64,000 nucleotides of DNA, taken from contig CAJXTB010000019.1 in assembly GCA_913061235.1 (NCBI GenBank), positions 62,001 through 126,000 of the forward strand, read 5' to 3'. A program made the position numbers and the translations under genes. This document shows, in pieces, positions 1 through 64,000 of the stretch. The notes below the pieces were generated by a model. That model worked only from the letters and a program-made list of their open reading frames with translations, had not been told where the DNA came from and did no database searches. The first letter of the stretch is position 1. Each line of letters begins with the position of its first letter. Source of the stretch: an uncultured Pseudomonadota bacterium. Its GTDB lineage: Bacteria; Myxococcota_A; UBA796; GCA-2862545.

Positions 1-2506
1 CGAAGTCACCCACGTTTCCAGCAGGATCCGCCAACTGCGCCCCAGCCGGCACATCCACGACGAATCGAGCCCGTCCACCGGCAATTTCCACAGGCTCTAG
101 GGTCATTTCGATGGGTCCCTCGGACGCGCTCGGCGGTGGAGCGCTCAGGGTCAACGTGCCGCGAACCGGGTTACGACCTTGTGAATTGCCGTCTAGGTCC
201 AAGGAGCGGTACCCGTTGACCGGGGCATCAAACCACGCCCAGAAGCCGTCTGCGGTGTCTTCTGTCTGCATGACGGCTGGAACAACCTCAAAGGCATCTC
301 CTTCGACGGTGTAGTCAGCGCTAGGCCACGGCCATGTGGTCGCTCCACCGGTGTAGCGCTTGCCATGAGCGACCAAACGGTAGGTTCCAAGTGGAAGCCC
401 AGCGCGGTAGCCATCATGGGCAGCAACCTGCCATCCGGCCCACCAGTAGTGAACCTGTTCGTCGGTCACTGGAGTCAGCGGGAACGGCGTGTGGCCGGTG
501 AGGATGTCCCCGAAGGTGTCGGTGACCTTGCGGCCCGAGCGTGAGCGCACTGGCGCCCAGGTATCGCCATCCAAGCGCTCAAGAACAACCTCGGGCAGGT
601 CGACCGTAGGGTCACCACCTTCCCAAGCGAGCTGAACAATTCCGGTCAAGCGCTCCACTTGCTCGGGTGTCTCCAGAGTGGCCGGAATCTCAGGCGGGGT
701 CCAGTAGTACTCGGGTAGCTCGGTCAAGCGGGTGCCGGCGTTCGGGGTCATGTCGACCTGAAGCTCGGGAAGCGGCTTGTCCTCGTACTCAGTCGGGCCG
801 TACCAGCCCCAGGGGTCCTGATCTTCGCGGACGTTGGTGTTGAGCACTTCGTCGCCGTATTCGAGCATGCCCTCCATGATGTGCTCGCCTTGAAGTGGTC
901 CCCACAGCGCGATGCTGGGCTCGTACCCACCCATCAGCCAGTCTTCGGGAATCAACAAGTAGCCTTCGTGGTCCTGCGAGTAGCCAACGGTCCACGCGTA
1001 CGGGTGGCCAAGCTCAGCCTCGGAACGACGCCGCCACTGCTCTGCGTACATTGCAGTGACTTCGCCAGGGAAGAACCCACCGAACACGTCTAGGGACTGC
1101 TCGGTACCATCCGGGAGTAGTGTTGGAATGGGGCCAAAGCGCGAAACGGTCGTTCCCGCCTTGAGCGATTCCTTGAACGGCGCTTCGAGTGTCTCCGCTC
1201 CAATCCCCATGAGCAGGCCAACAACACCGGCCATGAAGCCGACTTCAACACACGAATCGTAAGGTGCGACGCCAGCACCCAGCGAGCCTGCGGTACCTGT
1301 GGGAAGGTTGATGGTGCCTTCGCCGCAGAATGCTGCTCCATTGGGAGCGTTGAACTCATCGATCGGAGAGATGATGGAGCCGTCTTCTGCATAGACGATG
1401 TTGTCCGGATCCGTGTCTTCCAGGTCAACGAGCGGCGCGTAGCGAAGGTCCATTGTACCGTCACGGGTCACGCGAATATCGGTTGGGTACTGCCAGATGT
1501 GACGCGATGCGGTCTCGATACGGATGGCATCTGACGACGTTGGCGTGCGCTGCCAGATGTCGAACAACAAGGGCGCCGCCTGCTCGCCCAAGTTTTCAGG
1601 CCTAGCGTACCCGTCATCACGGCCGGCCGGAGATGCATCTCCACCGGCACCCTGAAGATGCATGACGACAACAGGCTCGTCCCACTGCTCTTGAAGGGCC
1701 AGCTCGATGGCTCCTGGAGCGTCTGAAGAGACCAGTGAGTTTTGGTCGAACACCGAGATGCCGTGAATGCCGAATGTGACCACGGCGGCCATTGGAGAGC
1801 CGTCCAGGCGGTCAATACGCAGCATGTTCACGTTCGGGTCCTTGCCATTGACCTCCGGGCCGTCTTCCCACACCTGCAGATCGTTGTTTATGCCGCGGCG
1901 GTCCCGATAAATGCGGTCCTCTGGATCCCAGTCCGTAGTCCAGCTCGTGCCTATGGCGACCGGCTCGCGGGTCTCGTAGGCGTCCATTGCGACACCCACG
2001 ACGTCGGACACGAAGCGATGGAAGATCTCAGCGTTGTAGACGTCTCCACCCAAGTAGAAGTGCCCTTGGTCAGAGAAGGGGCCGTACGAGTGGTGGGAGT
2101 GGTTGGTCGACAGGACAACGCGACCCGTGAGGTCTTCGCCGGTCTGCTCGGACAGCGCGTCTGCGATGTATGTGACCAAGTTGTCGTTACTGTAGATGAC
2201 GTCGGTGTGCGCCAGAACAAACGACTCGTCGCCGTTCTCAATCCACACGACCTTGATGCCAGCGCGGGTGTGAATGCCTGTGCTCTCCACGAAAGCCGTG
2301 GTGTAGCTGGAGTCACGGCCGTCCTGACGAGACTGACCAGACAAGCAGCCACATCGCGAGGAGTATCCGCCCAGAGGGGTTCCGACGGGAAGGTTCAGTG
2401 TGCCTTCTGCCGCGCCGGCGACGGGTGCGCCTTCAAGTACGGGGGGTGGCTCGTACTGCGCTTCGGGGGTTGAACATCCAATCAAGGCGAGGGCAATGAC
2501 CCACAT
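1..2506 (-). CDS. Neutral/alkaline ceramidase family lipoprotein (3' end outside window)
   Basis: Probably hydrolyses the amide bond of ceramides or related N-acyl lipids outside the cytoplasm. The ATG at 2506 has GGAG about 7 bases upstream and an in-frame TAA just before it, so no longer start is possible. The N-terminus is a very short lipoprotein signal (lipobox ALIGC, Cys11). Seen in the protein: PLGGYSSR near residue 44, a His-rich NHSHHSYGP (about 135-143), FGIHG (about 245-249) and GGDASP with the candidate nucleophile Ser292. These match the zinc ligands and catalytic serine region of the neutral ceramidase family. At least 835 residues are present without a stop; residues after about 640 look like the family's C-terminal beta-sandwich. 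It is a single gene read away from the sigma-factor gene on the other strand. Substrate is inferred from family only. Confidence 0.85.
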   Translation of the reverse strand, partial: MWVIALALIGCSTPEAQYEPPPVLEGAPVAGAAEGTLNLPVGTPLGGYSSRCGCLSGQSRQDGRDSSYTTAFVESTGIHTRAGIKVVWIENGDESFVLAHTDVIYSNDNLVTYIADALSEQTGEDLTGRVVLSTNHSHHSYGPFSDQGHFYLGGDVYNAEIFHRFVSDVVGVAMDAYETREPVAIGTSWTTDWDPEDRIYRDRRGINNDLQVWEDGPEVNGKDPNVNMLRIDRLDGSPMAAVVTFGIHGISVFDQNSLVSSDAPGAIELALQEQWDEPVVVMHLQGAGGDASPAGRDDGYARPENLGEQAAPLLFDIWQRTPTSSDAIRIETASRHIWQYPTDIRVTRDGTMDLRYAPLVDLEDTDPDNIVYAEDGSIISPIDEFNAPNGAAFCGEGTINLPTGTAGSLGAGVAPYDSCVEVGFMAGVVGLLMGIGAETLEAPFKESLKAGTTVSRFGPIPTLLPDGTEQSLDVFGGFFPGEVTAMYAEQWRRRSEAELGHPYAWTVGYSQDHEGYLLIPEDWLMGGYEPSIALWGPLQGEHIMEGMLEYGDEVLNTNVREDQDPWGWYGPTEYEDKPLPELQVDMTPNAGTRLTELPEYYWTPPEIPATLETPEQVERLTGIVQLAWEGGDPTVDLPEVVLERLDGDTWAPVRSRSGRKVTDTFGDILTGHTPFPLTPVTDEQVHYWWAGWQVAAHDGYRAGLPLGTYRLVAHGKRYTGGATTWPWPSADYTVEGDAFEVVPAVMQTEDTADGFWAWFDAPVNGYRSLDLDGNSQGRNPVRGTLTLSAPPPSASEGPIEMTLEPVEIAGGRARFVVDVPAGAQLADPAGNVGDF

Positions 2507-2739
2507 ACACGGCTCCGGGGAGGGAAGCTCCCCTTACCCGTTCAAGCAAGTGATTGACTACTGCACGAGACCTGATCGGGTGTGGTTCCACCATTTCATG
2601 ACGCTGACGATTGCAGACGTCCGCATTGTAGACCTTGCTCCGTTGGTAAGTACAAACGAGAAGGTCTGGGACAACTGGAGACACGCAACATTCGTGCCTG
2701 TGCACATCGTACTGAGTGTAGATCACACGGAGTCCCATC

Positions 2740-3885
2740 ATGGCCGACCGGAACAAAACAGCCCCATCCCCCGTTGAATCAACTGTCGTCGACGAGCAAT
2801 CGCGGCGAACAGACGAGGAATCGCTGAAACATTTTCTCCATAGCACCGAACCCATACTGTACGGTGTTGAAGGAGGCGGACCCATGATGACTATCGATGT
2901 GGATACCCTCAAGGGTCGACGTTTTACCGCCGAAGAAGAACAGGCGATGGGACAGGCGATTCGGGAGGCGGAGCAGAAGGCCCTAGACGCGATTAGCGAA
3001 TTCGATGGGGCCGAGGAGCACCTGTCCAAGACGACGGGTCGCGTTGAGCGGACACGCGCTGGAAGCGTAGACCGACTCGAAGAGGCCGTCGAGGCCATGT
3101 GGACCGCCAGCAAGACGGATGCGTCCCTCAAGAAGCTGGCGCGCGTCGCCAAAGGTGCGCTGGTCCGCGCCGAAGACCTCCGATGGCGTCTGGCCATGTC
3201 CGGAAAGCGTATTGCCCACGGCGAAGCACGGAAGCTCGCCGGCGTCTACCTAGACGAAGAGGACTTGGTGCAAGAGGGCTACATTGGCCTTCTACGAGCC
3301 GCCAAGCGCTTTGACCCCGAGCGCGGCATTCGCTTCTCGACCTACGCACGCTGGTGGGTTCGCGCGCAGATGACCCGTGCCATCGACCACACCGGCCGGC
3401 CCGTTCGTCTGCCTGGGTGCGCCGTTGAGCAGCAGCGCAATCTACGCAAAGCCCGCAAGCGGTTCGAAGACAATGGCACGTCGTTCACGGTTGAGGACCT
3501 GGCTCAAGAGGTAGGCATCGACACCAAGCGTGCCCGACTGCTCCTGTCTCAAGGCGACACCATCAGCATTGATGAGCCCGTCGAAGGCGGCGCACGTCCG
3601 CGCTCCCTCGAGCACTTCCTGACAGACGACACCGCAGTCGAGCCGGACAATGACGCAATTGCGTCCCAAGAGATCAACCGCATGGTCGGCGCTCTGGATG
3701 ACGTACTGACTGAACGCCACCGCTACGTGCTGTCCCGCCGCTACGGCTTGGACGATGACGAGTTCCGCACCCTCTCGGACGTTGGCAAGGAGATGGGTCT
3801 GTCTCGCGAGCGTGTACGCCAGATCGAGCGTGAAGCCCTGTCGCGCCTTCGTGACCGCGCGCAGATTCGAGAGATGGTTCACTAG
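2740..3885 (+). CDS. RNA polymerase sigma factor, sigma-70 family (group 2/RpoD-RpoH-like)
   Basis: Primary-like sigma factor of 381 residues that directs RNA polymerase to a subset of promoters. ATG at 2740 is preceded by GGAG with 7-base spacing. Region 2 is clear around residues 165-215 (DLVQEGYIGLLRAAKRFD followed by FSTYARWWVRAQMTRAI), region 3 follows, and region 4 with its helix-turn-helix ends near residue 370 (SRERVRQIEREALSRLRD). It lacks the long acidic region 1.1 of housekeeping RpoD but carries about 160 residues before region 2 that I do not recognise. This suggests an alternative (stress or developmental) sigma factor. No anti-sigma gene is next to it, and a strong terminator follows. 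Confidence 0.9.
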   Translation: MADRNKTAPSPVESTVVDEQSRRTDEESLKHFLHSTEPILYGVEGGGPMMTIDVDTLKGRRFTAEEEQAMGQAIREAEQKALDAISEFDGAEEHLSKTTGRVERTRAGSVDRLEEAVEAMWTASKTDASLKKLARVAKGALVRAEDLRWRLAMSGKRIAHGEARKLAGVYLDEEDLVQEGYIGLLRAAKRFDPERGIRFSTYARWWVRAQMTRAIDHTGRPVRLPGCAVEQQRNLRKARKRFEDNGTSFTVEDLAQEVGIDTKRARLLLSQGDTISIDEPVEGGARPRSLEHFLTDDTAVEPDNDAIASQEINRMVGALDDVLTERHRYVLSRRYGLDDDEFRTLSDVGKEMGLSRERVRQIEREALSRLRDRAQIREMVH

Positions 3886-3910
3886 ACCTCGCCCTGTGCG
3901 AAAGCAACCG

Positions 3911-3948
3911 AACAGCCTTCCCAATCTCTTGGGGAGGCTGTTTTGTTT
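3911..3948 (+). terminator. Intrinsic terminator after the sigma-70 gene
   Basis: AACAGCCTTCCC (3911-3922) pairs with GGGGAGGCTGTT (3931-3942) with one wobble pair, loop of 8, followed by TTTTGTTT. It lies between convergent genes and may act in both directions. Confidence 0.85.
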
Positions 3949-4034
3949 GCACGACCGCGCAGGAGTCTCGCCAATCTGCAACTGGACCTGTGTGCAACGA
4001 GCCGTGAGGCCACAAGCATCAAACCCGCCAACCG

Positions 4035-4724
4035 CTATTCGCAACGCATCAAGACCGACGATGCGAAACCGGCAAGGACGGGTAGGCGCGCTTCATTAAG
4101 CCCCGCCTGCCAGTAGTAGTCGGCGGGCCTGCACGCGTTGGGACCGTCCAACGTCAAGGTCACCGACTCGGCCTCGATGTTCATCGCGAACACGCGAGCC
4201 GACGCAGATGTCTCCGTCAGCTCCAGGTCGAGGTCGCTGCCGATGTCGTTCATGAAGTACGGACCTTCGCCAGCGGACACGGTCGCGGCGTAGCCTTCAA
4301 CAGGTCTATTGTTGCCGTCCACCACCAGCGAAACCAGGTGCCCAAGGTCAGTATCGATCTCGATGCCATGGCCATTGGCGATGGTCGTAGGCACCACCAA
4401 AGGCGCTAGGAACGTGTGCAGGGTCAGCTCGTCGGACGTAGTGACCAGCGCAAAGAGTGTGGGTGTGTAGCCGCCACCCGCGATGGTGATGGCGATGTCC
4501 GCCTCAGCCGGCACGCTCAGAGTGGCGGACCCGTCTGAGTCGGTTCGATCACAGGTATCGGTGTTCATCAGGCAGATCTGAAGGTCCTCGATACCGTCGC
4601 CCGAGATAAAGTCCCCGACGGTGAACAGCCCCGGAACGGTCGGGACATCGACAGCGTCAGGAGTGGATTGGATGCAGCCCGGCGCAAGTAGAGCGCTAAG
4701 GCAGAGGAGACGTAGATGGGGCAT
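4035..4724 (-). CDS. Secreted lipoprotein, paralogue of the one at 8621-9349
   Basis: A 229-residue lipoprotein of unknown function. The start at 4724 gives MPHLRLLCLSALLAPGC, a good type II signal with lipobox Cys17; a longer in-frame start at 4796 would bury the signal and is rejected. The mature part is beta-rich, with ICLMNTDTCDRTDSDGS resembling the carboxypeptidase-regulatory-like fold. The C-terminal half (GPYF...DYYWQ...) aligns with the lipoprotein at 8621-9349 (GPYY...DTMWS...), so the two form a local paralogous family. It is divergent from the lipoprotein at 4800; only 75 bases separate the start codons, so their promoters must overlap. Confidence 0.75.
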   Translation of the reverse strand: MPHLRLLCLSALLAPGCIQSTPDAVDVPTVPGLFTVGDFISGDGIEDLQICLMNTDTCDRTDSDGSATLSVPAEADIAITIAGGGYTPTLFALVTTSDELTLHTFLAPLVVPTTIANGHGIEIDTDLGHLVSLVVDGNNRPVEGYAATVSAGEGPYFMNDIGSDLDLELTETSASARVFAMNIEAESVTLTLDGPNACRPADYYWQAGLNEARLPVLAGFASSVLMRCE

Positions 4725-4799
4725 GACCCGAACTGTACGGCCTGCAGGCGCGCATTGCCACGTTCCGCATGGGATACTCGCGCACGGAGATGCCACTGC

Positions 4800-5972
4800 A
4801 TGCTCGTCCTTCTCGCAGCCATGGGGTGTGCGCCCCTCAATAACGACGACCCTGATCGGGACGGGTTCACCGTGGCACAGGGGGATTGCGACCCGCTAAA
4901 CGGCGCGGTGTACCCCGGTGTGGGTGGCTGCCCGACCGTGGATGCGACGGGATGCTCGGCACTGCCCGACTCGTCCTTTGTGTTCGGCCCGCTCGACGGC
5001 CACTACGCTCGCAGCGCAATTGCACTGGAGACATCAGGGGTCTCAGAGCCAGAGTTGTCGCTTGAACGCGGCGGCGAGCCGGTGTCCGGAACATGGCAGT
5101 CGTCCGGGGTTGCAGACTGGATGTGGACATTCCACCCAGACGCGGAACTGACCCCGTCCACAGACTACAGTTGGGCGGTCAGGGCGGAGGAAGGCTGCGA
5201 GCAGGGCACGTTCACAACGTCGGACGTGGGCCTTCCCGTCACCAATGCTCAAGCTTTGGTTGGAAGAACCTTCGAGATTGCCCTCGACCAGACCTACCAG
5301 CAAATAACCTTCATGCTGTTCTTCAAGCCGCCGTACTGGCTCCGCATCGACGCTATCGACGGAGACACAGCCCAGGTCACTCTAGCCCCTACCCAACCGC
5401 CCGGGTCCGAGGACACATACCAATACGCCTGCGAAGCCACGACAACGGCAACCGGCACGTGGGATGGCAGTCGTCTGCATCTACAAGGAGAGCTTCTGCC
5501 GCTGCCGGTTGGATTTCTTTGGTGGGGCCCCACCAATGGCGCGGGTCTAGAGACACCGTTGGCCATCGATCTGCACGACTGGTCACTCGACCTCACCGTA
5601 CATCCGGACGGTTCTGCTGCAACGGTCGACCACATGGACTTCACTGCAGACACGCGGGCGCTGGGCGACTTCTTCTTGTACGCCAATGGTGGAATCGTCG
5701 GAGGCGACGGTACGCCAAGCAACTTCTGTACGGTTGCAAGCGCCCTCGCGCAGTTCAACTGTTCGCCCTGCGAGGACGGCGTCGAAACGTGTACGCCCAT
5801 ACAAATGCGCGGCCACGAATCGCCGGGCACACTTGCCGCTGGCATTGTTCAGGTCGACCCAGACGAGCGTGAGAACCACCTGTGCGACGGCTCTTGCGAT
5901 AATGGTGAGGACGACGATAACGACGGCGGCACGGATGACGACGCGGAGTGCGACGTCTCTGCGTGGCCGTAG
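4800..5972 (+). CDS. Lipoprotein with putative metal-binding motifs
   Basis: A 390-residue exported lipoprotein of unknown function. Start at 4800 gives MLVLLAAMGCAPL with lipobox Cys10, and GGAG lies about 10 bases upstream; an earlier in-frame ATG at 4716 would add a Cys/Arg-rich stretch ahead of the signal and is not preferred. Right after the lipid anchor is DPDRDGFTVAQGDCDPLNG, which matches the Asp-rich 'putative metal-binding motif' common in myxobacterial surface proteins, and a second copy-like Asp-rich tail ends the protein (SCDNGEDDDNDGGTDDDAE). The middle 300 residues have no recognised domain but carry several Cys pairs that suggest disulfides. Calcium binding is inferred from the motif only. 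Confidence 0.75.
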   Translation: MLVLLAAMGCAPLNNDDPDRDGFTVAQGDCDPLNGAVYPGVGGCPTVDATGCSALPDSSFVFGPLDGHYARSAIALETSGVSEPELSLERGGEPVSGTWQSSGVADWMWTFHPDAELTPSTDYSWAVRAEEGCEQGTFTTSDVGLPVTNAQALVGRTFEIALDQTYQQITFMLFFKPPYWLRIDAIDGDTAQVTLAPTQPPGSEDTYQYACEATTTATGTWDGSRLHLQGELLPLPVGFLWWGPTNGAGLETPLAIDLHDWSLDLTVHPDGSAATVDHMDFTADTRALGDFFLYANGGIVGGDGTPSNFCTVASALAQFNCSPCEDGVETCTPIQMRGHESPGTLAAGIVQVDPDERENHLCDGSCDNGEDDDNDGGTDDDAECDVSAWP

Positions 5973-7481
5973 CTAGCGACGTACGCTGGGCCCAAAGACG
6001 AGCATTGCGCTGGGCAGCCACGACGGCCCACTTGAGGCAGGCACAACGTCAATCGCGGCCTTGAACGCAACAAAACCGCGACGTCTCTGCAGGTCGAACC
6101 GCCAACCGAGCCCGACAAGCGGTGCCCCCTGCCGATTCGGGCCAACGAGTCGTCCCACGAAGCCCAGACCTATGGTGGGTCCCCAGCCGAGTGTCCCGCC
6201 CTGACGCCATCCGACCGTCGCTGTGGATGTGATGGCTGACACGCGCCCGAGGCTAGCCACATCACCGGTTCCAGCGGAGGTCGACCAGCCGAACACAGGG
6301 CGGCCACCACCGGTGTCCCGCGGCTGCATCTGCACATCCAGGTTCAAGACCGTGTCCGGGGTCCATGCAGACCGCGCCCAGCCACCGCCAAGACCAAGGT
6401 TGTACCGGGTTCCTCGGTCGCGCAGCAGTTCGCGGATGTCTTGCGCCTGGCCGGCTCGAAACCGGACCGGTGTGTCCATGACGCGGTGTTCGGCATCTGT
6501 GAGGGTCACCTGGTGGCGTCCCGGGTCCAAGATTGCGCCTCGCTCGGCTCCGTTCACCTGGACCACAACACCGTCGGGAAGGCCTGAAAGCCCCGTTAGA
6601 ATGGCGTTCTCTGCCTCCACTCGGTTGTCAGGGTCCCCCGCCAAGAACAACGTACCCGCACCCACCTCGCTCGTCTCGAGCATGGGCACCTGAACGCCGC
6701 CGGTGTGCCGCGTCGTGCGTGAGGCTGCGTGTTCGTGCAGCTCTCGCACCGAGACCAGACCGTCTCCGTCAAGGTCGCCGGCTCCTTGTAGGCCTTCCAC
6801 CAGAAAGTGGGTGTAGACGCCGTTCTGCAGCTCGTCATCTTCGCGGGCGGGCTGGCGAACGTCGGCCGCCAACATGCGGGCGTCAAACCGGCCGAAGCTG
6901 CGTGACGCAGGAGGAGGTGCCGGGCCGCGCAGGGAGCTGATCCAGCCAAGCACCTGCGACGACAGGGTGGAGCGACCCGTTCCCGAGTGACACGCGTCCA
7001 TCATCAGAACCCGGCGACGGGACTCTAGGGCGTGCAGCGCGTCGTCGATGCTGTCCATAGGGATGCCGGTCAGGTCGTAGCGCTCGAGGTTGGCGTCGGA
7101 TGGCAGGAAGTACAGCGCGGAGTTGTGGGTGCCCGAGGGACCGAGCGTTCCGTGACCGGCCAGGAATAGCAAGAACAGGTCGTCGCGGGCCAGGTCGCGT
7201 GTCACGTCGGCAAAGGCGGCCCAGAACTCAGCGGCGTCCACCTCGCCGGAGAGAACGCGCACTGTGTCGAAGTCGCCGGCGCTGTCGTCGCGCAGCACCG
7301 CAGCCATGTCCTCAGCGTCCTTCGCAGGGAAGCTCAAGCCACGCAGCGGTGGGTCGTCGTACACATCCACTCCAACCACCAGCGCTACCCGACGCGGACC
7401 GTAGGCATCATCGAGGCCATCGGGCACATCCACGGTACCAGCCGTGGCTGTCAACGCCGCGAGCAGTAGGCCGACCATCAC
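5973..7481 (-). CDS. Exported caspase-like (peptidase C14, clan CD) protein
   Basis: Cysteine protease of about 502 residues, probably periplasmic. It begins with a signal peptide (hydrophobic LLLAALTATAG) and has the caspase p20 fold: RVALVVGVDVY near residues 31-41, catalytic His110 in FLAGHGT and Cys164 in MDACHSG. After about residue 300 comes a PEGA/beta-sandwich-like part (GRHQVTLTDAEHRV) and a glycine-rich, beta-barrel-like C-terminus with an aromatic-poor end. The start is GTG 7481, overlapping the upstream stop by four bases (GTGA), or ATG 7478; both fit. It is the last gene of an ECF sigma / anti-sigma-like / caspase operon, which suggests a link between protease and signalling, for example cleavage of the membrane regulator. 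The physiological substrate is unknown. Confidence 0.8.
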   Translation of the reverse strand: MMVGLLLAALTATAGTVDVPDGLDDAYGPRRVALVVGVDVYDDPPLRGLSFPAKDAEDMAAVLRDDSAGDFDTVRVLSGEVDAAEFWAAFADVTRDLARDDLFLLFLAGHGTLGPSGTHNSALYFLPSDANLERYDLTGIPMDSIDDALHALESRRRVLMMDACHSGTGRSTLSSQVLGWISSLRGPAPPPASRSFGRFDARMLAADVRQPAREDDELQNGVYTHFLVEGLQGAGDLDGDGLVSVRELHEHAASRTTRHTGGVQVPMLETSEVGAGTLFLAGDPDNRVEAENAILTGLSGLPDGVVVQVNGAERGAILDPGRHQVTLTDAEHRVMDTPVRFRAGQAQDIRELLRDRGTRYNLGLGGGWARSAWTPDTVLNLDVQMQPRDTGGGRPVFGWSTSAGTGDVASLGRVSAITSTATVGWRQGGTLGWGPTIGLGFVGRLVGPNRQGAPLVGLGWRFDLQRRRGFVAFKAAIDVVPASSGPSWLPSAMLVFGPSVRR

Positions 7482-8029
7482 TCAGGCGACTCGGCAACAT
7501 CGATGGCGCGGAACGCACACGAATCCGGCGGGCAGCTCGTCGAACCTGACGCTGAAGCGAACACAGTCCACGTGCCTGGACGGTCGAGGTCCAACGACAA
7601 CAGTCCAGCGCCGGAGGTCACGTCCTCTGCCGACGGCTCCCGGTTGTGGGTGCCGAGCTCCACGCGCCCACCGGGTCCATCCGCCCACATCGAGACGGTG
7701 CTGGCCGGCGTGGCGCCAACGCGGAACACCACGCTCTGGCCGGGTTCGTAGGTCTGTCCGGCGCTGAGACGCACCGGCCCCGCATCTGTGAGAACTACTA
7801 TGCGAAGGTCAATATCCACCGCACCCTCGCCACCTCTGAGGCGGGTAGTGTCTTGTGTCGGCATGGCTACCCACAGCAACAATCCAGCAGCCATCGCCAA
7901 CGCCACACCCACGGCTGGGCCTCGCCATCGCAGACCTTGAGGGGCGACGTCCCACTCGGGTGCTGTGGCCGGAGGCTCGGGGCCCTCCAGGTGCTTGATG
8001 AGATGGATAGGGTCGTTTGGCTCAGACAT
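7478..8029 (-). CDS. Single-pass membrane protein, probable anti-sigma partner
   Basis: 183 residues. Residues 1-36 are cytoplasmic and acidic, about 37-57 form one transmembrane helix (VGVALAMAAGLLLWVAM), and the remaining 125 residues form a periplasmic beta-rich domain with one Cys pair near the end. It overlaps the ECF sigma gene by 8 bases upstream and the caspase gene by 1-4 bases downstream, so the three are translationally coupled. The topology and position are those of ECF anti-sigma factors, but I see no zinc-binding HxxxCxxC motif and the cytoplasmic part is short, so the anti-sigma role is inferred from context. Confidence 0.65.
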   Translation of the reverse strand: MSEPNDPIHLIKHLEGPEPPATAPEWDVAPQGLRWRGPAVGVALAMAAGLLLWVAMPTQDTTRLRGGEGAVDIDLRIVVLTDAGPVRLSAGQTYEPGQSVVFRVGATPASTVSMWADGPGGRVELGTHNREPSAEDVTSGAGLLSLDLDRPGTWTVFASASGSTSCPPDSCAFRAIDVAESPE

Positions 8030-8549
8030 AGACCCCTTCCAGCTGTGTGCGCAGACGTGTTCGCGCCCGGGCTAGTCTAGACCGAACGGTGACGGGCTTT
8101 TGAGAGCGCATGTGCGCAATCTCGGTCGGCGTGAAGCCTTCAAGCTCTAAAAGCAGCACATTGCGGTCCTCAGGACGGAGCCGAAACAGACCTTTGACCA
8201 GAAGGTCTCGCGCAATGATGGGGTCCACCGGATTGTGCATGGCCTCGGGAACCTCGAGGGTGAGCAAGTTGCGTTCAGGGAACCACGCATCGCGTCCGGC
8301 GTTCGCCGCGATTCGAAACACCCAACTCCGAAACGGCCGCTCCGGGTCGTATTTGGAGGCGAATCGGTGGACGCGCAGGAAGGTCTCTTGGAGCGCCTCT
8401 TCGGCGTAGGTGCGGCGACCGGTTCGTTTGAGCAGGAAGCTGAACAACGGCTTGCTCCACCGGCGGTACAGCTCGTCGAAGGCCTGGCGGTTGCCCTGCT
8501 GAACCAGAGTCATCAGGTGATTATCGGATGCCTCGGTCAACGCTGCCAC
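8022..8549 (-). CDS. ECF-type RNA polymerase sigma factor
   Basis: 175 residues with sigma region 2 (LVQQGNRQAFDELYRRW, then YAEEALQETFLRVHRF and PFRSWVFRIAANAGRD) and region 4 (FRLRPEDRNVLLLELEGFTPTEIA). The chosen start is GTG 8549, with AAGG about 8 bases upstream; ATG 8513 would cut into region 2. It sits first in the operon with the membrane protein (8-base overlap) and the caspase, and likely transcribes this operon and other targets when released. The upstream neighbour at 8621-9349 is on the same strand 71 bases away and could be co-transcribed. Confidence 0.88.
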   Translation of the reverse strand: MAALTEASDNHLMTLVQQGNRQAFDELYRRWSKPLFSFLLKRTGRRTYAEEALQETFLRVHRFASKYDPERPFRSWVFRIAANAGRDAWFPERNLLTLEVPEAMHNPVDPIIARDLLVKGLFRLRPEDRNVLLLELEGFTPTEIAHMRSQKPVTVRSRLARARTRLRTQLEGVYV

Positions 8550-8620
8550 ACCATGCCTTAAAGACGGGCGGCCATAAGCGACCACCCATGGTGAGGCTAG
8601 GAAGGTCGGCCTACAACCGA

Positions 8621-9349
8621 CTATTCTCTGCAATCCATATCGGTGACCGACAGGACCCCCGCCGAGACGACAACGCTGCTCGAATTGGCTGCAGAACCGG
8701 TCTGGGACCACATGGTGTCGAGGCAGGCGCGACCGGCCGGCGGCGTGTAGGTGATCTCAGCCTCGCCGAGCGCAACGTTGACGAAGACAGCCATGCCCGA
8801 GGTCGTGGTGGCCGTCGCGTCGAGGTCCACACCGGTTACAGTCGGAACGATGTAGTACGGACCATCCGCATCCACGTCGATGGCGTTGCTGTGGCCTGCG
8901 TCGAAGACGTTGCCGACCAACACCATGCCAAGTGTTGGATCTACATCGGGAATGTCAGCAAGGACCAGGTCCACCAGGCCCTGGGTGACGACCAGAATCC
9001 GCTCGGGCTGCGGTGGGGTATCCACGACGGTGATGAACTGGTGCATCTCCAACGCGCCGAGCGAGACGGCCAGGCGGCTCTCGCCGGACGGTAGCAGCAC
9101 GCTGACCTCTCCATCATCGTCACTGATTCCACAACCCATTTCGGTGCAGACCTCGACGTCGGCCACCGTCAATCCTGCGATGTTTTGGGTGACTGTGTCC
9201 CACACGATGGCGCCTGACGAGTCGGAGTCTGAGTCACCATCGGTGTCGGTGTCGGTCCCGTCGTCACAGCCTGCGAGCATGGCGCCGGTGAGCAGGCCGA
9301 AAATGGCGAGGGGGAAGGTAGGGAAACAACGAGCGGTAGTGTCGAACAT
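8621..9349 (-). CDS. Lipoprotein, paralogue of the one at 4035-4724
   Basis: 242-residue lipoprotein of unknown function. Start ATG 9349 has AGGAG with ideal 5-base spacing; a longer in-frame start at 9379 lacks this. The signal peptide ends in AMLAGC, and the mature N-terminus is an Asp/Ser/Thr linker (codons GAC, TCC and ACC repeated around 9215-9260). The globular part carries VEVCTEMGC and DDDGEVSVLLP, resembling a carboxypeptidase-regulatory-like beta-sandwich, and ends with ACLDTMWSQTG, shared in pattern with the lipoprotein at 4035. It lies directly upstream of the ECF sigma gene, so it may be a target or partner of that pathway; this is inference. Confidence 0.75.
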   Translation of the reverse strand: MFDTTARCFPTFPLAIFGLLTGAMLAGCDDGTDTDTDGDSDSDSSGAIVWDTVTQNIAGLTVADVEVCTEMGCGISDDDGEVSVLLPSGESRLAVSLGALEMHQFITVVDTPPQPERILVVTQGLVDLVLADIPDVDPTLGMVLVGNVFDAGHSNAIDVDADGPYYIVPTVTGVDLDATATTTSGMAVFVNVALGEAEITYTPPAGRACLDTMWSQTGSAANSSSVVVSAGVLSVTDMDCRE

Positions 9350-9501
9350 GTGAGCTCCTGGGTTGGATTCGTTTGGCACTACTGACGGTCCCCTCCTTGC
9401 GTTGCAGGCAGGTTCTTCTTTTCCTGAAACTGATCTACGTGAACGCCCAAAACACCCGTATTTCGAGCGTTATCGGTTCGGGCACTATCTTTGCGTGATG
9501 C

Positions 9502-10563
9502 CTAAGGAAGCAGTCGTGTCGCGAACTCGCGGTCCGCGAAGGTGCGGTCACCATCGGACAAAACGGCGACCACTAGGTCCAACGAAGGCACGATGTACAG
9601 GCGCTGACCGTTGTGTCCAGCAGCCACGAATGCGTCTGGGTAGCCAGTCGGGTGCAGGATTCCCTGACCGTCTCCGTCTAGACCAATGGCACCGATGTCC
9701 GCGTCCTCCCCCAAAGGAGCATTGAGCCACCAGGTCAGGCCGTAGGACGGATTGGCCTCGCTACCCGTCGCACAGGCGTCGCGCACGCCCCCGGGAAGCA
9801 CACGCTCGCCCTGCCACATGCCGTCGTCGCGAATGAGAACGCCGAACTTGGCCCACTCATAGGATGTGGTCCAAGCACCATACGGCAACATGGCATTGCC
9901 CTCAGGGTCTCGGTGCCAGCCGCCGTAGGACATGCCGATAGGCTCGAACACGCGGGTGTCGAGAACGGCGAGCGGGTCGGAGTCTGTGAGGCGCGAGACC
10001 AGCTCGCCAAAGACCATGAGGTGCGAACTCCCATATTCGAACTTCGAGCCTGACTCCCACTGGCTGTCCAGCTCGACTGCGAACGCGTACTTGTCGTCGA
10101 CACGCTGCTCCTCAGCCATGCCGTCTGTAGACAGGCTCAACCACCGTTGCTCAATGCCGCTGGTGAAGTGCAGCAGGTGCCGGGCGGTGACGTCTGGGCC
10201 CGCGGCAAGCTCGGGAATGGTGTCCATGACGGACGCATCGAGGTCGAGCACGCCGTCCTGTTCGAGCACTGCGCCCAAGGCACAGGAGAACGACTTTGTG
10301 CCGCTAAACAGGTGGCGGGGTGTGACGGGGTCGTAGTCGCTGCGCGTCCACTCGTACACAATGTCGGTGCCCTGGACGACCAGCATGTGCACGCCATTGT
10401 GGGCCTGAAGATACGCTGAGGCATCGTCAAAATGCCCCTGATCGACAGGTGCCGGTGTGGAGACGCCGAAGGTGTCGTCCCGTGGCAGGGGTACATCGCT
10501 GAAGTCCAGCTGGGCGCCGCATGCAACGGCCAAGAAACCAAACACAACCGGGGCAAACTTCAT
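9502..10563 (-). CDS. Serine hydrolase, class C beta-lactamase fold, lipoprotein
   Basis: 353-residue exported hydrolase. Start ATG 10563 has GGAGG 5 bases upstream and opens a lipoprotein signal with lipobox AVAC. The active-site motif SxxK is visible as SGTKSF, and a Tyr-containing YGSSH takes the place of the usual YxN. HNG near the C-terminus replaces the KTG of true beta-lactamases, which is the pattern of the esterase/peptidase-like 'beta-lactamase-related serine hydrolase' group. It is probably an envelope esterase or D-amino-acid peptidase rather than an antibiotic resistance enzyme. Confidence 0.85.
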   Translation of the reverse strand: MKFAPVVFGFLAVACGAQLDFSDVPLPRDDTFGVSTPAPVDQGHFDDASAYLQAHNGVHMLVVQGTDIVYEWTRSDYDPVTPRHLFSGTKSFSCALGAVLEQDGVLDLDASVMDTIPELAAGPDVTARHLLHFTSGIEQRWLSLSTDGMAEEQRVDDKYAFAVELDSQWESGSKFEYGSSHLMVFGELVSRLTDSDPLAVLDTRVFEPIGMSYGGWHRDPEGNAMLPYGAWTTSYEWAKFGVLIRDDGMWQGERVLPGGVRDACATGSEANPSYGLTWWLNAPLGEDADIGAIGLDGDGQGILHPTGYPDAFVAAGHNGQRLYIVPSLDLVVAVLSDGDRTFADREFATRLLP

Positions 10564-10751
10564 CGAACCTCCGCGGATTGGACACACGAGAGGCCGCAGA
10601 CGGAAAGGCGTTCACACTCTAGGCGCCGCAGACCCGGCCCTCGAAGACGTTCCGCAGCGGCTCCGGCCAGGCAGCACCTAGGATGCTCACCTTGGTCAGC
10701 GAGGCGGGTCGAGCTGGCGTTGAGGACAGCACTGGCGTGGGTTTCGTCCAT
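10560..10751 (-). CDS. Small hypothetical protein overlapping the serine hydrolase start
   Basis: A 63-residue reading frame with GGAGG ahead of ATG 10751 and a four-base ATGA overlap with the serine hydrolase start, which is what a translationally coupled leader gene would look like. The product (Arg-, Ala- and Cys-rich, no signal peptide, no domain) is not recognised. The hydrolase has its own good ribosome site, so the small gene could be spurious. Confidence 0.3.
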   Translation of the reverse strand: MDETHASAVLNASSTRLADQGEHPRCCLAGAAAERLRGPGLRRLECERLSVCGLSCVQSAEVR

Positions 10752-10835
10752 CGGTCCTCCGGTGTGAGTGGATTTCCCTGCCCAACTCCAGGGTACACCG
10801 GTCCTCTCACGAACACCGCGCACCGTCGCCTGCGC

Positions 10836-11527
10836 CTACAGCACGCTGACGAAGGCCGCTACCGTCGGAACCCCTGCCACTGCCAGGCCGTAAACATGTA
10901 CGTCTTCGAGGCTGACCAGACTGTCATCGCGCTCCGCGCCGTTCGTGCGGACCGTCGTTGTCACCTGTTCGGTGGCCAACGTCTCCCCATCGGCATTCAG
11001 CACGTCCACCGATAGCGTGAGGGCATTGCCAACTGCACTGTCGGCGAACTGTAGACCCTGAATGGAGAACACGCCCGCTGTGTGCCCCACCGTCGGCTCG
11101 ATAGCGCCGATTTCATTCCCATCTTCGGTTGTCAGATTCACAAAGGAGGTCGGCATCTCGCCGACAACCAGCAGGTCTTGCTTGAGGATTAGCCTGAAGG
11201 CGCCATGAGCGATGTCGACGGTGCCGCGCCATTTCCGGTCGGTGCCATCGACAAAGAGCTCGGCCTGCTCGTCAATGACGCTGACATCGCCGTCGGTCTC
11301 CTGAACCATCATGTCGAAGTAGCTGCGTTCCGACACGTCGCCGTTGATGTCGAAGTCGAGGTGAAAGGTGACATCGTAAGCATCGAACTCGCCGTCAATC
11401 GGCGTAGTGGTCGCTGAGATGATGCCGCTTGCGCCGTCCCAATTGACCTCGGCCTCGCCACCTCTTCGGGGTCGAGAGGGATGACAAGCTCAAACTCGTA
11501 GCCAGTATCGTGGTGACCATTGCCCAC
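10836..11527 (-). pseudogene. Frameshifted hypothetical gene
   Basis: Two reading frames make one plausible beta-rich acidic protein of about 230 residues. The first runs from GTG 11527 through YEFELVIPLDPEE; near 11457 the sensible frame moves by one base and continues with GEAEVNWDGASGIISATT to the stop at 10836. Restoring one G in the short G run near 11456-11459 would join them as EEGGEAEVNW. No signal peptide precedes the GTG, so the N-terminus may also be lost. It starts 3 bases after the LysR stop. This could be a real decay event or a sequencing error; the function is unknown. Confidence 0.5.
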
Positions 11528-11529
11528 TG

Positions 11530-12438
11530 CTAGGACGGCCCTTGCACGGCATCTGACGTGATCTGAGCGGCCAGCAAGTCCACGAAGGCCCTTACCTTTT
11601 GCGCCAGATGGCTCTTGCTTGGGTAGGCGACGTAGATTGGCAACGAACCAATGCTCCAGTCCGACAACACCCGAACGAGACGCCCATCGGCAATGCCCTC
11701 GTGGGCGAGCATGGGCGGAAGGACACCAATGGCTAGGCCGCCGAGAGTGAGCTGCCGAACCAACTCAACGCTGTTGGTCGTGCAGCGGCTGGGCAGGGAC
11801 ACCTCAAGGTGCTCCCGACCATTGTCGAAGGGCAGCACGATGGGGTCCGTGCTGTGGCTGTACATCATGTTCGAGTGACCAGACAGCTCCCCAGGGTGCT
11901 CCGGGCGACCGTGTTTCGTCAGGTAGGCGGGGCTTGCCACCATCCAACCCTCCATAATGGCCAACTTGCGAACCACCAGCGACGAGTCCGGCAATGCGCC
12001 AATGCGGACCGCCAAATCGATGTGCTCGTCGACAAGGTCAACGTTGCGTTCGTTGATGACCACCTGCACAGACATACCTGGATTCTGCTCCAAATACGCG
12101 ACCAAGACCGGTCCCAACAGAGTCCCTGCAAACAGCTGAAAGGTGGCGATTCGCAGCGTGCCCTGAGGCGCCTCAGCGCGGCTTTGCACCCAGGCGTGGG
12201 CCTGTCCGGCGAGCTGCACCGCTTGCTTGCCGCGCTCGTAGTAGCCCTCGCCAATCTCAGTGAGCTGAATGGCACGCGTCGTGCGCTGAAGCAGGCGTAC
12301 CCCGAGGCTCTTCTCGAGGTCCTGTACCCACCGACTGACCGTGGAACGCGGCATGTTTAGAGCGCGAGCGGCGGCACTGAATCCACCACGCTGGACAACC
12401 TCCACAAAGACCCGCATCTGATTGAGGTCTTCGTCCAT
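11530..12438 (-). CDS. LysR-family transcriptional regulator
   Basis: 302 residues. The winged helix-turn-helix is at the N-terminus (MRVFVEVVQRGGFSAAARAL, then STVSRWVQDLEKSLGVRLLQR) and the effector-binding domain follows from about residue 90. ATG 12438 has GGAGG immediately upstream, and the longer in-frame start at 12513 is rejected. It is transcribed divergently from the oxidoreductase at 12532, with a perfect inverted repeat between them, which indicates that it controls that operon and itself. The domain pattern matches the small-aldehyde/quinone-responsive LysR group (YafC/AaeR-like in layout); the inducer is not known. Confidence 0.9.
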   Translation of the reverse strand: MDEDLNQMRVFVEVVQRGGFSAAARALNMPRSTVSRWVQDLEKSLGVRLLQRTTRAIQLTEIGEGYYERGKQAVQLAGQAHAWVQSRAEAPQGTLRIATFQLFAGTLLGPVLVAYLEQNPGMSVQVVINERNVDLVDEHIDLAVRIGALPDSSLVVRKLAIMEGWMVASPAYLTKHGRPEHPGELSGHSNMMYSHSTDPIVLPFDNGREHLEVSLPSRCTTNSVELVRQLTLGGLAIGVLPPMLAHEGIADGRLVRVLSDWSIGSLPIYVAYPSKSHLAQKVRAFVDLLAAQITSDAVQGPS

Positions 12439-12446
12439 GTCTCCTC

Positions 12447-12467
12447 CATGGGACAAACTATCCCATG
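12447..12467. promoter_or_regulatory. Probable LysR operator (inverted repeat)
   Basis: CATGGGA (12447-12453), spacer of 7, TCCCATG (12461-12467): a perfect 7-base inverted repeat with an inner T-N11-A, as in LysR boxes. It lies 9 bases from the LysR start and 65 bases before the oxidoreductase start, so bound protein would block lysR translation-initiation DNA (autorepression) and could activate the divergent genes. Confidence 0.7.
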
Positions 12468-12531
12468 AGTGGTCGTCGTCAACGCAGCCACAACGCATAG
12501 TAACGGTCATCACTCACCCTAAGGAGCCCCC

Positions 12532-13467
12532 ATGAAGGCCATTCGAATCCACGGCTACGGCGACGTCGAGACCCTCAGGTATGAGGACGCGCCACTGCCT
12601 GAGCCGGGCCCCGAAGATGTTCGAATTCGGGTGCACGCTGCAGGCGTGAATCCGGTGGATTGGAAGATTCGCGCTGGCTACCTGGCTTCGATGCTGCCAC
12701 ACGAAATGCCACTGACCCTGGGTTGGGACGTGTCAGGTGTTGTGGAAAAGGTCGGCGCAAACGTGACCCATCTGTCGGTCGGAGACGCGGTGTACAGCCG
12801 CCCTGACATTACCCGCAACGGTACCTACGCCGAGTTCGTGGTGGTGCGAGCCTCTGAAGCGGCCGCAAAGCCCGAGACCCTGACCCACAACGAAGCGGCA
12901 GCAGTTCCCCTGGCAGGACTCACCGCTTGGCAGGCCCTGTTCGACCACGCGCAGTTGAAGCCCGGCGAACGGGTGCTGATTCATGCGGGGGCTGGCGGCG
13001 TAGGCAGCTTTGCCATCCAGCTGGCCAAGTGGTCCGGCGCTCATGTCATCTCCACCGCATCCGCAGCCAACGAGGCACTGGTCCGAGACTTGGGTGCAGA
13101 CGAGTTCGTGGACTACCGCTCTCAGCGGTTCGAGCAGGTCCTCGCTAAGGTCGATGTGGTCTTGGACACCATCGGCGGCGACACGCAAGAACGGTCCATC
13201 CAGCTACTGAAGTCCGGCGGTCGACTCATCTCGGTGACCACGCCCCCAGAGGCCGACGCCCTCGCGGCAGTCGGCGCCACCGGCAACCTGTTCATGGTTC
13301 AGCCGAGCAGCGAGAGCCTGGGTCGCATTGGCGCGCTGATCGATTCCGGCAGCGTCCGCGTCTTGATCGACTCGGTGTTTCCCCTAGCAGAAGCCCGCGC
13401 AGCCCACACAAAGAGTGAAACCGGCCGAGCCAAGGGCAAAATCGTGCTCGAAGTCGTTCCAGCGTAG
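12532..13467 (+). CDS. Zinc-independent quinone oxidoreductase-like (MDR family) enzyme
   Basis: 311-residue NADP-dependent oxidoreductase of the medium-chain dehydrogenase/reductase family. ATG 12532 has AAGGAG 5 bases upstream. The GroES-like N-terminal half (YGDVETLRYEDAPLPEPGP) is followed by the Rossmann motif GAGGVGSFAIQLAKW around residues 149-165. The structural and catalytic zinc cysteines of alcohol dehydrogenases are absent, as in quinone reductases and enoyl reductases. It is followed at 33 bases by an HchA-type gene; the pair likely detoxifies quinones and reactive aldehydes under the divergent LysR regulator. Confidence 0.88.
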   Translation: MKAIRIHGYGDVETLRYEDAPLPEPGPEDVRIRVHAAGVNPVDWKIRAGYLASMLPHEMPLTLGWDVSGVVEKVGANVTHLSVGDAVYSRPDITRNGTYAEFVVVRASEAAAKPETLTHNEAAAVPLAGLTAWQALFDHAQLKPGERVLIHAGAGGVGSFAIQLAKWSGAHVISTASAANEALVRDLGADEFVDYRSQRFEQVLAKVDVVLDTIGGDTQERSIQLLKSGGRLISVTTPPEADALAAVGATGNLFMVQPSSESLGRIGALIDSGSVRVLIDSVFPLAEARAAHTKSETGRAKGKIVLEVVPA

Positions 13468-13500
13468 GCCAGCCCCCCCAAAAAATACGAGGAAGAACAC

Positions 13501-14355
13501 ATGCTCAAATCACTCTTAGGAATCGCCCCAAAGCAAGAGGAAGACGGGTCATTCAGCCCTTCGTGGCTTGCCTTGAAGTTGTCGACCTCGAAGGTTTCCG
13601 ACTTCGAGAACATTCCGTACGCCAAGTATGAAGGCAAACGAGCGAAAATCTTGGTGGTCTTTACCGAACAGAAGAACATGACCATGCTCAATGGCAAGGC
13701 CTTCTCGACGGGAAACCACCCGGTAGAAGCTCTGTTACCCATGTTGCACCTACGGAATGCGGGCTTTGAATTCGAAATCGCCACACCGAGCGGAAAGCCG
13801 GTCGCCTTTGAGATGTGGGCCATGCCGCGCGAAGACACAGCGGTCATGGGCATCTACGAAGACCTCAAGTCCAGCTTTCAAAACCCAAAGGCTCTTCCGG
13901 ACGTTCTCGTAAGCTTCCAGGCAGAGATTGAGTCGTATGCAGCAGTCTTTGTACCCGGCGGACACGGCGCAATGCTGGGCATTCCCGAAGACCAGAACGT
14001 GGGAGACATGCTGCGATTGGCGCATGAGCACGAGCTGTTCACCATCAGCCTATGCCACGGCCCAGGCTCATTCTTGGCCACTGCATTGGGGGGTCACGAG
14101 TTCCTCTACAGTGGGTACAAGATGGCTGTCTTCCCCGACTCCGTCGACAAGCAGACCCCGATGATTGGCTACATGCCCGGCGCAATGCCGTGGCAGCTGG
14201 AAGCGAAGCTCCGCGAGCTCGGTGCGACCGTCGTGAACACCAAGAGCGACAAGACCGTCTGCCTGGACCGACACCTCATCACCGGTGCCAGTCCACTAGC
14301 GGCCAACGAGCTCGGTAAGTTGGCAGCAACAACATTGCTGGAACAGCTGACCTAG
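13501..14355 (+). CDS. hchA: DJ-1/PfpI family glyoxalase III / protein deglycase
   Basis: 284 residues, the usual length for Hsp31/HchA. Converts methylglyoxal to lactate without cofactors and/or repairs glycated proteins. The nucleophile elbow SLCHGPG places Cys185 and His186 at the same numbers as in Escherichia coli HchA, and the conserved FVPGGHGAM and SKDNT-like C-terminal elements are present. ATG 13501 is preceded by GAGGAAG. Its position behind the oxidoreductase and the LysR operator suggests electrophile stress control. Confidence 0.9.
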   Translation: MLKSLLGIAPKQEEDGSFSPSWLALKLSTSKVSDFENIPYAKYEGKRAKILVVFTEQKNMTMLNGKAFSTGNHPVEALLPMLHLRNAGFEFEIATPSGKPVAFEMWAMPREDTAVMGIYEDLKSSFQNPKALPDVLVSFQAEIESYAAVFVPGGHGAMLGIPEDQNVGDMLRLAHEHELFTISLCHGPGSFLATALGGHEFLYSGYKMAVFPDSVDKQTPMIGYMPGAMPWQLEAKLRELGATVVNTKSDKTVCLDRHLITGASPLAANELGKLAATTLLEQLT

Positions 14356-14405
14356 CGCGTGTAGCGAACGCGGGTGTCAACGTCAGACGCCCGCCGCATC
14401 CGCCA

Positions 14406-14516
14406 TCAGTACAAGCCGTTCGTCGCGTCGCCAGTGCGGCGAGCGTCAGCGGGGTGGTCGTGCCCGGCAGTACAGGCAAGCAGCAGCACAACTGGGCAGA
14501 GCAGGTGTGGACGCAT
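14406..14516 (-). CDS. Very small lipoprotein candidate
   Basis: 36 residues. MRPHLLCPVVLLLAC is a clean type II signal with Cys15, followed by a 21-residue polar tail. The ribosome site is weak (GGGGTG). It is too short for a folded domain and resembles entericidin-like small lipoproteins or a truncated gene. Only the signal supports it. Confidence 0.35.
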   Translation of the reverse strand: MRPHLLCPVVLLLACTAGHDHPADARRTGDATNGLY

Positions 14517-14561
14517 GTAGAAGACGACACCCCACCCGAGCCCGCCTCCGAGGGGCCCGTC

Positions 14562-14822
14562 GTGAACACAGAGCTCACTGAAAACCTGACGCTATGCAGC
14601 AATCGCACGCCCCTATCCGCGTTTCAACAACAGGCGGTTCCGTGGTTCACAGCCAACGCAGACCAATCCACCGCCGCACGTATCGCCCGATTCCAAGAGA
14701 GCGGCGGCTCCACCGAACACGCTGCAATCGCCCTGGGACACCTCCAGGCCGAACAAGCCGTCCCAGCGCTCGAGCCACACAAGACCCGCTCGCCCTGTGG
14801 CCCCAATTGCGCAAGCCGCTAG
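14562..14822 (+). CDS. Small hypothetical protein
   Basis: 86 residues from GTG 14562, with GAGGGG 6 bases upstream, divergent from the small lipoprotein. A longer in-frame start at 14454 would overlap that gene. The product is polar with four Cys, no signal peptide and no recognised domain. Codon third positions are only moderately GC-rich, so coding status is uncertain. Confidence 0.35.
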   Translation: MNTELTENLTLCSNRTPLSAFQQQAVPWFTANADQSTAARIARFQESGGSTEHAAIALGHLQAEQAVPALEPHKTRSPCGPNCASR

Positions 14823-14938
14823 CAATCCAGAGCTGACCGACGCCGCGACAGACCGCTGTGGCTGCTAAACATGGCGTAGGTTCCAGCTAGCTAGTCGGAG
14901 GAACACCGACACGCTTCACAGAGCGCTGTCCATCACCT

Positions 14939-15736
14939 TCACAGCACGCTGCTGGACTCCGTCTCAACCACGGCACGGAACAACACTTCGTCGCCGCGCA
15001 GGATGTCCGCCGCGTACACATCGCCGCCCAAGCTCCAGGTCAGGACGTCCAGCACATCCCCCACCACGGCCTGTCCCGAGTACTTCAGCTCTGCTCTATG
15101 AATGCTCTCAGAACCGCCACGACGGGAGAGCGCAGAGGCCACGAAGCGCACGTAGTTCGCCGCATTGACGTGCTTGAAGATGTCGATGTCCGACGCTCGC
15201 ACGGTGATGCGGTACCGGTCCACCTCTTCCGGGCGGTCCGTCGGCAACGCAAGTTCGAGGGTGCCCGGTCGCAAGGGTTGAGACGGGTCGAACAGCGAGC
15301 CGGGTGTGCCAGCGTGAGCGGTCCCTCGAACACCGTCGAGCTCGCCTTCGTAGACGGACTCGCGGGTCTTGATGGGCAGCCGAGCGAGCCTTCCCGTGGG
15401 GCCCATGAAGGCGCCGCGAATGTGGCAATGGGCCAGCTTGACGCCGTCATCGCGCAGTACGTCTTGAAGACCTTCGGCAACCGACCGTCCCGCATAAGTC
15501 ATGGCGCAGCGAATCTCACAGCGCTGGTCCATGCCAAAGCGTCGGTTCATCGCAATGGACTGCTGAACCACGTAGAAACCATGTCCCTCGTGAACGGCCT
15601 CTACCAGTCCCAGCTCAGGCTCGTCCATCCACAGCCACCGGCAGTGCTCCATGTACGAGATGATGGACGGGAGTGTCACCCACCGGTCGGGGCCACACTC
15701 GGTACCGCGCGTAGTAAGGGGAATGCTGAAGATCAT
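14939..15736 (-). CDS. Acyl-ACP thioesterase-like protein (double hotdog fold)
   Basis: 265 residues that would release fatty acids from acyl carrier protein or CoA. The C-terminal hotdog half carries SDIDIFKHVNAANYVRF, matching the Asp/His/Asn region (NxHVNN) of plant and bacterial FatA-type thioesterases; the N-terminal half keeps the second hotdog with WDPSI-like YMEHCRWLWM. Start 15736 was chosen because it begins just before the conserved fold; ATG 15793 in the same frame is possible and neither has a strong ribosome site. Substrate chain length is not predictable. Confidence 0.7.
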   Translation of the reverse strand: MIFSIPLTTRGTECGPDRWVTLPSIISYMEHCRWLWMDEPELGLVEAVHEGHGFYVVQQSIAMNRRFGMDQRCEIRCAMTYAGRSVAEGLQDVLRDDGVKLAHCHIRGAFMGPTGRLARLPIKTRESVYEGELDGVRGTAHAGTPGSLFDPSQPLRPGTLELALPTDRPEEVDRYRITVRASDIDIFKHVNAANYVRFVASALSRRGGSESIHRAELKYSGQAVVGDVLDVLTWSLGGDVYAADILRGDEVLFRAVVETESSSVL

Positions 15737-16030
15737 GTTGGTGTGCCGTCCGTTCGTCCAAAGAGCGTGGCTTGCCGTACAGTTGGGCCACATCTGGGTG
15801 CTGGCCGGCGACTATCGCGCTGGTGTTGTTGGGTGGGAGAGGGATGGCCTCGTTATTGGGAGGCTGTTCGTCTCTTCGCAAAACGAGACCTCGCGGTATG
15901 ACCGCTCAAAGGGCGAGCAGAGCAGGGCACCATCGGGGTCGGCTGGCAGAGCCCAATCGGCGAGGCAGCAGACCGAACCAATTTGGAACGCGTAATCTAC
16001 GGCCAGCGATGAGAACTCGGAGGCGAAGAT
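15737..16030. other. Intergenic stretch without a convincing gene
   Basis: Between the divergent thioesterase and the small gene at 16031. Several short frames cross it, none with a good ribosome site and recognisable product. It presumably holds the two promoters. Confidence 0.5.
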
Positions 16031-16369
16031 ATGGATTGGAAGCCAATTTCACAGGACGGTCTGCAAGAGTTGATTCGCGGTGGCATCCAAACCATGTCTG
16101 CCAAAGACAGGGCTCTGTGGGAACGAGTCAAGATGGAGCCTGCCAAGTGGGCTCTTCCCCCGTTGGGGGACCTAGGTGGCGGCTTTTGGACGGTTTCAGT
16201 TCTCGGTGAGTACGCGCTTTGGTACAACGACATTGAGGACGGGTTCAATGTCTCACGCTTCCGAAAAAACGGAACCCTCGACGAGTACATCTGCAACCAG
16301 GATGACGTGAGCACGGCGCTTCACAACCTGGTCTTGGCCAATCAGGCTGCGGAACACGCCCGCGATTGA
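16031..16369 (+). CDS. Hypothetical protein
   Basis: 112-residue cytoplasmic protein with GGAGG 8 bases before the ATG. Composition is that of a folded globular protein (aromatic-rich centre GGFWTVSVLGEYALWYNDIEDGF). No family recognised. The aromatic central part and small size recall immunity-type or SUKH-like proteins, but I cannot support that assignment. Confidence 0.65.
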   Translation: MDWKPISQDGLQELIRGGIQTMSAKDRALWERVKMEPAKWALPPLGDLGGGFWTVSVLGEYALWYNDIEDGFNVSRFRKNGTLDEYICNQDDVSTALHNLVLANQAAEHARD

Positions 16370-16382
16370 GTCGGAGAGCTCC

Positions 16383-16595
16383 ATGAACATCGTAGAGCTC
16401 CCGGTCGCACAATCCTGTCTCCACGACGGCACAATTGAAGCGATTCACACCGCAGGAACCATGCGCTTCACAAGCTCATGTAAGCACATCACCACGGCGC
16501 TCGGGAAGCCTCCCTATTCGTACACCACCATCCAGCTCTGCACCTCAACACGTTCCCCACCTCCACCATTCAGATCCCGTTCGTTCGGCCCGTAG
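16383..16595 (+). CDS. Doubtful small hypothetical protein
   Basis: 70 residues, starting 13 bases after the previous stop with GGAG 6 bases upstream of the ATG. Its last 82 bases run antisense through the 3' end of the PNGase F-like gene and encode a Ser/Pro/Arg-rich tail typical of a shadow frame. It may be a gene that lost its natural stop. Confidence 0.25.
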   Translation: MNIVELPVAQSCLHDGTIEAIHTAGTMRFTSSCKHITTALGKPPYSYTTIQLCTSTRSPPPPFRSRSFGP

Positions 16596-18352
16596 GTTTC
16601 GTGGTCGAACTGAATGGAACTGCCTGGCGTCACCAGACCATCCAGATCGAAACGGGAAATCTGTACTTCCTTACCGGGACACCAGCTGTTTCGGCCGTAC
16701 CACCACGTGCCGTACTGATTGGGGATGGTGCCCGCGTCCACTTGCTGCTCGCAGCCATCCTGTACATCGACCCAGTCATCTTCCACTACGAACGCATCGT
16801 CTCCCACAATGAAGTGGTTGGTTGTATGGCAGAACTCGGCGCAATTGAGTTGCCCACCTCCGTGACCCGACACGACCGCAGCAAGCTCGACATGGGCGGC
16901 GCCGGCAGGAACGTCCACATCGAGTGGCTCAAACAGGTCGTTCACTGTCGGCCCGTAGTAGAAGTTGCCGTTGTACAGCCGGCTCATCGAGGTGGGCCGA
17001 TAGCCAACGCCTCGATTGCTGAACCGGAAGTCGAGGGTCAAGTCGTAGGGTTGGGAGGTGCGGAACCGGTAGGTCTTGTCGCCCCCCTCTTGCATCATGG
17101 CCAGGAAGGGAGTCGCGTCGTGAACCCAGCGACCTTCGCGGTGGTAGGTCGTGATCCACCGGCCGACCTCGGTGCCACAGCCGCACACGAGGTCGTCGTA
17201 GCCAGTGCCCGCGTCGTTGCAGGTGTAGGTTCCCTCGGTGGCTTCGCCTATGGGCGAGTCACACGATCCCGGACGGGTGTCGGCGTCCACGCTGTCGACA
17301 AAACCGACACAGGTCCAGCTCGTCTCGCTGTCATCCTCACAGTCGGTTGAGGCCCGACACGTCTCGGTGTCCTGCACACCATCTGCGTGGCACATGCCCA
17401 GCGTCTCCGGCACGTGCGGCTGACAGGCGGTCGAGCCGAACGCTGAGACATCGTCCACCGCGTCATCGCATTGGTACAGGTAAACCAGGTAATCCCAGGC
17501 AGGACAGTCCCCAAACTCGCCGTCGCCGACGCAGTTGGTGGTCAGGTCGTACTCGAGCGTATCGAAGGTCGCCATCGTTGCTGCATCCGGCAGGGTCACG
17601 TCGATACGCGGGCTTCCCTGGACCTGTTCGTTGTCCCACAGTCGAACCGAGGTCACGTCCTCGGAGTCGAGTCGCTCCTGCCTCTCGAAGGTGAAGTTGG
17701 CATACCGGGCCTCGTTGGCAACCTTCGACAAATTCGGCTCAAACCAGCCGACACCGCCGTCAAAGCGACTAGAATCCGCATAGCTGCCGACGTAGCGCAC
17801 GGTCTGGCTGCGATCGATGACCAGGCCCCATCCGGGGTTCGCAAGCTGGATACCGAGCCATCCGTCAATGTCCGACGGCGTCTGTTCGACGTAGTGCAGG
17901 CGTCCTTCCCATGCTGCCTGCTCCTCACCACTCAACCGGTCGAGCGCAGCGACGAGACCCTGCTCAATGACATCCAAACGCGAAGCCACGTCTGCCCCAT
18001 CATTCGGAACGAAGAAGTAATGCACATTGTCGGGACTATTCGCGAGTAAATCCTCGTGGTCCCGTGCCCACATGTCTACCGAGAAGCTGCTGTTTTGGCG
18101 CGGCGCCCCGAGAACGAACACCAGGCTGTCACAGCCACTCCAGTCGGTCGACAGCGAGAAGGAACCGGAACGGGTCTGCACGGAGAAATCACCGGCTAGA
18201 CCGTTGAGCCCGCCATCCCCGCCGTCTTCGAAGGGGGACTCCGTCATGCCGAGCAGCTCGCAGCGTGTCGGGTCGACCACAGCCGTGTCGCTGTCATTGG
18301 CGCCGCCGTTGCAGGCAGTGAGTGCAAAGCACAGGACGAGAAGGCGGTTCAT
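16514..18352 (-). CDS. Peptide-N-glycosidase F-like lipoprotein
   Basis: 612-residue secreted lipoprotein (MNRLLVLCFALTAC, Cys14). The C-terminal half shows the bacterial PNGase F pattern: CPAWDYLVYLYQCDD, EVGRWITTYHREGRWVHD, SGHGGGQLNCAEFCHTTNHF and GTIPNQYGTWWYGRNSWCPG. Family members remove N-linked glycans from glycoproteins by cleaving the Asn-GlcNAc amide. The N-terminal 250 residues are unassigned. A Cys-rich insert (about 305-390) is unusual. With the ceramidase at the left edge it suggests feeding on eukaryotic glycoproteins or lipids. Activity is inferred from family. Confidence 0.8.
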   Translation of the reverse strand: MNRLLVLCFALTACNGGANDSDTAVVDPTRCELLGMTESPFEDGGDGGLNGLAGDFSVQTRSGSFSLSTDWSGCDSLVFVLGAPRQNSSFSVDMWARDHEDLLANSPDNVHYFFVPNDGADVASRLDVIEQGLVAALDRLSGEEQAAWEGRLHYVEQTPSDIDGWLGIQLANPGWGLVIDRSQTVRYVGSYADSSRFDGGVGWFEPNLSKVANEARYANFTFERQERLDSEDVTSVRLWDNEQVQGSPRIDVTLPDAATMATFDTLEYDLTTNCVGDGEFGDCPAWDYLVYLYQCDDAVDDVSAFGSTACQPHVPETLGMCHADGVQDTETCRASTDCEDDSETSWTCVGFVDSVDADTRPGSCDSPIGEATEGTYTCNDAGTGYDDLVCGCGTEVGRWITTYHREGRWVHDATPFLAMMQEGGDKTYRFRTSQPYDLTLDFRFSNRGVGYRPTSMSRLYNGNFYYGPTVNDLFEPLDVDVPAGAAHVELAAVVSGHGGGQLNCAEFCHTTNHFIVGDDAFVVEDDWVDVQDGCEQQVDAGTIPNQYGTWWYGRNSWCPGKEVQISRFDLDGLVTPGSSIQFDHETYGPNERDLNGGGGERVEVQSWMVVYE

Positions 18353-18728
18353 AGAGTCTCCCAGCCGCTACACTGTACCTACGGCTTCCGCTGACGACCA
18401 TCGGTGTCCTTGAGACGGCGATGCCCTCACCCGGTGCGACGTCCCCGTCTTGGGTGCGCACCGTGATGACAGGGTCACCGACGGGTAGATCGAACATGCG
18501 CGTGGGAGTGCATTGGTCGTCCCAGGTCAGCGCCTGGCAGGTGTACACCCGCACGACGGAGAACGCGGCGTCGGGGCCGACCGGCATGGGCTGGTTGGCG
18601 GACGCAATGACGCCGCGCAGACCTGTGTCGCTGTCCATCGCATCGGTGGTCAGCGTACCGTCGAAACGTGGCCATCGAACACGATGCTCAATGACGGGCC
18701 AGCGAGGCCCCCTAAGGTCTCCAGGCAC
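18294..18728 (-). CDS. Hypothetical protein
   Basis: 144 residues from GTG 18728, which lies inside the last codons of the sulfotransferase gene, suggesting translational coupling. It runs 59 bases into the PNGase F-like gene start. The middle (VVRVYTCQALTWDDQC) looks like an exported domain with a disulfide, but there is no signal peptide. The Arg-rich tail after about residue 105 reads like a frame that has run past its natural end, so the gene may be truncated or frameshifted. Confidence 0.4.
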   Translation of the reverse strand: MPGDLRGPRWPVIEHRVRWPRFDGTLTTDAMDSDTGLRGVIASANQPMPVGPDAAFSVVRVYTCQALTWDDQCTPTRMFDLPVGDPVITVRTQDGDVAPGEGIAVSRTPMVVSGSRRYSVAAGRLYEPPSRPVLCTHCLQRRRQ

Positions 18729-19563
18729 ACCACAGGGGCTTTCCTAGCGCCTCATTGACCTGGTCATGCAGCGCACTCGCCCACAGCCGCACGTGACGCT
18801 CTCCAGTCATCTCCACGGGTGTTTGACGCATCACCGCATGAACCCGGTCTTGCCACCCAGCATCTGGCAGGTTCCCAATCCATCCCTCCAGGAACTGACG
18901 GGCCTCAACCTGGGCGGCCACATCCATCTGTGCCGGTAAGGAGCGCGCCCACACGTGCAGCGCCGTCCACGCGACCACACCTCGGTCCGCCAAGGACAAG
19001 GCGTCGCCATCTGTCGGAAGCGAGTACCCAAAGCGCGTGTAGTCCCTAGGAAAAGCGGTCGCGACCACATGCGACAACAGACGTCGCTCGGAGGTGTCTA
19101 GCGGTGTTCGTACGGACGGCGCCTGGTTGATGCGCGGCAGAACCGACGGCAGCGCGTAGTCCGCAGCAAAGCCTCTCCAGTCGTCGTCCAAGTGCTCAAA
19201 GCGAAGCGTGGTCACGCCATCTGGCAGCATCTTATCTGCGGTGGACTGGGTCAGAACGTTGAAGCCCATGACCATGTCCAACACCAGTGCAGTATCGGAG
19301 ACATGTCCCAAATGAAGCCGGTAAACGGGGTCAAAGCGCCGTAGAAAGCGGGTCATAGACAATGCCCGTTCAAGGGGATGTCGGACGACAGCGAACGATG
19401 TGTAGGTCGCATACTCGTCTGGGTAGAAGCGTTTGACGGTCTTGTAGCCCCAGTGCTGTTCGATGCGATGTTCTCGCTTCAGTCCCCCAAGGGCGAGCTC
19501 GACGGACATGCCCGCGCACTTGGGCACATGGAAGAAAATCAGCTCATGAAGGTGGCTGATCAT
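18712..19563 (-). CDS. Sulfotransferase family 2 protein
   Basis: 283 residues. Transfers sulfate from PAPS to a carbohydrate or other acceptor. The 5'-phosphosulfate-binding loop is at the N-terminus (FFHVPKCAGMSVE, residues 10-22) and the 3'-phosphate motif VVRHPLERALS is around residues 59-69. No transmembrane anchor is present, so it works in the cytoplasm. It follows the small exported protein gene at 19567 with 3 bases between them. The acceptor is unknown; capsule or exopolysaccharide sulfation is common for this family. Confidence 0.82.
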   Translation of the reverse strand: MISHLHELIFFHVPKCAGMSVELALGGLKREHRIEQHWGYKTVKRFYPDEYATYTSFAVVRHPLERALSMTRFLRRFDPVYRLHLGHVSDTALVLDMVMGFNVLTQSTADKMLPDGVTTLRFEHLDDDWRGFAADYALPSVLPRINQAPSVRTPLDTSERRLLSHVVATAFPRDYTRFGYSLPTDGDALSLADRGVVAWTALHVWARSLPAQMDVAAQVEARQFLEGWIGNLPDAGWQDRVHAVMRQTPVEMTGERHVRLWASALHDQVNEALGKPLWCAWRP

Positions 19564-19566
19564 CCC

Positions 19567-20109
19567 CTACTCTGAACCCCAATAGTTCAGCACACTCGTC
19601 TGAACGCGGACCGGCGCAACGGCGGCTTGTGCGACGACGGCGAGGGTGGATGCGTTGTAGGTCACGGCCGTTGTTTCCGACGCATCACGTCCGCCACCTG
19701 GGGCGAATGTGGTGACGTGAAAGGTGACAGCGTCGTCTGCAACTGTGGCTGTCACCATGCGACGACGACCACTGCTCTGGCGACTCTTGAACGGAAGAAA
19801 GACCTCGCGCATCTCCGGATTTTCCCGACCGACGATGGCGTGAATAGCGCCGGTTTGAGAGTCTGCGACGAACTGGGTCTCGCCAACCTGAGCCAGCTGA
19901 ACATGACCGTCTCTGCGGGTTGGCGTGCAGGTTGGGGTGCGGGCCAAGGTCCGCTCCCTGGTCGCATTCTCGGTGAAGGTCGAGCAATCGCCGTCAACCC
20001 ACGAGGTCATGGACTCGCCCGACTCGGTCGTCCAGGTCAGCTGCGCAGCCCCAGCCAGGGATGTCCAGCCCATCAACGCAATTCCGAACGTCACCGATGT
20101 CTTGTTCAT
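19567..20109 (-). CDS. Hypothetical exported protein
   Basis: 180 residues. ATG 20109 has GGAGG 5 bases upstream; an in-frame TTG four codons earlier covers that ribosome site and is rejected. Residues 1-21 form a Sec signal peptide ending AGA-A. The mature part has one Cys pair (DGDCSTFTENA...PTCTPT) and is otherwise beta-rich without a recognised domain. It sits in a run of same-strand genes from 21343 to 18294 that may be one operon. Confidence 0.65.
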   Translation of the reverse strand: MNKTSVTFGIALMGWTSLAGAAQLTWTTESGESMTSWVDGDCSTFTENATRERTLARTPTCTPTRRDGHVQLAQVGETQFVADSQTGAIHAIVGRENPEMREVFLPFKSRQSSGRRRMVTATVADDAVTFHVTTFAPGGGRDASETTAVTYNASTLAVVAQAAVAPVRVQTSVLNYWGSE

Positions 20110-20138
20110 CTTGTCCTCCAACTCACAGTCTTCTTAGC

Positions 20139-20906
20139 TTAGGAAGCCGCCACCGTCTGTCGACCGGCCCACGCACCCGTTCCATCAAGCCCCAGCGCGT
20201 CCAGACCCGGCACAATCACCGACTCGATGGTCGCATAGAACAACTCACGGGCCTCCGCCCCGCTGCACAGCCCGAGCACGACGCCATGGGCGGGTGGCTG
20301 ACTCTCTAGCGGCAAGTGGCCAAGCTCATGGTGTTCGAGGTGGGCAAACGCGACGGTAAGATACGCGCTGAGGCGCTGCTTAGCGACCGCATCCAATGTG
20401 GGGACGAGCTGGCCAACGAGCCGCCAGCCGAAGTTCGCGTGCCCGCATTCGTCGGCGTAGATCTCGGTCAGTAGCTCACGCAGTGGTCCTTCGGGCATCT
20501 CCTCGCGCTCCGCCCCAATGAGCGACACCGCGACCGTCTCCGACAGACACGAAATCGACAGCAAATTGCGCAGCGCCGCTTCGAGTGGACCAACATCGGA
20601 ATGGGCTGGAAACGGTGGAGGTTCGGGCAGTTGCGCGTGTGCGTGACCCCCGAGGGCCTCGACGACAGCACCACACAACACTCCGTGGTGCTTCTCTTCG
20701 GCGGCAAACTCGCGGCACTTTGCGACATCTGCGGCATCCAGACCTGCCGCCTGCAGTTGCGAGGCCAGCTCATTGAAGACACGGTGCGATGCGTACTCGT
20801 TGACCATCCGCCCGTGCCAGGTTCGCACGGCACTCTCGGTCAGGTCTGGGTGGGCTTCCAAGACCGGCATGTAAGCGCGCGACTGTTCGCGTAGGTCGAG
20901 CCTCAC
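20139..20906 (-). CDS. Ferritin-like di-iron domain protein
   Basis: 255 residues, mostly helical. The pair of Glu/His motifs CREFAAEEKHHG and EIYADECGHANFGW provides the ExxH-type ligands of a four-helix-bundle di-iron centre. GTG 20906 overlaps the stop of the upstream lipoprotein by four bases (GTGA); the longer frame to 21059 only covers that gene antiphase. Members of this superfamily act as oxygenases, ferritins or rubrerythrin-like peroxide reductases; which one applies cannot be told here. Confidence 0.7.
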   Translation of the reverse strand: MRLDLREQSRAYMPVLEAHPDLTESAVRTWHGRMVNEYASHRVFNELASQLQAAGLDAADVAKCREFAAEEKHHGVLCGAVVEALGGHAHAQLPEPPPFPAHSDVGPLEAALRNLLSISCLSETVAVSLIGAEREEMPEGPLRELLTEIYADECGHANFGWRLVGQLVPTLDAVAKQRLSAYLTVAFAHLEHHELGHLPLESQPPAHGVVLGLCSGAEARELFYATIESVIVPGLDALGLDGTGAWAGRQTVAAS

Positions 20907-21343
20907 GCGGTCATCGCTGGTGGTGTGGGTGGGCCCCAGGGAGTGCAGGCCATGCTGCCACGCCAATCCAGGGCTGTGCAGCACTCCTCGCGATGTGCGA
21001 ATGCGAATGTGTCTTCGGATGGGTCCGCATCGACCGCTTCGGCGATGGTCTGGCAACACGCCTTGATGTCGTCTCCCACAGCTGTAGGGTCTGCGCTATC
21101 CGCGAAGGCAGCTTCCACCGTTTCCTCGCACGAGGCCACCGACGCCGTTGACGCGGCTTGATCTTGGTCGTCGAAAGGAACCGACTCTGTCGACACAGGC
21201 GTTTCTGCCGCAGGGCCAACAGGAGACACCGTCTTCGGCGCGCAGCCAACGAGGGCCGCGACACACGCAATGCGGGCGGTAGCCATCAGCGCACGTCGGT
21301 GTGACAACTTCAGATTTGGGGCAAGAGTAGTGGGAATGCTCAT
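20903..21343 (-). CDS. Small Cys-rich lipoprotein
   Basis: 146 residues. ATG 21343 follows AGGAG with 6-base spacing. The signal (RRALMATARIACVAALVGC) gives a lipid anchor. The mature part has an acidic linker and a C-terminal helical region with SCEE, ACCQT and ECCTALDW, five cysteines in a CC-containing pattern. It is translationally coupled (GTGA) to the ferritin-like gene, so the two may work together, for example in metal or redox handling. Confidence 0.7.
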   Translation of the reverse strand: MSIPTTLAPNLKLSHRRALMATARIACVAALVGCAPKTVSPVGPAAETPVSTESVPFDDQDQAASTASVASCEETVEAAFADSADPTAVGDDIKACCQTIAEAVDADPSEDTFAFAHREECCTALDWRGSMACTPWGPPTPPAMTA

Positions 21344-21741
21344 GGGGGCTCCTAGAGTCCGCACCGTACAGGTCCACGCAACCAGCCGCAATCGGTGTTC
21401 CCATCCCACCTGAAGACGTTGAGCCCTCACAATCGCAGTGGTGCGGAGGAAGGGAGTCTGCTGAAACGCGATCGATCGGCCTTGGGAAAGGTGGCAGCAA
21501 GCCGAGTCGGGTTGTGGTTGGCCGCTCCGTCCTACACTCCCACCAACATCCCGCACAATCGACCACTCGCCCACGGAGTTCGGGCCTGAAGCTCATGCGT
21601 TTCCCACCGACCTGTCCGGTTCGAAACGCCGCGGTCTTCATGAACTGCCGCGGTACTGCCGGCGTCGCACTGACCACCACCGGCAACCGCTTCGACATCC
21701 ACCACAACCACGCCATCTGGGTGAAGTCGTTAGTCGGGCGC

Positions 21742-22209
21742 ATGACAACAGAACAACGTGCCGATGAGTTCGTACAAAGCCTCCGTGGACGCAATCGACG
21801 CGAAGCCTGGGGTTCCCTAGGCGTATTCGTCGCCAGCGGCACCATTGCCATGGGCGCTGTGCCCCTCCTAAACCCCATTGGCGGGATGGTGGGACTCGCG
21901 GCGGCAGGTGTCATCTTCGGCGTCAATCAGTTCGTGCTTCAACCCCACGAACCACAGACGGGTTGGACGCTTGCGTCCTTGGCAGATGAGGTCGAAAAGC
22001 AGGGGAAATGGATGCTTTGGTCGCCCCTTTGGTACTTCGGCCCCATCTTAATCGCCATGCTCGCGGCTCTGCCTCCAACGACCTCCGTGTTGTCGCTCAT
22101 CATCATTGCGTTCTGCGGATTCTTGGCGGTGAAAAACGTACGGATAGGGCAGGGCCTACGTCACAGCGCCGCAGCACTTCGGGCCGAGGCGGCGTCTGAC
22201 ACGGCGTAG
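21742..22209 (+). CDS. Integral membrane protein, unknown function
   Basis: 155 residues with a short polar N-terminus (MTTEQRADEFVQSLRGRNRRE) and about four hydrophobic segments, two before residue 65 and two near 100-140. ATG 21742 is the natural start because upstream residues are low in hydrophobicity and unlike a signal; no clear ribosome site is visible. No family recognised. Confidence 0.55.
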   Translation: MTTEQRADEFVQSLRGRNRREAWGSLGVFVASGTIAMGAVPLLNPIGGMVGLAAAGVIFGVNQFVLQPHEPQTGWTLASLADEVEKQGKWMLWSPLWYFGPILIAMLAALPPTTSVLSLIIIAFCGFLAVKNVRIGQGLRHSAAALRAEAASDTA

Positions 22210-22252
22210 GACTCCGCGCGCGTGTCGACCGGCACTGATTTCGCCAACGAGC

Positions 22253-23011
22253 CTACAACCCCGCCTGCCACAGGGCCTCAATCCCCTCCGGCACACCCAG
22301 CGTGCCAGCACACGCCTCGGTCAACACGAACTCCGCGTCCAGACACCCCGGTTCCGCTGGGCCCTCCCAGTACAGCCAGCCTGTCTCGGACTCAAATGCG
22401 AAGAACGATGGCCCTGCCATATGCGCCGTTGTTCGCAAGCTCCCGGACCCTAGCTCGTACACCCCGAGCGTAGACCACGCCGCAACGGGCTGCTCAAACC
22501 AGAAGCCCGTCTCCAACTCCTGCGACCTCACCTCCAGCAGCATTCCCGCGTCATCCATGCACGACGCGACGGCATGGCAGGCGGTCACCGCACGGGCTTC
22601 TTCCAAGGTGTCCGGAGCCCCTCCAAGGTCACCCAGAGGCTCTTCTACAGCCTCTCTGGGAGCATTCGGCACAACACACCCTCTCGACACGCGGCGGTCC
22701 ACACATGGCGGACGCCCCACTCCAAAGGACGTTGAGGTCGCGCACGCCCGGCCGGTGTCGGCGTCACTTGTGACAGTCACGAAGGTGGTCTGACCGGCGG
22801 CATCGTACTGGAAGAAGGTTCCGCTCTCGCTCATGGGCTCGTACCAATCGAAGGCGCCGTGGTCGCACACGGACACAATGAAGCACTCGGTGAACACGCC
22901 AGACTCGGCGAACGACGCCGGGAAGTTGTCGTTCAGCGGGGCCACGCAGTCATTCTCGAAGATGCCACACCCCGCCAGCACCATCAGCCCAAAGGTCAGT
23001 CCCGTTCTCAT
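22253..23011 (-). CDS. Hypothetical lipoprotein
   Basis: 252 residues. ATG 23011 has GGAGGAG with 5-base spacing, and the signal ends with lipobox VLAGC. Ten cysteines in the mature part suggest several disulfides. It has no recognised domain. It is convergent with the membrane protein gene at 21742 and divergent from the YyaL fusion. Confidence 0.7.
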   Translation of the reverse strand: MRTGLTFGLMVLAGCGIFENDCVAPLNDNFPASFAESGVFTECFIVSVCDHGAFDWYEPMSESGTFFQYDAAGQTTFVTVTSDADTGRACATSTSFGVGRPPCVDRRVSRGCVVPNAPREAVEEPLGDLGGAPDTLEEARAVTACHAVASCMDDAGMLLEVRSQELETGFWFEQPVAAWSTLGVYELGSGSLRTTAHMAGPSFFAFESETGWLYWEGPAEPGCLDAEFVLTEACAGTLGVPEGIEALWQAGL

Positions 23012-23257
23012 GCCACTCCTCCGCCCAAAACCATCGTACGCCTCCACATCACCAACTGTCCACTACAGCCCATCAAATTGATGCACTCAATCTGACTATC
23101 ACATGAGCCTTGCATTGTTGATTGATCTCACCGCACGTCACACCACAACGACACGCACAGCGTCAGGGCACGCGCGTTTCAAAACCGTCCAGTCCCCACA
23201 CCCACAGTGGGTTCGGCGGCCGGTCAGGATAGGGCCCCGGTCCGCCCAGGAGCCGCC

Positions 23258-26200
23258 ATGTCCAACCGCCTTGCAGACGAAACCAGTCCCTACTTGCTCC
23301 AGCATGCAGACAACCCTGTCGACTGGTATCCATGGGGACCGGAAGCACTGGCTGCAGCCCGCGACCAGAACAAGCCCATCCTGTTGTCCATTGGCTACTC
23401 GGCCTGTCACTGGTGCCACGTGATGGAGGAGGAGAGCTTCTCCAACGACGAGATGGCCGAGCACATGAACGCGGCCTTCATCAACATCAAGGTGGACCGC
23501 GAAGAGCGACCGGACCTGGACGACGTGTACATGCAGGCCGTGCAAGCCTTCAGTGGCGGCCAAGGTGGCTGGCCCATGACGGTCTTCTTGTTCCCAGACG
23601 GGCGCCCGTTCTTCGGCGGCACCTACTTCCCGCCCGAGCCCAAGCAGGGCGTGCCGTCGTTCTCACAGGTCATGGCCTACGCGGTTCACCTGTTCACGGA
23701 CAAACGCGACCGTGCCGAGTCCTCTGCAGACAAGCTCGTTGAGATGCTCGCACAGAGCGGCCAGTTCCCAGACTCCACCAATGCAGACGTCTCTTGGCTA
23801 GACGCCGTCGCAGGGGCAAGCGATGACGCCTACGACGCTGACAACGGCGGCTTCGGCTCCTCTCCCAAGTTCCCGCCCCACGGCACCCTTCCCGTACTGC
23901 TGGCTCACTACCAGCGCACCGGACGCGACCGCTCGCTAGACATGGTCACCGGCACCCTCGACGGCATGATGCGTGGCGGTACGTACGACATTCTCGGTGG
24001 AGGCTTCTGTCGCTACAGCACAGACGCCGAGTGGACCGTTCCGCACTTCGAGAAGATGCTGTACGACAACGCCCTACTCATTCCCACGTATGTAGATGCC
24101 TGGCGAATCACCGGAAACGACCGCTACGCACGCGTTGCCCGCGAGACCCTCGACTACCTTGTACGGGACATGCGCCTGCCCGAGGGCGGATTCGCGGCCA
24201 GTGAAGACGCAGACAGCGAAGGTGGCGAAGGCGCATTTTACGCCTGGACACCCGAAGAACTGGCGGGTTTGCTCGGCATTGACGACGGCATTCAGGCCTG
24301 CCTCTTGCTCGGCATTACCCAGTCCGGAACCTTCGAGCGCGGGACCAGCGTGCTTCGAACCGCCGTGTTCCCAGAAGACTTGGACACCGACAAGCGCGCC
24401 CTGTGCGACCGCGCGCTCAAGGAGATGCGCGAAGCCCGTGACGAACGCACCCGCCCAAGCCGAGACGACAAAGCAGTCGCCGCCTGGAATGGCTTCGCAC
24501 TGTCCGCCTTTGCCCACGCAGGCTGCCACCTCCACGATGACGCCTACACACGCATCGCCCGCGAGACCGCTCGGTTCCTCCTAGACGTTCAGACCGTTGA
24601 TGGCCGTCTGATGCGCACGTTCAAGGACGGTATTGCCAAGACACCCGCCTTCCTTGAAGACTACGCCGCTGTGGCCATTGGCCTGTATGACCTGTACCAA
24701 AACACCTTCGAAGCCGAGTGGCTCACCGCTGCTGTGGCCATGGCCGACACCATGGTCGAGCTGTTCTGGGACGCAGACAACGGCGGCCTGTTCTTCGCGG
24801 GCAATGACGTCGACCCACTCGTCGTCCGCGGCAAGCGCCTCGTCGGCGGTGCTGAGCCGTCTGGAAACGGCCAAGCGGCCTGGCTGTTCGCCCGTCTTGG
24901 AACCCTGTGTGGACGCGACGACCTGACCACCAAAGCCACCGTCATCACCACCGGAATGTCCGAGCTGGTGACCCGCGCCGCACGCGCAATGGGACCGGCA
25001 GCCCTCGCCGCCGCATGGCTCCAAGGTCCGGTGCAAGAGCTCGGATTCGTCGGTGACCGCGTGGGCGCAAGTCCACTCATTGGCGTCGCTCGTGGCCAAT
25101 TCAACCCCTTCCGCGTGTTGGCGCACAACGAAGCTGGCAAGGCCCATACCTTGGTGCCGTGGATGGCAGACCGCGACGAGAAAGAGGGCAGTCCTACCGC
25201 CTACTTGTGCCAGAACTACACCTGCCAAGCCCCCGTCGTAGACGTCAGCGCCCTTCGCACTCAGCTGACCAGTGCCAGCCAACCCGTGCAGCGTGCGCGC
25301 GTCGGAGCGGCCCGTGTGTACGCCCCGGCCCTGCCGTCAGACACCACCCTGTGGCTGAATACCGATGAGCCGCTGTCCCTCGAAGCCCTCAAGGGCCAAG
25401 TCGTCGTTCTCGACTTCTGGACATACTGCTGCATCAACTGCCACCACGTCCTTCCCGTCTTGGCCCAGGTCGAAGACCACTTTTCCGACGAGTCCGTGGT
25501 GGTTCTCGGCGTTCATTCCGCCAAGTTTCCAGCCGAGCGTGAGCGCGAAAATGTCGAGCGTGCCATCGCCCGCCATGGCATTCGACACCCGGTCATCTTG
25601 GACTCCGAACACAAACTCTGGTCAGAGTTCGCCGTGAAGTCATGGCCAAGCGTTGTGGTGTTGGACACCCTCGGTCGTGTTGCCTGGCACCGCGCCGGAG
25701 AAGTCCGCGCCGACGAGCTGACCGAGGTCGTCGCCCGTCTCGTCGCGGAAGGCAAAGCGCACGAGACGGTTGCCTCTCCCCTCACCTACCGAGCCGCCGA
25801 ACCGTCGCTGTCGTCCAAATTGTCCTTCCCCGGCAAGCTGTCCGTCTGGCCGAACTACGCCAAGCAGGCCCAAGGCGCCGACCCCTTCGGTCCAGACGCA
25901 CGGCTGTACATTTCAGACACCGGCAATCACCGCATCCTAGAGGCCCTGTGGCGCCTCGGACCCGAAGGCTGGCCCGAAGCAGAGGTCATCCGTGTGTGGG
26001 GTACCGGTGTTGCAGGATTCGCAGACGGCGAGACCGCCCAGTTCAACGGCCCGCAAGGGCTCACCCGCCGCGACGACACCCTGTACGTTGCCGACACCGA
26101 CAACCACCGCGTTCGCGCAATCGACCTAGAAACGGGCATTGTGCGCACGCTCATTGGCTCAGGTGAGCTCGGCCGAGGCGGCACCCTGAACCCGGCTGAA

Positions 26201-26806
26201 CCGCTGTCGCTAGACCTGCGCAGTCCGTGGGACATCAGTGCGGCCAATGACGTGATGTTCGTGGCCATGGCGGGTGCGCATCAGATCTGGCTTCACATGG
26301 ACGAGCCCCTGCGAAGCGGTCCGTTCATCGGTAGTGGCTCCGAAGCGCACGTAGACGGCGACCCCGCGGAGGCCGCACTGGCCCAGCCGAGTGGTCTGCA
26401 AGTCCACGGCCAATACCTGTTCTGGGTAGACAGTGAGACCAGCTCACTGCGCATCTTGGACATGTCCAAGCGTCATGTCGGCACGGTGCTTGGCAAGGAG
26501 CTGTTCGACTTCGGAGACGTAGATGGTGCCCCAGCAGACGTGCTCATGCAGCACCCTCTTGGCCTGACAGTCGCCGACGCAACCGTGTACATCGCAGATA
26601 CGTACAATCACAAGATCAAGGCCGTCGACATGGCCAAGGGTGCCGTCACCAGCACCATCGCCGGCGGCAAAGGCATCTTGTGTGAGCCATCAGACGTAGA
26701 TGTCGCTGGACCGTTCTTGGTGGTCGCAGACACCGGAAATCACCGTCTGCGTGTTCTGGACCGCGCCGAGGGCGAAGTTCGCACGGTGGTCATCCAGGGC
26801 CTGTAA
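23258..26806 (+). CDS. YyaL/SPATA20-type protein fused to thioredoxin-NHL (NHLRC2-like)
   Basis: 1182-residue fusion. ATG 23258 follows AGGAG. Residues 1-170 are the thioredoxin-like DUF255 domain ([17 protein letters not shown], then the redox motif CHWC at 50-53). Residues about 180-560 are the alpha/alpha toroid of YyaL, ending with the family's CQNYTCQAP signature near 655. Residues about 695-830 are a second thioredoxin fold with CCINC (724-728), and the rest is a six-bladed NHL propeller (repeated DTGNHR / DTDNHR / DTYNHK). In most genomes YyaL and NHLRC2-like proteins are separate. No signal peptide, so cytoplasmic. Function of both halves is poorly defined; thiol redox or protein quality control is likely. 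Confidence 0.85.
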
Positions 26807-26814
26807 AAGGCCGG

Positions 26815-28344
26815 TCAGCGAAGCCCAAAACGAACAAGCTTGCTGCGCAGTGTGGTCGGCTTGAGACCTGACTTTTCTGCTGCACCTCCAGGGCCGTACA
26901 AGCGGCCCTCGGAGGCGTCCAGCAGCTGCTCTAGGTAGGCACGCTCGTTCTGTTCCCAGGTGAGCTCTGGGCCTGCGACAGCAGCGGCGACGGTCCGCAC
27001 TGCTGGCGTGGAGGACAGTCCGAGATCTCGCGGCGACAGCGCCCCTGCAGGCACCACAATTGTGGCACGCTCCAGTGCATTCAGCAGCTCCCGAACATTG
27101 CCTGCCCAGGGTGCGGCACGCATGACCGCTAGCGTAGCCTCGGGGAGTGACCACGGGCCGCGACGCGAACGCCGGTGCTCGTCGTCCAAAAATGCCTGGG
27201 CAATCTGAGCAATTTCCTCTGGCCGGTCGCGCAGGGGGGGCACTCTCAACGGGAACACGGCCAGCCGGTACAACAAGTCCTGTCGAAAGCGACCGTCCGC
27301 AACAGCCGCGTGAAGGTCCACGTTCGTCGCTGCCAACACGCGCACGTCCACGGTGACAGTCTCGTCCGAACCTACGGGTTCAAACTGCCCTTCTTGCAGC
27401 ACCCGAAGCAGCTTGGCTTGGGCTGACAGCGGCAACTCCCCAATCTCATCGAGCAGCAACGTCCCGCCACTCGCGGTCACAAAGCGCCCATCACGAGACC
27501 GCTCCGCACCGCTAAACGCCCCTTTGACGTGCCCAAATAGCTCACTCTCAACAAGGGCCTCTGGAATGGCGGCACAGTTGAGCTTGATGTACGGCCCATC
27601 CCGGCGGTCACTCCACGTGTGCAGCGCCTGACACACGACCTCTTTGCCCGTTCCGGTCTCCCCCTGCACCAACACGGGAAGGTCGGTCACCGAGACCTGG
27701 CGCGCTAGATGCGCGAGCTCCCGCATGGCCGCCGATACCGCAGACTCCAAGCGTCTTGTCGCGGCATCCGCACCGGTCTCCTCCACAAGCAGTCGGTTCT
27801 CTTCTTTCAACCGCAACCGATAGCGGTCCAACAGCTCAGCCTGGTCCGCAAAGCGAAGAGCGAGCGCCACAAGCTGCCCGACCACGGCTGCAAGCTCCAC
27901 TTGTCCCTGGGGGTACACGCCACACGACGAACGGTCCAGAGTGATGACACCAAGGTTCTCGCCACCGGAAAACAGTGGAACGACCATGCAGGAATGGCCG
28001 TGTGGGAGGTCCAGAATGCCGTCGTAGGGGTCGCCTTCTTCACTCCCGTGGTGATGCTCCTCCAACGGAATGGGATGCCGCAGCTCCAGCGCTCGCTGGA
28101 TGGTCGGAAACTTAGAGAGCGACAGACGATGCGACCGCACAACATCGGACGCCAACGGTCCAGATGCCGCCTCCACCACCAGCTCATCTCCCCGAAGACG
28201 CAGGACCGCCGCCAAGTCATACGGCATCAGCGAACGAAGCGAAATAAGCGCCTGCTCCAATACTTCTGCGGTGTTTCGCGTACCAACGAGCCTGGCGAGG
28301 CCGTCCAAGTTCGCATCTTGCACCCACTCGGTCCGCACAGCCAT
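26815..28344 (-). CDS. Sigma-54-dependent activator with GAF sensor (NorR-like layout)
   Basis: 509 residues: GAF sensor about 25-165, AAA+ ATPase about 190-415 (Walker A GETGTGKE, Walker B LLLDEIGEL, arginine fingers in the RQDLLYRL region) and a C-terminal Fis-type helix-turn-helix (LKPTTLRSKLVRFGL). The sigma-54 contact loop reads GAFSGA instead of the canonical GAFTGA. ATG 28344 has GGAGGGTGT directly upstream. It is divergent from the peroxiredoxin gene, which has a -24/-12 promoter and three upstream repeats, so it almost certainly activates that gene in response to an oxidant or nitrosative signal sensed by the GAF domain. Confidence 0.92.
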   Translation of the reverse strand: MAVRTEWVQDANLDGLARLVGTRNTAEVLEQALISLRSLMPYDLAAVLRLRGDELVVEAASGPLASDVVRSHRLSLSKFPTIQRALELRHPIPLEEHHHGSEEGDPYDGILDLPHGHSCMVVPLFSGGENLGVITLDRSSCGVYPQGQVELAAVVGQLVALALRFADQAELLDRYRLRLKEENRLLVEETGADAATRRLESAVSAAMRELAHLARQVSVTDLPVLVQGETGTGKEVVCQALHTWSDRRDGPYIKLNCAAIPEALVESELFGHVKGAFSGAERSRDGRFVTASGGTLLLDEIGELPLSAQAKLLRVLQEGQFEPVGSDETVTVDVRVLAATNVDLHAAVADGRFRQDLLYRLAVFPLRVPPLRDRPEEIAQIAQAFLDDEHRRSRRGPWSLPEATLAVMRAAPWAGNVRELLNALERATIVVPAGALSPRDLGLSSTPAVRTVAAAVAGPELTWEQNERAYLEQLLDASEGRLYGPGGAAEKSGLKPTTLRSKLVRFGLR

Positions 28345-28354
28345 ACACCCTCCA

Positions 28355-28409
28355 CAACGAAGTATCGTTGTAGCGAAGTATCGTTGTACGTGAAAACGAT
28401 ATTCCGTTG
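28355..28409. promoter_or_regulatory. Three repeats, probable enhancer sites of the sigma-54 activator
   Basis: Site 1 CAACGA-AGTA-TCGTTG (28355-28370) is a perfect inverted repeat; site 2 AGCGA-AGTA-TCGTTG (28372-28386) has one mismatch; site 3 AACGA-TATT-CCGTTG (28395-28409) is weaker. They lie 50-105 bases upstream of the -24 element, the normal place for bacterial enhancer-binding proteins. Confidence 0.75.
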
Positions 28410-28458
28410 AAGTCGCTCGTCAACACCCGCATTTCCAGGGTTCGGTCGATGGAGATTC

Positions 28459-28475
28459 TTGGCACGACCCTCGCA
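28459..28475 (+). promoter_or_regulatory. Sigma-54 (-24/-12) promoter of the peroxiredoxin gene
   Basis: TTGGCACGACCCTCGCA matches the consensus TGGCACG-N4-TTGC with one difference (TCGC). GG is at 28461-28462 and GC at 28473-28474, giving a transcription start near 28485 and a leader of about 38 bases. Confidence 0.85.
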
Positions 28476-28522
28476 AAGACCACGCCACACACACTCTGGG
28501 CACTGCCCACATTGGAGACAAC

Positions 28523-29239
28523 ATGGACCACTTGAACATTGGCGACCGCGTACCCGACGTCACTTTCCACACTCGTACCGAACACGACTGGGCCGACAAG
28601 ACCACCGCCGACTACTTCGCTGGAAAGCGTGTTGTCGTGTTCTCCCTGCCAGGTGCCTTCACACCGACCTGCTCGGCCTCTCATGTGCCCCGCTACCAAG
28701 AACTCAAGCCACAGTTCTCGGCCGTTGGCATTGACGACGTCCTGTGCGTCAGCGTCAACGACACCTTCGTCATGAACGCTTGGCAAGACGCTGAGGGCGC
28801 GCCGGACATCACCTTCGTCCCAGACGGAAACGGCGAGTTCACCGACAAGATGGGATTCCTGGTCGGCAAGGAAGACCTTGGCTTCGGCAAGCGCTCCTGG
28901 CGCTACGCCATGGTCGTCAACGACGGCGTCATCGAGCAGTTCTTCGTTGAGAAGGAAGTTCCGGGAGACCCCTTCAGCGTGTCCGACGCTGACACCGTTC
29001 TCGACTGGCTCGACGGCACTAAGGTTCCAGACGTCGCCCTGTTCACCAAGCCCGGCTGTTCGCACTGTGCACGCGCCAAGGAGGCCCTCACCGATGCCGG
29101 TCTCGGATACGCCGAGCTGTCGACATCCCCGCGCATCTTGCGAGCCATTCCAGGCGCAGGAACCACACCACAGGTGTTCGTGGACGGTGCACATATTGGC
29201 GGAGCGGACGAGCTCGTTGCGTGGCTAGCCACGCGATAG
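28523..29239 (+). CDS. Hybrid peroxiredoxin 5-glutaredoxin
   Basis: 238 residues. The N-terminal 160 residues are a Prx5-type peroxiredoxin with peroxidatic Cys50 in PGAFTPTC, and the C-terminal 70 are a glutaredoxin with CSHC (Cys179, Cys182). Such fusions (as in Haemophilus and Neisseria) reduce hydroperoxides using glutathione without a separate glutaredoxin. ATG 28523 has GGAG 5 bases upstream. Transcription is predicted from the sigma-54 promoter and stops at the hairpin at 29345. Confidence 0.95.
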
Positions 29240-29270
29240 AACCGCCCAGTCACGGTGTTGTAGGCCAAAT

Positions 29271-29286
29271 TGTTCCACATGGAACA
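29271..29286. other. parS-like 16-base site
   Basis: TGTTCCACATGGAACA differs from the chromosomal parS consensus (TGTTCCACGTGGAACA form) at one central base. It is intergenic. ParB binding is inferred only; parA/parB are not in the window. Confidence 0.4.
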
Positions 29287-29344
29287 TGCCGTCGACCTGC
29301 CCCCTACAGCCGTCGACCACCACGTTTGTATCGAACTCCTGTAG

Positions 29345-29376
29345 AGCGTTTCGGGCACATGCCCGAAGCGCTTTTT
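29345..29376 (+). terminator. Intrinsic terminator after the hybrid peroxiredoxin
   Basis: AGCGTTTCGGGC pairs with GCCCGAAGCGCT (one wobble pair) around loop ACAT, followed by a run of five T. Confidence 0.88.
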
Positions 29377-29434
29377 CCGTCGTCACAGGCAGGGGTCGTC
29401 AACCGGTTAGACGGCTCGCCACTTGGAGACAGAC

Positions 29435-30235
29435 ATGCAGGACTTGAAAGCACGCATCGAAAACAGCTGGGAATCGGGCGACGCAGACGCAGACGCCGTT
29501 CAGGCTGTGATGGAACTGCTGGACACCGGAGCGGTCCGCGTTGCTGAGAAGACCAGCGGCGAGTGGGTCGTGAACGACTGGCTAAAGAAGGCCATTCTAC
29601 TCTGCTTTCGCACCTCCAAGATGGTGGAGGGTAGCTACGGCGACTACCGCTACCACGACAAGATCCCGCTCAAGACCCGCCTCGCCGAGCAGGGTGTTCG
29701 TCTGGTCCCACCGGGCACCATCCGCTTCGGCGCGTTCCTAGAGCCCGGCTGCATTGTCATGCCTGGGTACGTCAACATTGGCGCCTACGTCGGTGCTGGC
29801 TCCATGGTCGATACCTGGGCCACCGTAGGCTCTTGCGCGCAGATTGGAAAGGGTGTTCACCTGTCCGGCGGGGTGGGAATTGGTGGCGTCCTAGAGCCCC
29901 TCTCAGCCAACCCTGTCATCATTGAAGACGGCGCGTTCATCGGCTCACGAAGCATTGTTGTGGAAGGCGTGGTCGTCGAAGAAGGCGCGGTCATTGGCGC
30001 CGGCACCACACTGACGTCCAGCACCCCCATCATCGACGTCACCGGTTCCAAAGAGGTCATTCACAAGGGACGCGTGCCTGCGAACTGTGTTGTGGTCCCC
30101 GGAACACGTCCAAAGACCTTCCCTGCGGGCACCTACGATCTGCAGTGCGCCCTCATCATCGGTCGCCGCAAGGCGTCCACAGATCGAAAAACGTCGCTCA
30201 ACGACGTGCTGCGAGAGTTTGCGGTTTCGGTCTAA
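29435..30235 (+). CDS. dapD: 2,3,4,5-tetrahydropyridine-2,6-dicarboxylate N-succinyltransferase
   Basis: 266 residues, normal for DapD. Catalyses the succinyl-CoA-dependent step of lysine and meso-diaminopimelate synthesis in the cytoplasm. The N-terminal helical domain is followed by a left-handed beta-helix with hexapeptide repeats (VNIGAYVGAGSMVDTWATVG, GGVGIGGVLEP) and the conserved GAFIGSRSIVVEG. ATG 29435 has GGAG 6 bases upstream; an in-frame TTG at 29423 overlaps this ribosome site. It stands alone between terminator and the next promoter. Confidence 0.95.
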   Translation: MQDLKARIENSWESGDADADAVQAVMELLDTGAVRVAEKTSGEWVVNDWLKKAILLCFRTSKMVEGSYGDYRYHDKIPLKTRLAEQGVRLVPPGTIRFGAFLEPGCIVMPGYVNIGAYVGAGSMVDTWATVGSCAQIGKGVHLSGGVGIGGVLEPLSANPVIIEDGAFIGSRSIVVEGVVVEEGAVIGAGTTLTSSTPIIDVTGSKEVIHKGRVPANCVVVPGTRPKTFPAGTYDLQCALIIGRRKASTDRKTSLNDVLREFAVSV

Positions 30236-30360
30236 GAACGCACTGTATGAATCGTTGCCGACCTGCCACTAGGCAGAAAGGCGAGTGATTCTTTACAGGC
30301 AGCCTCGCGCCGCTTTGCTATGTTTCTCCTACGCCCTTTGGCGACTTTTCTGGAGAACAT

Positions 30361-31875
30361 ATGTCCGCAATGTCTTTTCGACGGCGTACAGAGCCGTCAT
30401 CTGCCGCCAAAGCAGGCGCTGAGAAGAACGACGACGGCGCTGCAGTCAGCAATGCTCACGCAGCCGAGCAAATCGAGACCACCGAAAAGTCGGCTGGGCC
30501 CTTTGAGTCGAGCATCCTAAACAGTGCACTCGCCGCTGCTTTTGGTACGTCTCTAGACGGGCTGAGTGCCACTCAGGACGCTGCAAAGAACACAGCCCTT
30601 GGGGCCAGAGCCGTCACCGAAGGCACCGAGATGGCCTTTGGACAGGGTGTCGACGAGAACATCGACGACCTCGACTTCATTGAGACCGCCGCTCATGAGA
30701 CGGCCCATGCCCTCGCCGGTGGCGGGTCCGGAAAGACGGAGCTGGACGTTGAAGGCGACCCTGGAGAAGCCCAGGCAGAGTCGGCTGGACGGTCGTTCCG
30801 GACTTGGGCACAAGCTGGCTTTGAAGGCGCTGCGCCATCGTTGCAGCCGGCCAGCGCTGGCGAAGCGAACCTGCACCGCGACCACACAGTGGGTAGCTGG
30901 ACTGGCAGTCCTGTGCTCCGCCAAGGCACCACAGGACGGCAGGTACGCTCGCTCCAGACCCTCCTCAATGCTCATGGATTGGGCATCGGCGTAGACGGCT
31001 CTTTCGGCCCCCGAACACGCAAAGCGCTCATGGCTTTTCAGCGGTCGGTCGGCCTTGTTGTCGACGGCATCGCAGGAGCAGCGACCGCAGGCAAGCTCAA
31101 TCGATCCTCCAGGCGACCCGTTGCACGCCCCGACAACTTGGCCGGCCCGGCACCGACTACCCAAGTCACCGGCGACCCCGCGCTGTCGTTCAATAGCCGC
31201 GGCGGAATCGTCAGCGCCCTACAGACACTGCTCAACAGCAAGGGCGCCTCGGTGACCGTTGACGGCGTCTTCGGTGCCGGCACACGCAACGCAGTGGTTG
31301 CCTTCCAGCGCGCAAACGGCCTGGGTACCGACGGCGTTGTGGGTGCAGGAACCGCCGCCAAGCTCAATGACGGCGCCAGCAAGGACATCTCTGCAGCTGA
31401 CCTGAACGTAGGCAGAGGCCAGGGTGAGAACTTCGCCGGAAACGAAGCGTATGCGGACATGCGAGAGGCCGTCATGGCTGCCGCCGAGTCCCATCTCGGA
31501 GCGCCGTACTCGTGGGGAGCGGACGGACCCGGTACCTTCGACTGCTCGGGCTTCGTGCTCTACGTACTCCGTCAGAACACCAATCTCATCCAGTGGGGCG
31601 ACGACACCGCAGCGGGTATCCGAAACCGCATTCCCGTTGTCAACACGCCGCAGCGCGGAGACTTGGTCTTCTACCGAGGCCGCAACGGCGTCACCCACAT
31701 CGAGTTCGCTACTGGTCAGGGCTCACAGACCCTTGGTGCCAGTGGCGGCGGCTCGCGGACATACGGCGATGACCCAGGAGCCAAGGTGCAATACGGCAAC
31801 TGGACACGCGACGGTCGCAGCAAGAGCTTCGGCTCGATCGACCGGCTCATTCAGCAGTACCAAGCCAACAACTAG
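30361..31875 (+). CDS. DUF4157-like / PG-binding / NlpC-P60 protein, possible injected effector
   Basis: 504 residues with no signal peptide. Residues about 80-150 resemble the DUF4157 domain found on cargo of extracellular contractile injection systems: AFGQGVDEN..., zinc motif HETAH (112-116) and the distal EGDPGEAQAESAG. Two peptidoglycan-binding type 1 domains follow (about 183-246 and 270-336; both with VDG.FG..TR..V/LMAFQR). The C-terminus is an NlpC/P60 endopeptidase (Cys395 in DCSGF, His446 in THIEF, GDLVFY). It would cleave peptide stems of peptidoglycan. ATG 30361 has GGAG 6 bases upstream. No injection-system genes are in the window. Confidence 0.8.
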   Translation: MSAMSFRRRTEPSSAAKAGAEKNDDGAAVSNAHAAEQIETTEKSAGPFESSILNSALAAAFGTSLDGLSATQDAAKNTALGARAVTEGTEMAFGQGVDENIDDLDFIETAAHETAHALAGGGSGKTELDVEGDPGEAQAESAGRSFRTWAQAGFEGAAPSLQPASAGEANLHRDHTVGSWTGSPVLRQGTTGRQVRSLQTLLNAHGLGIGVDGSFGPRTRKALMAFQRSVGLVVDGIAGAATAGKLNRSSRRPVARPDNLAGPAPTTQVTGDPALSFNSRGGIVSALQTLLNSKGASVTVDGVFGAGTRNAVVAFQRANGLGTDGVVGAGTAAKLNDGASKDISAADLNVGRGQGENFAGNEAYADMREAVMAAAESHLGAPYSWGADGPGTFDCSGFVLYVLRQNTNLIQWGDDTAAGIRNRIPVVNTPQRGDLVFYRGRNGVTHIEFATGQGSQTLGASGGGSRTYGDDPGAKVQYGNWTRDGRSKSFGSIDRLIQQYQANN

Positions 31876-31885
31876 CGAGCCATTG

Positions 31886-31911
31886 CCCTCGTCGCGTCAA
31901 ATCGACGAGGG
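31886..31911 (+). terminator. Hairpin between the NlpC/P60 and CHAT genes
   Basis: CCCTCGTCG (31886-31894) and CGACGAGGG (31903-31911) form a perfect 9-base stem with an 8-base loop. There is no T run, so it may be an attenuator or RNA stabiliser as well as a weak terminator. Confidence 0.5.
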
Positions 31912-31929
31912 TGCGGTTAGGGTGGGCCG

Positions 31930-34900
31930 GTGCAGCGCTTCCCACCATCGTCAGCCTGGAACCCGTTCAGCACGCGGCTGACTCTGGTCGTCGTTCTCGT
32001 GGGTGTACCCCTGACGAACGCCGCAGCGGAGTCCCCCCGACACGTCGCAAAACGTGCATTCCGGGCCTCTACAGAACTGTATGAAGCCGGACAGGTCCAC
32101 GAGTCGGAGGCCGGATTCGCCCAGGCTGCAGCACTCGCATCCGCCTTTCCATCACGGTCCAAGTGGCCCAGCATGGTCACCTATCAGTACGCCACAGTGC
32201 TCTTTCAGGTCGGAAAGTTCGCGGAAGCGCAGGCCGCCGCCGAGCAAGCCCTCGCCATCGATATCAGTCGAGGGGCAGAGGCATGGTACGTCGAAGACGA
32301 CGCTATTCTCGCGGCCCGTGCAGCGTCCGAGTGGGGCAACGTTGGCGACGCGCTCGAGCACATGGAGATGGCCATTGCCATCGATGTGTACGACATCCAG
32401 GGTGACTTGATCTCCGAGCGCGGCGAATACCTCATGATGGCTGGCCGCTTTTCCGAAGCGCTGGTCAACTTCGAAGACGCCGCCGAGCACTTCAATGACG
32501 ACCAAGACGGTCTGCTGAACAACGAGATTCGCCGTGGGCGAGCACTAGTACAGCTCGGTCGTGCCGGTGAAGCTCTGGACATCACCACCACGTCCATCCT
32601 TGAACTGTCCAACTTCGACAACCCGAATCCCGAGTATTGGATTCTCATCTTGGACCTTCGCGCCGAAGTCGCGGCGGCCATGGGGCACTTCGAGGACACG
32701 GTCATTCTCCAGAAGGAAGGCCTCGCACTCGAGCGTGAACTTCATGGCGATACCCACCCGCATGTCGCAACCGCGTGGCACAACCTCGGCCAGTCATACC
32801 ATTCGTTGGGCGGTCATTATCCGGAGGTGTTGGACGCCGTTGAGAACGCGATCACCATCCAAGAAGCCATCACCGGACCCGCCAGCGCCGAGGTCGCGGA
32901 GTTCCTACGCTCTGCGTCCGTCGCCGCCTCTGCCGCCGACCGGCACGCCGCAGCCTTGCACTATGCACGCCGGTCTGCAGGCATCTACGCCGACATTGTG
33001 CCTGCCGGGCATCCGCTTCGTCTACGCGCCCTCTCGACACAAGTTCACGCAGCCGCCTACTTGCAGCAGTGCGACGAGGCGCTCGCCGTCCTCGAGCGTA
33101 TCGACCGGGAGGAGAACCCGTTTAATGACGATGGACCCGTCGTTATCCTGTCGTTGACCCGCCTTGTCGGGACGGCCCAATACTGTGATGTACCGGATGC
33201 TTCTCAACGAGCCGACGCACTGGAGGGAGTCGCTGACGCACAGGACTACGCTCCTCCGCACGACCGAGCCATGGCCTACGCCACCACAGCGAAGACAGCC
33301 ATGGCGGCGGGCGACACCGACACCGCACTGCGCCGTTCCGCCAAGTCATTGGAACAAGCAGAGCGCTCTGGGGGAGTGGTTCCCATCGCCAGCGCGCACT
33401 CCGCTCAGGCCTGGGCCCTTGCCTCCGCAGGTCGCACCCAGGAAGCCTGGGACATGGTGAACGAAGAGCTCATCGAACGACGAGAGCACTTGCTCCAGAC
33501 GCGTGGACAGATGTCTACCATTGATTGGTATTCCACCATCCGACGCAACAATGATCTGCTCGCACTGACCGCGATGACCAGTCCATCCCCTGAAGCGGTC
33601 CTTGAGTTCGCCATGTTTCTGCGGGATGCCGGACGGTGGGAAGCGGTTGCCCAGGAAGACAGCGAACGGGAGTCGCTCCGCCAAGCTCGGGAAGACGTCG
33701 CAACCGCCTTGCTCGCACCGGATGTCAGCCAACAAACCCTCCAGACAGCCATCGCACGGCGTGACGTTGAGGAGCGCGCAGTCCGCGGTGCCATGCGTCC
33801 GTTCGAGCCCACCACCTTGGCCATGCTGTGCGACGCGCTCCCCTCAAACAGCCGCTATGTACACATCGTCCCACAGGGTATCGCGGGCGTAAACGCCGCT
33901 TATACCGCGTTGGTCGTGGACCCAGACGACTGTACAGTGACACGCCATGGCCTGTCCGACTCCAAGGAGACCGACCGCGTCATCACCCAGTGGAGGCGCG
34001 CCATCTCGGCACATGCTGAGCCGCCACAGAGCGTCAGCGCGTCGCTGTATCAGCTCATCTGGCAGCCACTGGAGGCCGCCGTCGGAGACGCCGAGACCGT
34101 CTACATCGTGCCTCTTCGTGGCATGACCCATGTGCCGTTCGCAACACTGTCCGACGGCTCTACGTCGCTGATCGAACGCCATGCCTTCGTCACTCTCGAC
34201 GCACCGTCTCGCCTGCTCGCCGATCCAAGCTCCCAGACCGAACAGCTGTCCGGCTATGTCGTGGGCGGACTGGCCTTTGACGGCCGCGAAGGCCCCGGTT
34301 CCCGAGGAAGCTCGTGCATTCCGTCGAGCTTCAGTCCCCTGCCTGGTACCGCGACGGAAGCCGCCGAGGTGTCTGCCGCACTGGCGCGTCACCCACAGTG
34401 GCAATCGGTTCAACCCACACCCGAGAGCGTCAGCAAGACCTCCGTACTCGACGCCCTACGCTCCCACCAAGTGGTCCACCTCGCGACACACGGCTTCGTC
34501 GCCGACCACCATTGTGACGCCCCTGCAGAAGACCCGCTCGCACGCTTTCACGCCCCCATGGCAACGTCTGGAATCGTGGTGAGCGAGGCGAACAACAACG
34601 ACGGACTGCTCACCGCCGAAGAGCTGCGCGACATCGACGGCATGACCGCTGACCTGGTCGTACTCTCCGCGTGCGAGACCGGTCTGGGTATGCAGCTGGA
34701 CGGCGTGGGTGTCTTGGGCTTGCGCAAGGCGCTGGATGACGTCGACAGCGTGGTGCTGAGCTTGTGGCGGGTGCCGGATGACACGACCGCGCAGCTGATG
34801 TCTGACTTCTACGACGCGTTGGTGGACGGTGCGTCCGTTCAACACGCCATGCGAACGGCACAGCTCGCCGCACGGGAGAGAGGAGACCCGCTGTGGAGCT

Positions 34901-34950
34901 GGGCCGCCTGGGTCAGCCACGGGACGTGGACACTGTCCACACCTGAATGA
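31930..34950 (+). CDS. TPR-CHAT domain protease, exported
   Basis: 1006 residues. GTG 31930 is used; it opens a signal peptide (LTLVVVLVGVPLTNA). Residues about 40-560 are tetratricopeptide-like helices. The C-terminal CHAT domain (about 640-1000) has catalytic His854 (HLATHGF) and Cys915 (LSACETG), both intact, and the typical ending PLWSWAAWVSHG. CHAT proteases are clan CD relatives of caspases and separase. The export signal is unusual for bacterial immune CHAT proteins (Craspase-like) and points to a periplasmic task. The stop overlaps the rhomboid start by four bases (ATGA). Confidence 0.88.
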   Translation: MQRFPPSSAWNPFSTRLTLVVVLVGVPLTNAAAESPRHVAKRAFRASTELYEAGQVHESEAGFAQAAALASAFPSRSKWPSMVTYQYATVLFQVGKFAEAQAAAEQALAIDISRGAEAWYVEDDAILAARAASEWGNVGDALEHMEMAIAIDVYDIQGDLISERGEYLMMAGRFSEALVNFEDAAEHFNDDQDGLLNNEIRRGRALVQLGRAGEALDITTTSILELSNFDNPNPEYWILILDLRAEVAAAMGHFEDTVILQKEGLALERELHGDTHPHVATAWHNLGQSYHSLGGHYPEVLDAVENAITIQEAITGPASAEVAEFLRSASVAASAADRHAAALHYARRSAGIYADIVPAGHPLRLRALSTQVHAAAYLQQCDEALAVLERIDREENPFNDDGPVVILSLTRLVGTAQYCDVPDASQRADALEGVADAQDYAPPHDRAMAYATTAKTAMAAGDTDTALRRSAKSLEQAERSGGVVPIASAHSAQAWALASAGRTQEAWDMVNEELIERREHLLQTRGQMSTIDWYSTIRRNNDLLALTAMTSPSPEAVLEFAMFLRDAGRWEAVAQEDSERESLRQAREDVATALLAPDVSQQTLQTAIARRDVEERAVRGAMRPFEPTTLAMLCDALPSNSRYVHIVPQGIAGVNAAYTALVVDPDDCTVTRHGLSDSKETDRVITQWRRAISAHAEPPQSVSASLYQLIWQPLEAAVGDAETVYIVPLRGMTHVPFATLSDGSTSLIERHAFVTLDAPSRLLADPSSQTEQLSGYVVGGLAFDGREGPGSRGSSCIPSSFSPLPGTATEAAEVSAALARHPQWQSVQPTPESVSKTSVLDALRSHQVVHLATHGFVADHHCDAPAEDPLARFHAPMATSGIVVSEANNNDGLLTAEELRDIDGMTADLVVLSACETGLGMQLDGVGVLGLRKALDDVDSVVLSLWRVPDDTTAQLMSDFYDALVDGASVQHAMRTAQLAARERGDPLWSWAAWVSHGTWTLSTPE

Positions 34951-35675
34951 CCACGACTGAACCGACGCCCCCTTGGTCGACCGAGACACCCTCACGATTA
35001 CCCGCCACCTGGGCGCTCATCGGCGTGCTGGTCGGCGTTCATGTGGTGACCGGAGTGGTCTACGCGATTGTCGAAGACGTGTCCGTCGTCAACGCCCTGC
35101 TGTTCGACCGCGGCATGTGGATGCGGATGGAGGTCGGCGGCCAACACCGCATTCCCCTTCGCACCGGCGAGTACTGGCGGCTGTTCACCAGTGTCCTCCT
35201 TCATGGGGACGCGCTGCACCTCCTCATCAATGCCGCGTCCCTGTACGCGCTGGGTCGCCTGCTGGAGCCTGTACTGGGTGCCGCACGCTGGCTCGCATGG
35301 TTCGCTCTGGGGGGTGTTGTCGCGTCGTTCTTGGGGTGGCAGGTCGGCGTGATTCAGTCGGACGGGGCCAGCGGAGGAGCGTTCGCGCTCTTGGCCGCAG
35401 GCGTGTGGCTCGGCGTTGTGCATCGGGACCAATGGGACCCCGAAGACCGCCGACTGATGGGGCCCGTACTCGGGATATTCTTGGCACTGAACTTCGCCAT
35501 CGGCTGGCTGATTCCAGGAATTGACGCCCTCGCGCACACCTTCGGGCTAGCGACCGGGCTGGCGCTGGCGGCTGCCGATCCTGCCCAGCGCTCTGCCATT
35601 CCGTACACGGTCACGGTGGTTGTTTGCATAGCCGCATGCGTTTACGGCTGGAGCTTCGGGCTGCTCGGCGCGTAG
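34947..35675 (+). CDS. Rhomboid family intramembrane serine protease
   Basis: 242 residues, about six transmembrane helices. The L1/TM2 region has YWRLFTSVLLHGDALHLLIN, the nucleophile Ser142 lies in GASGG and the partner His197 in ALAHTFG, so the catalytic dyad is complete. It cleaves transmembrane substrates within the inner membrane. ATGA overlap with the CHAT gene means the two are co-translated, suggesting one pathway. Start ATG 34947. Confidence 0.9.
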   Translation: MTTTEPTPPWSTETPSRLPATWALIGVLVGVHVVTGVVYAIVEDVSVVNALLFDRGMWMRMEVGGQHRIPLRTGEYWRLFTSVLLHGDALHLLINAASLYALGRLLEPVLGAARWLAWFALGGVVASFLGWQVGVIQSDGASGGAFALLAAGVWLGVVHRDQWDPEDRRLMGPVLGIFLALNFAIGWLIPGIDALAHTFGLATGLALAAADPAQRSAIPYTVTVVVCIAACVYGWSFGLLGA

Positions 35676-35734
35676 CCAGCCGCTGAAAATCCGAATGCCT
35701 TTCGGGCGCTCGCCACTTGCTGTAGCGTCCACAA

Positions 35735-36697
35735 ATGCGTGTTCTATTTTGCGAAAGCTGCGGTGCTCCTCTCGATGCACCCTGGACTGAGATCGTGTTG
35801 GTGTGCCCACACTGCGGCGCACAAAATGCACCAGGTCGATTGATAGGCCAGGTCATCTCATCGACTCCCAACGATGGCCGCCCGAGACTCAACTTGAATG
35901 GCAGGACATACGTCTTAGAGGGCCAATTGGCCCAAGGAGACAGCGCAAACGTCTACAAAGCGAGATGGGCAATGCGACTAGGCGAGGCGGTCGTAATCAA
36001 GGTCCAACGAGCCGAGGCAGACACCGATTTGCTGCGACGGGAGTACGAGGCGCTAAAACGACTCACAGAAGCATCCGACCCAGCCACGACGCATTTTGCG
36101 ACGAGACTGCCCGAACCCATCGCCATCGGGACGCGGGCCATCGCGGGCCGCGACAGACTCGTCACCGCATACGCCTGGCGCAGCGGCTTCCAGTTGAGCC
36201 TAGAAACCATCCACGCACAGCACGCAACACAGGGTCTGTCAGGCCGAGTTTTGGTGTGGGTGTACAAGCGACTTCTCGAACAGCTGGTGTGGATGCACCG
36301 AAACGGTGTTGTTCACAATGCACTTACTCCCTCCCATATCTTGGTGCATCCGAAAAATCACGGCGCAATGATGGTGGGATTTACGCTCTCTGGGAAGGTC
36401 GGAGAAACGGTCCGGGGGCAGGCGCACGCATGGCGCGGAGCGTTCAAATCCGCACCGCCATCCGGTACGCCGAGCCGCGACATTGCCATGGCAGCGTGGT
36501 CGGTCCTGTGGGCAGGTGGAGCGGGCTTCGGTTCCAAGCAGACCACGCTGCCACCCACCTTCCGCGCAGCCCTGATTCGCGCAGCGAACGGTCACTATAG
36601 CGATGCACAGGCGCATCTTTCACAGATAAACACAGCCGCAAAGCACGACTATGGTCCAGGCAAGTACAGCCCCATAGACATTGACGGCTGGCACTAG
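35735..36697 (+). CDS. Zinc-ribbon pseudokinase
   Basis: 320 residues. Residues 5-30 form a zinc ribbon (CESCGAPL...CPHCGAQN). A protein-kinase-like domain follows: glycine loop LAQGDSANVYKARW, VIKVQRAE with the lysine present, but the catalytic loop is VHNALTPSHILV, lacking the HRD aspartate, and the DFG position reads VGF. It is therefore probably inactive and acts as a scaffold or nucleotide sensor. It is followed by the VWA gene (42 bases) and the PurA-like gene. Confidence 0.7.
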   Translation: MRVLFCESCGAPLDAPWTEIVLVCPHCGAQNAPGRLIGQVISSTPNDGRPRLNLNGRTYVLEGQLAQGDSANVYKARWAMRLGEAVVIKVQRAEADTDLLRREYEALKRLTEASDPATTHFATRLPEPIAIGTRAIAGRDRLVTAYAWRSGFQLSLETIHAQHATQGLSGRVLVWVYKRLLEQLVWMHRNGVVHNALTPSHILVHPKNHGAMMVGFTLSGKVGETVRGQAHAWRGAFKSAPPSGTPSRDIAMAAWSVLWAGGAGFGSKQTTLPPTFRAALIRAANGHYSDAQAHLSQINTAAKHDYGPGKYSPIDIDGWH

Positions 36698-36739
36698 AAC
36701 AACCGGCGTGCTTGCATGCAGGCCGAAATTGGAGGTTTC

Positions 36740-37708
36740 ATGGGCTACGGTCAGTACAGTCACAGCGCACACCAGGCGCTAACAAACGCGCGAAAAGGCC
36801 GCTCACAAGGTGAAGTATTCACCCAGCGGACGTGCCATCCATCCATGGACCCCATGAACTTGGGCAAGCGCGAATCCCGTGACAGCGAGACGAATCCAAA
36901 CAGCATCGCAATCATCTTCGCCCTAGATGTCAGTGGTTCTATGGGTGAAATTCCGGCTCGACTGGCTACGCACACCCTTCCGCAGTTCATGGGTGCCATG
37001 GAACAAGCCCAGGTCGGTGACCCGCAGGTCATGTTCATGGCGGTTGGCTACGCCGGCGGTGACCGGGCCCCTCTGCAGGTCGGCCAGTTCGAGTCGACCG
37101 CTGCTCTGATGGACCAGTGGCTGACGTCTATGTACCTGGAAGGCGGCGGTGGCGGCGGGGACGAGAGCTACGAGCTCGCCATGTACGTAGCGGCCCGACA
37201 CACGGCACTGGACTGCGTCGAGAAGCGCGGCAAGCGCGGCTACCTGTTCATCACTGGAGACGAGCCACCCAACACGGTCGTCTCGCGCAACCACATCCAA
37301 CGCACCCTCGGCACCCCACCCGCTGATGACATCCGAATTCAGGACATGATCGAGGAAGTAGGCCGTACTTACGAGGTCTTCTATCTCATTCCCGACCCCG
37401 AACGGGGTCAGCGGGTCGGCCGTCAGTGGCGAGACTTGTTGGGCGACCGGGTGGTGGTCATGGAGACCCCAGACGACACGTCCCACATCTGCGCGGGCCT
37501 GGTGTCGCTCCTAGAAGGAGGCGCCGCCAACTTAGGTGAGCTCATCAGTCGTCTACAAGCCGCTGGTGTCAGTGCAGAACGGGCGCAAGCGGTTGCTCGA
37601 GCACTGACGCCATTCGCTGCCAGCATCGCCCGTGATGGCGCCCCCCGTCCCACAATGACCAGCCCCGCACTGCCCAGCGGCAGCGGCAAGAGTGGGATTG
37701 ACCGCTGA
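36740..37708 (+). CDS. VWA domain protein
   Basis: 322 residues. ATG 36740 has GGAGG 5 bases upstream. The von Willebrand A domain begins with the MIDAS motif DVSGSMG near residue 62, so a divalent metal and a protein ligand can be bound. A Gly-rich insert (GGGGGGDESYE) follows; the last 70 residues are helical. No signal peptide, so cytoplasmic. It overlaps the PurA-like gene by four bases if that begins at CTG 37705. Confidence 0.85.
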   Translation: MGYGQYSHSAHQALTNARKGRSQGEVFTQRTCHPSMDPMNLGKRESRDSETNPNSIAIIFALDVSGSMGEIPARLATHTLPQFMGAMEQAQVGDPQVMFMAVGYAGGDRAPLQVGQFESTAALMDQWLTSMYLEGGGGGGDESYELAMYVAARHTALDCVEKRGKRGYLFITGDEPPNTVVSRNHIQRTLGTPPADDIRIQDMIEEVGRTYEVFYLIPDPERGQRVGRQWRDLLGDRVVVMETPDDTSHICAGLVSLLEGGAANLGELISRLQAAGVSAERAQAVARALTPFAASIARDGAPRPTMTSPALPSGSGKSGIDR

Positions 37709-38922
37709 GCGCGTTCATCGTCGTCGACCTTGGGTTCGGTGACGCTGGCAAAGGCACCATGGTCGACACCCTGTGTCGGCAAGAAGGAGCGGACCTCGTC
37801 GTCCGCTTCAATGGTGGGGCTCAAGCGGGCCACAACGTGGTCACACCAGACGGACGCCACCACACCTTCTCGCAGTTCGGTTCTGGGACGTTCGTACCGG
37901 GAGTGCGAACGCTGCTGGGGCCCGCCTTCGTGCTGCATCCACTGGCTCTCGTCGCCGAAGAAGCCCACCTCCAGAGCGTGGGGGTAGACGATGCCTTCGA
38001 CCGCCTGTGGGTCGACGAGCGGGCGTGCCTCATCACCCCGTTTCAACAGGCCGGTGGACGCCTGCGAGAGCTGATGCGAGGAAATGCCGCACATGGCACC
38101 TGTGGTGTGGGATTTGGCGAGTGCGTAGGAGACGCTCTGACCCACGACGACGTGCTGAGAGCCCGTGATTTGGCGAATCCTAGGCGTTTACGGCAGGCGC
38201 TAGTCGACCAACAACGTCGCAAGCGACATGAGCTGCGCCAGGCAGAATCGCTGACGACGGCTGCCGCGAGACAGGAGTGGGCGTGGCTCGTTGACCCGCA
38301 CGCCGTCGACGTCATCCTACAGCTGTGGCGGGACCTGTCGCTTCAGGTCTGCTCGGCCAACAACACCGCACGTCATATCGCAGGCGCACAGACCGTCGTA
38401 GCGGAGGGAGCACAGGGCATTCTTCTCGACGAGACCCACGGCTTTCAGCCCCACACCACCTGGTCCGACTGCACCAGCAACCATGCGCGACGCCTTCTGG
38501 GACGTCCCGCCACCGCCATTGGTGTGACCCGTACCTACAGCACACGGCATGGAAACGGTCCCCTCCCCTCTCACGACCCCGCGTGGGATGTCCTGCCGGA
38601 GCCCCACAACCATGACCGCGGGTGGCAGGGCGTCTTCCGTCGTGGACCGCTAGACCTGCCTCTGCTGCGCTACGCCCTGAAGCACAGTCCTGTGGATGTA
38701 TTGGCGGTGACCCATTGCGACGTCGTGCTTCCTGAAAAACTCGTTGTCGAACAGTATGAATCCACGACCAACATCGGCCCATCCAGCTCCCATTTGGACG
38801 GTGTTCACTGTGGCCTTCGACCGGTCGACGACCTCCCTACGGCCATCGCAACCGCCCTAAGTACGCCCCTTGGATGGGTAAGCCATGGCCCAACCGCAAC
38901 GGCCAAGCACAGGCTCCTGTAG
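37705..38922 (+). CDS. Adenylosuccinate synthetase-like enzyme with non-canonical start
   Basis: 405 residues. Divergent PurA paralogue: GFGDAGKG at residues 10-17 with the catalytic Asp13, and FNGGAQAGHNV with catalytic His43 at positions close to those of bacterial PurA; later QYESTTNIG resembles the family's C-terminus. The first ATG, 37759, would delete the P-loop and Asp13. Upstream in frame there is a TGA at 37699, and between it and the P-loop only CTG 37705 is a possible (rare) initiator; it forms a CTGA overlap with the VWA stop. Replacement of the family's GDEGKGK by GDAGKGT suggests a changed substrate. The true purA is expected elsewhere. Confidence 0.72.
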   Translation: MSAFIVVDLGFGDAGKGTMVDTLCRQEGADLVVRFNGGAQAGHNVVTPDGRHHTFSQFGSGTFVPGVRTLLGPAFVLHPLALVAEEAHLQSVGVDDAFDRLWVDERACLITPFQQAGGRLRELMRGNAAHGTCGVGFGECVGDALTHDDVLRARDLANPRRLRQALVDQQRRKRHELRQAESLTTAAARQEWAWLVDPHAVDVILQLWRDLSLQVCSANNTARHIAGAQTVVAEGAQGILLDETHGFQPHTTWSDCTSNHARRLLGRPATAIGVTRTYSTRHGNGPLPSHDPAWDVLPEPHNHDRGWQGVFRRGPLDLPLLRYALKHSPVDVLAVTHCDVVLPEKLVVEQYESTTNIGPSSSHLDGVHCGLRPVDDLPTAIATALSTPLGWVSHGPTATAKHRLL

Positions 38923-39055
38923 CGACGGCCTCGCATTGACGGTCCGGGCCAGCGAGAGCGATGCCCAGGTGGGGGTGCCCGACGACCCGTGCGAGTCGGC
39001 ACATCGCCCTGTTGGAGTCAGACGGCTAAAGAGCCGGCTCGCATCCGGAGGTCCT

Positions 39056-41179
39056 ATGCTCACCCTGCTCATCGCACTCAACACTGCCCATGCCCAAGAC
39101 GACCCGCGCCTGTGGCTCGAAGAAGTCGAGGGCGAACAGGCCCTGACTTGGGTTCGGGAACGGAATGCCGAGACCGTCGATGCCTACGCCAGTGAGCCTA
39201 CATTCCAAACAATGCAGGAGCGCATCACCGCTGCCCTCAACTCCGATGACAAAATCGCATACGTCTCCGAGAGAGGTGGTTTTCTCTACAACTTCTGGCG
39301 GGACAGCGAGCACGCACAGGGGCTTTGGCGCCGCACCACCTGGGAGAGCTACCGGTCTGGCGAGCCCGAATGGGACGTGGTCCTAGACCTCGACGCCTTG
39401 TCCGAGACGGACGGTGAGCGCTGGGTGTGGCATGGGGCCCAGTGCCTTCGCCCCGACTACACGCGCTGCCTGATCTCACTGTCGCCGGGTGGCTCGGACG
39501 CCGACATTGTTCGCGAGTTCGACATTGAGACCCGCTCCTTCGTCGAAGGGGGCTTTGAGCTACCAGAAGCCAAGTCCAATATCGGTTGGATCGACTCAGA
39601 TACCGTCTACGTGGGCACCGACGTCGGCGAGGCCGCGCTCACCGACTCAGGCTACCCGCGCACCTCCCGAATCTGGCGTCGCGGCACCGACCTGGCGTCA
39701 GCCCCCATCGCCTTCGAAGGCCAGCAGACCGACGTGTCAGCCGGCGCCTACTTCGACGACACCCCAGGGTACGAGCGCCACTTCGCGTACCGCTCGCCCA
39801 GCTTCTTCGAAAACGAGATGTACTTCTTAGACGACGGAGAGGCCGTTCGGATCGACAAGCCCGACACTACCGATGCCGACGTGGTGCGGCGCCACATCTA
39901 CTTCGAGCCCAAAGAAGACTGGACCATCGGAGACACCACCTACGCCGCCGGCACCCTGCTCGTCGCCGACTTTAAGAAGTGGATGACCGGCAAGCGCCAG
40001 GTCCAGGTCCTGTTCGAGCCAACCCAGAGCACAAGCCTGCGGACATGGACCGTTACCCAGGACCACCTCATCTTGGGACTGCTCGAAGACGTTCGCAGCA
40101 CGTTTGTGCAGATCACTCCACAGAAATCGGTGCGCAAGCCCTGGACCCGCACCGAGATGACCGGCCTGCCCGAGCTCGGCACCGTCTCCCTGTCCGCTGT
40201 GGATTCGGACACCCGCAACGACCTGTGGGTCACCTACAGCGACTTCCTCACGCCGTCGTCCTACGGCCTCATCACGCCCGGTGGCCAGCTGGAGACGCTG
40301 CGGTCCTCCCCGTCACGGTTTGATGCGCCTGACCACGAGGTCACGCAGCACTTCGCCACGTCCGAAGACGGCACCCGGGTGCCCTACTTTCAGATCGCCC
40401 CGCGCGACATTCCAGACGGCGGCCTGCCCACCTTGCTGTACGGCTACGGCGGCTTCGAGGTCTCGCTACTGCCCGGCTACTCGGCCGGCCGCGGCATCGG
40501 CTGGTACGAGCAAGGCGGCGTATTGGTCGTCGCCAACATTCGCGGCGGCGGCGAGTACGGCCCCTCCTGGCACCGGGCCGCTCTGCGCGAAAACCGGCAC
40601 AAGGCGTACGAGGACTTCGCTGCCATCGCCCGGGACCTCGTGGCCCGAGGTGTCACCACCCACGACCAGCTCGCCACACGCGGCGGCAGCAATGGCGGCC
40701 TGCTGATGGGCAACATGCTCACCACCTACGGCGACTTGTTCGGTGCCATCCACTGCGCCGTCCCCCTGCTCGACATGCAGCGATACAGCAAGCTGCTCGC
40801 CGGCGCCTCGTGGATGGGCGAGTACGGCGACCCGGATGTCGAGGAAGACTGGGCCTTCTTGCAGCAATACTCGCCCTACCACAACGTCGACGCCACCGCC
40901 GACTACCCGCCCATTCTGTTCACCACGTCCACCAAAGACGACCGGGTGCATCCGGGCCATGCCCGCAAGATGGCCCATCTGCTCGGTGAGACCGGCGCAC
41001 CGATGACCTACTACGAGAACATCGAGGGTGGTCACGGGGGTGCAGCCAACAATGAGCAGCGCGCGTTCATGAGCACCCTGGCGTACCGGTACCTGTGGCG
41101 TCAGGTGACGGGGACAGCACCTGTGAAACAGACCGAGCCCGACCAGACCGAGCCAGAAGAGACAGAGGGCGGCGAGTAG
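39056..41179 (+). CDS. Prolyl oligopeptidase family protein (S9A), exported
   Basis: 707 residues. ATG 39056 has GGAGG 5 bases upstream and opens a short signal peptide (LTLLIALNTAHAQ). The N-terminal beta-propeller about residues 60-410 is followed by the alpha/beta hydrolase: nucleophile Ser in GGSNGGLLMG, Asp in DDRVHPGHA, His in GGHGG. It cleaves short peptides after proline or related residues, here probably in the periplasm. The start at 38885 in the same frame is rejected. A 20-residue Glu/Thr/Pro tail ends the protein. Confidence 0.92.
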   Translation: MLTLLIALNTAHAQDDPRLWLEEVEGEQALTWVRERNAETVDAYASEPTFQTMQERITAALNSDDKIAYVSERGGFLYNFWRDSEHAQGLWRRTTWESYRSGEPEWDVVLDLDALSETDGERWVWHGAQCLRPDYTRCLISLSPGGSDADIVREFDIETRSFVEGGFELPEAKSNIGWIDSDTVYVGTDVGEAALTDSGYPRTSRIWRRGTDLASAPIAFEGQQTDVSAGAYFDDTPGYERHFAYRSPSFFENEMYFLDDGEAVRIDKPDTTDADVVRRHIYFEPKEDWTIGDTTYAAGTLLVADFKKWMTGKRQVQVLFEPTQSTSLRTWTVTQDHLILGLLEDVRSTFVQITPQKSVRKPWTRTEMTGLPELGTVSLSAVDSDTRNDLWVTYSDFLTPSSYGLITPGGQLETLRSSPSRFDAPDHEVTQHFATSEDGTRVPYFQIAPRDIPDGGLPTLLYGYGGFEVSLLPGYSAGRGIGWYEQGGVLVVANIRGGGEYGPSWHRAALRENRHKAYEDFAAIARDLVARGVTTHDQLATRGGSNGGLLMGNMLTTYGDLFGAIHCAVPLLDMQRYSKLLAGASWMGEYGDPDVEEDWAFLQQYSPYHNVDATADYPPILFTTSTKDDRVHPGHARKMAHLLGETGAPMTYYENIEGGHGGAANNEQRAFMSTLAYRYLWRQVTGTAPVKQTEPDQTEPEETEGGE

Positions 41180-41446
41180 CGGGGCAGAGTGGTCCCCCCG
41201 ACTGGAGCGCCCACCGTTCTTGAGGCGGGGTCCGTTACCCAAAATGACGATGCCGTTCTCGCGTTCACGGCACAGCACAAGAGAGCCTTCGACAGGCCGC
41301 CATCGCTGGCCGAGATCGTCGCCGACGGCGTCCTAGGCGACTCCGCCCGTGGGCGAATCCCTGCCAGAAGCCTGACTGGGTCCACGGCGAGAAGCTACAG
41401 CAGCACAGCGCACCAGAGCCACAATCAACACAACCAAGGAGCCGTC

Positions 41447-42124
41447 ATGTCCATCTTTCCATCACACTGGCCCGTCGAACATCCCGACCGCATTCAGCTG
41501 TACGCACTCGGCACGCCCAACGGCGTCAAAGCGAGCATCGTCCTCGAAGAGCTTGAGCTGCCTTACGAGTTTCACAAGGTGGACTTCGGTAAGCAGGAGC
41601 AGCACGACCCCGGCTACCTCAAGGTCAACCCAAACAACAAGATTCCGTCGATCATCGACCCCAAGGGTCCCGGTGGCGAACCCCTCGCAATCATGGAATC
41701 GGGCGCTATCCTTCACTACTTGGCGACCAAGGCCGGCAAACTGCTGCCGGAAGACCCCGCGAAGGCCAACGAAGTTCTCCAGTGGATGTTCTTTCAGGCA
41801 GGCAGCCTCGGGCCCATGTTCGGCCAGTATGGGCACTTCGTGGCCTTCGCCCCCAAGGATCAGGAGCACACCTACGCGACCGAGCGCTACACGAGCGAGG
41901 CCAAGCGCCTGCTCGCTGTACTGGAGACTCGGCTTGACGGCCGCTCGTGGATGGTCGACGAGTACTCCATCGCCGACATCATGATCGCACCGTGGATCAG
42001 CGCGCTCGACTACTACGGAGGCCCGGTGACCGAGGCTCTGTCCGACTACCCGCGGGTGGTGAGCTATCGGGACCGCTTCACCGCACGACCGGCGGTAGAG
42101 CGGGGAATAGCCGCAGTGAGCTGA
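41447..42124 (+). CDS. Glutathione S-transferase (nu-class-like, YghU/YfcG type)
   Basis: 225 residues. ATG 41447 follows AGGAG with 5-base spacing. The thioredoxin-like domain has LGTPNGVKASIVLEEL (the Thr/Asn in TPN are the disulfide-bond oxidoreductase-type residues of the YfcG/YghU class) and VNPNNKIPSIID; the helical domain contains SIADIMIAPWI. Probably reduces disulfides or peroxides using glutathione. The 267 bases before it hold no clear gene. Confidence 0.9.
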   Translation: MSIFPSHWPVEHPDRIQLYALGTPNGVKASIVLEELELPYEFHKVDFGKQEQHDPGYLKVNPNNKIPSIIDPKGPGGEPLAIMESGAILHYLATKAGKLLPEDPAKANEVLQWMFFQAGSLGPMFGQYGHFVAFAPKDQEHTYATERYTSEAKRLLAVLETRLDGRSWMVDEYSIADIMIAPWISALDYYGGPVTEALSDYPRVVSYRDRFTARPAVERGIAAVS

Positions 42125-42294
42125 CGGGTATCGCCCGTGCCCTACGGGTCGCCGCACCGGGGCCGCCATCGAACCGAAAGCGGTCGACGAGGTGTAGCCA
42201 AACCAGCCACCCGTCGCGGTCATTGCTCGCCGTTGGCGAGGGTCCGACCGGCCATGACGAGCAACCGGTGGGCTAGTCGGGTAGGTCAGCCCGT

Positions 42295-43641
42295 ATGAGT
42301 CTGCCTTCCGCCCGGTCCTCCTACGAATGGCACGCCTTTACGGTGCGTGGCATCCCCGTCACCTTCTCCGCATGGTGGCTGCTCATCGTGTTCATTGCCT
42401 TCAGCAGAGGCAGTGCGTGGGGCTTCTTCGGCTCGGTCATTACGATTGCCGTGGTCACCATCAGCATTCTGGGACACGAGCTCGGCCATGCGTTCGCTGC
42501 GCGTCACTACAAGCTGCAGCCGGCGGTATTCTTGCATGGATTCGGTGGGTATTGTAGCCATTCACGGGCTCGTAAGCCGAACCATCGGCTGATCATTGCC
42601 GCCGCTGGTCCCGCCATGAGCGTCCTAATGGCACTGTTTGGACTGGCATTGAAGCAGGGCCTCGAGCTTGGGAGCTATTCGTGGCTCTTCGCTGAGCGTA
42701 TGTGGTCCATAGGCTTGTTCTTAAGCGTCCTAAACTTGATGCCCGTACGCCCGCTAGACGGCGGCCACATCAGCATCAACCTTCTCGAGCGCATTGAGCG
42801 GCTGAAGAGTCCCGAGACCCTCTCCCGCGTTCTGTCTGTGGCGGGTGCGATTGCCATTGGCCTGTTCACCTATGGATACGGCGGCAGTCTTGGCGCGTTC
42901 TTGGCCCTGTTGCTCGCATGGGACAACGCCGCCATCCTGCACTGGGTGCCGTTCATCCCGCAGATTGCGTTCGAGCCTTGGGCCCACCGGGGGACCGGTC
43001 CAAAGACGCCGAGCCAGCTACCGCAGACCACCATCATCTTGTTGGCCGTAGTGGCTGCTGGTGCGGCGGTCGACTGGGTGACGCGCGGCTCGACCATTGG
43101 CCTAGCATTAGACTTGTCGGGCACATCCGTCTACCCCTGGCAGCCGTTCACTCAAGCCTTGGCACCGCGCGAAGGCCTGCTGACGCTCATTCTGCAGCTC
43201 GCGGCGATTGCACTCATCAGCATTCCCATCCTGCGCTGGTACGGGCGACCAGGCCTGCTAGGCATCACGCTTGTCTCCGCGCTGGCCTCGGGACTGGTGG
43301 CACTTGGAATCGCACTTGGCGTTGGCGCTGTCGGCACCAGCGGTGGGACCATGGCCATCGTGCTCTGTCTGGTCGCGGTGGTGTGCAATGCCGGCCCGCT
43401 CATCAGCGGTCGAATGCTCCAGGACCCGCGAACCGCCTTGGTTCTCGTCACCGTCGGTGTGATGGTTCTTCGGTGGATGGACGGCGACCTCGCGCGCATT
43501 CCGATCGATCTGACCGGTGTCATGGTCGGCTTGTCCTCGCGTCGTCTGCAGCGCACTCTCAGCGGCGTATCGGACTGGTGGAAGCTCCGGAATCCACCAC
43601 CGGTGAAGCTGTACGACCTCAATGCCGAAGACTGGAACTAG
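42295..43641 (+). CDS. Site-2-type zinc metalloprotease (M50) with a rhomboid-like C-terminal half
   Basis: 448 residues with about ten membrane segments. The N-terminal half has HELGH (61-65) and NLMPVRPLDGGH, the M50/S2P signatures for intramembrane zinc proteolysis. The C-terminal half (about 285-420) starts with YPWQPFTQALAPREG and contains GTSGG (Ser349), like rhomboids, but the TM6 His position reads DLTG, so the dyad looks broken. It may be an active S2P with a pseudo-rhomboid substrate-binding module. The next gene, an ABC1 kinase, begins 3 bases after the stop. Confidence 0.8.
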   Translation: MSLPSARSSYEWHAFTVRGIPVTFSAWWLLIVFIAFSRGSAWGFFGSVITIAVVTISILGHELGHAFAARHYKLQPAVFLHGFGGYCSHSRARKPNHRLIIAAAGPAMSVLMALFGLALKQGLELGSYSWLFAERMWSIGLFLSVLNLMPVRPLDGGHISINLLERIERLKSPETLSRVLSVAGAIAIGLFTYGYGGSLGAFLALLLAWDNAAILHWVPFIPQIAFEPWAHRGTGPKTPSQLPQTTIILLAVVAAGAAVDWVTRGSTIGLALDLSGTSVYPWQPFTQALAPREGLLTLILQLAAIALISIPILRWYGRPGLLGITLVSALASGLVALGIALGVGAVGTSGGTMAIVLCLVAVVCNAGPLISGRMLQDPRTALVLVTVGVMVLRWMDGDLARIPIDLTGVMVGLSSRRLQRTLSGVSDWWKLRNPPPVKLYDLNAEDWN

Positions 43642-43644
43642 ACC

Positions 43645-44937
43645 ATGGGTAAACGAGACCGACTGCGAGGCATCCAAAAGGGCCTGCTCAGGCGTGGACT
43701 GAAGACCGGCCGCATTGCTACATCCGTGGCTGCTGCCGGCGCCAAACGCATGGTGCGAAGTTCTGAATCCGACGACGTCCACTTTGGCGAGTCTCTGCTT
43801 GGCCACATGGACGAGATGAAGGGCTTCGCCATGAAGGTCGGGCAGATTCTGTCGTACATGGACGGCGTTCTGCCCGAGAGCACCGCCGAGCGTCTACGAG
43901 CACTCCAGCAAGGAAGCGCCGCAATCGACTTCGAGGTGCTCAAAGCAGACGTGGAGCTGTCTCTAGGCGGCACGGTGGACGAGTTGTTCGACGCCTTCGA
44001 CAACGACGCCATCGCTGCGGCAAGCATTGGCCAAGTTCACCGAGCGACCTACGAAGGCCGCCCTGTGGCCGTCAAGCTTCAGTATCCAGGCGTCGCAGAC
44101 ACCTTCCGAACGGACTTTGCCACCTTGCGCAAGCTGTCCCGCCTGGCCGGTCTCGGTAGCCAAGTGGACGCTCCTGCCATTGTCGACGAGCTGCGCGCCC
44201 GCTTTCTCGAAGAGTGCGATTACAACCGTGAAGCCCGCTGGCAGACCGCCTTTCGCGAGCGACTCAACAACGACCGCGTCCGCATTCCCGAGGTCATTCC
44301 CGAACGTTCGACCGAGACCGTGCTCACCACCGCGTTCAGCGAAGGCATGGACTTCTACACGTTCGCGGAACAAGCCAACCAAGAGCAGCGCAACGCTGTT
44401 GCAGAGCAGCTGTTCAAGGCATCCTTCCGGGGAATCTTCCGCTACGGAGCACTCAACGGCGACCCGCATCCCGGCAACTACCTGTTTGAAGACGACGGCA
44501 CCCTCGTCCTGCTCGATTGGGGCTGCGTTCGCGCCTACGACAAGGACTTTATCGACGTGTGGCGACGTATGGCTCGCACCATCATCGCCAATGACTTCGA
44601 GGCATTCTCTGAAGTCTTCCCCGAGACCGGCATGGTCGGAGACAAGCACTTCGACATGCGCGCCCAGTGGGCCCAGGTGCTCTACCTGTACGAGCCCTTC
44701 ATGATTCCGGGCTTCACCTACACCCCGGAGTACGTCGCGCGCAGCAAGGAGTTCGTGGACCCACGCAACAACCCCAACCTACGCCACATGGCCCTGCCGC
44801 CAGAGTGGGTGTGGACGCAGCGGCTGCACTGGGGACTGAACAGCGTGCTTGCCCACCTGCGCGCGCAGGGCGACTGGATGGCCTGGTACCGAGAGATTCT
44901 GAATGGGCCGTGGGAGCCGATTCGGATTGACGAGTAG
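43645..44937 (+). CDS. ABC1/UbiB-family atypical kinase
   Basis: 430 residues, UbiB/ADCK-like. Signature elements present: KxGQ (MKVGQILSYMDG), AAASIGQVHRA, AVKLQYPG with the nucleotide lysine, NGDPHPGNYLF and LLDWG (DFG equivalent). Members bind ADP/ATP and aid coenzyme Q and lipid metabolism. ATG 43645 is separated by three bases from the S2P stop, so the two are an operon. No UbiB-type C-terminal transmembrane pair is seen; a shorter soluble ADCK type is likely. Confidence 0.9.
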   Translation: MGKRDRLRGIQKGLLRRGLKTGRIATSVAAAGAKRMVRSSESDDVHFGESLLGHMDEMKGFAMKVGQILSYMDGVLPESTAERLRALQQGSAAIDFEVLKADVELSLGGTVDELFDAFDNDAIAAASIGQVHRATYEGRPVAVKLQYPGVADTFRTDFATLRKLSRLAGLGSQVDAPAIVDELRARFLEECDYNREARWQTAFRERLNNDRVRIPEVIPERSTETVLTTAFSEGMDFYTFAEQANQEQRNAVAEQLFKASFRGIFRYGALNGDPHPGNYLFEDDGTLVLLDWGCVRAYDKDFIDVWRRMARTIIANDFEAFSEVFPETGMVGDKHFDMRAQWAQVLYLYEPFMIPGFTYTPEYVARSKEFVDPRNNPNLRHMALPPEWVWTQRLHWGLNSVLAHLRAQGDWMAWYREILNGPWEPIRIDE

Positions 44938-44938
44938 C

Positions 44939-46855
44939 CTACTGAACGGCGTCGATGCAGCTTCCATCCACGTCTTCGCTACAAAACCCTGACGGGCAGT
45001 CCGTGGCTTCGTCGCAAGAAACGGCGGCGTCGCAGGCCTCACATTCAGCCGTCCGTGCCGGGTAGCGCACCACGACAGTACCGATGCCACCGGCACCTCC
45101 CCGACCACCGTTCGCCGCCGCATAGCTCCCGTTGCCGCCGTTTCCGGTACCTCGGCCGCCGGTCTGTCCGTCCGTCGCCGACCCAATGGAGCCATTGCCT
45201 CCCCGCGCATACTCGGCGTCCGCTCCAGTCAGGTCAAAGGACAGCCCCGCGCCGCCGAGCCCACCGTTGACGGGACAGCCCTGTGGACTGCCGCAGCCGG
45301 GAGCGGCAACCTGGTCTTGGCCGACCCCTGCAGCACCGCCACCGCCCGCCGCCCAGTTTGAGTACCGTTGGGTTCCCCCGGCGTTGCCCTGTCCGGCGAT
45401 TCCGGCGGCTCCTGCCATGAAACCGTAGCCCTGGTAGCCAGCTCCGCCCCCAGAGCCTCCGCTCGCCGGCGCTCCGCTGCCACGACCCGCACCGCCCGCA
45501 CCGCCGCCGACAACCGTCACGCCATTAAAGGTGGAGTTCCCCCCGTTGGAGCCCCGAGTGCTCGCCACTCCAGCAGCGCCGCCGCCGCCGACCGTGAGTG
45601 CGTACGGAACGCCCTGGAGCGCAGAAAACGAAGGTAGATAGTTCAGTCCACCGGCACCGCCACCACCGCCGCCGCCAGAGCTGCGGACACTTCCGCCTGC
45701 GCCGCCGCCACCGGCAACGACCAAGACGTCCACTGAGGAGTCAGGGACGGGGAGAGTGAAGGAATAAGAACCGGAATCAGCAAAGGTCTGCACTTCGTAG
45801 GAGACGCCATCACTGACCGTACAGGTCAGCACCGCACCCCAGGCCTCCGGCGCACCGTCAAAGCAGACGGACGTGCCACAGCTACCGTCCTCACCCAGAC
45901 CACAGAAGCCTGAGAGGCAGTCAGTGACGGTGTCACAGGTGATGTCAATCGCGCACTTTGTACACTCCGGGCCGCCACAGTCCACACCCGTCTCGTCGCC
46001 ATTGAGTGTGCCGTCGTCGCAGGTCGAGGCACAGGTCCCGTCTGTGTCGCACACACCACTCGCGCAGTCTTCCGGTCCGTCGCACACCGCGCAGCTACCG
46101 TCCGCAGGGAAGGTCTCGTTGCGGCGAATGACCTGTCCGGCGTCCACCACAGCGCCCTCACAGACACTCGCCCCCGCACGAATACGGGCGCCCGCACCAA
46201 TGTCAGAGCGACGCTCCACCGTTGCAGACCGTCCCACTCGCGCAGACTCGCCAAGACGCACTTCGTCACCCAACACAGCGCCGCTGTTGACCCGCACGTC
46301 TGCGTCCAGCTCCGCTTCCGCTCCAACGCTCACACCAGGTCCCAGGTAGCCCGCAACCGAGGCCCCCTCGCCCACCGTTACCCACCGGGCAACGCGCGAC
46401 GCCGGTGCCACAGAGACATGGTCAGCGACAAGCGAATGGGAGCCCACCGCTGCCCCCTCGCCAATGCGAACGCCGTCTCCAGCAACCACGCCGACACCCA
46501 CAACAACATTGTCAGCAACGCTCAGATCCCGCCCAGCAGACACCTGGGGAAAGAAGCTGACACCTCCGCCGATGGACGCGTCGAAGCCAATGCTTGTTCG
46601 TCGCCCGAACACCGTGTCCACGCCAACCCGCACCGGTTGTGTCCCGACCTCACGACCCGCGACCGTGGACCGGCCTGCAAACACAACCCCCGCCTCGACC
46701 TGTAGGTACGGTCCAAGGTCCACTCCGCTGCCGATAGCGACATCCGACGCCAGAACGACCGACGGGTCGACACAGGCGTCTGGCCACAGCTCATCACAGG
46801 GGTGGGCGGCTGCGACGGACGAAGACAATGTCAATAGGACAAGAATGCAGCGCAC
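44939..46855 (-). CDS. Secreted protein with hexapeptide-like repeats and a glycine-rich domain
   Basis: 638 residues. GTG 46855 has GGAG 5 bases upstream and starts a signal peptide (RCILVLLTLSSSVAAA); a frame start at 46897 lacks a ribosome site. Residues about 30-260 repeat a pattern like VSVGAEAELDADVRV and IGEGAAVGSHSLV, as in left-handed beta-helices. Two Cys/Asp-rich modules (about 260-335) precede a PF21722-like glycine-rich region (about 355-600) holding many GGGGAGG runs, and a Cys-rich end. Left-handed helices are normally cytoplasmic acyltransferases, so an exported one is unusual. Paralogous in layout to 48050-49648. Confidence 0.75.
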   Translation of the reverse strand: MRCILVLLTLSSSVAAAHPCDELWPDACVDPSVVLASDVAIGSGVDLGPYLQVEAGVVFAGRSTVAGREVGTQPVRVGVDTVFGRRTSIGFDASIGGGVSFFPQVSAGRDLSVADNVVVGVGVVAGDGVRIGEGAAVGSHSLVADHVSVAPASRVARWVTVGEGASVAGYLGPGVSVGAEAELDADVRVNSGAVLGDEVRLGESARVGRSATVERRSDIGAGARIRAGASVCEGAVVDAGQVIRRNETFPADGSCAVCDGPEDCASGVCDTDGTCASTCDDGTLNGDETGVDCGGPECTKCAIDITCDTVTDCLSGFCGLGEDGSCGTSVCFDGAPEAWGAVLTCTVSDGVSYEVQTFADSGSYSFTLPVPDSSVDVLVVAGGGGAGGSVRSSGGGGGGGAGGLNYLPSFSALQGVPYALTVGGGGAAGVASTRGSNGGNSTFNGVTVVGGGAGGAGRGSGAPASGGSGGGAGYQGYGFMAGAAGIAGQGNAGGTQRYSNWAAGGGGAAGVGQDQVAAPGCGSPQGCPVNGGLGGAGLSFDLTGADAEYARGGNGSIGSATDGQTGGRGTGNGGNGSYAAANGGRGGAGGIGTVVVRYPARTAECEACDAAVSCDEATDCPSGFCSEDVDGSCIDAVQ

Positions 46856-47101
46856 ACAGGCTCCCGAAGTGACTGGCAAGGTAGCGCAAGGATCCACGTA
46901 CAGTCCAGCGTGAACGTCTTGGTGAGACCCCTGCCAGAACGGGCGCCCGCCGAAGCATACGACACGTCATCCTCCACGTTGAACGGTGCGTACGGATTCG
47001 ACCACTGGCGCGACATCCGGCTAGAGACTGGCTTTTTGGCAACCTGAACAACTATGCAGGCCCTCGGCCACCCAGACGCGACTTCAACGCAAGGACCCTT
47101 C

Positions 47102-47989
47102 ATGCGCTTTCAGACCACAGCAATGCTCTTCGCCCTCTCGTTCATCTCCATGGGATTCATCTGTGGCGGAAACAACAACGACGACGACGACAACGACGGT
47201 GAGGGCACCCAAGCGGACATTCCGGACGGGCCTGACGGAACGGATGGGACCGATGTGACAACCGCTGGGCCCGCGCTCAACCCAACAGCCGCGAGCGTCT
47301 CCGGCGTGTTCGGCTGGGATGCTAGAACAGGCCAAATTCGGGAATACACCGCAGACGGCACCGTTGTACAACCACAGGTCGTTCTGCAACTTCGCAATGA
47401 TTTGGGTGAGAGCTGCGCATTCATCTGGCGGCAGACCACCCGAACCGAAGAGGCCGACTGGGTCAATTCCGCCGGCTCTGATGTCTACGGCGGCTTCACT
47501 CCAGCGTCCGGTAGTGCATCGGTTGTCGAAACCGACTGCGACGAGTGGTCGTGGAGCGACAACACGTACGGCGGTACGGAAGACTTCATTGAGCGTATCT
47601 CTGACGCCGGCATTGGCATCGCGGTGTCTGAGCTAAACAACAACGACGCACCAGTGGCCGACGAGCTCGAAAACCAAGTCATTCAACAACTCGGTCAATC
47701 CGCATGGAACAACGACTGGGCACCGTTCGTTGTCGGCGGCGGGTTTTACGCGGATATGAATGACGGCCAGGGCGGTCAATACCTGGGCCTGGACTACAGC
47801 TTCGGTGCCGAGGTCGATGCAGACTTCGCCATTGAGTTCGATGACGCAAACTTCAACGGAGTTCAGGAGGAGGGTGAAGCCGACGTGCTCATCCCGGTCT
47901 CGTCCTACAACGGCTCGACTCTGCCCACGGGTGTCTACTTGATTCAGCCGTACTACGAGATCTCCGCAGAGTTTATCGAGCTGCCATAG
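47102..47989 (+). CDS. Hypothetical lipoprotein with Asn/Asp repeat
   Basis: 295 residues. ATG 47102 has AAGGA 6 bases upstream; the signal ends in FISMGFIC (Cys21). Directly behind it is a run of Asn and Asp (about NNNDDDDND) from AAC/GAC triplets, a spacer that may bind calcium, then an acidic beta-rich domain with one Cys pair. Its overall composition suits a surface protein. No domain recognised. Confidence 0.7.
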   Translation: MRFQTTAMLFALSFISMGFICGGNNNDDDDNDGEGTQADIPDGPDGTDGTDVTTAGPALNPTAASVSGVFGWDARTGQIREYTADGTVVQPQVVLQLRNDLGESCAFIWRQTTRTEEADWVNSAGSDVYGGFTPASGSASVVETDCDEWSWSDNTYGGTEDFIERISDAGIGIAVSELNNNDAPVADELENQVIQQLGQSAWNNDWAPFVVGGGFYADMNDGQGGQYLGLDYSFGAEVDADFAIEFDDANFNGVQEEGEADVLIPVSSYNGSTLPTGVYLIQPYYEISAEFIELP

Positions 47990-48012
47990 TTCTGCTCAGC
48001 GCACGGAGCGGT

Positions 48013-48043
48013 GCAGACCGCGGGTCAGTGGACCCCGGTCTGC
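48013..48043. terminator. Hairpin between convergent genes
   Basis: GCAGACCG plus GGGTC pairs with GACCC plus CGGTCTGC, with a single bulged C (48021) and a four-base loop. It lies between stops at 47989 and 48050, so it can serve both strands. There is no T run. Confidence 0.55.
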
Positions 48044-48049
48044 CTCCAG

Positions 48050-49648
48050 TCAGCGCACCCAGATCTGCCCACGCGTTCGAATCAACGTGCCACCAATCGC
48101 CGCACCCGCACTCACCCGCCACGGCGACTCGGCAAGCCCTCCCGCGCTGGTGTTGTAGTACGCGCTCGCACCAAAGCCGATGGCGTCATTGAGGGTATAG
48201 ATGTTGGCCTCGTTGTTCAGTCCTAGGCCAAACCGGACCCGGGCGCGGTAGTTGGACAGGTCGTCATCCATGTTGATGGCAGAGTCGACGTAGTTGTTGG
48301 AGGTGCTGCTCTCACCCGGCGGGCGTCCCCACATGGACTGCCACTGAAGGCGCTCGGCGCGGCTCTCGGTGAAGTAGTAGCCGCGACTGTTCTCTCGGCT
48401 ACCCACTGGCGTGTTGGCAAACATGTCGAGAAGCGTGCGGGAGTTCGGCAGCGCATAGGTCTTGCACCCATACGCAGCAGTGGAGACGTTGCGTAGGCAG
48501 CCGCGAATCTCGCTGCCAACCACCTGATTGAAGGCTGGGTACTTGGCATCCAGGTCAGCAAGCGGGTCGAGGCTGTCGGCGTTGAGCGTGGTCTCGTTCG
48601 TCCAGTGGGCCGACAAGAATGTGAACGTGTTGCCCGACGCCGCGACGCGAAGGGCCAGCGTCCAACCGCCACCGGTCATGTCGCACGTCGCATCGAAGGG
48701 CGCGCCGGATGTGGCCAAGCGGTACACGCCATCGCCGGTGTCCCCGATGTACGTCTCGCTCGGATTGCTCGCTTGCAAGTAGGCCAAACAGGACGACGCG
48801 ACCGTTCCATCCGACCAGGTGCGCGTGCCTTCGACCAACACAATGCTCTTGCGTGGCGTGCCCAAGACGGCTCCACGCGGCAGATAGCCACCCTCGGGTA
48901 GGTCCGTGTATACGGTGGCCTCGCCACGCACGACGCCGTCCAAGCCGACGGTTCCAGCAGGGCCAATGACAGCATCTCGCCCAACGCGGACATTGTCTGC
49001 CAAGGTGGCAGAGTCGCCCACCTGTGCGCCACGTCGCACGCGAACCCGGGTGCCGATCACGACGTCGTTCCCCACGTCCACAAGCGGCGACAGCACGGTA
49101 TCAGCGCCAATAGTTGTGTCCGAGCCAACCTGTACCAAGCGCCCGAGTACCGCACCGTCGCCGACCTGGCTGTTCTCACCCACCTGCACAAACGGTCCGA
49201 GCACGACGTTGTCGCCCACGAGCACACCCGCATCCAGCGTAGCGGCAAGCCCGATAGCCACGCCATTTCCGAGGATAACGTCCTGTGCGAGCACGCTCTG
49301 CGCGCTGATGACAGACTCAGCGCCAATGACAGCATTCGGGCCAATGGTCACAGCACGTCCGATGACGGCACCATCTTCGACCACGCCACCTCCGGAAACG
49401 ACCGAACGGGCCCCGATATAGGCGCCACGGAACACTGTGGAAGGGTCGACGGTGGCCGTCGGGTGAGCGCAGGCATCGCCGAGTCCGTCCCCGTCGGTGT
49501 CCGTCTGGTCGGGGTCCGGGACGGTGATACACACGTCAGTTCCGTCCAGAACGCCGTCAGCGTCTGCGTCTCCTGGGTTGGCCTGTGCACCGGATAGGCC
49601 GGTCATCAACAAAAGAGCGAGGGTGCTGAGAGTCGGGCGCGTGGTCAT
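48050..49648 (-). CDS. Secreted protein with hexapeptide-like repeats and a fibrinogen-like C-terminus
   Basis: 532 residues. ATG 49648 has GGAGG 5 bases upstream; signal peptide LSTLALLLMTGLSGAQA. Residues about 30-60 contain DADADGVLDGTDVC and DTDGDGLGDAC, thrombospondin type 3 / calcium-like repeats. About 65-250 is a hexapeptide-type beta-helix (IGRAVTIGPNAVIGAESV). The C-terminal 240 residues resemble fibrinogen-related domains (GGGWTLALRV...). It shares the signal-Asp repeats-beta-helix layout with the gene at 44939. Likely a surface adhesin or lectin-like protein; that is inference. Confidence 0.75.
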   Translation of the reverse strand: MTTRPTLSTLALLLMTGLSGAQANPGDADADGVLDGTDVCITVPDPDQTDTDGDGLGDACAHPTATVDPSTVFRGAYIGARSVVSGGGVVEDGAVIGRAVTIGPNAVIGAESVISAQSVLAQDVILGNGVAIGLAATLDAGVLVGDNVVLGPFVQVGENSQVGDGAVLGRLVQVGSDTTIGADTVLSPLVDVGNDVVIGTRVRVRRGAQVGDSATLADNVRVGRDAVIGPAGTVGLDGVVRGEATVYTDLPEGGYLPRGAVLGTPRKSIVLVEGTRTWSDGTVASSCLAYLQASNPSETYIGDTGDGVYRLATSGAPFDATCDMTGGGWTLALRVAASGNTFTFLSAHWTNETTLNADSLDPLADLDAKYPAFNQVVGSEIRGCLRNVSTAAYGCKTYALPNSRTLLDMFANTPVGSRENSRGYYFTESRAERLQWQSMWGRPPGESSTSNNYVDSAINMDDDLSNYRARVRFGLGLNNEANIYTLNDAIGFGASAYYNTSAGGLAESPWRVSAGAAIGGTLIRTRGQIWVR

Positions 49649-49729
49649 GCAGACCTCCAACACGAACATAGCGCAGGACACTACGACGCCGGAATGTACC
49701 TAGGGAACAGAAACGAACACAACCGCTAC

Positions 49730-50317
49730 TCAGGCTGAAGCCGGTTCCTCGTCAGGAAGATCCGCGTACAGGTCGTCTAGGGCCACGTGAATCCCCATGT
49801 TCTCGATGACGAGAGCCTGTCCGGGACCAAATACGCGAAGCGTCCACGTACCGTCGTGCTGCCTTGAGAACAGCTCCACGCGCGTCACGTTGGTGCTGAC
49901 CAAGACGTAGTGCTCCAGCGTCTCAATGCTTCGGTAGTGGTCGAACTTGTCGCCGCGGTCGTAGCCTTCGGTGCTTGGTGAGAGCACTTCTGCGAGAAGC
50001 CGTGGATTAGTCATGGCGTGTGGGTCGTTCGGATGCCGAACCAAAGGCCCACAAACCACCGACAGGTCCGGGTAACTGGCGAAGTCCAGCTCCCTCGACC
50101 GAACCTTGCCGTCGGAATCGTACACATCGCACGAACCTGAATCGCCAAGACAGCCTTGAACACGGTACGAGAATTTAGCCTTCAGTCGAGAATGGCGCAG
50201 TGTGCCACCAGACATGGCCACCGCAACGCCCTCCAGAAACTCATGTCGAACGCCAGTCGAGGCTTCAAGGTCCAGGTAGTCTTGGTAGGAAAGCAGCTTG
50301 TGCGCAGGTCGAGCCAT
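49730..50317 (-). CDS. Uma2 family endonuclease (DUF820)
   Basis: 195 residues of the restriction-endonuclease-like Uma2 family: YLDLEASTGVRHEFLEGVAVAMSGG at the start, RELDFASYPDLSVVCG with the catalytic Asp, LLAEVLSPSTEGYDRGDKFDHYR with the Glu/Lys core. Function is unknown although it is common in cyanobacteria and myxobacteria. It is convergent with neither neighbour; it diverges from the AIM24 cluster, with 107 bases between starts. Confidence 0.85.
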   Translation of the reverse strand: MARPAHKLLSYQDYLDLEASTGVRHEFLEGVAVAMSGGTLRHSRLKAKFSYRVQGCLGDSGSCDVYDSDGKVRSRELDFASYPDLSVVCGPLVRHPNDPHAMTNPRLLAEVLSPSTEGYDRGDKFDHYRSIETLEHYVLVSTNVTRVELFSRQHDGTWTLRVFGPGQALVIENMGIHVALDDLYADLPDEEPASA

Positions 50318-50424
50318 GTGAACAGTCTACGCCTTGCATCGCTCCTGGGCAACGCCAATCCCCACACCACTCGATTGACTTTCGCCCTGCCACAGTCCAC
50401 TCTGCGCTCCCGCATGAGGTGGAA

Positions 50425-51120
50425 ATGAACATTGAGATAACAGCCCGTCCGTCCTACGGTATGGCGACAGTCACCCTGGACAAAGGCGAGAAAATCATCG
50501 CTGAGTCCGGCTCCATGGTGGCCATGACCAGCAAACTGGAGGTCGACACGGCCTTCAACGGCACCGGAAAGGGTGGGTTCATGGACTGGATCCAGGCCGC
50601 CTTCACCGGTCTGATGCGCAAGTGGTTCGCTGGCGAGTCGTTGTTCGTCAACCACTTCACCGCCAAAGAAGACGGCGAGCAGGTCATGCTTGCACCGACT
50701 CTGGTCGGAGACGTCGAGCACGTAAGTCTAGACGGCGAACGGCGCGTCACCGTTCAGGCGTCTAGCTACCTGGCGTCCACAACCGGCATTGATGTCGACC
50801 TCATCTGGGGCGGCTTTGCCATGCTCTTCGGTGGCGAAGGCGCATTCTTCCTGCGCTGTCGTGGAACCGGAGATGTCCTCATCAACGCCTACGGTGCCAT
50901 CACCAAGGTTCAGATTGACGGCAAATACCGAGTAGATACCGGCCATGTCGTCGCGTTTGAGGGCGACCTGAAGTACGCCATCAAGCGAGCCGGTGGCCTC
51001 AAGAGCACGTTGTTCAGCGGCGAAGGCCTGGTGATGGAATTCACCGGTACAGGCACGCTGTGGATGCAGACCCGAAACCTGTCGTCCTTCCTGGGCTGGC
51101 TCACTCCCTTCTTCCGCTGA
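50425..51120 (+). CDS. AIM24 family protein (first of three)
   Basis: 231 residues. Beta-barrel-like AIM24/TIGR00266 protein: SGSMVAMTSKLEV, MLFGGEGAFFLRCRGTGDVLINAYGAI, FSGEGLVMEFTGTGTLWMQTRN. The start ATG 50425 is preceded by GAGGTGG. Homologues are proposed lipid or membrane-associated proteins of unclear role (mitochondrial biogenesis in yeast). It starts the cluster of three. Confidence 0.88.
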   Translation: MNIEITARPSYGMATVTLDKGEKIIAESGSMVAMTSKLEVDTAFNGTGKGGFMDWIQAAFTGLMRKWFAGESLFVNHFTAKEDGEQVMLAPTLVGDVEHVSLDGERRVTVQASSYLASTTGIDVDLIWGGFAMLFGGEGAFFLRCRGTGDVLINAYGAITKVQIDGKYRVDTGHVVAFEGDLKYAIKRAGGLKSTLFSGEGLVMEFTGTGTLWMQTRNLSSFLGWLTPFFR

Positions 51121-51128
51121 GGCATGCC

Positions 51129-51824
51129 ATGAGAATCGAAATTCAATACCGGCCGGCTTACGCGTTGGCCATCGCGCACATTGAACCTGGAGATACCATC
51201 CTTGCAGAGGGTGGCGCCATGGTATCCATGAGCAGTAATGTCAAGATGGAGACGTCTGCCGGAAAGAAGGGCGACGGCATGTTGGGCGGGCTCATGAAGG
51301 GCCTCAAGCGCATGGTCGCTGGCGAGTCCTTCTTCCAGAACCGCTTCACCGCCGAAGGCAGCGAGGGTCATGTGACCTTCGCACCCACACCCGTTGGCGA
51401 CATCGCGGTGTACGACCTGGCGGAAGAGCTCGACCTGTACATGCAGAGCACCGCATTCTTGTGCTCGGATGACACCATCACCACCTCTGCCAAGTGGGGA
51501 GGCGCCAAGACCTTCTTCGGTGGCGAGGGCCTGGTCATGCTCAAAGCAACCGGCGCCGGTCCCATCGTCTTCAACTCCTTTGGTGGAATCCAAGAGATTG
51601 ATGTGGATGGTGAGTTCATTGTGGACACCGGACACATCGTCGCCTTCGAGAGCTCCTTGACCTTCAAGGTCAGCCGCTTCGGTGGTGGCTGGAAGGCGTT
51701 CATCTTCGGGGGTGAAGGCTTGGTGTGTCGCTTCACCGGCAGCGGAAAGCTGTGGATTCAGACGCGAAACATGAACGAGTTCGGCAAATTGTTGGGCCAG
51801 AAACTTCCGCCGCGGAGCAGCTAA
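51129..51824 (+). CDS. AIM24 family protein (second of three)
   Basis: 231 residues, starting 8 bases after the previous stop with GAGG upstream. It keeps GGAMVSMSSNVKME, FGGEGLVMLKATGAGPIV and the RFTGSGKLWIQTRN end. Similarity in pattern to its neighbours indicates tandem duplication followed by divergence. The three probably form a hetero-oligomer. Confidence 0.88.
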   Translation: MRIEIQYRPAYALAIAHIEPGDTILAEGGAMVSMSSNVKMETSAGKKGDGMLGGLMKGLKRMVAGESFFQNRFTAEGSEGHVTFAPTPVGDIAVYDLAEELDLYMQSTAFLCSDDTITTSAKWGGAKTFFGGEGLVMLKATGAGPIVFNSFGGIQEIDVDGEFIVDTGHIVAFESSLTFKVSRFGGGWKAFIFGGEGLVCRFTGSGKLWIQTRNMNEFGKLLGQKLPPRSS

Positions 51825-51828
51825 ACCC

Positions 51829-52503
51829 ATGAAACACTCTATTGAAAACAAGCCAGACTACGCATCCCTGCACGTCATCTTGGACAGCGGCGAAGCTGTT
51901 GTGACCGAGGCCGGCGCCATGATGGGCATGCACCCTGACCTCAAGATGAGCACGAACATGAAGGGTGGCCTGTTGGGCGCCGCCAAGCGCGCTCTCGGCG
52001 GCGAGAGCGTGTTCCTGAACACGTACACTGCTACGGGTGACGGACAGCGCCTAGACGTCGCTCCAAGCGCTCCAGGCGACATGATTCATCTGGCCCTCGA
52101 CGGCAGCATGGGCATCATGGTCCAGCGCGGTTCGTACTGCGCCAGCACACCCGGCATTGAAGTGAACAGCAAGTGGGGAGGCGCAAAGGCCTTCTTCGGC
52201 GGTGAAGCCGTCATCATGCTCAAGTGCACGGGTTCGGGTGACCTGTGGTTGTCCAGCTACGGCGCGATTCACGAAGTCGACATTGAAGGCAGCTACACGG
52301 TCGACACCAGCCACATTGTGGCGTTCGAGGAGACCGTGGACTTCACCATTGGCAAGACCGGCGGCATGAAGAGCTTGTTCCTGTCCAAAGAAGGACTGGT
52401 CTGCAAGTTCACCGGCCACGGAAAGGTCTGGATTCAGACGCGCAATGCTCCAGCATTGGCCAGCTTCCTGCATCCATTCCGGCGTGTTCAGAAGAAGAGC
52501 TAG
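51829..52503 (+). CDS. AIM24 family protein (third of three)
   Basis: 224 residues, starting 4 bases after the previous stop. Shares AGAMMGMHPDLKMS, FFGGEAVIMLKCTGSGDLWLSSYG and KFTGHGKVWIQTRN with the first two. It ends the operon; a hairpin follows. Confidence 0.88.
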   Translation: MKHSIENKPDYASLHVILDSGEAVVTEAGAMMGMHPDLKMSTNMKGGLLGAAKRALGGESVFLNTYTATGDGQRLDVAPSAPGDMIHLALDGSMGIMVQRGSYCASTPGIEVNSKWGGAKAFFGGEAVIMLKCTGSGDLWLSSYGAIHEVDIEGSYTVDTSHIVAFEETVDFTIGKTGGMKSLFLSKEGLVCKFTGHGKVWIQTRNAPALASFLHPFRRVQKKS

Positions 52504-52509
52504 TCGTCT

Positions 52510-52531
52510 GCGCGCCCCACTCGGGGCGCGC
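52510..52531 (+). terminator. GC-rich hairpin after the AIM24 operon
   Basis: GCGCGCCCC (52510-52518), loop ACTC, GGGGCGCGC (52523-52531): perfect 9-base stem. A T run is missing, so termination strength is uncertain. Confidence 0.65.
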
Positions 52532-52619
52532 TGATGTCTCATCAACCAATCTGAAAAACGTATTCATGTACACTGCCGGCTCAACTAAATGACGCCAACC
52601 CTTGCGCTCGTGAACATGC

Positions 52620-55600
52620 ATGAACCCGATCCTCGCCCTCGACTCCACACGCTTCGACAACGCGGTTCTGCTCGGTAGTGGCGCGACCAGCCGCGTATAC
52701 CGGGCGGACGATACGCTCTTGGGCTTTCCGGTCGCCGTAAAAGTGCTCGATGACAGGGACAGTGGTCCCCTATTTCGACGTGAGTTCTCGTTGATTGCCG
52801 GAATCAATCATCCGGGAGTCACCCGGGTTTATGACTACGTTCGACGCGCCAGCAGTCACGCCATTGTGATGGACCTACACGACGGCCCGAGCCTCGATGT
52901 GTTCGAGGGCACAGGAGACTGGGACGACGATGCGTGGTTGTCTTTTGCGGACTTGTTGATTCAGGCCATCGGACACCTGCACGACAACAACGTTCTCCAC
53001 GGCGATATCAAGCCCGCAAACATCTGCATTTCAACAGGAGGCAAGCCCATCTTAGTGGACCTGGGACATGCTGTTCGTCCTGGCATTCGACTGCCGTGGG
53101 TAGGCATCACTCCCGCGTTCGCACCCCCAGAGAGCCTCATCGAAGCCTCTCCAACGTTCGCATGGGACGGTTGGGCTCTGGGCGTCACCTTGCACTGGCT
53201 GACTACCGGTTCCCTTCCCCTAGGCTCAAAGCGCCTTGACCACCCGTTGGGGCTCCTCATCGAGGGCTTGCTGCGGCGGGACCCCAAGCAGCGCTTAAGC
53301 ATCCAGCATCTTGCAAAAAACACGCTTTCAGACCTTCGAGGCGGCGCGCCGTCCACGGCCATGCCACCGCCGAAGCTTGCCGATCGGAACGGTCTGCCGG
53401 ACATTCAGGTCATCACATCCCTGGGTCCAATCCAGGCTACGCACAGTCTGCTACAAGCGCTACGCGCGCAGGGCTTACAACCGGTTCATGTCCTGTGCCC
53501 GCCGGGTCGCTTGATGCCCTACGAGGGGCTGGAAGAGCTCGCGGAGTATGCGGCGGCACGGTGCACTCCCTCCGATCAGAGCGCCCTCGCGCGCTTCTTT
53601 CCGTCCGTCGCTGCCAGAACGGGTCACACCGGAAATCCCGACCGAGCGGCGTGCGTCGGGGCACTCGGGCGGGGACTCCAGGCCCTGGGTCCCGTTGTGT
53701 TTCAAGGGGCTGATGACTTGGCGTCCACGAGCGGCACGCTCTTGGGAGACGCCCTGGTATCCGCCTACCAGGACGGCTTGTCTCCACAGCTCTTTGTCGT
53801 TGGCACACGTATCGAGAGCGCCTTTATCCAGGCTATTCGCGACGCCGTGGCAGCTACCCCCATGGTCGTTGAGCATCAGGTGTCCGACCGGCAAGACATT
53901 ACGAAATCACCCGTTCCATTCCAGAACAGCCCAACGGGAGTCGATGCGCTGCTCGGAGTCCTCAGCATCTGCCCATCTCCCATTCCACTCGGAACCCTGG
54001 TTCGCGCATCCGAGTTGCCGCAGACGCAGTTGGCGGCCGCCCTCAGCTTCCTACGCAGCCAGCAGTGCGTGGAGTGGTCCGTCCGGGGCGAGGGACTCTC
54101 GATCTCACTAAAGCCACGAGTGGTCCTGCCCACCACGGCAGTCCTCAAGACACCTCAGGCGACCCATAGCGCTCTTGCGGACCATCTTGTCGAACCTGCA
54201 CAACGCGCACATCACCTACACGCCGCCGGGCGGTCTAGCGAGGCAGAGGACGAGCTCACAACCGCCGCAACCGCCGCGGCACCGCACCCGAGCCGCGTTC
54301 GGTCATTGCTCTTGCAACTCGAGCACGTGCGGCCATTGACGGCGAACGAAGTCCAGCGTCTCGCAGATGCCAACTACGCTACGCGGCGTGCCCGGGAAGC
54401 GGCAGTTCGGTACCTGGCCCTCGCTGAGGACATGTCCGGAGCCCGCCAAGTCAGCCTCAGACGTCGGGCGGCGGGCCTTCTTCTGGCAGCGGCGTTCGAA
54501 TCAGACGGACTTCCCGTCATGGAATCCCTCTTAGACAACGTCTCGGGCTGGCTTCCGAAGCGCTTCCTGGCACAGATCGCTCGGCTCATCTGGTCCCATC
54601 ACAGCGGCGACCACAAGCTCCGAGTGCAGTTCGATGCTGCCCCAATGCCAGAGTCCGAGGCGGAGCAACTGCAAACACTGTTCGACGCCGCAGTCGGCGT
54701 GTCCATGTGGCGTCCGTTTCGCTCAGCAACCCTGCAAGCCGAGCTACTTCACCGTTCGCTCAAGTATTCCCCGTCGGTTCACTTGGTTCAAGCCCTCGCC
54801 GTGCACCTCGTCCAGACGTCGGGGTGGCGGTATGACATCGCGAAGTGCGAGCAGATCGGCCGCGTCATCGACGATGTCTCTGTGCACGTCGGCAGCTCCG
54901 AAGCCAAACAGTTTGCGCACCTCGCAACGGCGGGTGCCGCCTGGATGAATGCGCGCCCGATGGAGATTCGAAACCACGTCCAGAACGCAGCCGTATCCAT
55001 CGACGAAACCGGTAATCCCCATCCGTGGCTCCGCAGCACGGTCGGTATTCTTGAGACGGTGGCCTTGGCACGAACCGGACGGTTCTCTGAGCTCCGTCAG
55101 ACAGTACCGCGCCACCTCGCAGACGCCACTTCCCGTCAAGACCGGTATTCTGCGTGTCAGGTCCGCATTCACGGCGGTGTCTGGGTCGATCTGTGCGAAG
55201 ACCACATCGAAGCTGCGCGCTCTAATGTAGACGTCGCACTCGTTCCCTGGGCGTCGCTAGGCGTGACCATCTTGACCTTCTTCGCCCTACTCCGGCACAT
55301 CGACATCGACTTGTACACCGGCGATGCCCAACGAGCCTGGGACCGCCTGTCTCGCGCCCGGCGTCAACTGTCCATGAAGCCCATGTTCTCGCTCGATGCC
55401 CACCGTATGCTTGCCGACATCGCACAAGCGCGGATCTGTTCCGCCCTCATTCAATCGGGTCACACCAAGGCAAACCGAAGGGCTAACAAGACTATTCGCC
55501 AGCTCGGTAGATGGCCAGCCAAATGGGTTCGCGCCCACCGCTGCGCCTTATCGGCGGCGGCAGCAGACGCGGGTCCGGACCAAGCCACGTATGCGACAGA

Positions 55601-55742
55601 GGCCCAGACCCTGTTCGACCAGCTTGGCTCCACCGCCGAGGGGTGGGCCGTGGCGCGCCAATACCTATCGGGGCCAACCGAGTACACGGGTGTACGCAAT
55701 CCAACGGCTATGGCCCAGATGCTCTTAGGAACTTCACTTTAG
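52620..55742 (+). CDS. Ser/Thr protein kinase with long helical C-terminal tail
   Basis: 1040 residues. Kinase domain about 10-240: GSGATSRVYRA, VAVKVLD (Lys41), catalytic loop HGDIKPANICI (Asp129), DLG (Asp147), APPES. HGD and DLG vary from HRD and DFG but keep the catalytic acids, so it is probably active. Residues about 255-450 resemble the nucleotide-binding region seen in kinase-AAA-TPR proteins but lack a visible Walker A. The remainder is TPR-like helices. Such architectures sense and relay signals in myxobacteria. Two TIR genes follow on the same strand, after 137 bases. Confidence 0.82.
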   Translation: MNPILALDSTRFDNAVLLGSGATSRVYRADDTLLGFPVAVKVLDDRDSGPLFRREFSLIAGINHPGVTRVYDYVRRASSHAIVMDLHDGPSLDVFEGTGDWDDDAWLSFADLLIQAIGHLHDNNVLHGDIKPANICISTGGKPILVDLGHAVRPGIRLPWVGITPAFAPPESLIEASPTFAWDGWALGVTLHWLTTGSLPLGSKRLDHPLGLLIEGLLRRDPKQRLSIQHLAKNTLSDLRGGAPSTAMPPPKLADRNGLPDIQVITSLGPIQATHSLLQALRAQGLQPVHVLCPPGRLMPYEGLEELAEYAAARCTPSDQSALARFFPSVAARTGHTGNPDRAACVGALGRGLQALGPVVFQGADDLASTSGTLLGDALVSAYQDGLSPQLFVVGTRIESAFIQAIRDAVAATPMVVEHQVSDRQDITKSPVPFQNSPTGVDALLGVLSICPSPIPLGTLVRASELPQTQLAAALSFLRSQQCVEWSVRGEGLSISLKPRVVLPTTAVLKTPQATHSALADHLVEPAQRAHHLHAAGRSSEAEDELTTAATAAAPHPSRVRSLLLQLEHVRPLTANEVQRLADANYATRRAREAAVRYLALAEDMSGARQVSLRRRAAGLLLAAAFESDGLPVMESLLDNVSGWLPKRFLAQIARLIWSHHSGDHKLRVQFDAAPMPESEAEQLQTLFDAAVGVSMWRPFRSATLQAELLHRSLKYSPSVHLVQALAVHLVQTSGWRYDIAKCEQIGRVIDDVSVHVGSSEAKQFAHLATAGAAWMNARPMEIRNHVQNAAVSIDETGNPHPWLRSTVGILETVALARTGRFSELRQTVPRHLADATSRQDRYSACQVRIHGGVWVDLCEDHIEAARSNVDVALVPWASLGVTILTFFALLRHIDIDLYTGDAQRAWDRLSRARRQLSMKPMFSLDAHRMLADIAQARICSALIQSGHTKANRRANKTIRQLGRWPAKWVRAHRCALSAAAADAGPDQATYATEAQTLFDQLGSTAEGWAVARQYLSGPTEYTGVRNPTAMAQMLLGTSL

Positions 55743-55879
55743 GCGATCTAGGTTGTTTGATTAGGCACACTGCACCGTCTGTCCATCACCCAAATGGAGG
55801 ATACCCGCGCCTGTCAACAAGCCTTACGACGCGCAGGCTCGACCCGTCGAGACCACTCTACCCCTAAGGACCCAAGCCC

Positions 55880-56419
55880 ATGACCAAGCGCCACAAAGTG
55901 TTCGTCTCGTACCACCACGCCAACGACCAGCACTATCGCGACGCCTTCGAGAAGCTGTTGACGCACACCAATGACGTCATGGTGAGTCGGTCCGTGCAGA
56001 TCGGAGACATCGACCCAAACCTGAAGACCGAGACGGTTCGTCAGAAAATCCGTGACGAATACCTGCGGGACTCCACGGTCACAGTCGTGTTGATTGGAAC
56101 CCAGACATGGCAGCGCAAGCACGTCGATTGGGAGATTGCGTCGAGCGTACGAAACACTACGCTCAATCCACGGTCCGGGGTGCTCGGGATACTTCTTCCG
56201 ACGTATCCAACGCCGAAGACCTACAACAAGCACACCATCCCGCCTCGGCTGTGGGACAACGTTGAGGCCGGCTATGCCGAGGTCATCGCGTGGTCGACGG
56301 ACGCACAGTCGTTGCAGGACGCCATTCACCGGGCATTCCAACGCCGCATGACCCACCAACCGACAAGCAGCCGTAAGCTCTTCGCCAAGAACCGCAGCGG
56401 TGAAAAATGGACCCCGTGA
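55880..56419 (+). CDS. TIR-like protein, Thoeris ThsB-type (DUF1863)
   Basis: 179 residues. ATG 55880 follows AAGGA with a 9-base spacer. KVFVSYHHANDQ (6-17), IGDIDPNLKTETVRQKIRDE (41-60), TVTVVLIGTQTWQRKHVDWE (66-85) and GVLGILLPTYP (100-110) match the TIR-like DUF1863 family that contains ThsB. In Thoeris, this enzyme turns NAD into a cyclic-ADP-ribose isomer upon phage infection. Glu85 is a candidate catalytic residue. A second small TIR follows after 7 bases; no ThsA is next to them. Confidence 0.85.
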   Translation: MTKRHKVFVSYHHANDQHYRDAFEKLLTHTNDVMVSRSVQIGDIDPNLKTETVRQKIRDEYLRDSTVTVVLIGTQTWQRKHVDWEIASSVRNTTLNPRSGVLGILLPTYPTPKTYNKHTIPPRLWDNVEAGYAEVIAWSTDAQSLQDAIHRAFQRRMTHQPTSSRKLFAKNRSGEKWTP

Positions 56420-56426
56420 GTCTCGA

Positions 56427-56837
56427 ATGTCGTTGAGTGGGCACCGCGTATTCATTAGCCATCGGCACGACTATCACGACGATTTCGCCAGCCTTACCCG
56501 GCGTTTACGACGCGCCGGATTCGACGCGGTAGACACATCCGTTGCCGTACATGCTCGCTTTGAGGGCAAGCCCAAGTGGTGGCTGGAGCGCGAGATTGCC
56601 AAACGCATCCGAAATGCGGATGTGGTCTTAGTCTTCGGAAACATGGGCATAGTGAAAAGTGACTGGTGCGTTTGGGAGCTGGACCAGGCCATCAAGCACG
56701 AGCAGAACATTCTCGTGGTATTGCCTACGCAGTACTACGGAAACGTGCCGCGCCGAATACTGGCCGCCGACAATATGGGCGGTCCAGTAACGAACGCCGA
56801 CACCATAATTCGACGCTTGCAAGCTTCACTTAGCTAA
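56427..56837 (+). CDS. Second TIR-like protein
   Basis: 136 residues. The fold is TIR-like: HRVFISHRHDYHDDF (6-20), a middle FEGKPKWWLEREIAKRI, DVVLVFGNMGIVKSDWCVWE with Glu84 as the candidate catalytic residue, and ILVVLP. It begins 7 bases after the first TIR gene and ends by overlapping the stop of the convergent carotenoid-oxygenase gene by 4 bases. Sequence differs clearly from the first TIR, so it may sense a different trigger or make a different nucleotide. Confidence 0.8.
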   Translation: MSLSGHRVFISHRHDYHDDFASLTRRLRRAGFDAVDTSVAVHARFEGKPKWWLEREIAKRIRNADVVLVFGNMGIVKSDWCVWELDQAIKHEQNILVVLPTQYYGNVPRRILAADNMGGPVTNADTIIRRLQASLS

Positions 56838-59026
56838 CTTGACTTCGGTTCACGGTGGCGCCTCTGCAACCTATCCAGCAGGTCACCAACGAGTCCACCG
56901 TAGTTCCGGTCGACATCGATGACCTTTTCGGTGGAGCTCCAGTCGGTTCGAATCTCGTCGAGCCACGCCGAGTGTAGGGTGTACGGCCACTCCAGCGCAT
57001 CCGCATCGAACTCAGCCGTGGGGCCCGCGGCCAGATTGTCAGCCGCAAAGATGAGAATGCGTCGGAACGGCTGAGTCTGCGTGAACACCACACATCCCAA
57101 GTAGCCCGCACTCTCTGGGTTGCTACTCGGGATGAACTGAGGTGTACACGTGGTCCACCCAGGCGGCGCTTGCCACGCGTCGGTGATGGCAAGCACGTCG
57201 TCCCGCACATCGGCGCGAAACACGGACGCCGGCGTTCCGGTCTTCATGGCCTCCACCCATTCCGCTTCCGACACCAGACGGTCTTCGTGCGGCGGGGCCA
57301 AGAAGTACAAGTCCCGCGCGCGCTTGCTGACAATGTGCGGGACAAGGCCAGATGTCGTCCAGAATGTCCGGTCAATACTTCCGGAATCCGCCGGTCCAGG
57401 GTTGCCCACGGCGCAGCCCAACCCCACTCCCCACAACAACTCGGTTCCACCGCTAGACACCGGCTGCGACACCGCTTGGCTGACCACCACTGCCTGTGCT
57501 GATTCGCCAGAAACCAGAATTCGATTCAACGCAATTGGCGAGACATCCGTAGGGCCACAGAACAAGCCGTGAAGCTCGTCGGCAATGGGGCCACCGTCGA
57601 TTGCGTCGTAATCCACATCATCCAAAAACTCGGCAGGGTCCATGCCATTGCTGTGCGCGCAAAGAAGGTCTACGCCACTCGAATCATCGTACTTGGCGAA
57701 GAAATGCACTACGCCGTTCTTTAGTTCAGCCGCGATGACCTCCACGCTCGTCTTGCCGTCGACAAGCGCTTCTCGCGGCACCAAATACACCGGTGAGGTG
57801 TCGGGTTGGCGCCCACTGAGCTGGTCACGAAGCCAACGCCGAGACTCCTTGTGTTTTCCCTCCTCACTCGAAATGATGAAGTCCAGCTCGAACTTGAAGG
57901 AGGTGTCAGCGACGACCACATACCGCTTCGTCACTGCGATCTGGTGGATGCTTCCTAGGATTCGAATCGGCTTTCCCTTGTGCGTCAGCCGGTAGGTCTG
58001 GTGGGTGCCCGAGCGGTATGCGTGCAGACTGACAAAGCGCTCAGGAGGTTGTTGCCACAGCTCTTTTAGGAACCGAAGGCCCTTGAACAACAGGCGAAAC
58101 GCAATGCGCAGGCAGCGACTGAACCATCCAACGCGGATGTCCGCACCAAGCACCTTGCCCGTCATCAGGTCAAACGATGCCCCCGATTGTCGCAGGAAGC
58201 GCTCTGCCTCATACAGACTCTCGTCAACCAGTGGTGGTCCGCGTTGGTCATCGAGTTCGGCCGAATCGACCCATGTCCACTTCGGTGGAGCGACGCCGCG
58301 GCTTCCCGGGCTCGTGGTGTCGTCCACAAGTCCAGGCACCCCGCGCGCCAAGATCTCGTCGACCGGCAACGTGGACTTGTCCCCGTTGATCCGAAGCGCG
58401 CCCGTGTCACTCCGAAGACCCAGTCGCTCAAACAAGGCCGCAATCGGCCCCATCATGTCGACCAGATCTCTGGCGTAGTTCACTGCGAACAGGTCTCCCG
58501 TGACGGCATCATAGGCCGGGTGCGCACCCGACATGAACTGCGGGAAAGGTCGAAGGTGCGCGAGTTGACCCACCCACTTTTTGGTAGGTGAGATGGGCCC
58601 GAGTGTAGCCAGCGTCTCTGGATCGATGCGATGAGGGCGTCCAGAGTCGTAGCAGGCCAACAACTCTGGAAGTTCGCCGACATTCGATGCCCAGGGAACA
58701 ATCGCGGTATTCGACATGTCTCGGGTACCAAGATCAAGCATGGACCCACGGCTAATGCCCATTTGCTGAAAGCGGATGGTCTCAAATCCGGCTTCGGAAG
58801 CGGCAAGCTGGTCGGCACGGAACGACAAGTTCTCGACGACTTTGGCATGTGCGGTGACGGTGCCATCGCGGAGAGCGAGCTTGTAGATCACGCCCTCGCC
58901 ATTCAGAAACGGCGTGGTGCGCTTCTCCTTAATGGCCACATCCGACGGGGTTCCGACAGCGGCAATCACGAACCAAAAGCCGTCGATGTCCGGCGGAAGC
59001 GTCCCGCTGGTGAGGCGTAGGGTCAA
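56834..59026 (-). CDS. Carotenoid oxygenase (RPE65) family protein
   Basis: 730 residues or more, longer than the usual 450-550. First-shell iron histidines: SGAHPAYD (His169) and GSIHQIAVTKRY fit the family; later candidates are CAHSNG and TLHSAW. It cleaves polyene double bonds in family members; the substrate here is unknown. TTG 59026 is the only conventional start, yet family-like residues (IAEDPLTLRLTSGTLPPDIDG) continue upstream. A stop at 59086-59084 leaves ATT 59080 as an alternative, with AGAGGTG just before it. It lies between the TIR pair and the TIR-SLOG-CHAT gene and ends 54 codons or more past the domain. Confidence 0.7.
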   Translation of the reverse strand: MTLRLTSGTLPPDIDGFWFVIAAVGTPSDVAIKEKRTTPFLNGEGVIYKLALRDGTVTAHAKVVENLSFRADQLAASEAGFETIRFQQMGISRGSMLDLGTRDMSNTAIVPWASNVGELPELLACYDSGRPHRIDPETLATLGPISPTKKWVGQLAHLRPFPQFMSGAHPAYDAVTGDLFAVNYARDLVDMMGPIAALFERLGLRSDTGALRINGDKSTLPVDEILARGVPGLVDDTTSPGSRGVAPPKWTWVDSAELDDQRGPPLVDESLYEAERFLRQSGASFDLMTGKVLGADIRVGWFSRCLRIAFRLLFKGLRFLKELWQQPPERFVSLHAYRSGTHQTYRLTHKGKPIRILGSIHQIAVTKRYVVVADTSFKFELDFIISSEEGKHKESRRWLRDQLSGRQPDTSPVYLVPREALVDGKTSVEVIAAELKNGVVHFFAKYDDSSGVDLLCAHSNGMDPAEFLDDVDYDAIDGGPIADELHGLFCGPTDVSPIALNRILVSGESAQAVVVSQAVSQPVSSGGTELLWGVGLGCAVGNPGPADSGSIDRTFWTTSGLVPHIVSKRARDLYFLAPPHEDRLVSEAEWVEAMKTGTPASVFRADVRDDVLAITDAWQAPPGWTTCTPQFIPSSNPESAGYLGCVVFTQTQPFRRILIFAADNLAAGPTAEFDADALEWPYTLHSAWLDEIRTDWSSTEKVIDVDRNYGGLVGDLLDRLQRRHREPKSS

Positions 59027-59163
59027 TGGGTCTTCGGCAATGCGCGCACCGCGGAGCGCTTGGGGTGGAAAGCTCTGAATGATTCACCTCTGTCGGGGCG
59101 GCGGATGCCTAGGGGATTGATGGGCAACGACCCATGTCCAAGATCACAAACGGTTGGGGGGCA

Positions 59164-62100
59164 TCACGGGGCCACCAAGCGGAACCTGTCGTGTCCATAC
59201 AACAGGTAGTTTGCCCAGTCTGAGTTGCCTTCTTCGAACAGCTTATTGCGTCCGGCACGCACGGCGTGGCCCAGCTCGCTGCCTTGGGCGAGCTCGCCAT
59301 AGACGACCTCAGCGAACATCGCCGCCCCTGTGTCCGAAACGGTCCAGAAGGTTCCCAAGTAGGCATCGACTTTGGCCATCAAGAAGAACTCGGCGAACGC
59401 CTGTGCACGAAGCTCCGCTGCTTGCGCCCCACGAAAACGCGCGGACTGACACGCGTTCACGAAGGCCAAACGCGGGACGTAGGCGAGGTCTTCGACGTCT
59501 TTAAGGGTCAGATGGCCATCGCTGCACACCAAGCCGCTGCTCGCGCCACCGGTGTCCCAGTAGAATGCATGTCCACAGTAGTGCAGCACGTCGTGCGTCC
59601 CATCGCCCAACTTTGCAAGAACAGCCTCTCGCGTGGCCCCTGCTCCCCGCAATACTGTGTGCCCGATTCCAACGGTCCGCAGACAGCCGACGACCCTATC
59701 GCCTTCGGCGTTCGCGCCAGGAAGGTCCTGTGCGGGGTCCACCACGACCAACACTCGCAGCGCATTGGCCTCTGGAGGCCGCAAGAAGGCATGTTCGAGT
59801 GCGCCCTGAACCCGAAGCCTACGGACAATACCGCCTTTCAGCGCCGGTCGAACCGCCTGGCCGGCTGGGTTGACCACACACATCGCCTCGTAAGGGATGG
59901 AACTTGCCTCGGCATCATGCGTCAGGAGCAAAGGTCGCTCGCCAAAGCGCCCAATCGTCCTAGATGCGTTCTCGCCCAGCAACAAGCGACCGACGTGTTC
60001 GCCGTACTCTTGCAGAACGTCGGCGGCAGGGGCGGAGTCGTACACCCCACCACGTAGGCGACGACGCTCTTCGGGTGCAAAATCAGAGACGAGGGTCGGT
60101 GTGAGCCCATTGCCGCGACGGAGCAACAAGGTCACATGGAGCGACTCGTCGCTCGCTGCAATATGCAGCAACTCGGCCTCATCCACGGCAGGAAGCTCAG
60201 TGGGCTCAAGCTTCGGCTTACGAACCGTCAGAGAGACCCGCTCGTCAGCTTCGAGCAATGCGCGAAGTGCATCGAAACGAGTGGGATCGGACTCAAACCA
60301 TAGCCACTCGGCGGCGCCGGGCGCTTCGCTTAAGCCATCCAACATGGGCTCGACAACATCACTCAAGTCCGACGCGACGTTGCCCAGGAAGGTCACCAAG
60401 CCCAGCTTCGAAAACCCATACCGCTCGGCAGCCGCAACGACTGACTGCGAGGCGCTACGTACAGCGGCTCCAGGGTCGTCCGTCACCTTGCTCATCTCTC
60501 CAAGCTTGGCCACGTACACGTAGTCCGCGTCGATATCGGCGGTGGGCAACGCCAGCGGTGTTCCTCGGTCGCGAGCCAAGGTCGCACTGCGTCCGGTGAC
60601 CCGATCGATGGTCGCGCCGGCCCCACCGAGGTCCACGTCGTCAAAGGCCGGTACCACAACCACGTCGAGGCCGCGCGCTTCGTGAATCGAACCTAAGGTC
60701 AGCTCAATATCGATGCGTTGGGCTCGTTGCTTCTCTCGGGTGCACAGAAGGCCGCGCATCACTATCGACGCAACGGTCATAGGGTCACGCGTGCGAAACA
60801 GAGTGTGGTTCTCCTCCACCGTCAACCCGTTCCACTCCCGCGACGACGCGTCATCCCTCAAGTAGCGAGTTCCCGCGACGCGCACGCGGTCAGCCAGGTC
60901 CTCCATGGTCGTTGGCAGCTCCAGACTCGCGACGGTCTCGGACTCCGCCTGCAGCCCCTCTACAAGGCTCGCAAACCACGGCTCGTGTCCCCAGGTCTCC
61001 TCGGACAGGAACTCGGGCGTATCGCCTCCCAACAGCAGCTCGGCCACGAGCCCAGCCGCGCCGCCAAAGCCACCAACCACGTAAAGCGGACGGCCTGCTT
61101 CGAGGGTTCGCCACGCCTCTTCTACCACTCCAGGGTACCGCCCACCGTAGCCAAGACGTTCAGGTTCGGTGTTCTTTGGAACATCTTGGCCGCCCAACAC
61201 AACCCGCGCTTGCGTCTTCAACGCCATCAATCGGCGCATGTCGCTGAAGTAGAGCGCCGCCTTCGCCGGGGTGGGCCCGGGCTCGTCCGCGGTCTTGGAC
61301 CAGGGCTCCAGCAGCGCCTCACTCTGCAGGTCGCCAAACGCACCCAAGTAGTGAGCGGTGAAGGAGAGGTCTGGTGCCTGCGCCGGGTTCAGCGGCACAC
61401 CAAGGTACGCATGCAGCATCTGCGTCGGTGTGGCAGATGTCTGATTGTAGGCCTGAAGAAGCTCAATGAGCAGCAGCGTGAAACCCTTCTTCCGAAAATC
61501 CCCGCCATAGGCAACCCCAACCCCAGCGCTGACCAGCGTCCGCGCCAGCGCCACAGTGACATCTATGAGGTGCTCATCGGTGATGCCATCGGGCCCTCTC
61601 CGGTCTGAGCCATCTGACAGTGACAGGGCAACCTGCATTCCGGCTAACGGCGCTTGAAAGGACCGACCGAGCAAACGGCTGTACGCAGAGGTCGGCGTGG
61701 CCAGTCGGAGCCGAGGGTAGGAGTCGTGCAGAACTTGGCGTTCATACACAGAGAGCTCGGGCTCAGGATGCAGCACCAAGGTCGGTCCTGCACGACGTAG
61801 CGATTCGACGTCCAGTAGCTCCGGCGGCCTAGACAAAACCACAGTGTCTCCAGGGAGTCCCGCCAGCTCGCAGACCCGCCGGCCCTCGAGCTGAAACAGC
61901 GCAGCACGGACTCCCTCCACCATGGCTTGGCGTGCCATGTCACGCGGAGCAGTGTCGCTGCTGTGGTCCCAGACGAATGTCGGACAGTTGCCACCGAACG
62001 ACAGGCTTCGTGGCTCGCCATTCGTCAGGACCTCCACCGCGATGGAGGGAATCCGATGCCGCTTGGCAATCAACAGCTCCTTTTGGCACCAAGCACGAGA

Positions 62101-62808
62101 GCTATAGGCATCTCCGCGAATCATGACGAAGACACCGCGACTCGCCCCCGCCTCGATTTGCTCGGCGAGAGCATCACCTGCGAGCAGGGTCACAGAGTCA
62201 AAGAACGCCCTCCCCGTGCTGTTTTGCGTCACATAATCATGAAGCAGCTTTGCGGCGTTCTGTGTGGCTCCGACATCTGCCTTGGCGTGCGAGATGAACA
62301 GCTGAGTGGACTGGTCGTCATCGGGACTGAGCACGCGTGCAACCGCCAGCACAATCTCGTCGAGTGTCGCTCCCCGTGCGTCTGCCGGGCCATACAGCTC
62401 GGTGAACAGTGGCTTGGTGGCTAGCTCCGAATCGGCCGCACGCCACGCCTCTGCTGTAGGAACCACCACAACACAGTGCTTCGGAAGCTGCTCCCCCCAT
62501 TCAGCCACTTGCTTAGTTGCGCGATTGCGAACTCGCTCATTCTGGTACGACAGGCCGCCGAGCACAACAATGACCATCACCCGTTCCGCTTCTTCCAGGT
62601 CCACTTGGTCAAAGCGTGTCGCCACACGCACTTGTACGCCCGCTCCTTGGCGCAGTGGCTGTTTCAAGGGCCGACTCAGCAAATTGTAGAGCTCTGTGCC
62701 CAACGTCGCTGCAAGAACGCGCTCCGGGTCTCCGGGGCGCTCGTCGACCCCTTCCGTGTCATGCGCCAGGGGAAAGTAGGTGGTGTGAACGATCAACTGC
62801 GGCTTCAT
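59164..62808 (-). CDS. TIR-SLOG-CHAT multidomain protein
   Basis: 1214 residues. ATG 62808 has GAGGG 5 bases upstream; a frame start at 62859 has none. Domains: residues 1-160 unassigned alpha/beta; TIR about 168-300 (QLFISHAKADVG, candidate catalytic Glu244 in AWCQKEL); SLOG-like Rossmann folds about 390-600 (GVGVAYGGDFRKKGFTLLL, LYVVGGFGGAAGLVAELLL); about 700-830 resembles the macro-like N-terminal domain of M17 aminopeptidases; CHAT protease about 1015-1214 with His1080 (YCGHAFYW) and Cys1120 (VNACQS). TIR can make a nucleotide signal, SLOG can bind it, CHAT can cleave proteins: a possible self-contained immune or death effector. It has no signal peptide. Confidence 0.8.
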   Translation of the reverse strand: MKPQLIVHTTYFPLAHDTEGVDERPGDPERVLAATLGTELYNLLSRPLKQPLRQGAGVQVRVATRFDQVDLEEAERVMVIVVLGGLSYQNERVRNRATKQVAEWGEQLPKHCVVVVPTAEAWRAADSELATKPLFTELYGPADARGATLDEIVLAVARVLSPDDDQSTQLFISHAKADVGATQNAAKLLHDYVTQNSTGRAFFDSVTLLAGDALAEQIEAGASRGVFVMIRGDAYSSRAWCQKELLIAKRHRIPSIAVEVLTNGEPRSLSFGGNCPTFVWDHSSDTAPRDMARQAMVEGVRAALFQLEGRRVCELAGLPGDTVVLSRPPELLDVESLRRAGPTLVLHPEPELSVYERQVLHDSYPRLRLATPTSAYSRLLGRSFQAPLAGMQVALSLSDGSDRRGPDGITDEHLIDVTVALARTLVSAGVGVAYGGDFRKKGFTLLLIELLQAYNQTSATPTQMLHAYLGVPLNPAQAPDLSFTAHYLGAFGDLQSEALLEPWSKTADEPGPTPAKAALYFSDMRRLMALKTQARVVLGGQDVPKNTEPERLGYGGRYPGVVEEAWRTLEAGRPLYVVGGFGGAAGLVAELLLGGDTPEFLSEETWGHEPWFASLVEGLQAESETVASLELPTTMEDLADRVRVAGTRYLRDDASSREWNGLTVEENHTLFRTRDPMTVASIVMRGLLCTREKQRAQRIDIELTLGSIHEARGLDVVVVPAFDDVDLGGAGATIDRVTGRSATLARDRGTPLALPTADIDADYVYVAKLGEMSKVTDDPGAAVRSASQSVVAAAERYGFSKLGLVTFLGNVASDLSDVVEPMLDGLSEAPGAAEWLWFESDPTRFDALRALLEADERVSLTVRKPKLEPTELPAVDEAELLHIAASDESLHVTLLLRRGNGLTPTLVSDFAPEERRRLRGGVYDSAPAADVLQEYGEHVGRLLLGENASRTIGRFGERPLLLTHDAEASSIPYEAMCVVNPAGQAVRPALKGGIVRRLRVQGALEHAFLRPPEANALRVLVVVDPAQDLPGANAEGDRVVGCLRTVGIGHTVLRGAGATREAVLAKLGDGTHDVLHYCGHAFYWDTGGASSGLVCSDGHLTLKDVEDLAYVPRLAFVNACQSARFRGAQAAELRAQAFAEFFLMAKVDAYLGTFWTVSDTGAAMFAEVVYGELAQGSELGHAVRAGRNKLFEEGNSDWANYLLYGHDRFRLVAP

Positions 62809-62908
62809 GCTTCCCTCAAATGCGTTGGTCGCGCAGCGAGTTCTACCATGATTGGGCACACCAAGTTGAGTGGCCCCATCACCCCATCCGTTTCGTCAAA
62901 GCGCAGAG

Positions 62909-63484
62909 CTAGTCTGTACTCGGACGGCTCCCCGCCCCCCGGAACGTCGCCAGCATGCACTGGACATGTTCGACGACGTCCGGCGGCCAGTCCGCGATGG
63001 CCTCATCGAAGCTGTCCAAGTCAACGCGGAATAGAGCCCGTGTCGCCTCCTCAAAGCCCGGTAAGTCACCGCCGATATTCCACAGAAATGCGTGGGTACG
63101 GTCAATGGCTTGGCGGGCTTTGCTGTCGACGCCTTCGGCCTTTCGGGCCTGTTCCACAAGCCGACGAAGCGCTGCCGAGGCCCCGCCGCGTTGGGTAGAC
63201 AACCAGGACCAGTGACGCGGAAGTAGCGAGATTTCACGCGATACGACCCCCAACTTAGGACGCCCGCGACCCCGCTTGATGCCACCGGAGATGCGCTCAA
63301 CAACAGCGTCTTCGTCTCCAGTGAGGTCCAGGTCGACACACTTTCCAGTGGCCACATCAAAGACCGCGACCATGTCGTTGGGGCGAGCGACATCGTGCTG
63401 CTTGACGGCCCTTGCGACCACGGCAGGCTCTCCGCGCTTGACTCTAGAATGACCCGCAAACGCTATCCATTGCCCAGTCGACAT
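62909..63484 (-). CDS. DUF2239 family protein
   Basis: 191 residues. ATG 63484 has AAGGAGG with 5-base spacing. N-terminal pattern WIAFAGHSRVKRGEPAVVARA and VAVFDVATGKCVDLDLTGD match DUF2239. The gene family is often next to a small helix-turn-helix regulator, not seen here. Function unknown. An inverted repeat lies just upstream. Confidence 0.85.
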   Translation of the reverse strand: MSTGQWIAFAGHSRVKRGEPAVVARAVKQHDVARPNDMVAVFDVATGKCVDLDLTGDEDAVVERISGGIKRGRGRPKLGVVSREISLLPRHWSWLSTQRGGASAALRRLVEQARKAEGVDSKARQAIDRTHAFLWNIGGDLPGFEEATRALFRVDLDSFDEAIADWPPDVVEHVQCMLATFRGAGSRPSTD

Positions 63485-63503
63485 GCGACCTCCTTGGCCA
63501 GAC

Positions 63504-63546
63504 TTATTACCCGGGTGTTAATGCTCAGCAATAAGAACCGGGTAAA
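63504..63546. promoter_or_regulatory. Inverted repeat, probable operator upstream of the DUF2239 gene
   Basis: TTACCCGG (63507-63514) and CCGGGTAA (63538-63545), spacer 23 bases; the left arm also contains the 8-base palindrome ACCCGGGT. It lies 20-62 bases before the DUF2239 start. Pattern suits a dimeric repressor (TetR or MarR type), identity unknown. Confidence 0.45.
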
Positions 63547-63584
63547 AAGCGTCCACCCCTATGGGCTGGCGCATCGCCGCCGCA

Positions 63585-64000
63585 CTAGAACTGGCCGCTA
63601 AACGCCAATCCCGGCGCGTGGCCTTGTGGAAGGTAGGTTGGAATCAACGTCCACCCGTTCATCTCTTGACCGTTGATGTCCAGGTGCGCTGCCAGCAGAG
63701 CCCCTGTGGCGCCTCCTAGAGTCCCGAGGACAGTAGCCCCAACTCCAGCTCCGACGAGCACCGCCCCGCCATCTCCTGGCGCAAGCGCCCCCAGTGCACT
63801 GCCCGCAAAAACCCCAAGCAGCCAGCCCCCCGCCATGCCAACGCCACTTCCAAGCGTGACGTAGCCAGCCCGGCCATCCGTCATCAGCGCTGTTGGAATC
63901 GCGGCACCTGCTAGGACAAACACCGGCAGGGTCGCAGCCCACACAACTCCGTCCTCGGCCAACAATCCAACGCCGATACTGGCGGCACCCCCTACGAGAG
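63585..64000 (-). CDS. Glycine/alanine-rich membrane protein (5' end outside window)
   Basis: At least 137 residues, the 5' part beyond the right edge. Two to three hydrophobic segments of Gly/Ala/Leu (GAGVGATVLGTLGGATGALLAAHL) resemble small glycine-zipper envelope proteins. It ends with a short polar tail containing TYLPQGHAPGLAFSGQF. No family is recognised. It is on the same strand as the DUF2239 gene, 100 bases upstream. Confidence 0.55.
   Translation of the reverse strand, partial: LVGGAASIGVGLLAEDGVVWAATLPVFVLAGAAIPTALMTDGRAGYVTLGSGVGMAGGWLLGVFAGSALGALAPGDGGAVLVGAGVGATVLGTLGGATGALLAAHLDINGQEMNGWTLIPTYLPQGHAPGLAFSGQF

Follow-up and report, generated by a model that had tools for sequence, protein, structure and literature searches.

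We identified an intact PurA-like gene whose true start codon is probably the CTG at position 37705 of the 64,000-nucleotide stretch of DNA analyzed here (the window), where it would lie in a coupled overlap with the stop codon of an upstream gene for a VWA-domain protein. Natural CUG starts are very rare and are seldom so clean; here, a single codon is the candidate, the protein is intact, and the position is fixed by homologues. The junction could also be used to ask, in a natural setting, whether start-codon choice is less strict when ribosomes re-initiate after termination. The features of the locus are as follows.

35735..36697, + strand: zinc-ribbon and kinase-fold gene, first in a three-gene cassette, lacking HRD and DFG (a pseudokinase family-wide)
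36716..37708, + strand: VWA-domain gene, 330 aa, MIDAS motif DVSGSM, second in the cassette (AF2, Foldseek)
37699..37701, + strand: in-frame TGA that closes the PurA-like frame to starts further upstream (sequence)
37705..37707, + strand: CTG, probable start codon of the PurA-like gene (homologous position of the GTG, ATG, and TTG starts in relatives)
37705..38922, + strand: PurA-like (PF00709) gene, 405 aa, divergent enzyme of the adenylosuccinate synthetase fold (Pfam, AF2, Foldseek, invariant columns)
37732..37755, + strand: P-loop region GFGDAGKG, lying wholly before the first ATG (includes catalytic Asp13 and Lys16, E. coli numbering)
37759..37761, + strand: first in-frame ATG, not the start (a start there would remove six family-invariant residues)

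Start-codon options at the junction

The VWA open reading frame (ORF) (36716-37708) ends in GAC CGC TGA, with its stop codon at 37706-37708, and the PurA-like frame crosses it as TGA(37699-37701) CCG CTG(37705) AGC GCG TTC ATC GTC GTC GAC CTT, continuing as GGG(37732) TTC GGT GAC GCT GGC AAA GGC ACC ATG(37759). An earlier note on this DNA had placed the in-frame TGA, the CTG, the beginning of the P-loop (∼37732), and the first ATG at these same positions, all of which proved correct when checked against the sequence. It had also described a four-base overlap of the CTG with the VWA stop, which is seen directly as CTGA at 37705-37708. Between the TGA at 37699 and the P-loop, the PurA-like frame contains no ATG, GTG, or TTG, leaving CTG 37705 as the sole start candidate there; the TTG at 37730 is in a different frame. 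The frame scan and the homologue junctions described below thus agree with the note that no canonical start precedes the P-loop and that only this CTG is plausible.

A start at ATG 37759 is ruled out, as it would lose L9, G12, D13, G15, K16, and G17, all of them family invariant. The loss of Asp13 and Lys16 had been anticipated in the note; the whole first beta strand (residues 2 to 8 in the AF2 model) would be removed as well. Gene finders limited to ATG, GTG, and TTG would nonetheless start at 37759, losing the catalytic P-loop, or would miss the gene altogether. Other near-cognate codons do exist in the frame (ATC at 37717 and GTC at 37720 and 37723), and the overlap corresponds to a -1 frame, as a VWA-PurA fusion made by -1 frameshifting would demand. 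However, starts at these codons would yield an N terminus shorter than that of any relative, cutting into beta-1. The fusion was rejected, given that GAC CGC TGA offers no slippery site and that in many relatives the two genes stand in a different frame relation or have a gap between them. Overall, we consider initiation at another near-cognate codon or a frameshifted fusion very unlikely. The Shine-Dalgarno match at the CTG junction is ordinary (-4.8 kcal/mol versus a junction median of -5.8), which rules out an unusually strong one, and a special RNA structure is likewise ruled out by an ordinary local fold (z-score of 0.6).

The same junction in relatives

A search of genome contigs recovered 80 loci encoding PurA-like relatives, and we compared 77 junctions in the first homologue set, plus additional junctions from genomes of the window's phylum and order. 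Where relatives have a four-base VWA/PurA-like overlap, the start codon is GTG (∼15 cases), ATG (6 cases), or TTG (2 to 3 cases), and all but one or two relatives carry a canonical codon at the homologous base. This comparison, which the earlier note had proposed, fixes the position of the start. The note had taken a homologous ATG at this position as evidence against its reading; homologues do start at this base, yet, being canonical starts at the same base, they confirm the start site and mark the CTG as derived. The window is the only one of the 77 junctions clearly without a plausible canonical start. Two other loci (L036 and L068) were also flagged by a strict window of 9 to 19 codons, but their canonical starts lie just outside it. 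Based on these alignments, the CTG appears to be an isolated noncanonical start where relatives, all but one or two, start normally.

The nearest relative, G005 (same family, 57% identity), has a GTGA overlap and reads CCG GTG AGG GCC TGG where the window reads CCG CTG AGC GCG TTC; its VWA gene ends in AGC CGG TGA, versus GAC CGC TGA in the window. Another near relative, G175, also has GTG at the junction. In G235, from the same order, we observed CTGA at the same VWA-PurA junction (L184, about position 1882, minus strand). An in-frame GTG 21 bases upstream of that CTG provides an alternative start, so this is not a clean second case, and we regard it as supporting but ambiguous. In the tree, the window clusters with the two GTG genomes (G005 and G175) and not with G235 (support, 88/73); the two CTGs therefore look independent.

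Junctions elsewhere in the genome

We sampled 1.24 Mb (17%) of the genome, with 904 predicted genes, and found 134 in-frame NTGA junctions (71 ATGA, 29 GTGA, 9 TTGA, and 25 CTGA). All but one of the 25 CTGA junctions have another start within 15 codons, mostly as CTGATG, and the exception, the only one in the 1.24 Mb with no canonical start in that range, is the PurA-like junction. A genome-wide habit of CTG starts is thus unsupported; the window junction is unique among the 134 and represents an isolated case. In the scan for startless coding segments, the positive control was an ORF at C2:25118, duly recovered, that from its sequence we take to be prfB, in which the +1 frameshift would leave the ORF startless.

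The earlier note left the choice between a CUG start with translational coupling and a base error. The former is the better supported, by the start position in homologues, the absence of decay in the protein, and the CTGA of G235, which is not a clean case. An error, with A, G, or T as the true base at 37705 and an ordinary NTGA overlap, is unlikely, even though a single wrong base would explain everything, nearly all relatives are canonical at this base, and the base is known from one sequence of the species. Against it, the substitution is silent in VWA, produces the Arg codon that this genome prefers, and has left no further trace. Moreover, the other 24 CTGA junctions all have sensible starts, indicating that errors at starts are not common in this assembly. 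We also count against an error that the frequency of CUG starts (0.024%) is not below usual assembly substitution error rates.

Two other ORFs in the window, both on the minus strand, were observed to have coding signal ahead of their first canonical start. In a 749-codon carotenoid-oxygenase-like ORF at about 59083, the first ATG, GTG, or TTG comes 19 codons after the stop, and an ATT or ATC start is possible. In a 217-codon ORF at about 11489, the coding signal extends over 51 codons before the first canonical start.

A proposed coupled CUG start

We propose that the ancestral PurA-like gene started with GTG (or another NTG), overlapping the VWA stop by four bases, and that a single G-to-C change turned GTGA into CTGA, which would have been silent in VWA (Arg CGG to CGC) if, as G005 suggests, CGG was ancestral. 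CGC is the preferred Arg codon in the sampled genes (10,487 CGC versus 3,823 CGG), making the change unremarkable on the VWA side. Ribosomes ending VWA translation at UGA would start again on the spot at the overlapping CUG, using fMet-tRNA, with little need to search given that stop and start overlap. At a CUG start, the mismatch falls at the first codon position. The protein is predicted to begin (f)Met-Ser-Ala-Phe-Ile, i.e., (M)SAFIVVDLGFGDAGK, and would be produced in small amounts linked to the translation of VWA, a low output that may itself be important.

Reconstructions of GUG-to-CUG start switches exist (PMC5622118). Among the arrangements of coupled genes, the four-base overlap is the most common (PMC10666635), and re-initiation still depends on fMet-tRNA and IF2 (PMC2268962). 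Like known termination-reinitiation pairs with ATGA or GTGA, the present pair combines an NTGA overlap on the same strand with a conserved neighbor and a moderate Shine-Dalgarno within the upstream gene. Unlike them, it starts with CTG and has no canonical alternative (ATG, GTG, or TTG) in range. CUG makes up 0.024% of bacterial starts (PMC11497404) and, by a value that this article quotes from Hecht 2017, has 0.86% of the efficiency of AUG in an E. coli reporter. Such inefficiency in E. coli, with no unusually strong Shine-Dalgarno here to compensate, counts against a CUG start, as does the lack of any other CTG-only four-base overlap in the sampled 17% of the genome. The GTC start of sigR in Streptomyces is a working throttle (PMC5472188) and similarly puts a rare codon in place of an expected canonical start, with low-output control being possible in the present case. 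It differs in that the rare codon of sigR sits on the upstream gene and that control by IF3 was demonstrated, whereas our case is built from sequence.

An intact PurA-fold protein with a divergent acceptor site

The PurA-like frame is open over 1.2 kb, with no internal stop, and its product matches PF00709 from residue 5 onward with 197 bits (gathering cutoff, 27; E value, 4.5e-58). It breaks none of the 59 family-invariant columns in a leave-one-out comparison, equaling the best family members. The AF2 model is confident (pLDDT, 92.6) and places its first strand at residues 2 to 8; Foldseek matches the model to PurA structures (E value, 1e-29). In addition to the fold, the protein shares with PurA the P-loop GDxGKG, Gln224, Asp333, the C-terminal GP, and the catalytic residues Asp13, Lys16, and His41, the last three of which are kept in the window and in 27 of 27 aligned family members.

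The designation PurA-like in the earlier note holds for fold and family but not in the sense of an ordinary adenylosuccinate synthetase. Pfam alone would give the family that name; however, the protein scores 152.7 against the NCBIfam purA equivalog cutoff of 402 and 126.6 against the TIGR00184 cutoff of 395.6. Across the 27 aligned members, acceptor-site residues are changed (N38 to Q, T129 to C in 26, V273 to H, and S240 to W in 26), Arg143, which contacts IMP, is absent from the family, and K331 is mostly H. The aspartate loop GATTGRxR is replaced by WQGxFR, with TTGR corresponding to WQG, such that T300, T301, and R303 become W, Q, and a variable residue, respectively. In E. coli PurA, R303 contacts aspartate and the IMP O2' (PMC8342488).

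Based on these alignments, we conclude that the enzyme has the fold and catalytic core of PurA, whereas its acceptor site is not that of PurA. The putative chemistry is likely a GTP-driven activation of the 6-oxo group of a purine, which an amine, not necessarily that of aspartate, would then attack. Phage PurZ, which functions in 2-aminoadenine synthesis, is likewise a PurA-fold paralogue with changed acceptor specificity, as we predict for the PurA-like protein. The latter is longer (PurA sized), misses the NCBIfam PurZ cutoff (61 versus 300 bits), and has no datZ- or mazZ-like neighbors in the sampled loci.

Canonical purA and purB

The canonical purA of the window genome (G000:C8, about 98900-100320, minus strand; L022 and L024) has become a pseudogene, interrupted by several in-frame stops and by a change of frame; its identity to the intact gene of a family relative is 44%. 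All other family genomes that are at least 90% complete have PF00709 matches with uninterrupted, full-length canonical genes. The PurA-like gene is consequently the only intact PF00709 gene detected in this 99% complete assembly. In the same assembly, no purB was found with TIGR00928 (63 of the 326 bits required) or PF10397, and PurH and apt are present. In G005 (89% complete), the one other genome of the family in which the cassette is complete, we found no purB over the cutoff, PurH, or canonical purA. Adenine salvage is probable in this organism. It is doubtful that the PurA-like protein replaces canonical PurA for AMP synthesis, considering its altered aspartate site and the failure to find purB.

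The purA pseudogene indicates that purine genes do decay in this genome and, together with the atypical codon usage of the cassette (kinase-like gene at the 0th percentile, the most atypical of the genes measured, and PurA-like gene at the 1st), could point to a recent null allele, in which the base is real, the start has been lost, and the PurA-like gene is no longer expressed. Nevertheless, the frame and its invariant columns are intact and the VWA and pseudokinase genes are also open, so the null event would have to be very recent, and we consider it quite unlikely. Both a fresh null allele and a base error are less likely than CUG re-initiation.

A pseudokinase-VWA-PurA cassette

A VWA homologue lies directly upstream of the PurA-like gene in nearly all loci, preceded in most by a kinase-like homologue; the unit is therefore a three-gene cassette with the PurA-like gene third. 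HRD and DFG are missing from the kinase-like protein in nearly all family members, with HNA (window) or mostly HGA (elsewhere) in place of HRD and GFT or GWS in place of DFG. The VWA protein has no Pfam match; its fold is clear from the AF2 model (pLDDT, 91.1), which Foldseek matches to VWA/integrin I domains. A later ATG at 36740 (MGYGQYS) fits the family consensus start of the VWA gene better than 36716.

The cassette (35735-38922 in the window; loci L025-L104) is sporadic across many phyla, with many matches in Variovorax, and 31 of the phylum's 282 genomes contain its VWA gene. It is widespread and looks horizontally spread, and the codon usage of its kinase-like and PurA-like genes, atypical for this genome, suggests horizontal acquisition. 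Literature searches returned no description of the cassette, which is undescribed as far as could be searched. Neither the PurA-like nor the VWA protein has a PADLOC match, and we rejected membership in known anti-phage systems on this basis. The TerY-P triad (VWA, kinase, and PP2C) similarly places VWA beside a kinase-fold protein in a sporadic cassette. In the cassette described here, by contrast, the kinase motifs are lost, the VWA protein is not matched by PADLOC, and a PurA-like protein takes the place of PP2C, no PP2C phosphatase being detected among the window neighbors or the sampled neighbors scanned.

The product may be a PurA-fold ligase that depends on GTP, has a rewired acceptor site, and acts within this cassette. 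More speculatively, and with considerable doubt, it could represent a new PurA subfamily, regularly found beside a pseudokinase and VWA, whose product is not adenylosuccinate but some other conjugate of a purine nucleotide, probably a signal or a modified nucleotide. In the organism studied here, which has apparently lost real purA and purB, the output of the enzyme would be throttled by the CUG start coupled to VWA translation. At some loci, the cassette adjoins genes for NUDIX and an NrtR-type winged helix (L057:4926-5600 and L093:5136-5873) or for NAD synthase (L040:3576-6002), neighbors that raise a possible link to NAD or ADP-ribose sensing.

What the first reader, a model, noticed from the sequence alone, without database searches (positions are those of the whole stretch)
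59164..62808. TIR-SLOG-CHAT protein: signal maker, sensor and caspase-like protease in one chain
One polypeptide holds a TIR (candidate catalytic Glu244), SLOG-like folds, a macro-like domain similar to M17 aminopeptidase N-termini and an intact CHAT dyad (His1080, Cys1120). In Thoeris, TIR proteins make cyclic ADP-ribose isomers that are sensed by SLOG or macro domains, and variants with caspase-like effectors are known. Here all parts are fused, so a TIR product could activate its own CHAT protease. The M17-like part may be a second nucleotide sensor. I do not know a described system with this exact order.
Basis: partly seen in the sequence, partly recalled or inferred. Interest (0 to 1): 0.85.

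Follow-up and report, generated by a model that had tools for sequence, protein, structure and literature searches.

The report
TIR-SLOG-macro-CHAT fusion, likely Thoeris-type effector
One bacterial gene joins an NAD-cutting type of domain, two nucleotide-sensing types of domain and a caspase-like protease, and it sits near genes that may make its alarm signal, so it looks like a new all-in-one killer protein of a known kind of virus-defence system.

Summary
The gene is on the minus strand (62808 to 59164, 1214 aa). E244 is invariant in 24 of 24 aligned relatives, H1080 and C1120 in 14 of 14. Six other complete proteins share the order, across at least three phyla, and form one supported group.

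The interpretation shifts. On re-alignment, the closest fold to the SLOG domain is the 3'cADPR-bound SLOG of the Thoeris effector ThsA. The genome's only two ThsB_TIR matches lie 2.4 and 3.0 kb away. Over 12 genomes with such SLOG genes, 8 have ThsB_TIR within 5 kb (0.1 expected). So it is most likely the effector of a Thoeris-type system with a separate signal maker. A self-contained relay is not excluded: two of four fused genes have no ThsB_TIR on their contig. It meets no Thoeris subtype tested. Novelty: new variant of a known kind. No activity was tested.

The parts
59164..62808 (-). whole gene, 1214 aa, stop codon included
   Evidence: open frame and translation
62320..62808 (-). N-terminal alpha/beta domain, residues 1-163; fold not identified
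   Evidence: aligned in all rows of A2; model; barely tested in the fold comparison
61900..62316 (-). TIR domain, residues 165-303
   Evidence: Pfam TIR_2 below cut-off; SARM1 TIR Z 14.7
62077..62079 (-). codon of Glu244, candidate TIR catalytic residue
   Evidence: invariant in 24 of 24 rows
60733..61650 (-). SLOG domain (LD_cluster2), residues 387-692
   Evidence: Pfam E 1.5e-44; BcThsA SLOG with 3'cADPR Z 16.5, 193 aligned, 3.0 A
61234..61236 (-). codon of Arg525, candidate ligand-pocket residue
   Evidence: invariant in 24 of 24; aligned with an Arg of SeThsA in a weak profile alignment, E 1.2
61117..61122 (-). codons of Glu563-Glu564, candidate ligand-pocket residues
   Evidence: invariant in 24 of 24; aligned with Asp-Glu of SeThsA, E 1.2
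60241..60714 (-). macro domain of M17_N type, residues 699-856
   Evidence: TTHA0132 Z 16.9; profile hits; no Pfam hit in the window sequence itself
59167..60186 (-). CHAT protease, about residues 875-1214
   Evidence: Pfam 937-1205; Csx29 Z 22.6 and separase Z 22.1
59569..59571 (-). codon of His1080, candidate CHAT dyad
   Evidence: invariant in 14 of 14 rows
59449..59451 (-). codon of Cys1120, candidate CHAT dyad
   Evidence: invariant in 14 of 14 rows
55880..56419 (+). ThsB-family TIR gene (179 aa), proposed signal maker
   Evidence: ThsB_TIR E 1.2e-19; Glu85 column kept in 10 of 10; position
56427..56837 (+). second, divergent TIR gene, possible second sensor
   Evidence: ThsB_TIR 2.2e-9 and TIR_2 6.5e-9; 19% identical to the first

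Best explanation
It is the effector of a Thoeris-type abortive-infection system. A separate ThsB-family TIR protein (55880-56419, perhaps with its divergent neighbour) recognises infection and makes an NAD-derived nucleotide, probably a cyclic ADP-ribose isomer. The SLOG domain of the large protein binds it, as ThsA SLOG domains do. Binding switches on the protein's own TIR as an NADase and, perhaps through the macro domain, its CHAT protease, so that the infected cell loses NAD and has its proteins cut. Shown: the domains, their order, the conserved residues and the gene neighbourhood. Inferred: defence function, the ThsB partnership, the signal, both enzyme activities and the order of activation.
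For: SLOG fold closest to 3'cADPR-bound BcThsA after re-alignment (Z 16.5). Arg525 and Glu563/564 invariant in 24 of 24. TIR Glu244 24 of 24 and CHAT His/Cys 14 of 14. Only two ThsB_TIR, one LD_cluster2 and two TIR_2 matches in the 7.18 Mb genome, all within 6.9 kb. ThsB_TIR within 5 kb of a TIR-SLOG gene in 8 of 12 genomes, 9 of 21 genes, against 0.1 genomes expected. ThsB genes directly follow the fused gene in G175. TIR-SLOG genes also sit beside ThsB_TIR genes on plasmids.
Against: Only 2 of 4 fused genes in the phylum search have ThsB_TIR within 5 kb, and none was seen near L047, L048 or L051, the first two on short contigs. The window's ThsB genes are on the other strand, behind a carotenoid-oxygenase-like gene, so they are not in one operon with it. 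The reverse test is weaker: 5 of 12 loci with a ThsB of 50% identity or more have TIR-SLOG within 5 kb, and similar ThsBs on other plasmids have other neighbours. The 5 kb limit was chosen after looking. The residue match to ThsA rests on a non-significant alignment. No phage assay exists.
Confidence: 0.5

Rival explanations
1. Self-contained relay: the chain's own TIR makes an NAD-derived product that its own SLOG or macro domain senses, and this fires its own CHAT; no ThsB is needed.
For: All parts are in one chain with invariant active sites. Two of four fused genes in the phylum search have no ThsB_TIR on their contig; none seen near L047, L048, L051.
Against: TIR-SLOG exists without CHAT and often near ThsB, and macro-CHAT exists without TIR-SLOG, so neither half needs the other. 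The own genome's only ThsB_TIR matches are nearby. It does not say how infection would start the TIR.
Confidence: 0.2
2. A cell-death or stress-signalling protein of social or environmental bacteria, triggered by NAD-metabolite changes, not a phage defence.
For: The window has no tRNA and, by my reading of the gene list, no obvious defence island around the gene; relatives of the CHAT part are found widely in the phylum (78 of 377 genomes have some match).
Against: Rarity (4 of 377 genomes with the whole length), spread over several phyla as one group, a serine recombinase beside the G175 copy and plasmid-borne TIR-SLOG relatives look like a mobile defence gene.
Confidence: 0.17
3. The TIR is only a scaffold for assembly; the SLOG domain senses the signal and CHAT is the sole effector.
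For: The window's TIR scores below Pfam's cut-off; that TIR domains often self-assemble is general knowledge, supported by a passage of PMC10022894.
Against: Glu244 is invariant in 24 of 24, all 7 fused proteins included; TIR-SLOG proteins without CHAT would then have no known killing activity.
Confidence: 0.1

Closest known systems
Thoeris type I (ThsB + SIR2-SLOG ThsA)
   Same: ThsB-family TIR gene nearby; SLOG domain of ThsA-like fold
   Different: No SIR2 and no STALD match in the window protein at E 1; the SLOG is LD_cluster2; the killing parts would be TIR and CHAT
Thoeris type II (ThsB + TM-macro ThsA)
   Same: A macro-fold domain
   Different: The macro domain is of M17_N type and sits beside CHAT; transmembrane segments were not tested
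Thoeris type III (NCBIfam ThcA, ThcB4)
   Same: Several TIR genes with a SLOG protein; ThcB4 aligns with the TIR part, ThcA weakly with the SLOG part
   Different: ThcA in the G085 locus is LD_cluster3; the window protein has 17.5 bits for ThcB4 against a cut-off of 220 and no ThcA hit at E 1
Thoeris type IV (TIR + caspase-like protease; known here from passages of PMC12847820)
   Same: TIR signalling linked to a caspase-like protease
   Different: Here TIR, SLOG, macro and CHAT are in one chain; the type IV effector's own domain layout was not available to me
SAVED-CHAT and Craspase TPR-CHAT (Csx29)
   Same: CHAT protease under control of a nucleotide sensor or partner; fold and profile matches
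   Different: Sensors are SLOG and macro, with an added TIR

Membership tests
Thoeris (general) | ThsB-family TIR gene in the locus | tested here: met
   two PF08937 matches 2.4 and 3.0 kb from the gene, the only ones in the genome; 2 of 4 fused genes overall
Thoeris (general) | effector with a SLOG or macro sensor joined to a killing domain | tested here: met
   fold and profile evidence
Thoeris (general) | protection against phage through an NAD-derived signal | not testable with these tools
   needs experiment
Thoeris type I | SIR2 domain joined to a STALD-type SLOG | tested here: not met
   no SIR2 and no STALD match at E 1
Thoeris type II | transmembrane segments joined to a macro domain | not tested
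   no transmembrane prediction was run
Thoeris type III (NCBIfam) | ThcA and ThcB4 models over their cut-offs | tested here: not met
   ThcB4 17.5 bits against 220, no ThcA hit at E 1; fused relatives L002, L047, L051 also far below
Thoeris type IV | TIR protein plus a caspase-like protease activated by N7-cADPR | tested here: inconclusive
   TIR genes and a caspase-like (CHAT) protease are present; ligand not testable; no model of the type IV effector to test against
CHAT protease | CHAT profile, fold and His/Cys dyad | tested here: met
TIR NADase | TIR fold and conserved catalytic Glu | tested here: met
   activity not tested; Pfam score below cut-off
cADPR-sensing SLOG | ThsA pocket residues (Ser288, Arg371, Glu403 in BcThsA) at matching places | tested here: inconclusive
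   invariant Ser396, Arg525, Glu563/564; Arg and Glu aligned with SeThsA at E 1.2 only; BcThsA residues from passages
M17_N / macro domain | Pfam Peptidase_M17_N cut-off | tested here: not met
   no hit in residues 660-936; macro-like by fold and through relatives only

The most novel reading that the evidence does not exclude
A two-step relay in one chain: an outside ThsB signal read by SLOG wakes the chain's own TIR, and the TIR's product is read by the chain's own macro domain, which releases the CHAT protease. The protein would turn a faint outside alarm into a local second messenger and then into proteolysis.
Probability: 0.2. Interest if true: 0.85.

Novelty: new variant of a known kind. 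Interest (0 to 1): 0.62.

Why it matters
If true, it joins in one protein the module types that are spread over the described Thoeris systems (TIR, SLOG, macro, caspase-like protease) and would let one watch how an NAD-derived signal is passed to a protease. Seven complete natural versions give material for structure and activity tests. It also draws attention to a wider TIR-SLOG (LD_cluster2) family that is often found near ThsB genes, also on plasmids.

Tried and rejected
The single-sequence scan of genome contigs found no relative; the four-row alignment found 46 loci. No relative was found in the phage records or in viral contigs at those sensitivities. PADLOC gave only partial, weak matches for the whole protein. 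The M17_N census listed mostly frames of aminopeptidase length and was not followed to architectures, so it does not say whether M17_N is joined to caspases elsewhere. I found no text on type III Thoeris or on the type IV effector's layout in the library. I recall, with no call behind it, that the type IV effector may carry an aminopeptidase-like sensor; I did not use this. Considered and dropped: artefact of assembly (six other complete copies), chance resemblance, phage gene. The combination TIR-SLOG-macro-CHAT was not found described in the open-licence library; subscription papers are not covered.

Rows left out: A2 (24 rows) leaves out L043 (cut by a contig end), L052 (N-terminal half missing at a contig end), L083, L086, L087 (partial) and four loci where TIR and SLOG are separate frames (L079, L084, L093, L096). 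L044 is in A2 though cut by a contig end. A3 (14 rows) takes seven fused proteins counting the window, L052 and six of the other CHAT loci, those reaching furthest or scoring best; many CHAT-only hits are not in it. The structure job used 22 of A2's 24 rows. One search covered 356 genomes and gave no row for G356, whose ThsB is known.
Full report
What is there. The gene runs on the minus strand from an ATG at 62808 to a stop at 59164-59166 and encodes 1214 residues without an internal stop. Pfam gives SLOG cluster2 at 388-670 (E 1.5e-44), CHAT at 937-1205 (E 8.9e-20) and TIR_2 at 171-253 (E 5.8e-5, below the curated cut-off). Two AlphaFold2 models, made from alignments of relatives, cover residues 1-700 (mean pLDDT 85, pTM 0.90) and 660-1214 (mean pLDDT 79, pTM 0.61); the lower pTM means that the placing of macro against CHAT is unsure. 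Re-aligned with VIA-align 2, residues 167-297 match SARM1 TIR (Z 14.7, 123 aligned, 2.4 A) and residues 387-692 match the BcThsA SLOG domain with 3'cADPR (Z 16.5, 193 aligned, 3.0 A), ahead of TRPM2 (Z 14.3, 223 aligned, 3.9 A). Foldseek's own list for that model starts with TRPM5 (E 4.6e-5) and TIR proteins, and ThsA is not among its 50 rows. In the second model, residues 699-852 match the macro protein TTHA0132 (Z 16.9, 148 aligned, 2.3 A); a designed hydrolase, 4etj, is slightly higher (Z 17.5). The C-terminal part matches Csx29 (Z 22.6, 305 aligned, 3.7 A) and separase (Z 22.1, 299 aligned, 4.0 A), with spans that reach into the macro region. A profile of the C-terminal half finds, by sequence, CHAT protein 8tl0 (5.5e-7), TTHA0132 (6.9e-6) and, weakly, M17 aminopeptidase N-termini (0.009 to 0.21). 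The window's own residues 660-936 have no Pfam hit, but relatives L059 and L064 are over the Peptidase_M17_N cut-off and continue into CHAT.

Relatives. In 377 genomes of the phylum, 78 had some match, mostly to the CHAT end, and 4 (own genome included) had nearly the whole length. The scan of genome contigs added whole-length relatives in a Verrucomicrobiia MAG (L047), an unassigned bacterium (L048) and a Schlesneria MAG (L051), and one cut by a contig end in Rhodopirellula maiorica (L052). Contig lengths shared between searches identify G317 as a Myxococcales MAG, G085 as a Kofleriaceae MAG and G175 as a Deltaproteobacteria MAG; the window's genome is in G317's family, so it is probably a myxobacterium relative (inference). 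All seven complete proteins have the five parts in the same order by my own profiles, which were built partly from them. On a tree of 24 TIR-SLOG regions they form one group with 100/100 support, which fits one fusion that then spread. Glu244 is invariant in 24 of 24 rows; His1080 and Cys1120 in 14 of 14.

Modules. Of the 24 aligned TIR-SLOG proteins, 16 end without CHAT and one more (L044) is cut by a contig end. TIR and SLOG are separate neighbouring frames on plasmids of Klebsiella and Mesorhizobium and in L079 and L084. Macro-CHAT occurs without TIR-SLOG, in L059 behind an alpha/beta hydrolase and in L064 alone. The fused protein thus joins two units that also occur apart.

Neighbours. The own genome has two ThsB_TIR, one LD_cluster2 and two TIR_2 matches in 7.18 Mb, all within 6.9 kb. 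In the phylum set 12 of 377 genomes have LD_cluster2. Over these 12 genomes and their 21 such genes, a ThsB_TIR match lies within 5 kb in 8 genomes and at 9 genes; uniform placement expects 0.1 genomes, P about 7e-16. The 5 kb limit was set after looking, and contig ends hide some neighbours. For fused genes alone it is 2 of 4: the window (2.4 kb) and G175, whose only two ThsB_TIR matches follow the fused gene (171 bp); G317 and G085:C8 have none on the contig. My profiles found no ThsB near L047, L048 or L051, the first two on contigs of 7.5 and 5.1 kb; L048 has a TIR_2-like frame at its contig end (24.5 bits, below cut-off). The window's ThsB is 54-60% identical to those beside TIR-SLOG genes in G175, G356, G260 and on an Aureispira plasmid, and 30-36% to those on Klebsiella, Priestia and Mesorhizobium plasmids; its Glu85 column is kept in 10 of 10 rows. 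In the window the two TIR genes are on the plus strand, after a kinase gene, and a carotenoid-oxygenase-like gene lies between them and the fused gene, so this is not one operon.

Reverse test. Of 12 loci in the phylum with a ThsB of 50% identity or more, 5 have TIR-SLOG within 5 kb; some of the other contigs are short. Of the 10 genomes concerned, 8 have LD_cluster2 somewhere, against 12 of 377 overall. Similar ThsBs on Acinetobacter plasmids sit beside a TPR gene and other TIR genes, on Citrobacter and Enterobacter plasmids beside a DUF1883 gene, and on an Aliarcobacter plasmid beside a TIR gene without a SLOG match. So this ThsB type has several partners, of which TIR-SLOG is one.

How it most likely works. 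In type I Thoeris, ThsB makes a cADPR isomer that binds the SLOG domain of ThsA and releases its NADase; Arg371, Lys388 and Glu403 are reported to coordinate 3'cADPR (passages of PMC7272460 and PMC10022894). TM-macro effectors bind ADPR-type ligands and assemble (abstract and passages of PMC11204291); type IV is reported to use N7-cADPR and a caspase-like protease (passages of PMC12847820). Here the SLOG fold and the invariant Arg525 and Glu563/564 fit a sensor of such a ligand; the residue match comes from a profile alignment with SeThsA at E 1.2 and is only suggestive. With ThsB genes at hand, the simplest path is ThsB signal, SLOG binding, then TIR and CHAT. The chain's own TIR may instead, or also, make the ligand of its own macro domain; my evidence does not separate these.

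Known or new. Type I fails (no SIR2, no STALD match at E 1) and so do the NCBIfam type III models. A type III locus in G085 has small TIR genes, a ThcB4-like TIR (182.5 bits, itself under its cut-off of 220) and a ThcA over its cut-off that is LD_cluster3: a cousin in layout, with weak profile similarity to the TIR and SLOG parts here. In the library I found TIR-SLOG mentioned as antiviral (passage of PMC9503650) but not this fusion. I rate it a new variant of a known kind.

Limits. Everything rests on sequence, predicted structure and gene position. Whether the macro domain binds NAD derivatives is untested.

Noticed in passing
L040:7986-11797 (G037:C423): A TIR-SLOG gene is followed, with the next frame starting where it ends, by a subtilisin-like serine protease gene (Peptidase_S8).
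   Followed up: partly
L055:7938-11160: A TIR-SLOG gene in a Schlesneria MAG is followed by a patatin-like phospholipase gene; the close relative L057 has no such gene listed there.
   Followed up: partly
L036:4745-11939 and L037:5266-11293: TIR-SLOG genes lie beside separate CHAT genes: in L036 a 1445-aa TIR-CHAT-TPR protein on the same strand, in L037 a CHAT gene on the other strand.
   Followed up: partly
L033:7103-7897 and L047:270-1109: Peptidase_C14 caspase-type genes lie near two fused genes that have no ThsB nearby; a protease cascade is conceivable.
   Followed up: partly
L059:6663-9812: An alpha/beta hydrolase, an M17_N domain and CHAT in one chain: another setting of the macro-CHAT unit.
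   Followed up: partly
L101:5984-12871 (G085:C79): A type III Thoeris-like locus (ThcB4-like TIR, ThcA) followed by a long gene that looks by eye like CHAT-STAND-TPR (not scanned).
   Followed up: no
L093:4619-7457 (Klebsiella plasmid pKpnB199): A ThsB_TIR gene, a TIR gene and an LD_cluster2 SLOG gene together on a conjugative plasmid, among transposase genes.
   Followed up: partly
L031:5886-7259: A serine recombinase gene lies just upstream of the G175 fused gene, as expected of a mobile island.
   Followed up: partly
window 52620-55742: A 1040-aa protein with an N-terminal Ser/Thr kinase domain lies just upstream of the two TIR genes on the same strand; its relation to them is unknown.
   Followed up: no
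window 50200-52503: Three consecutive similar genes that look like AIM24-family proteins (name recalled, not scanned).
   Followed up: no
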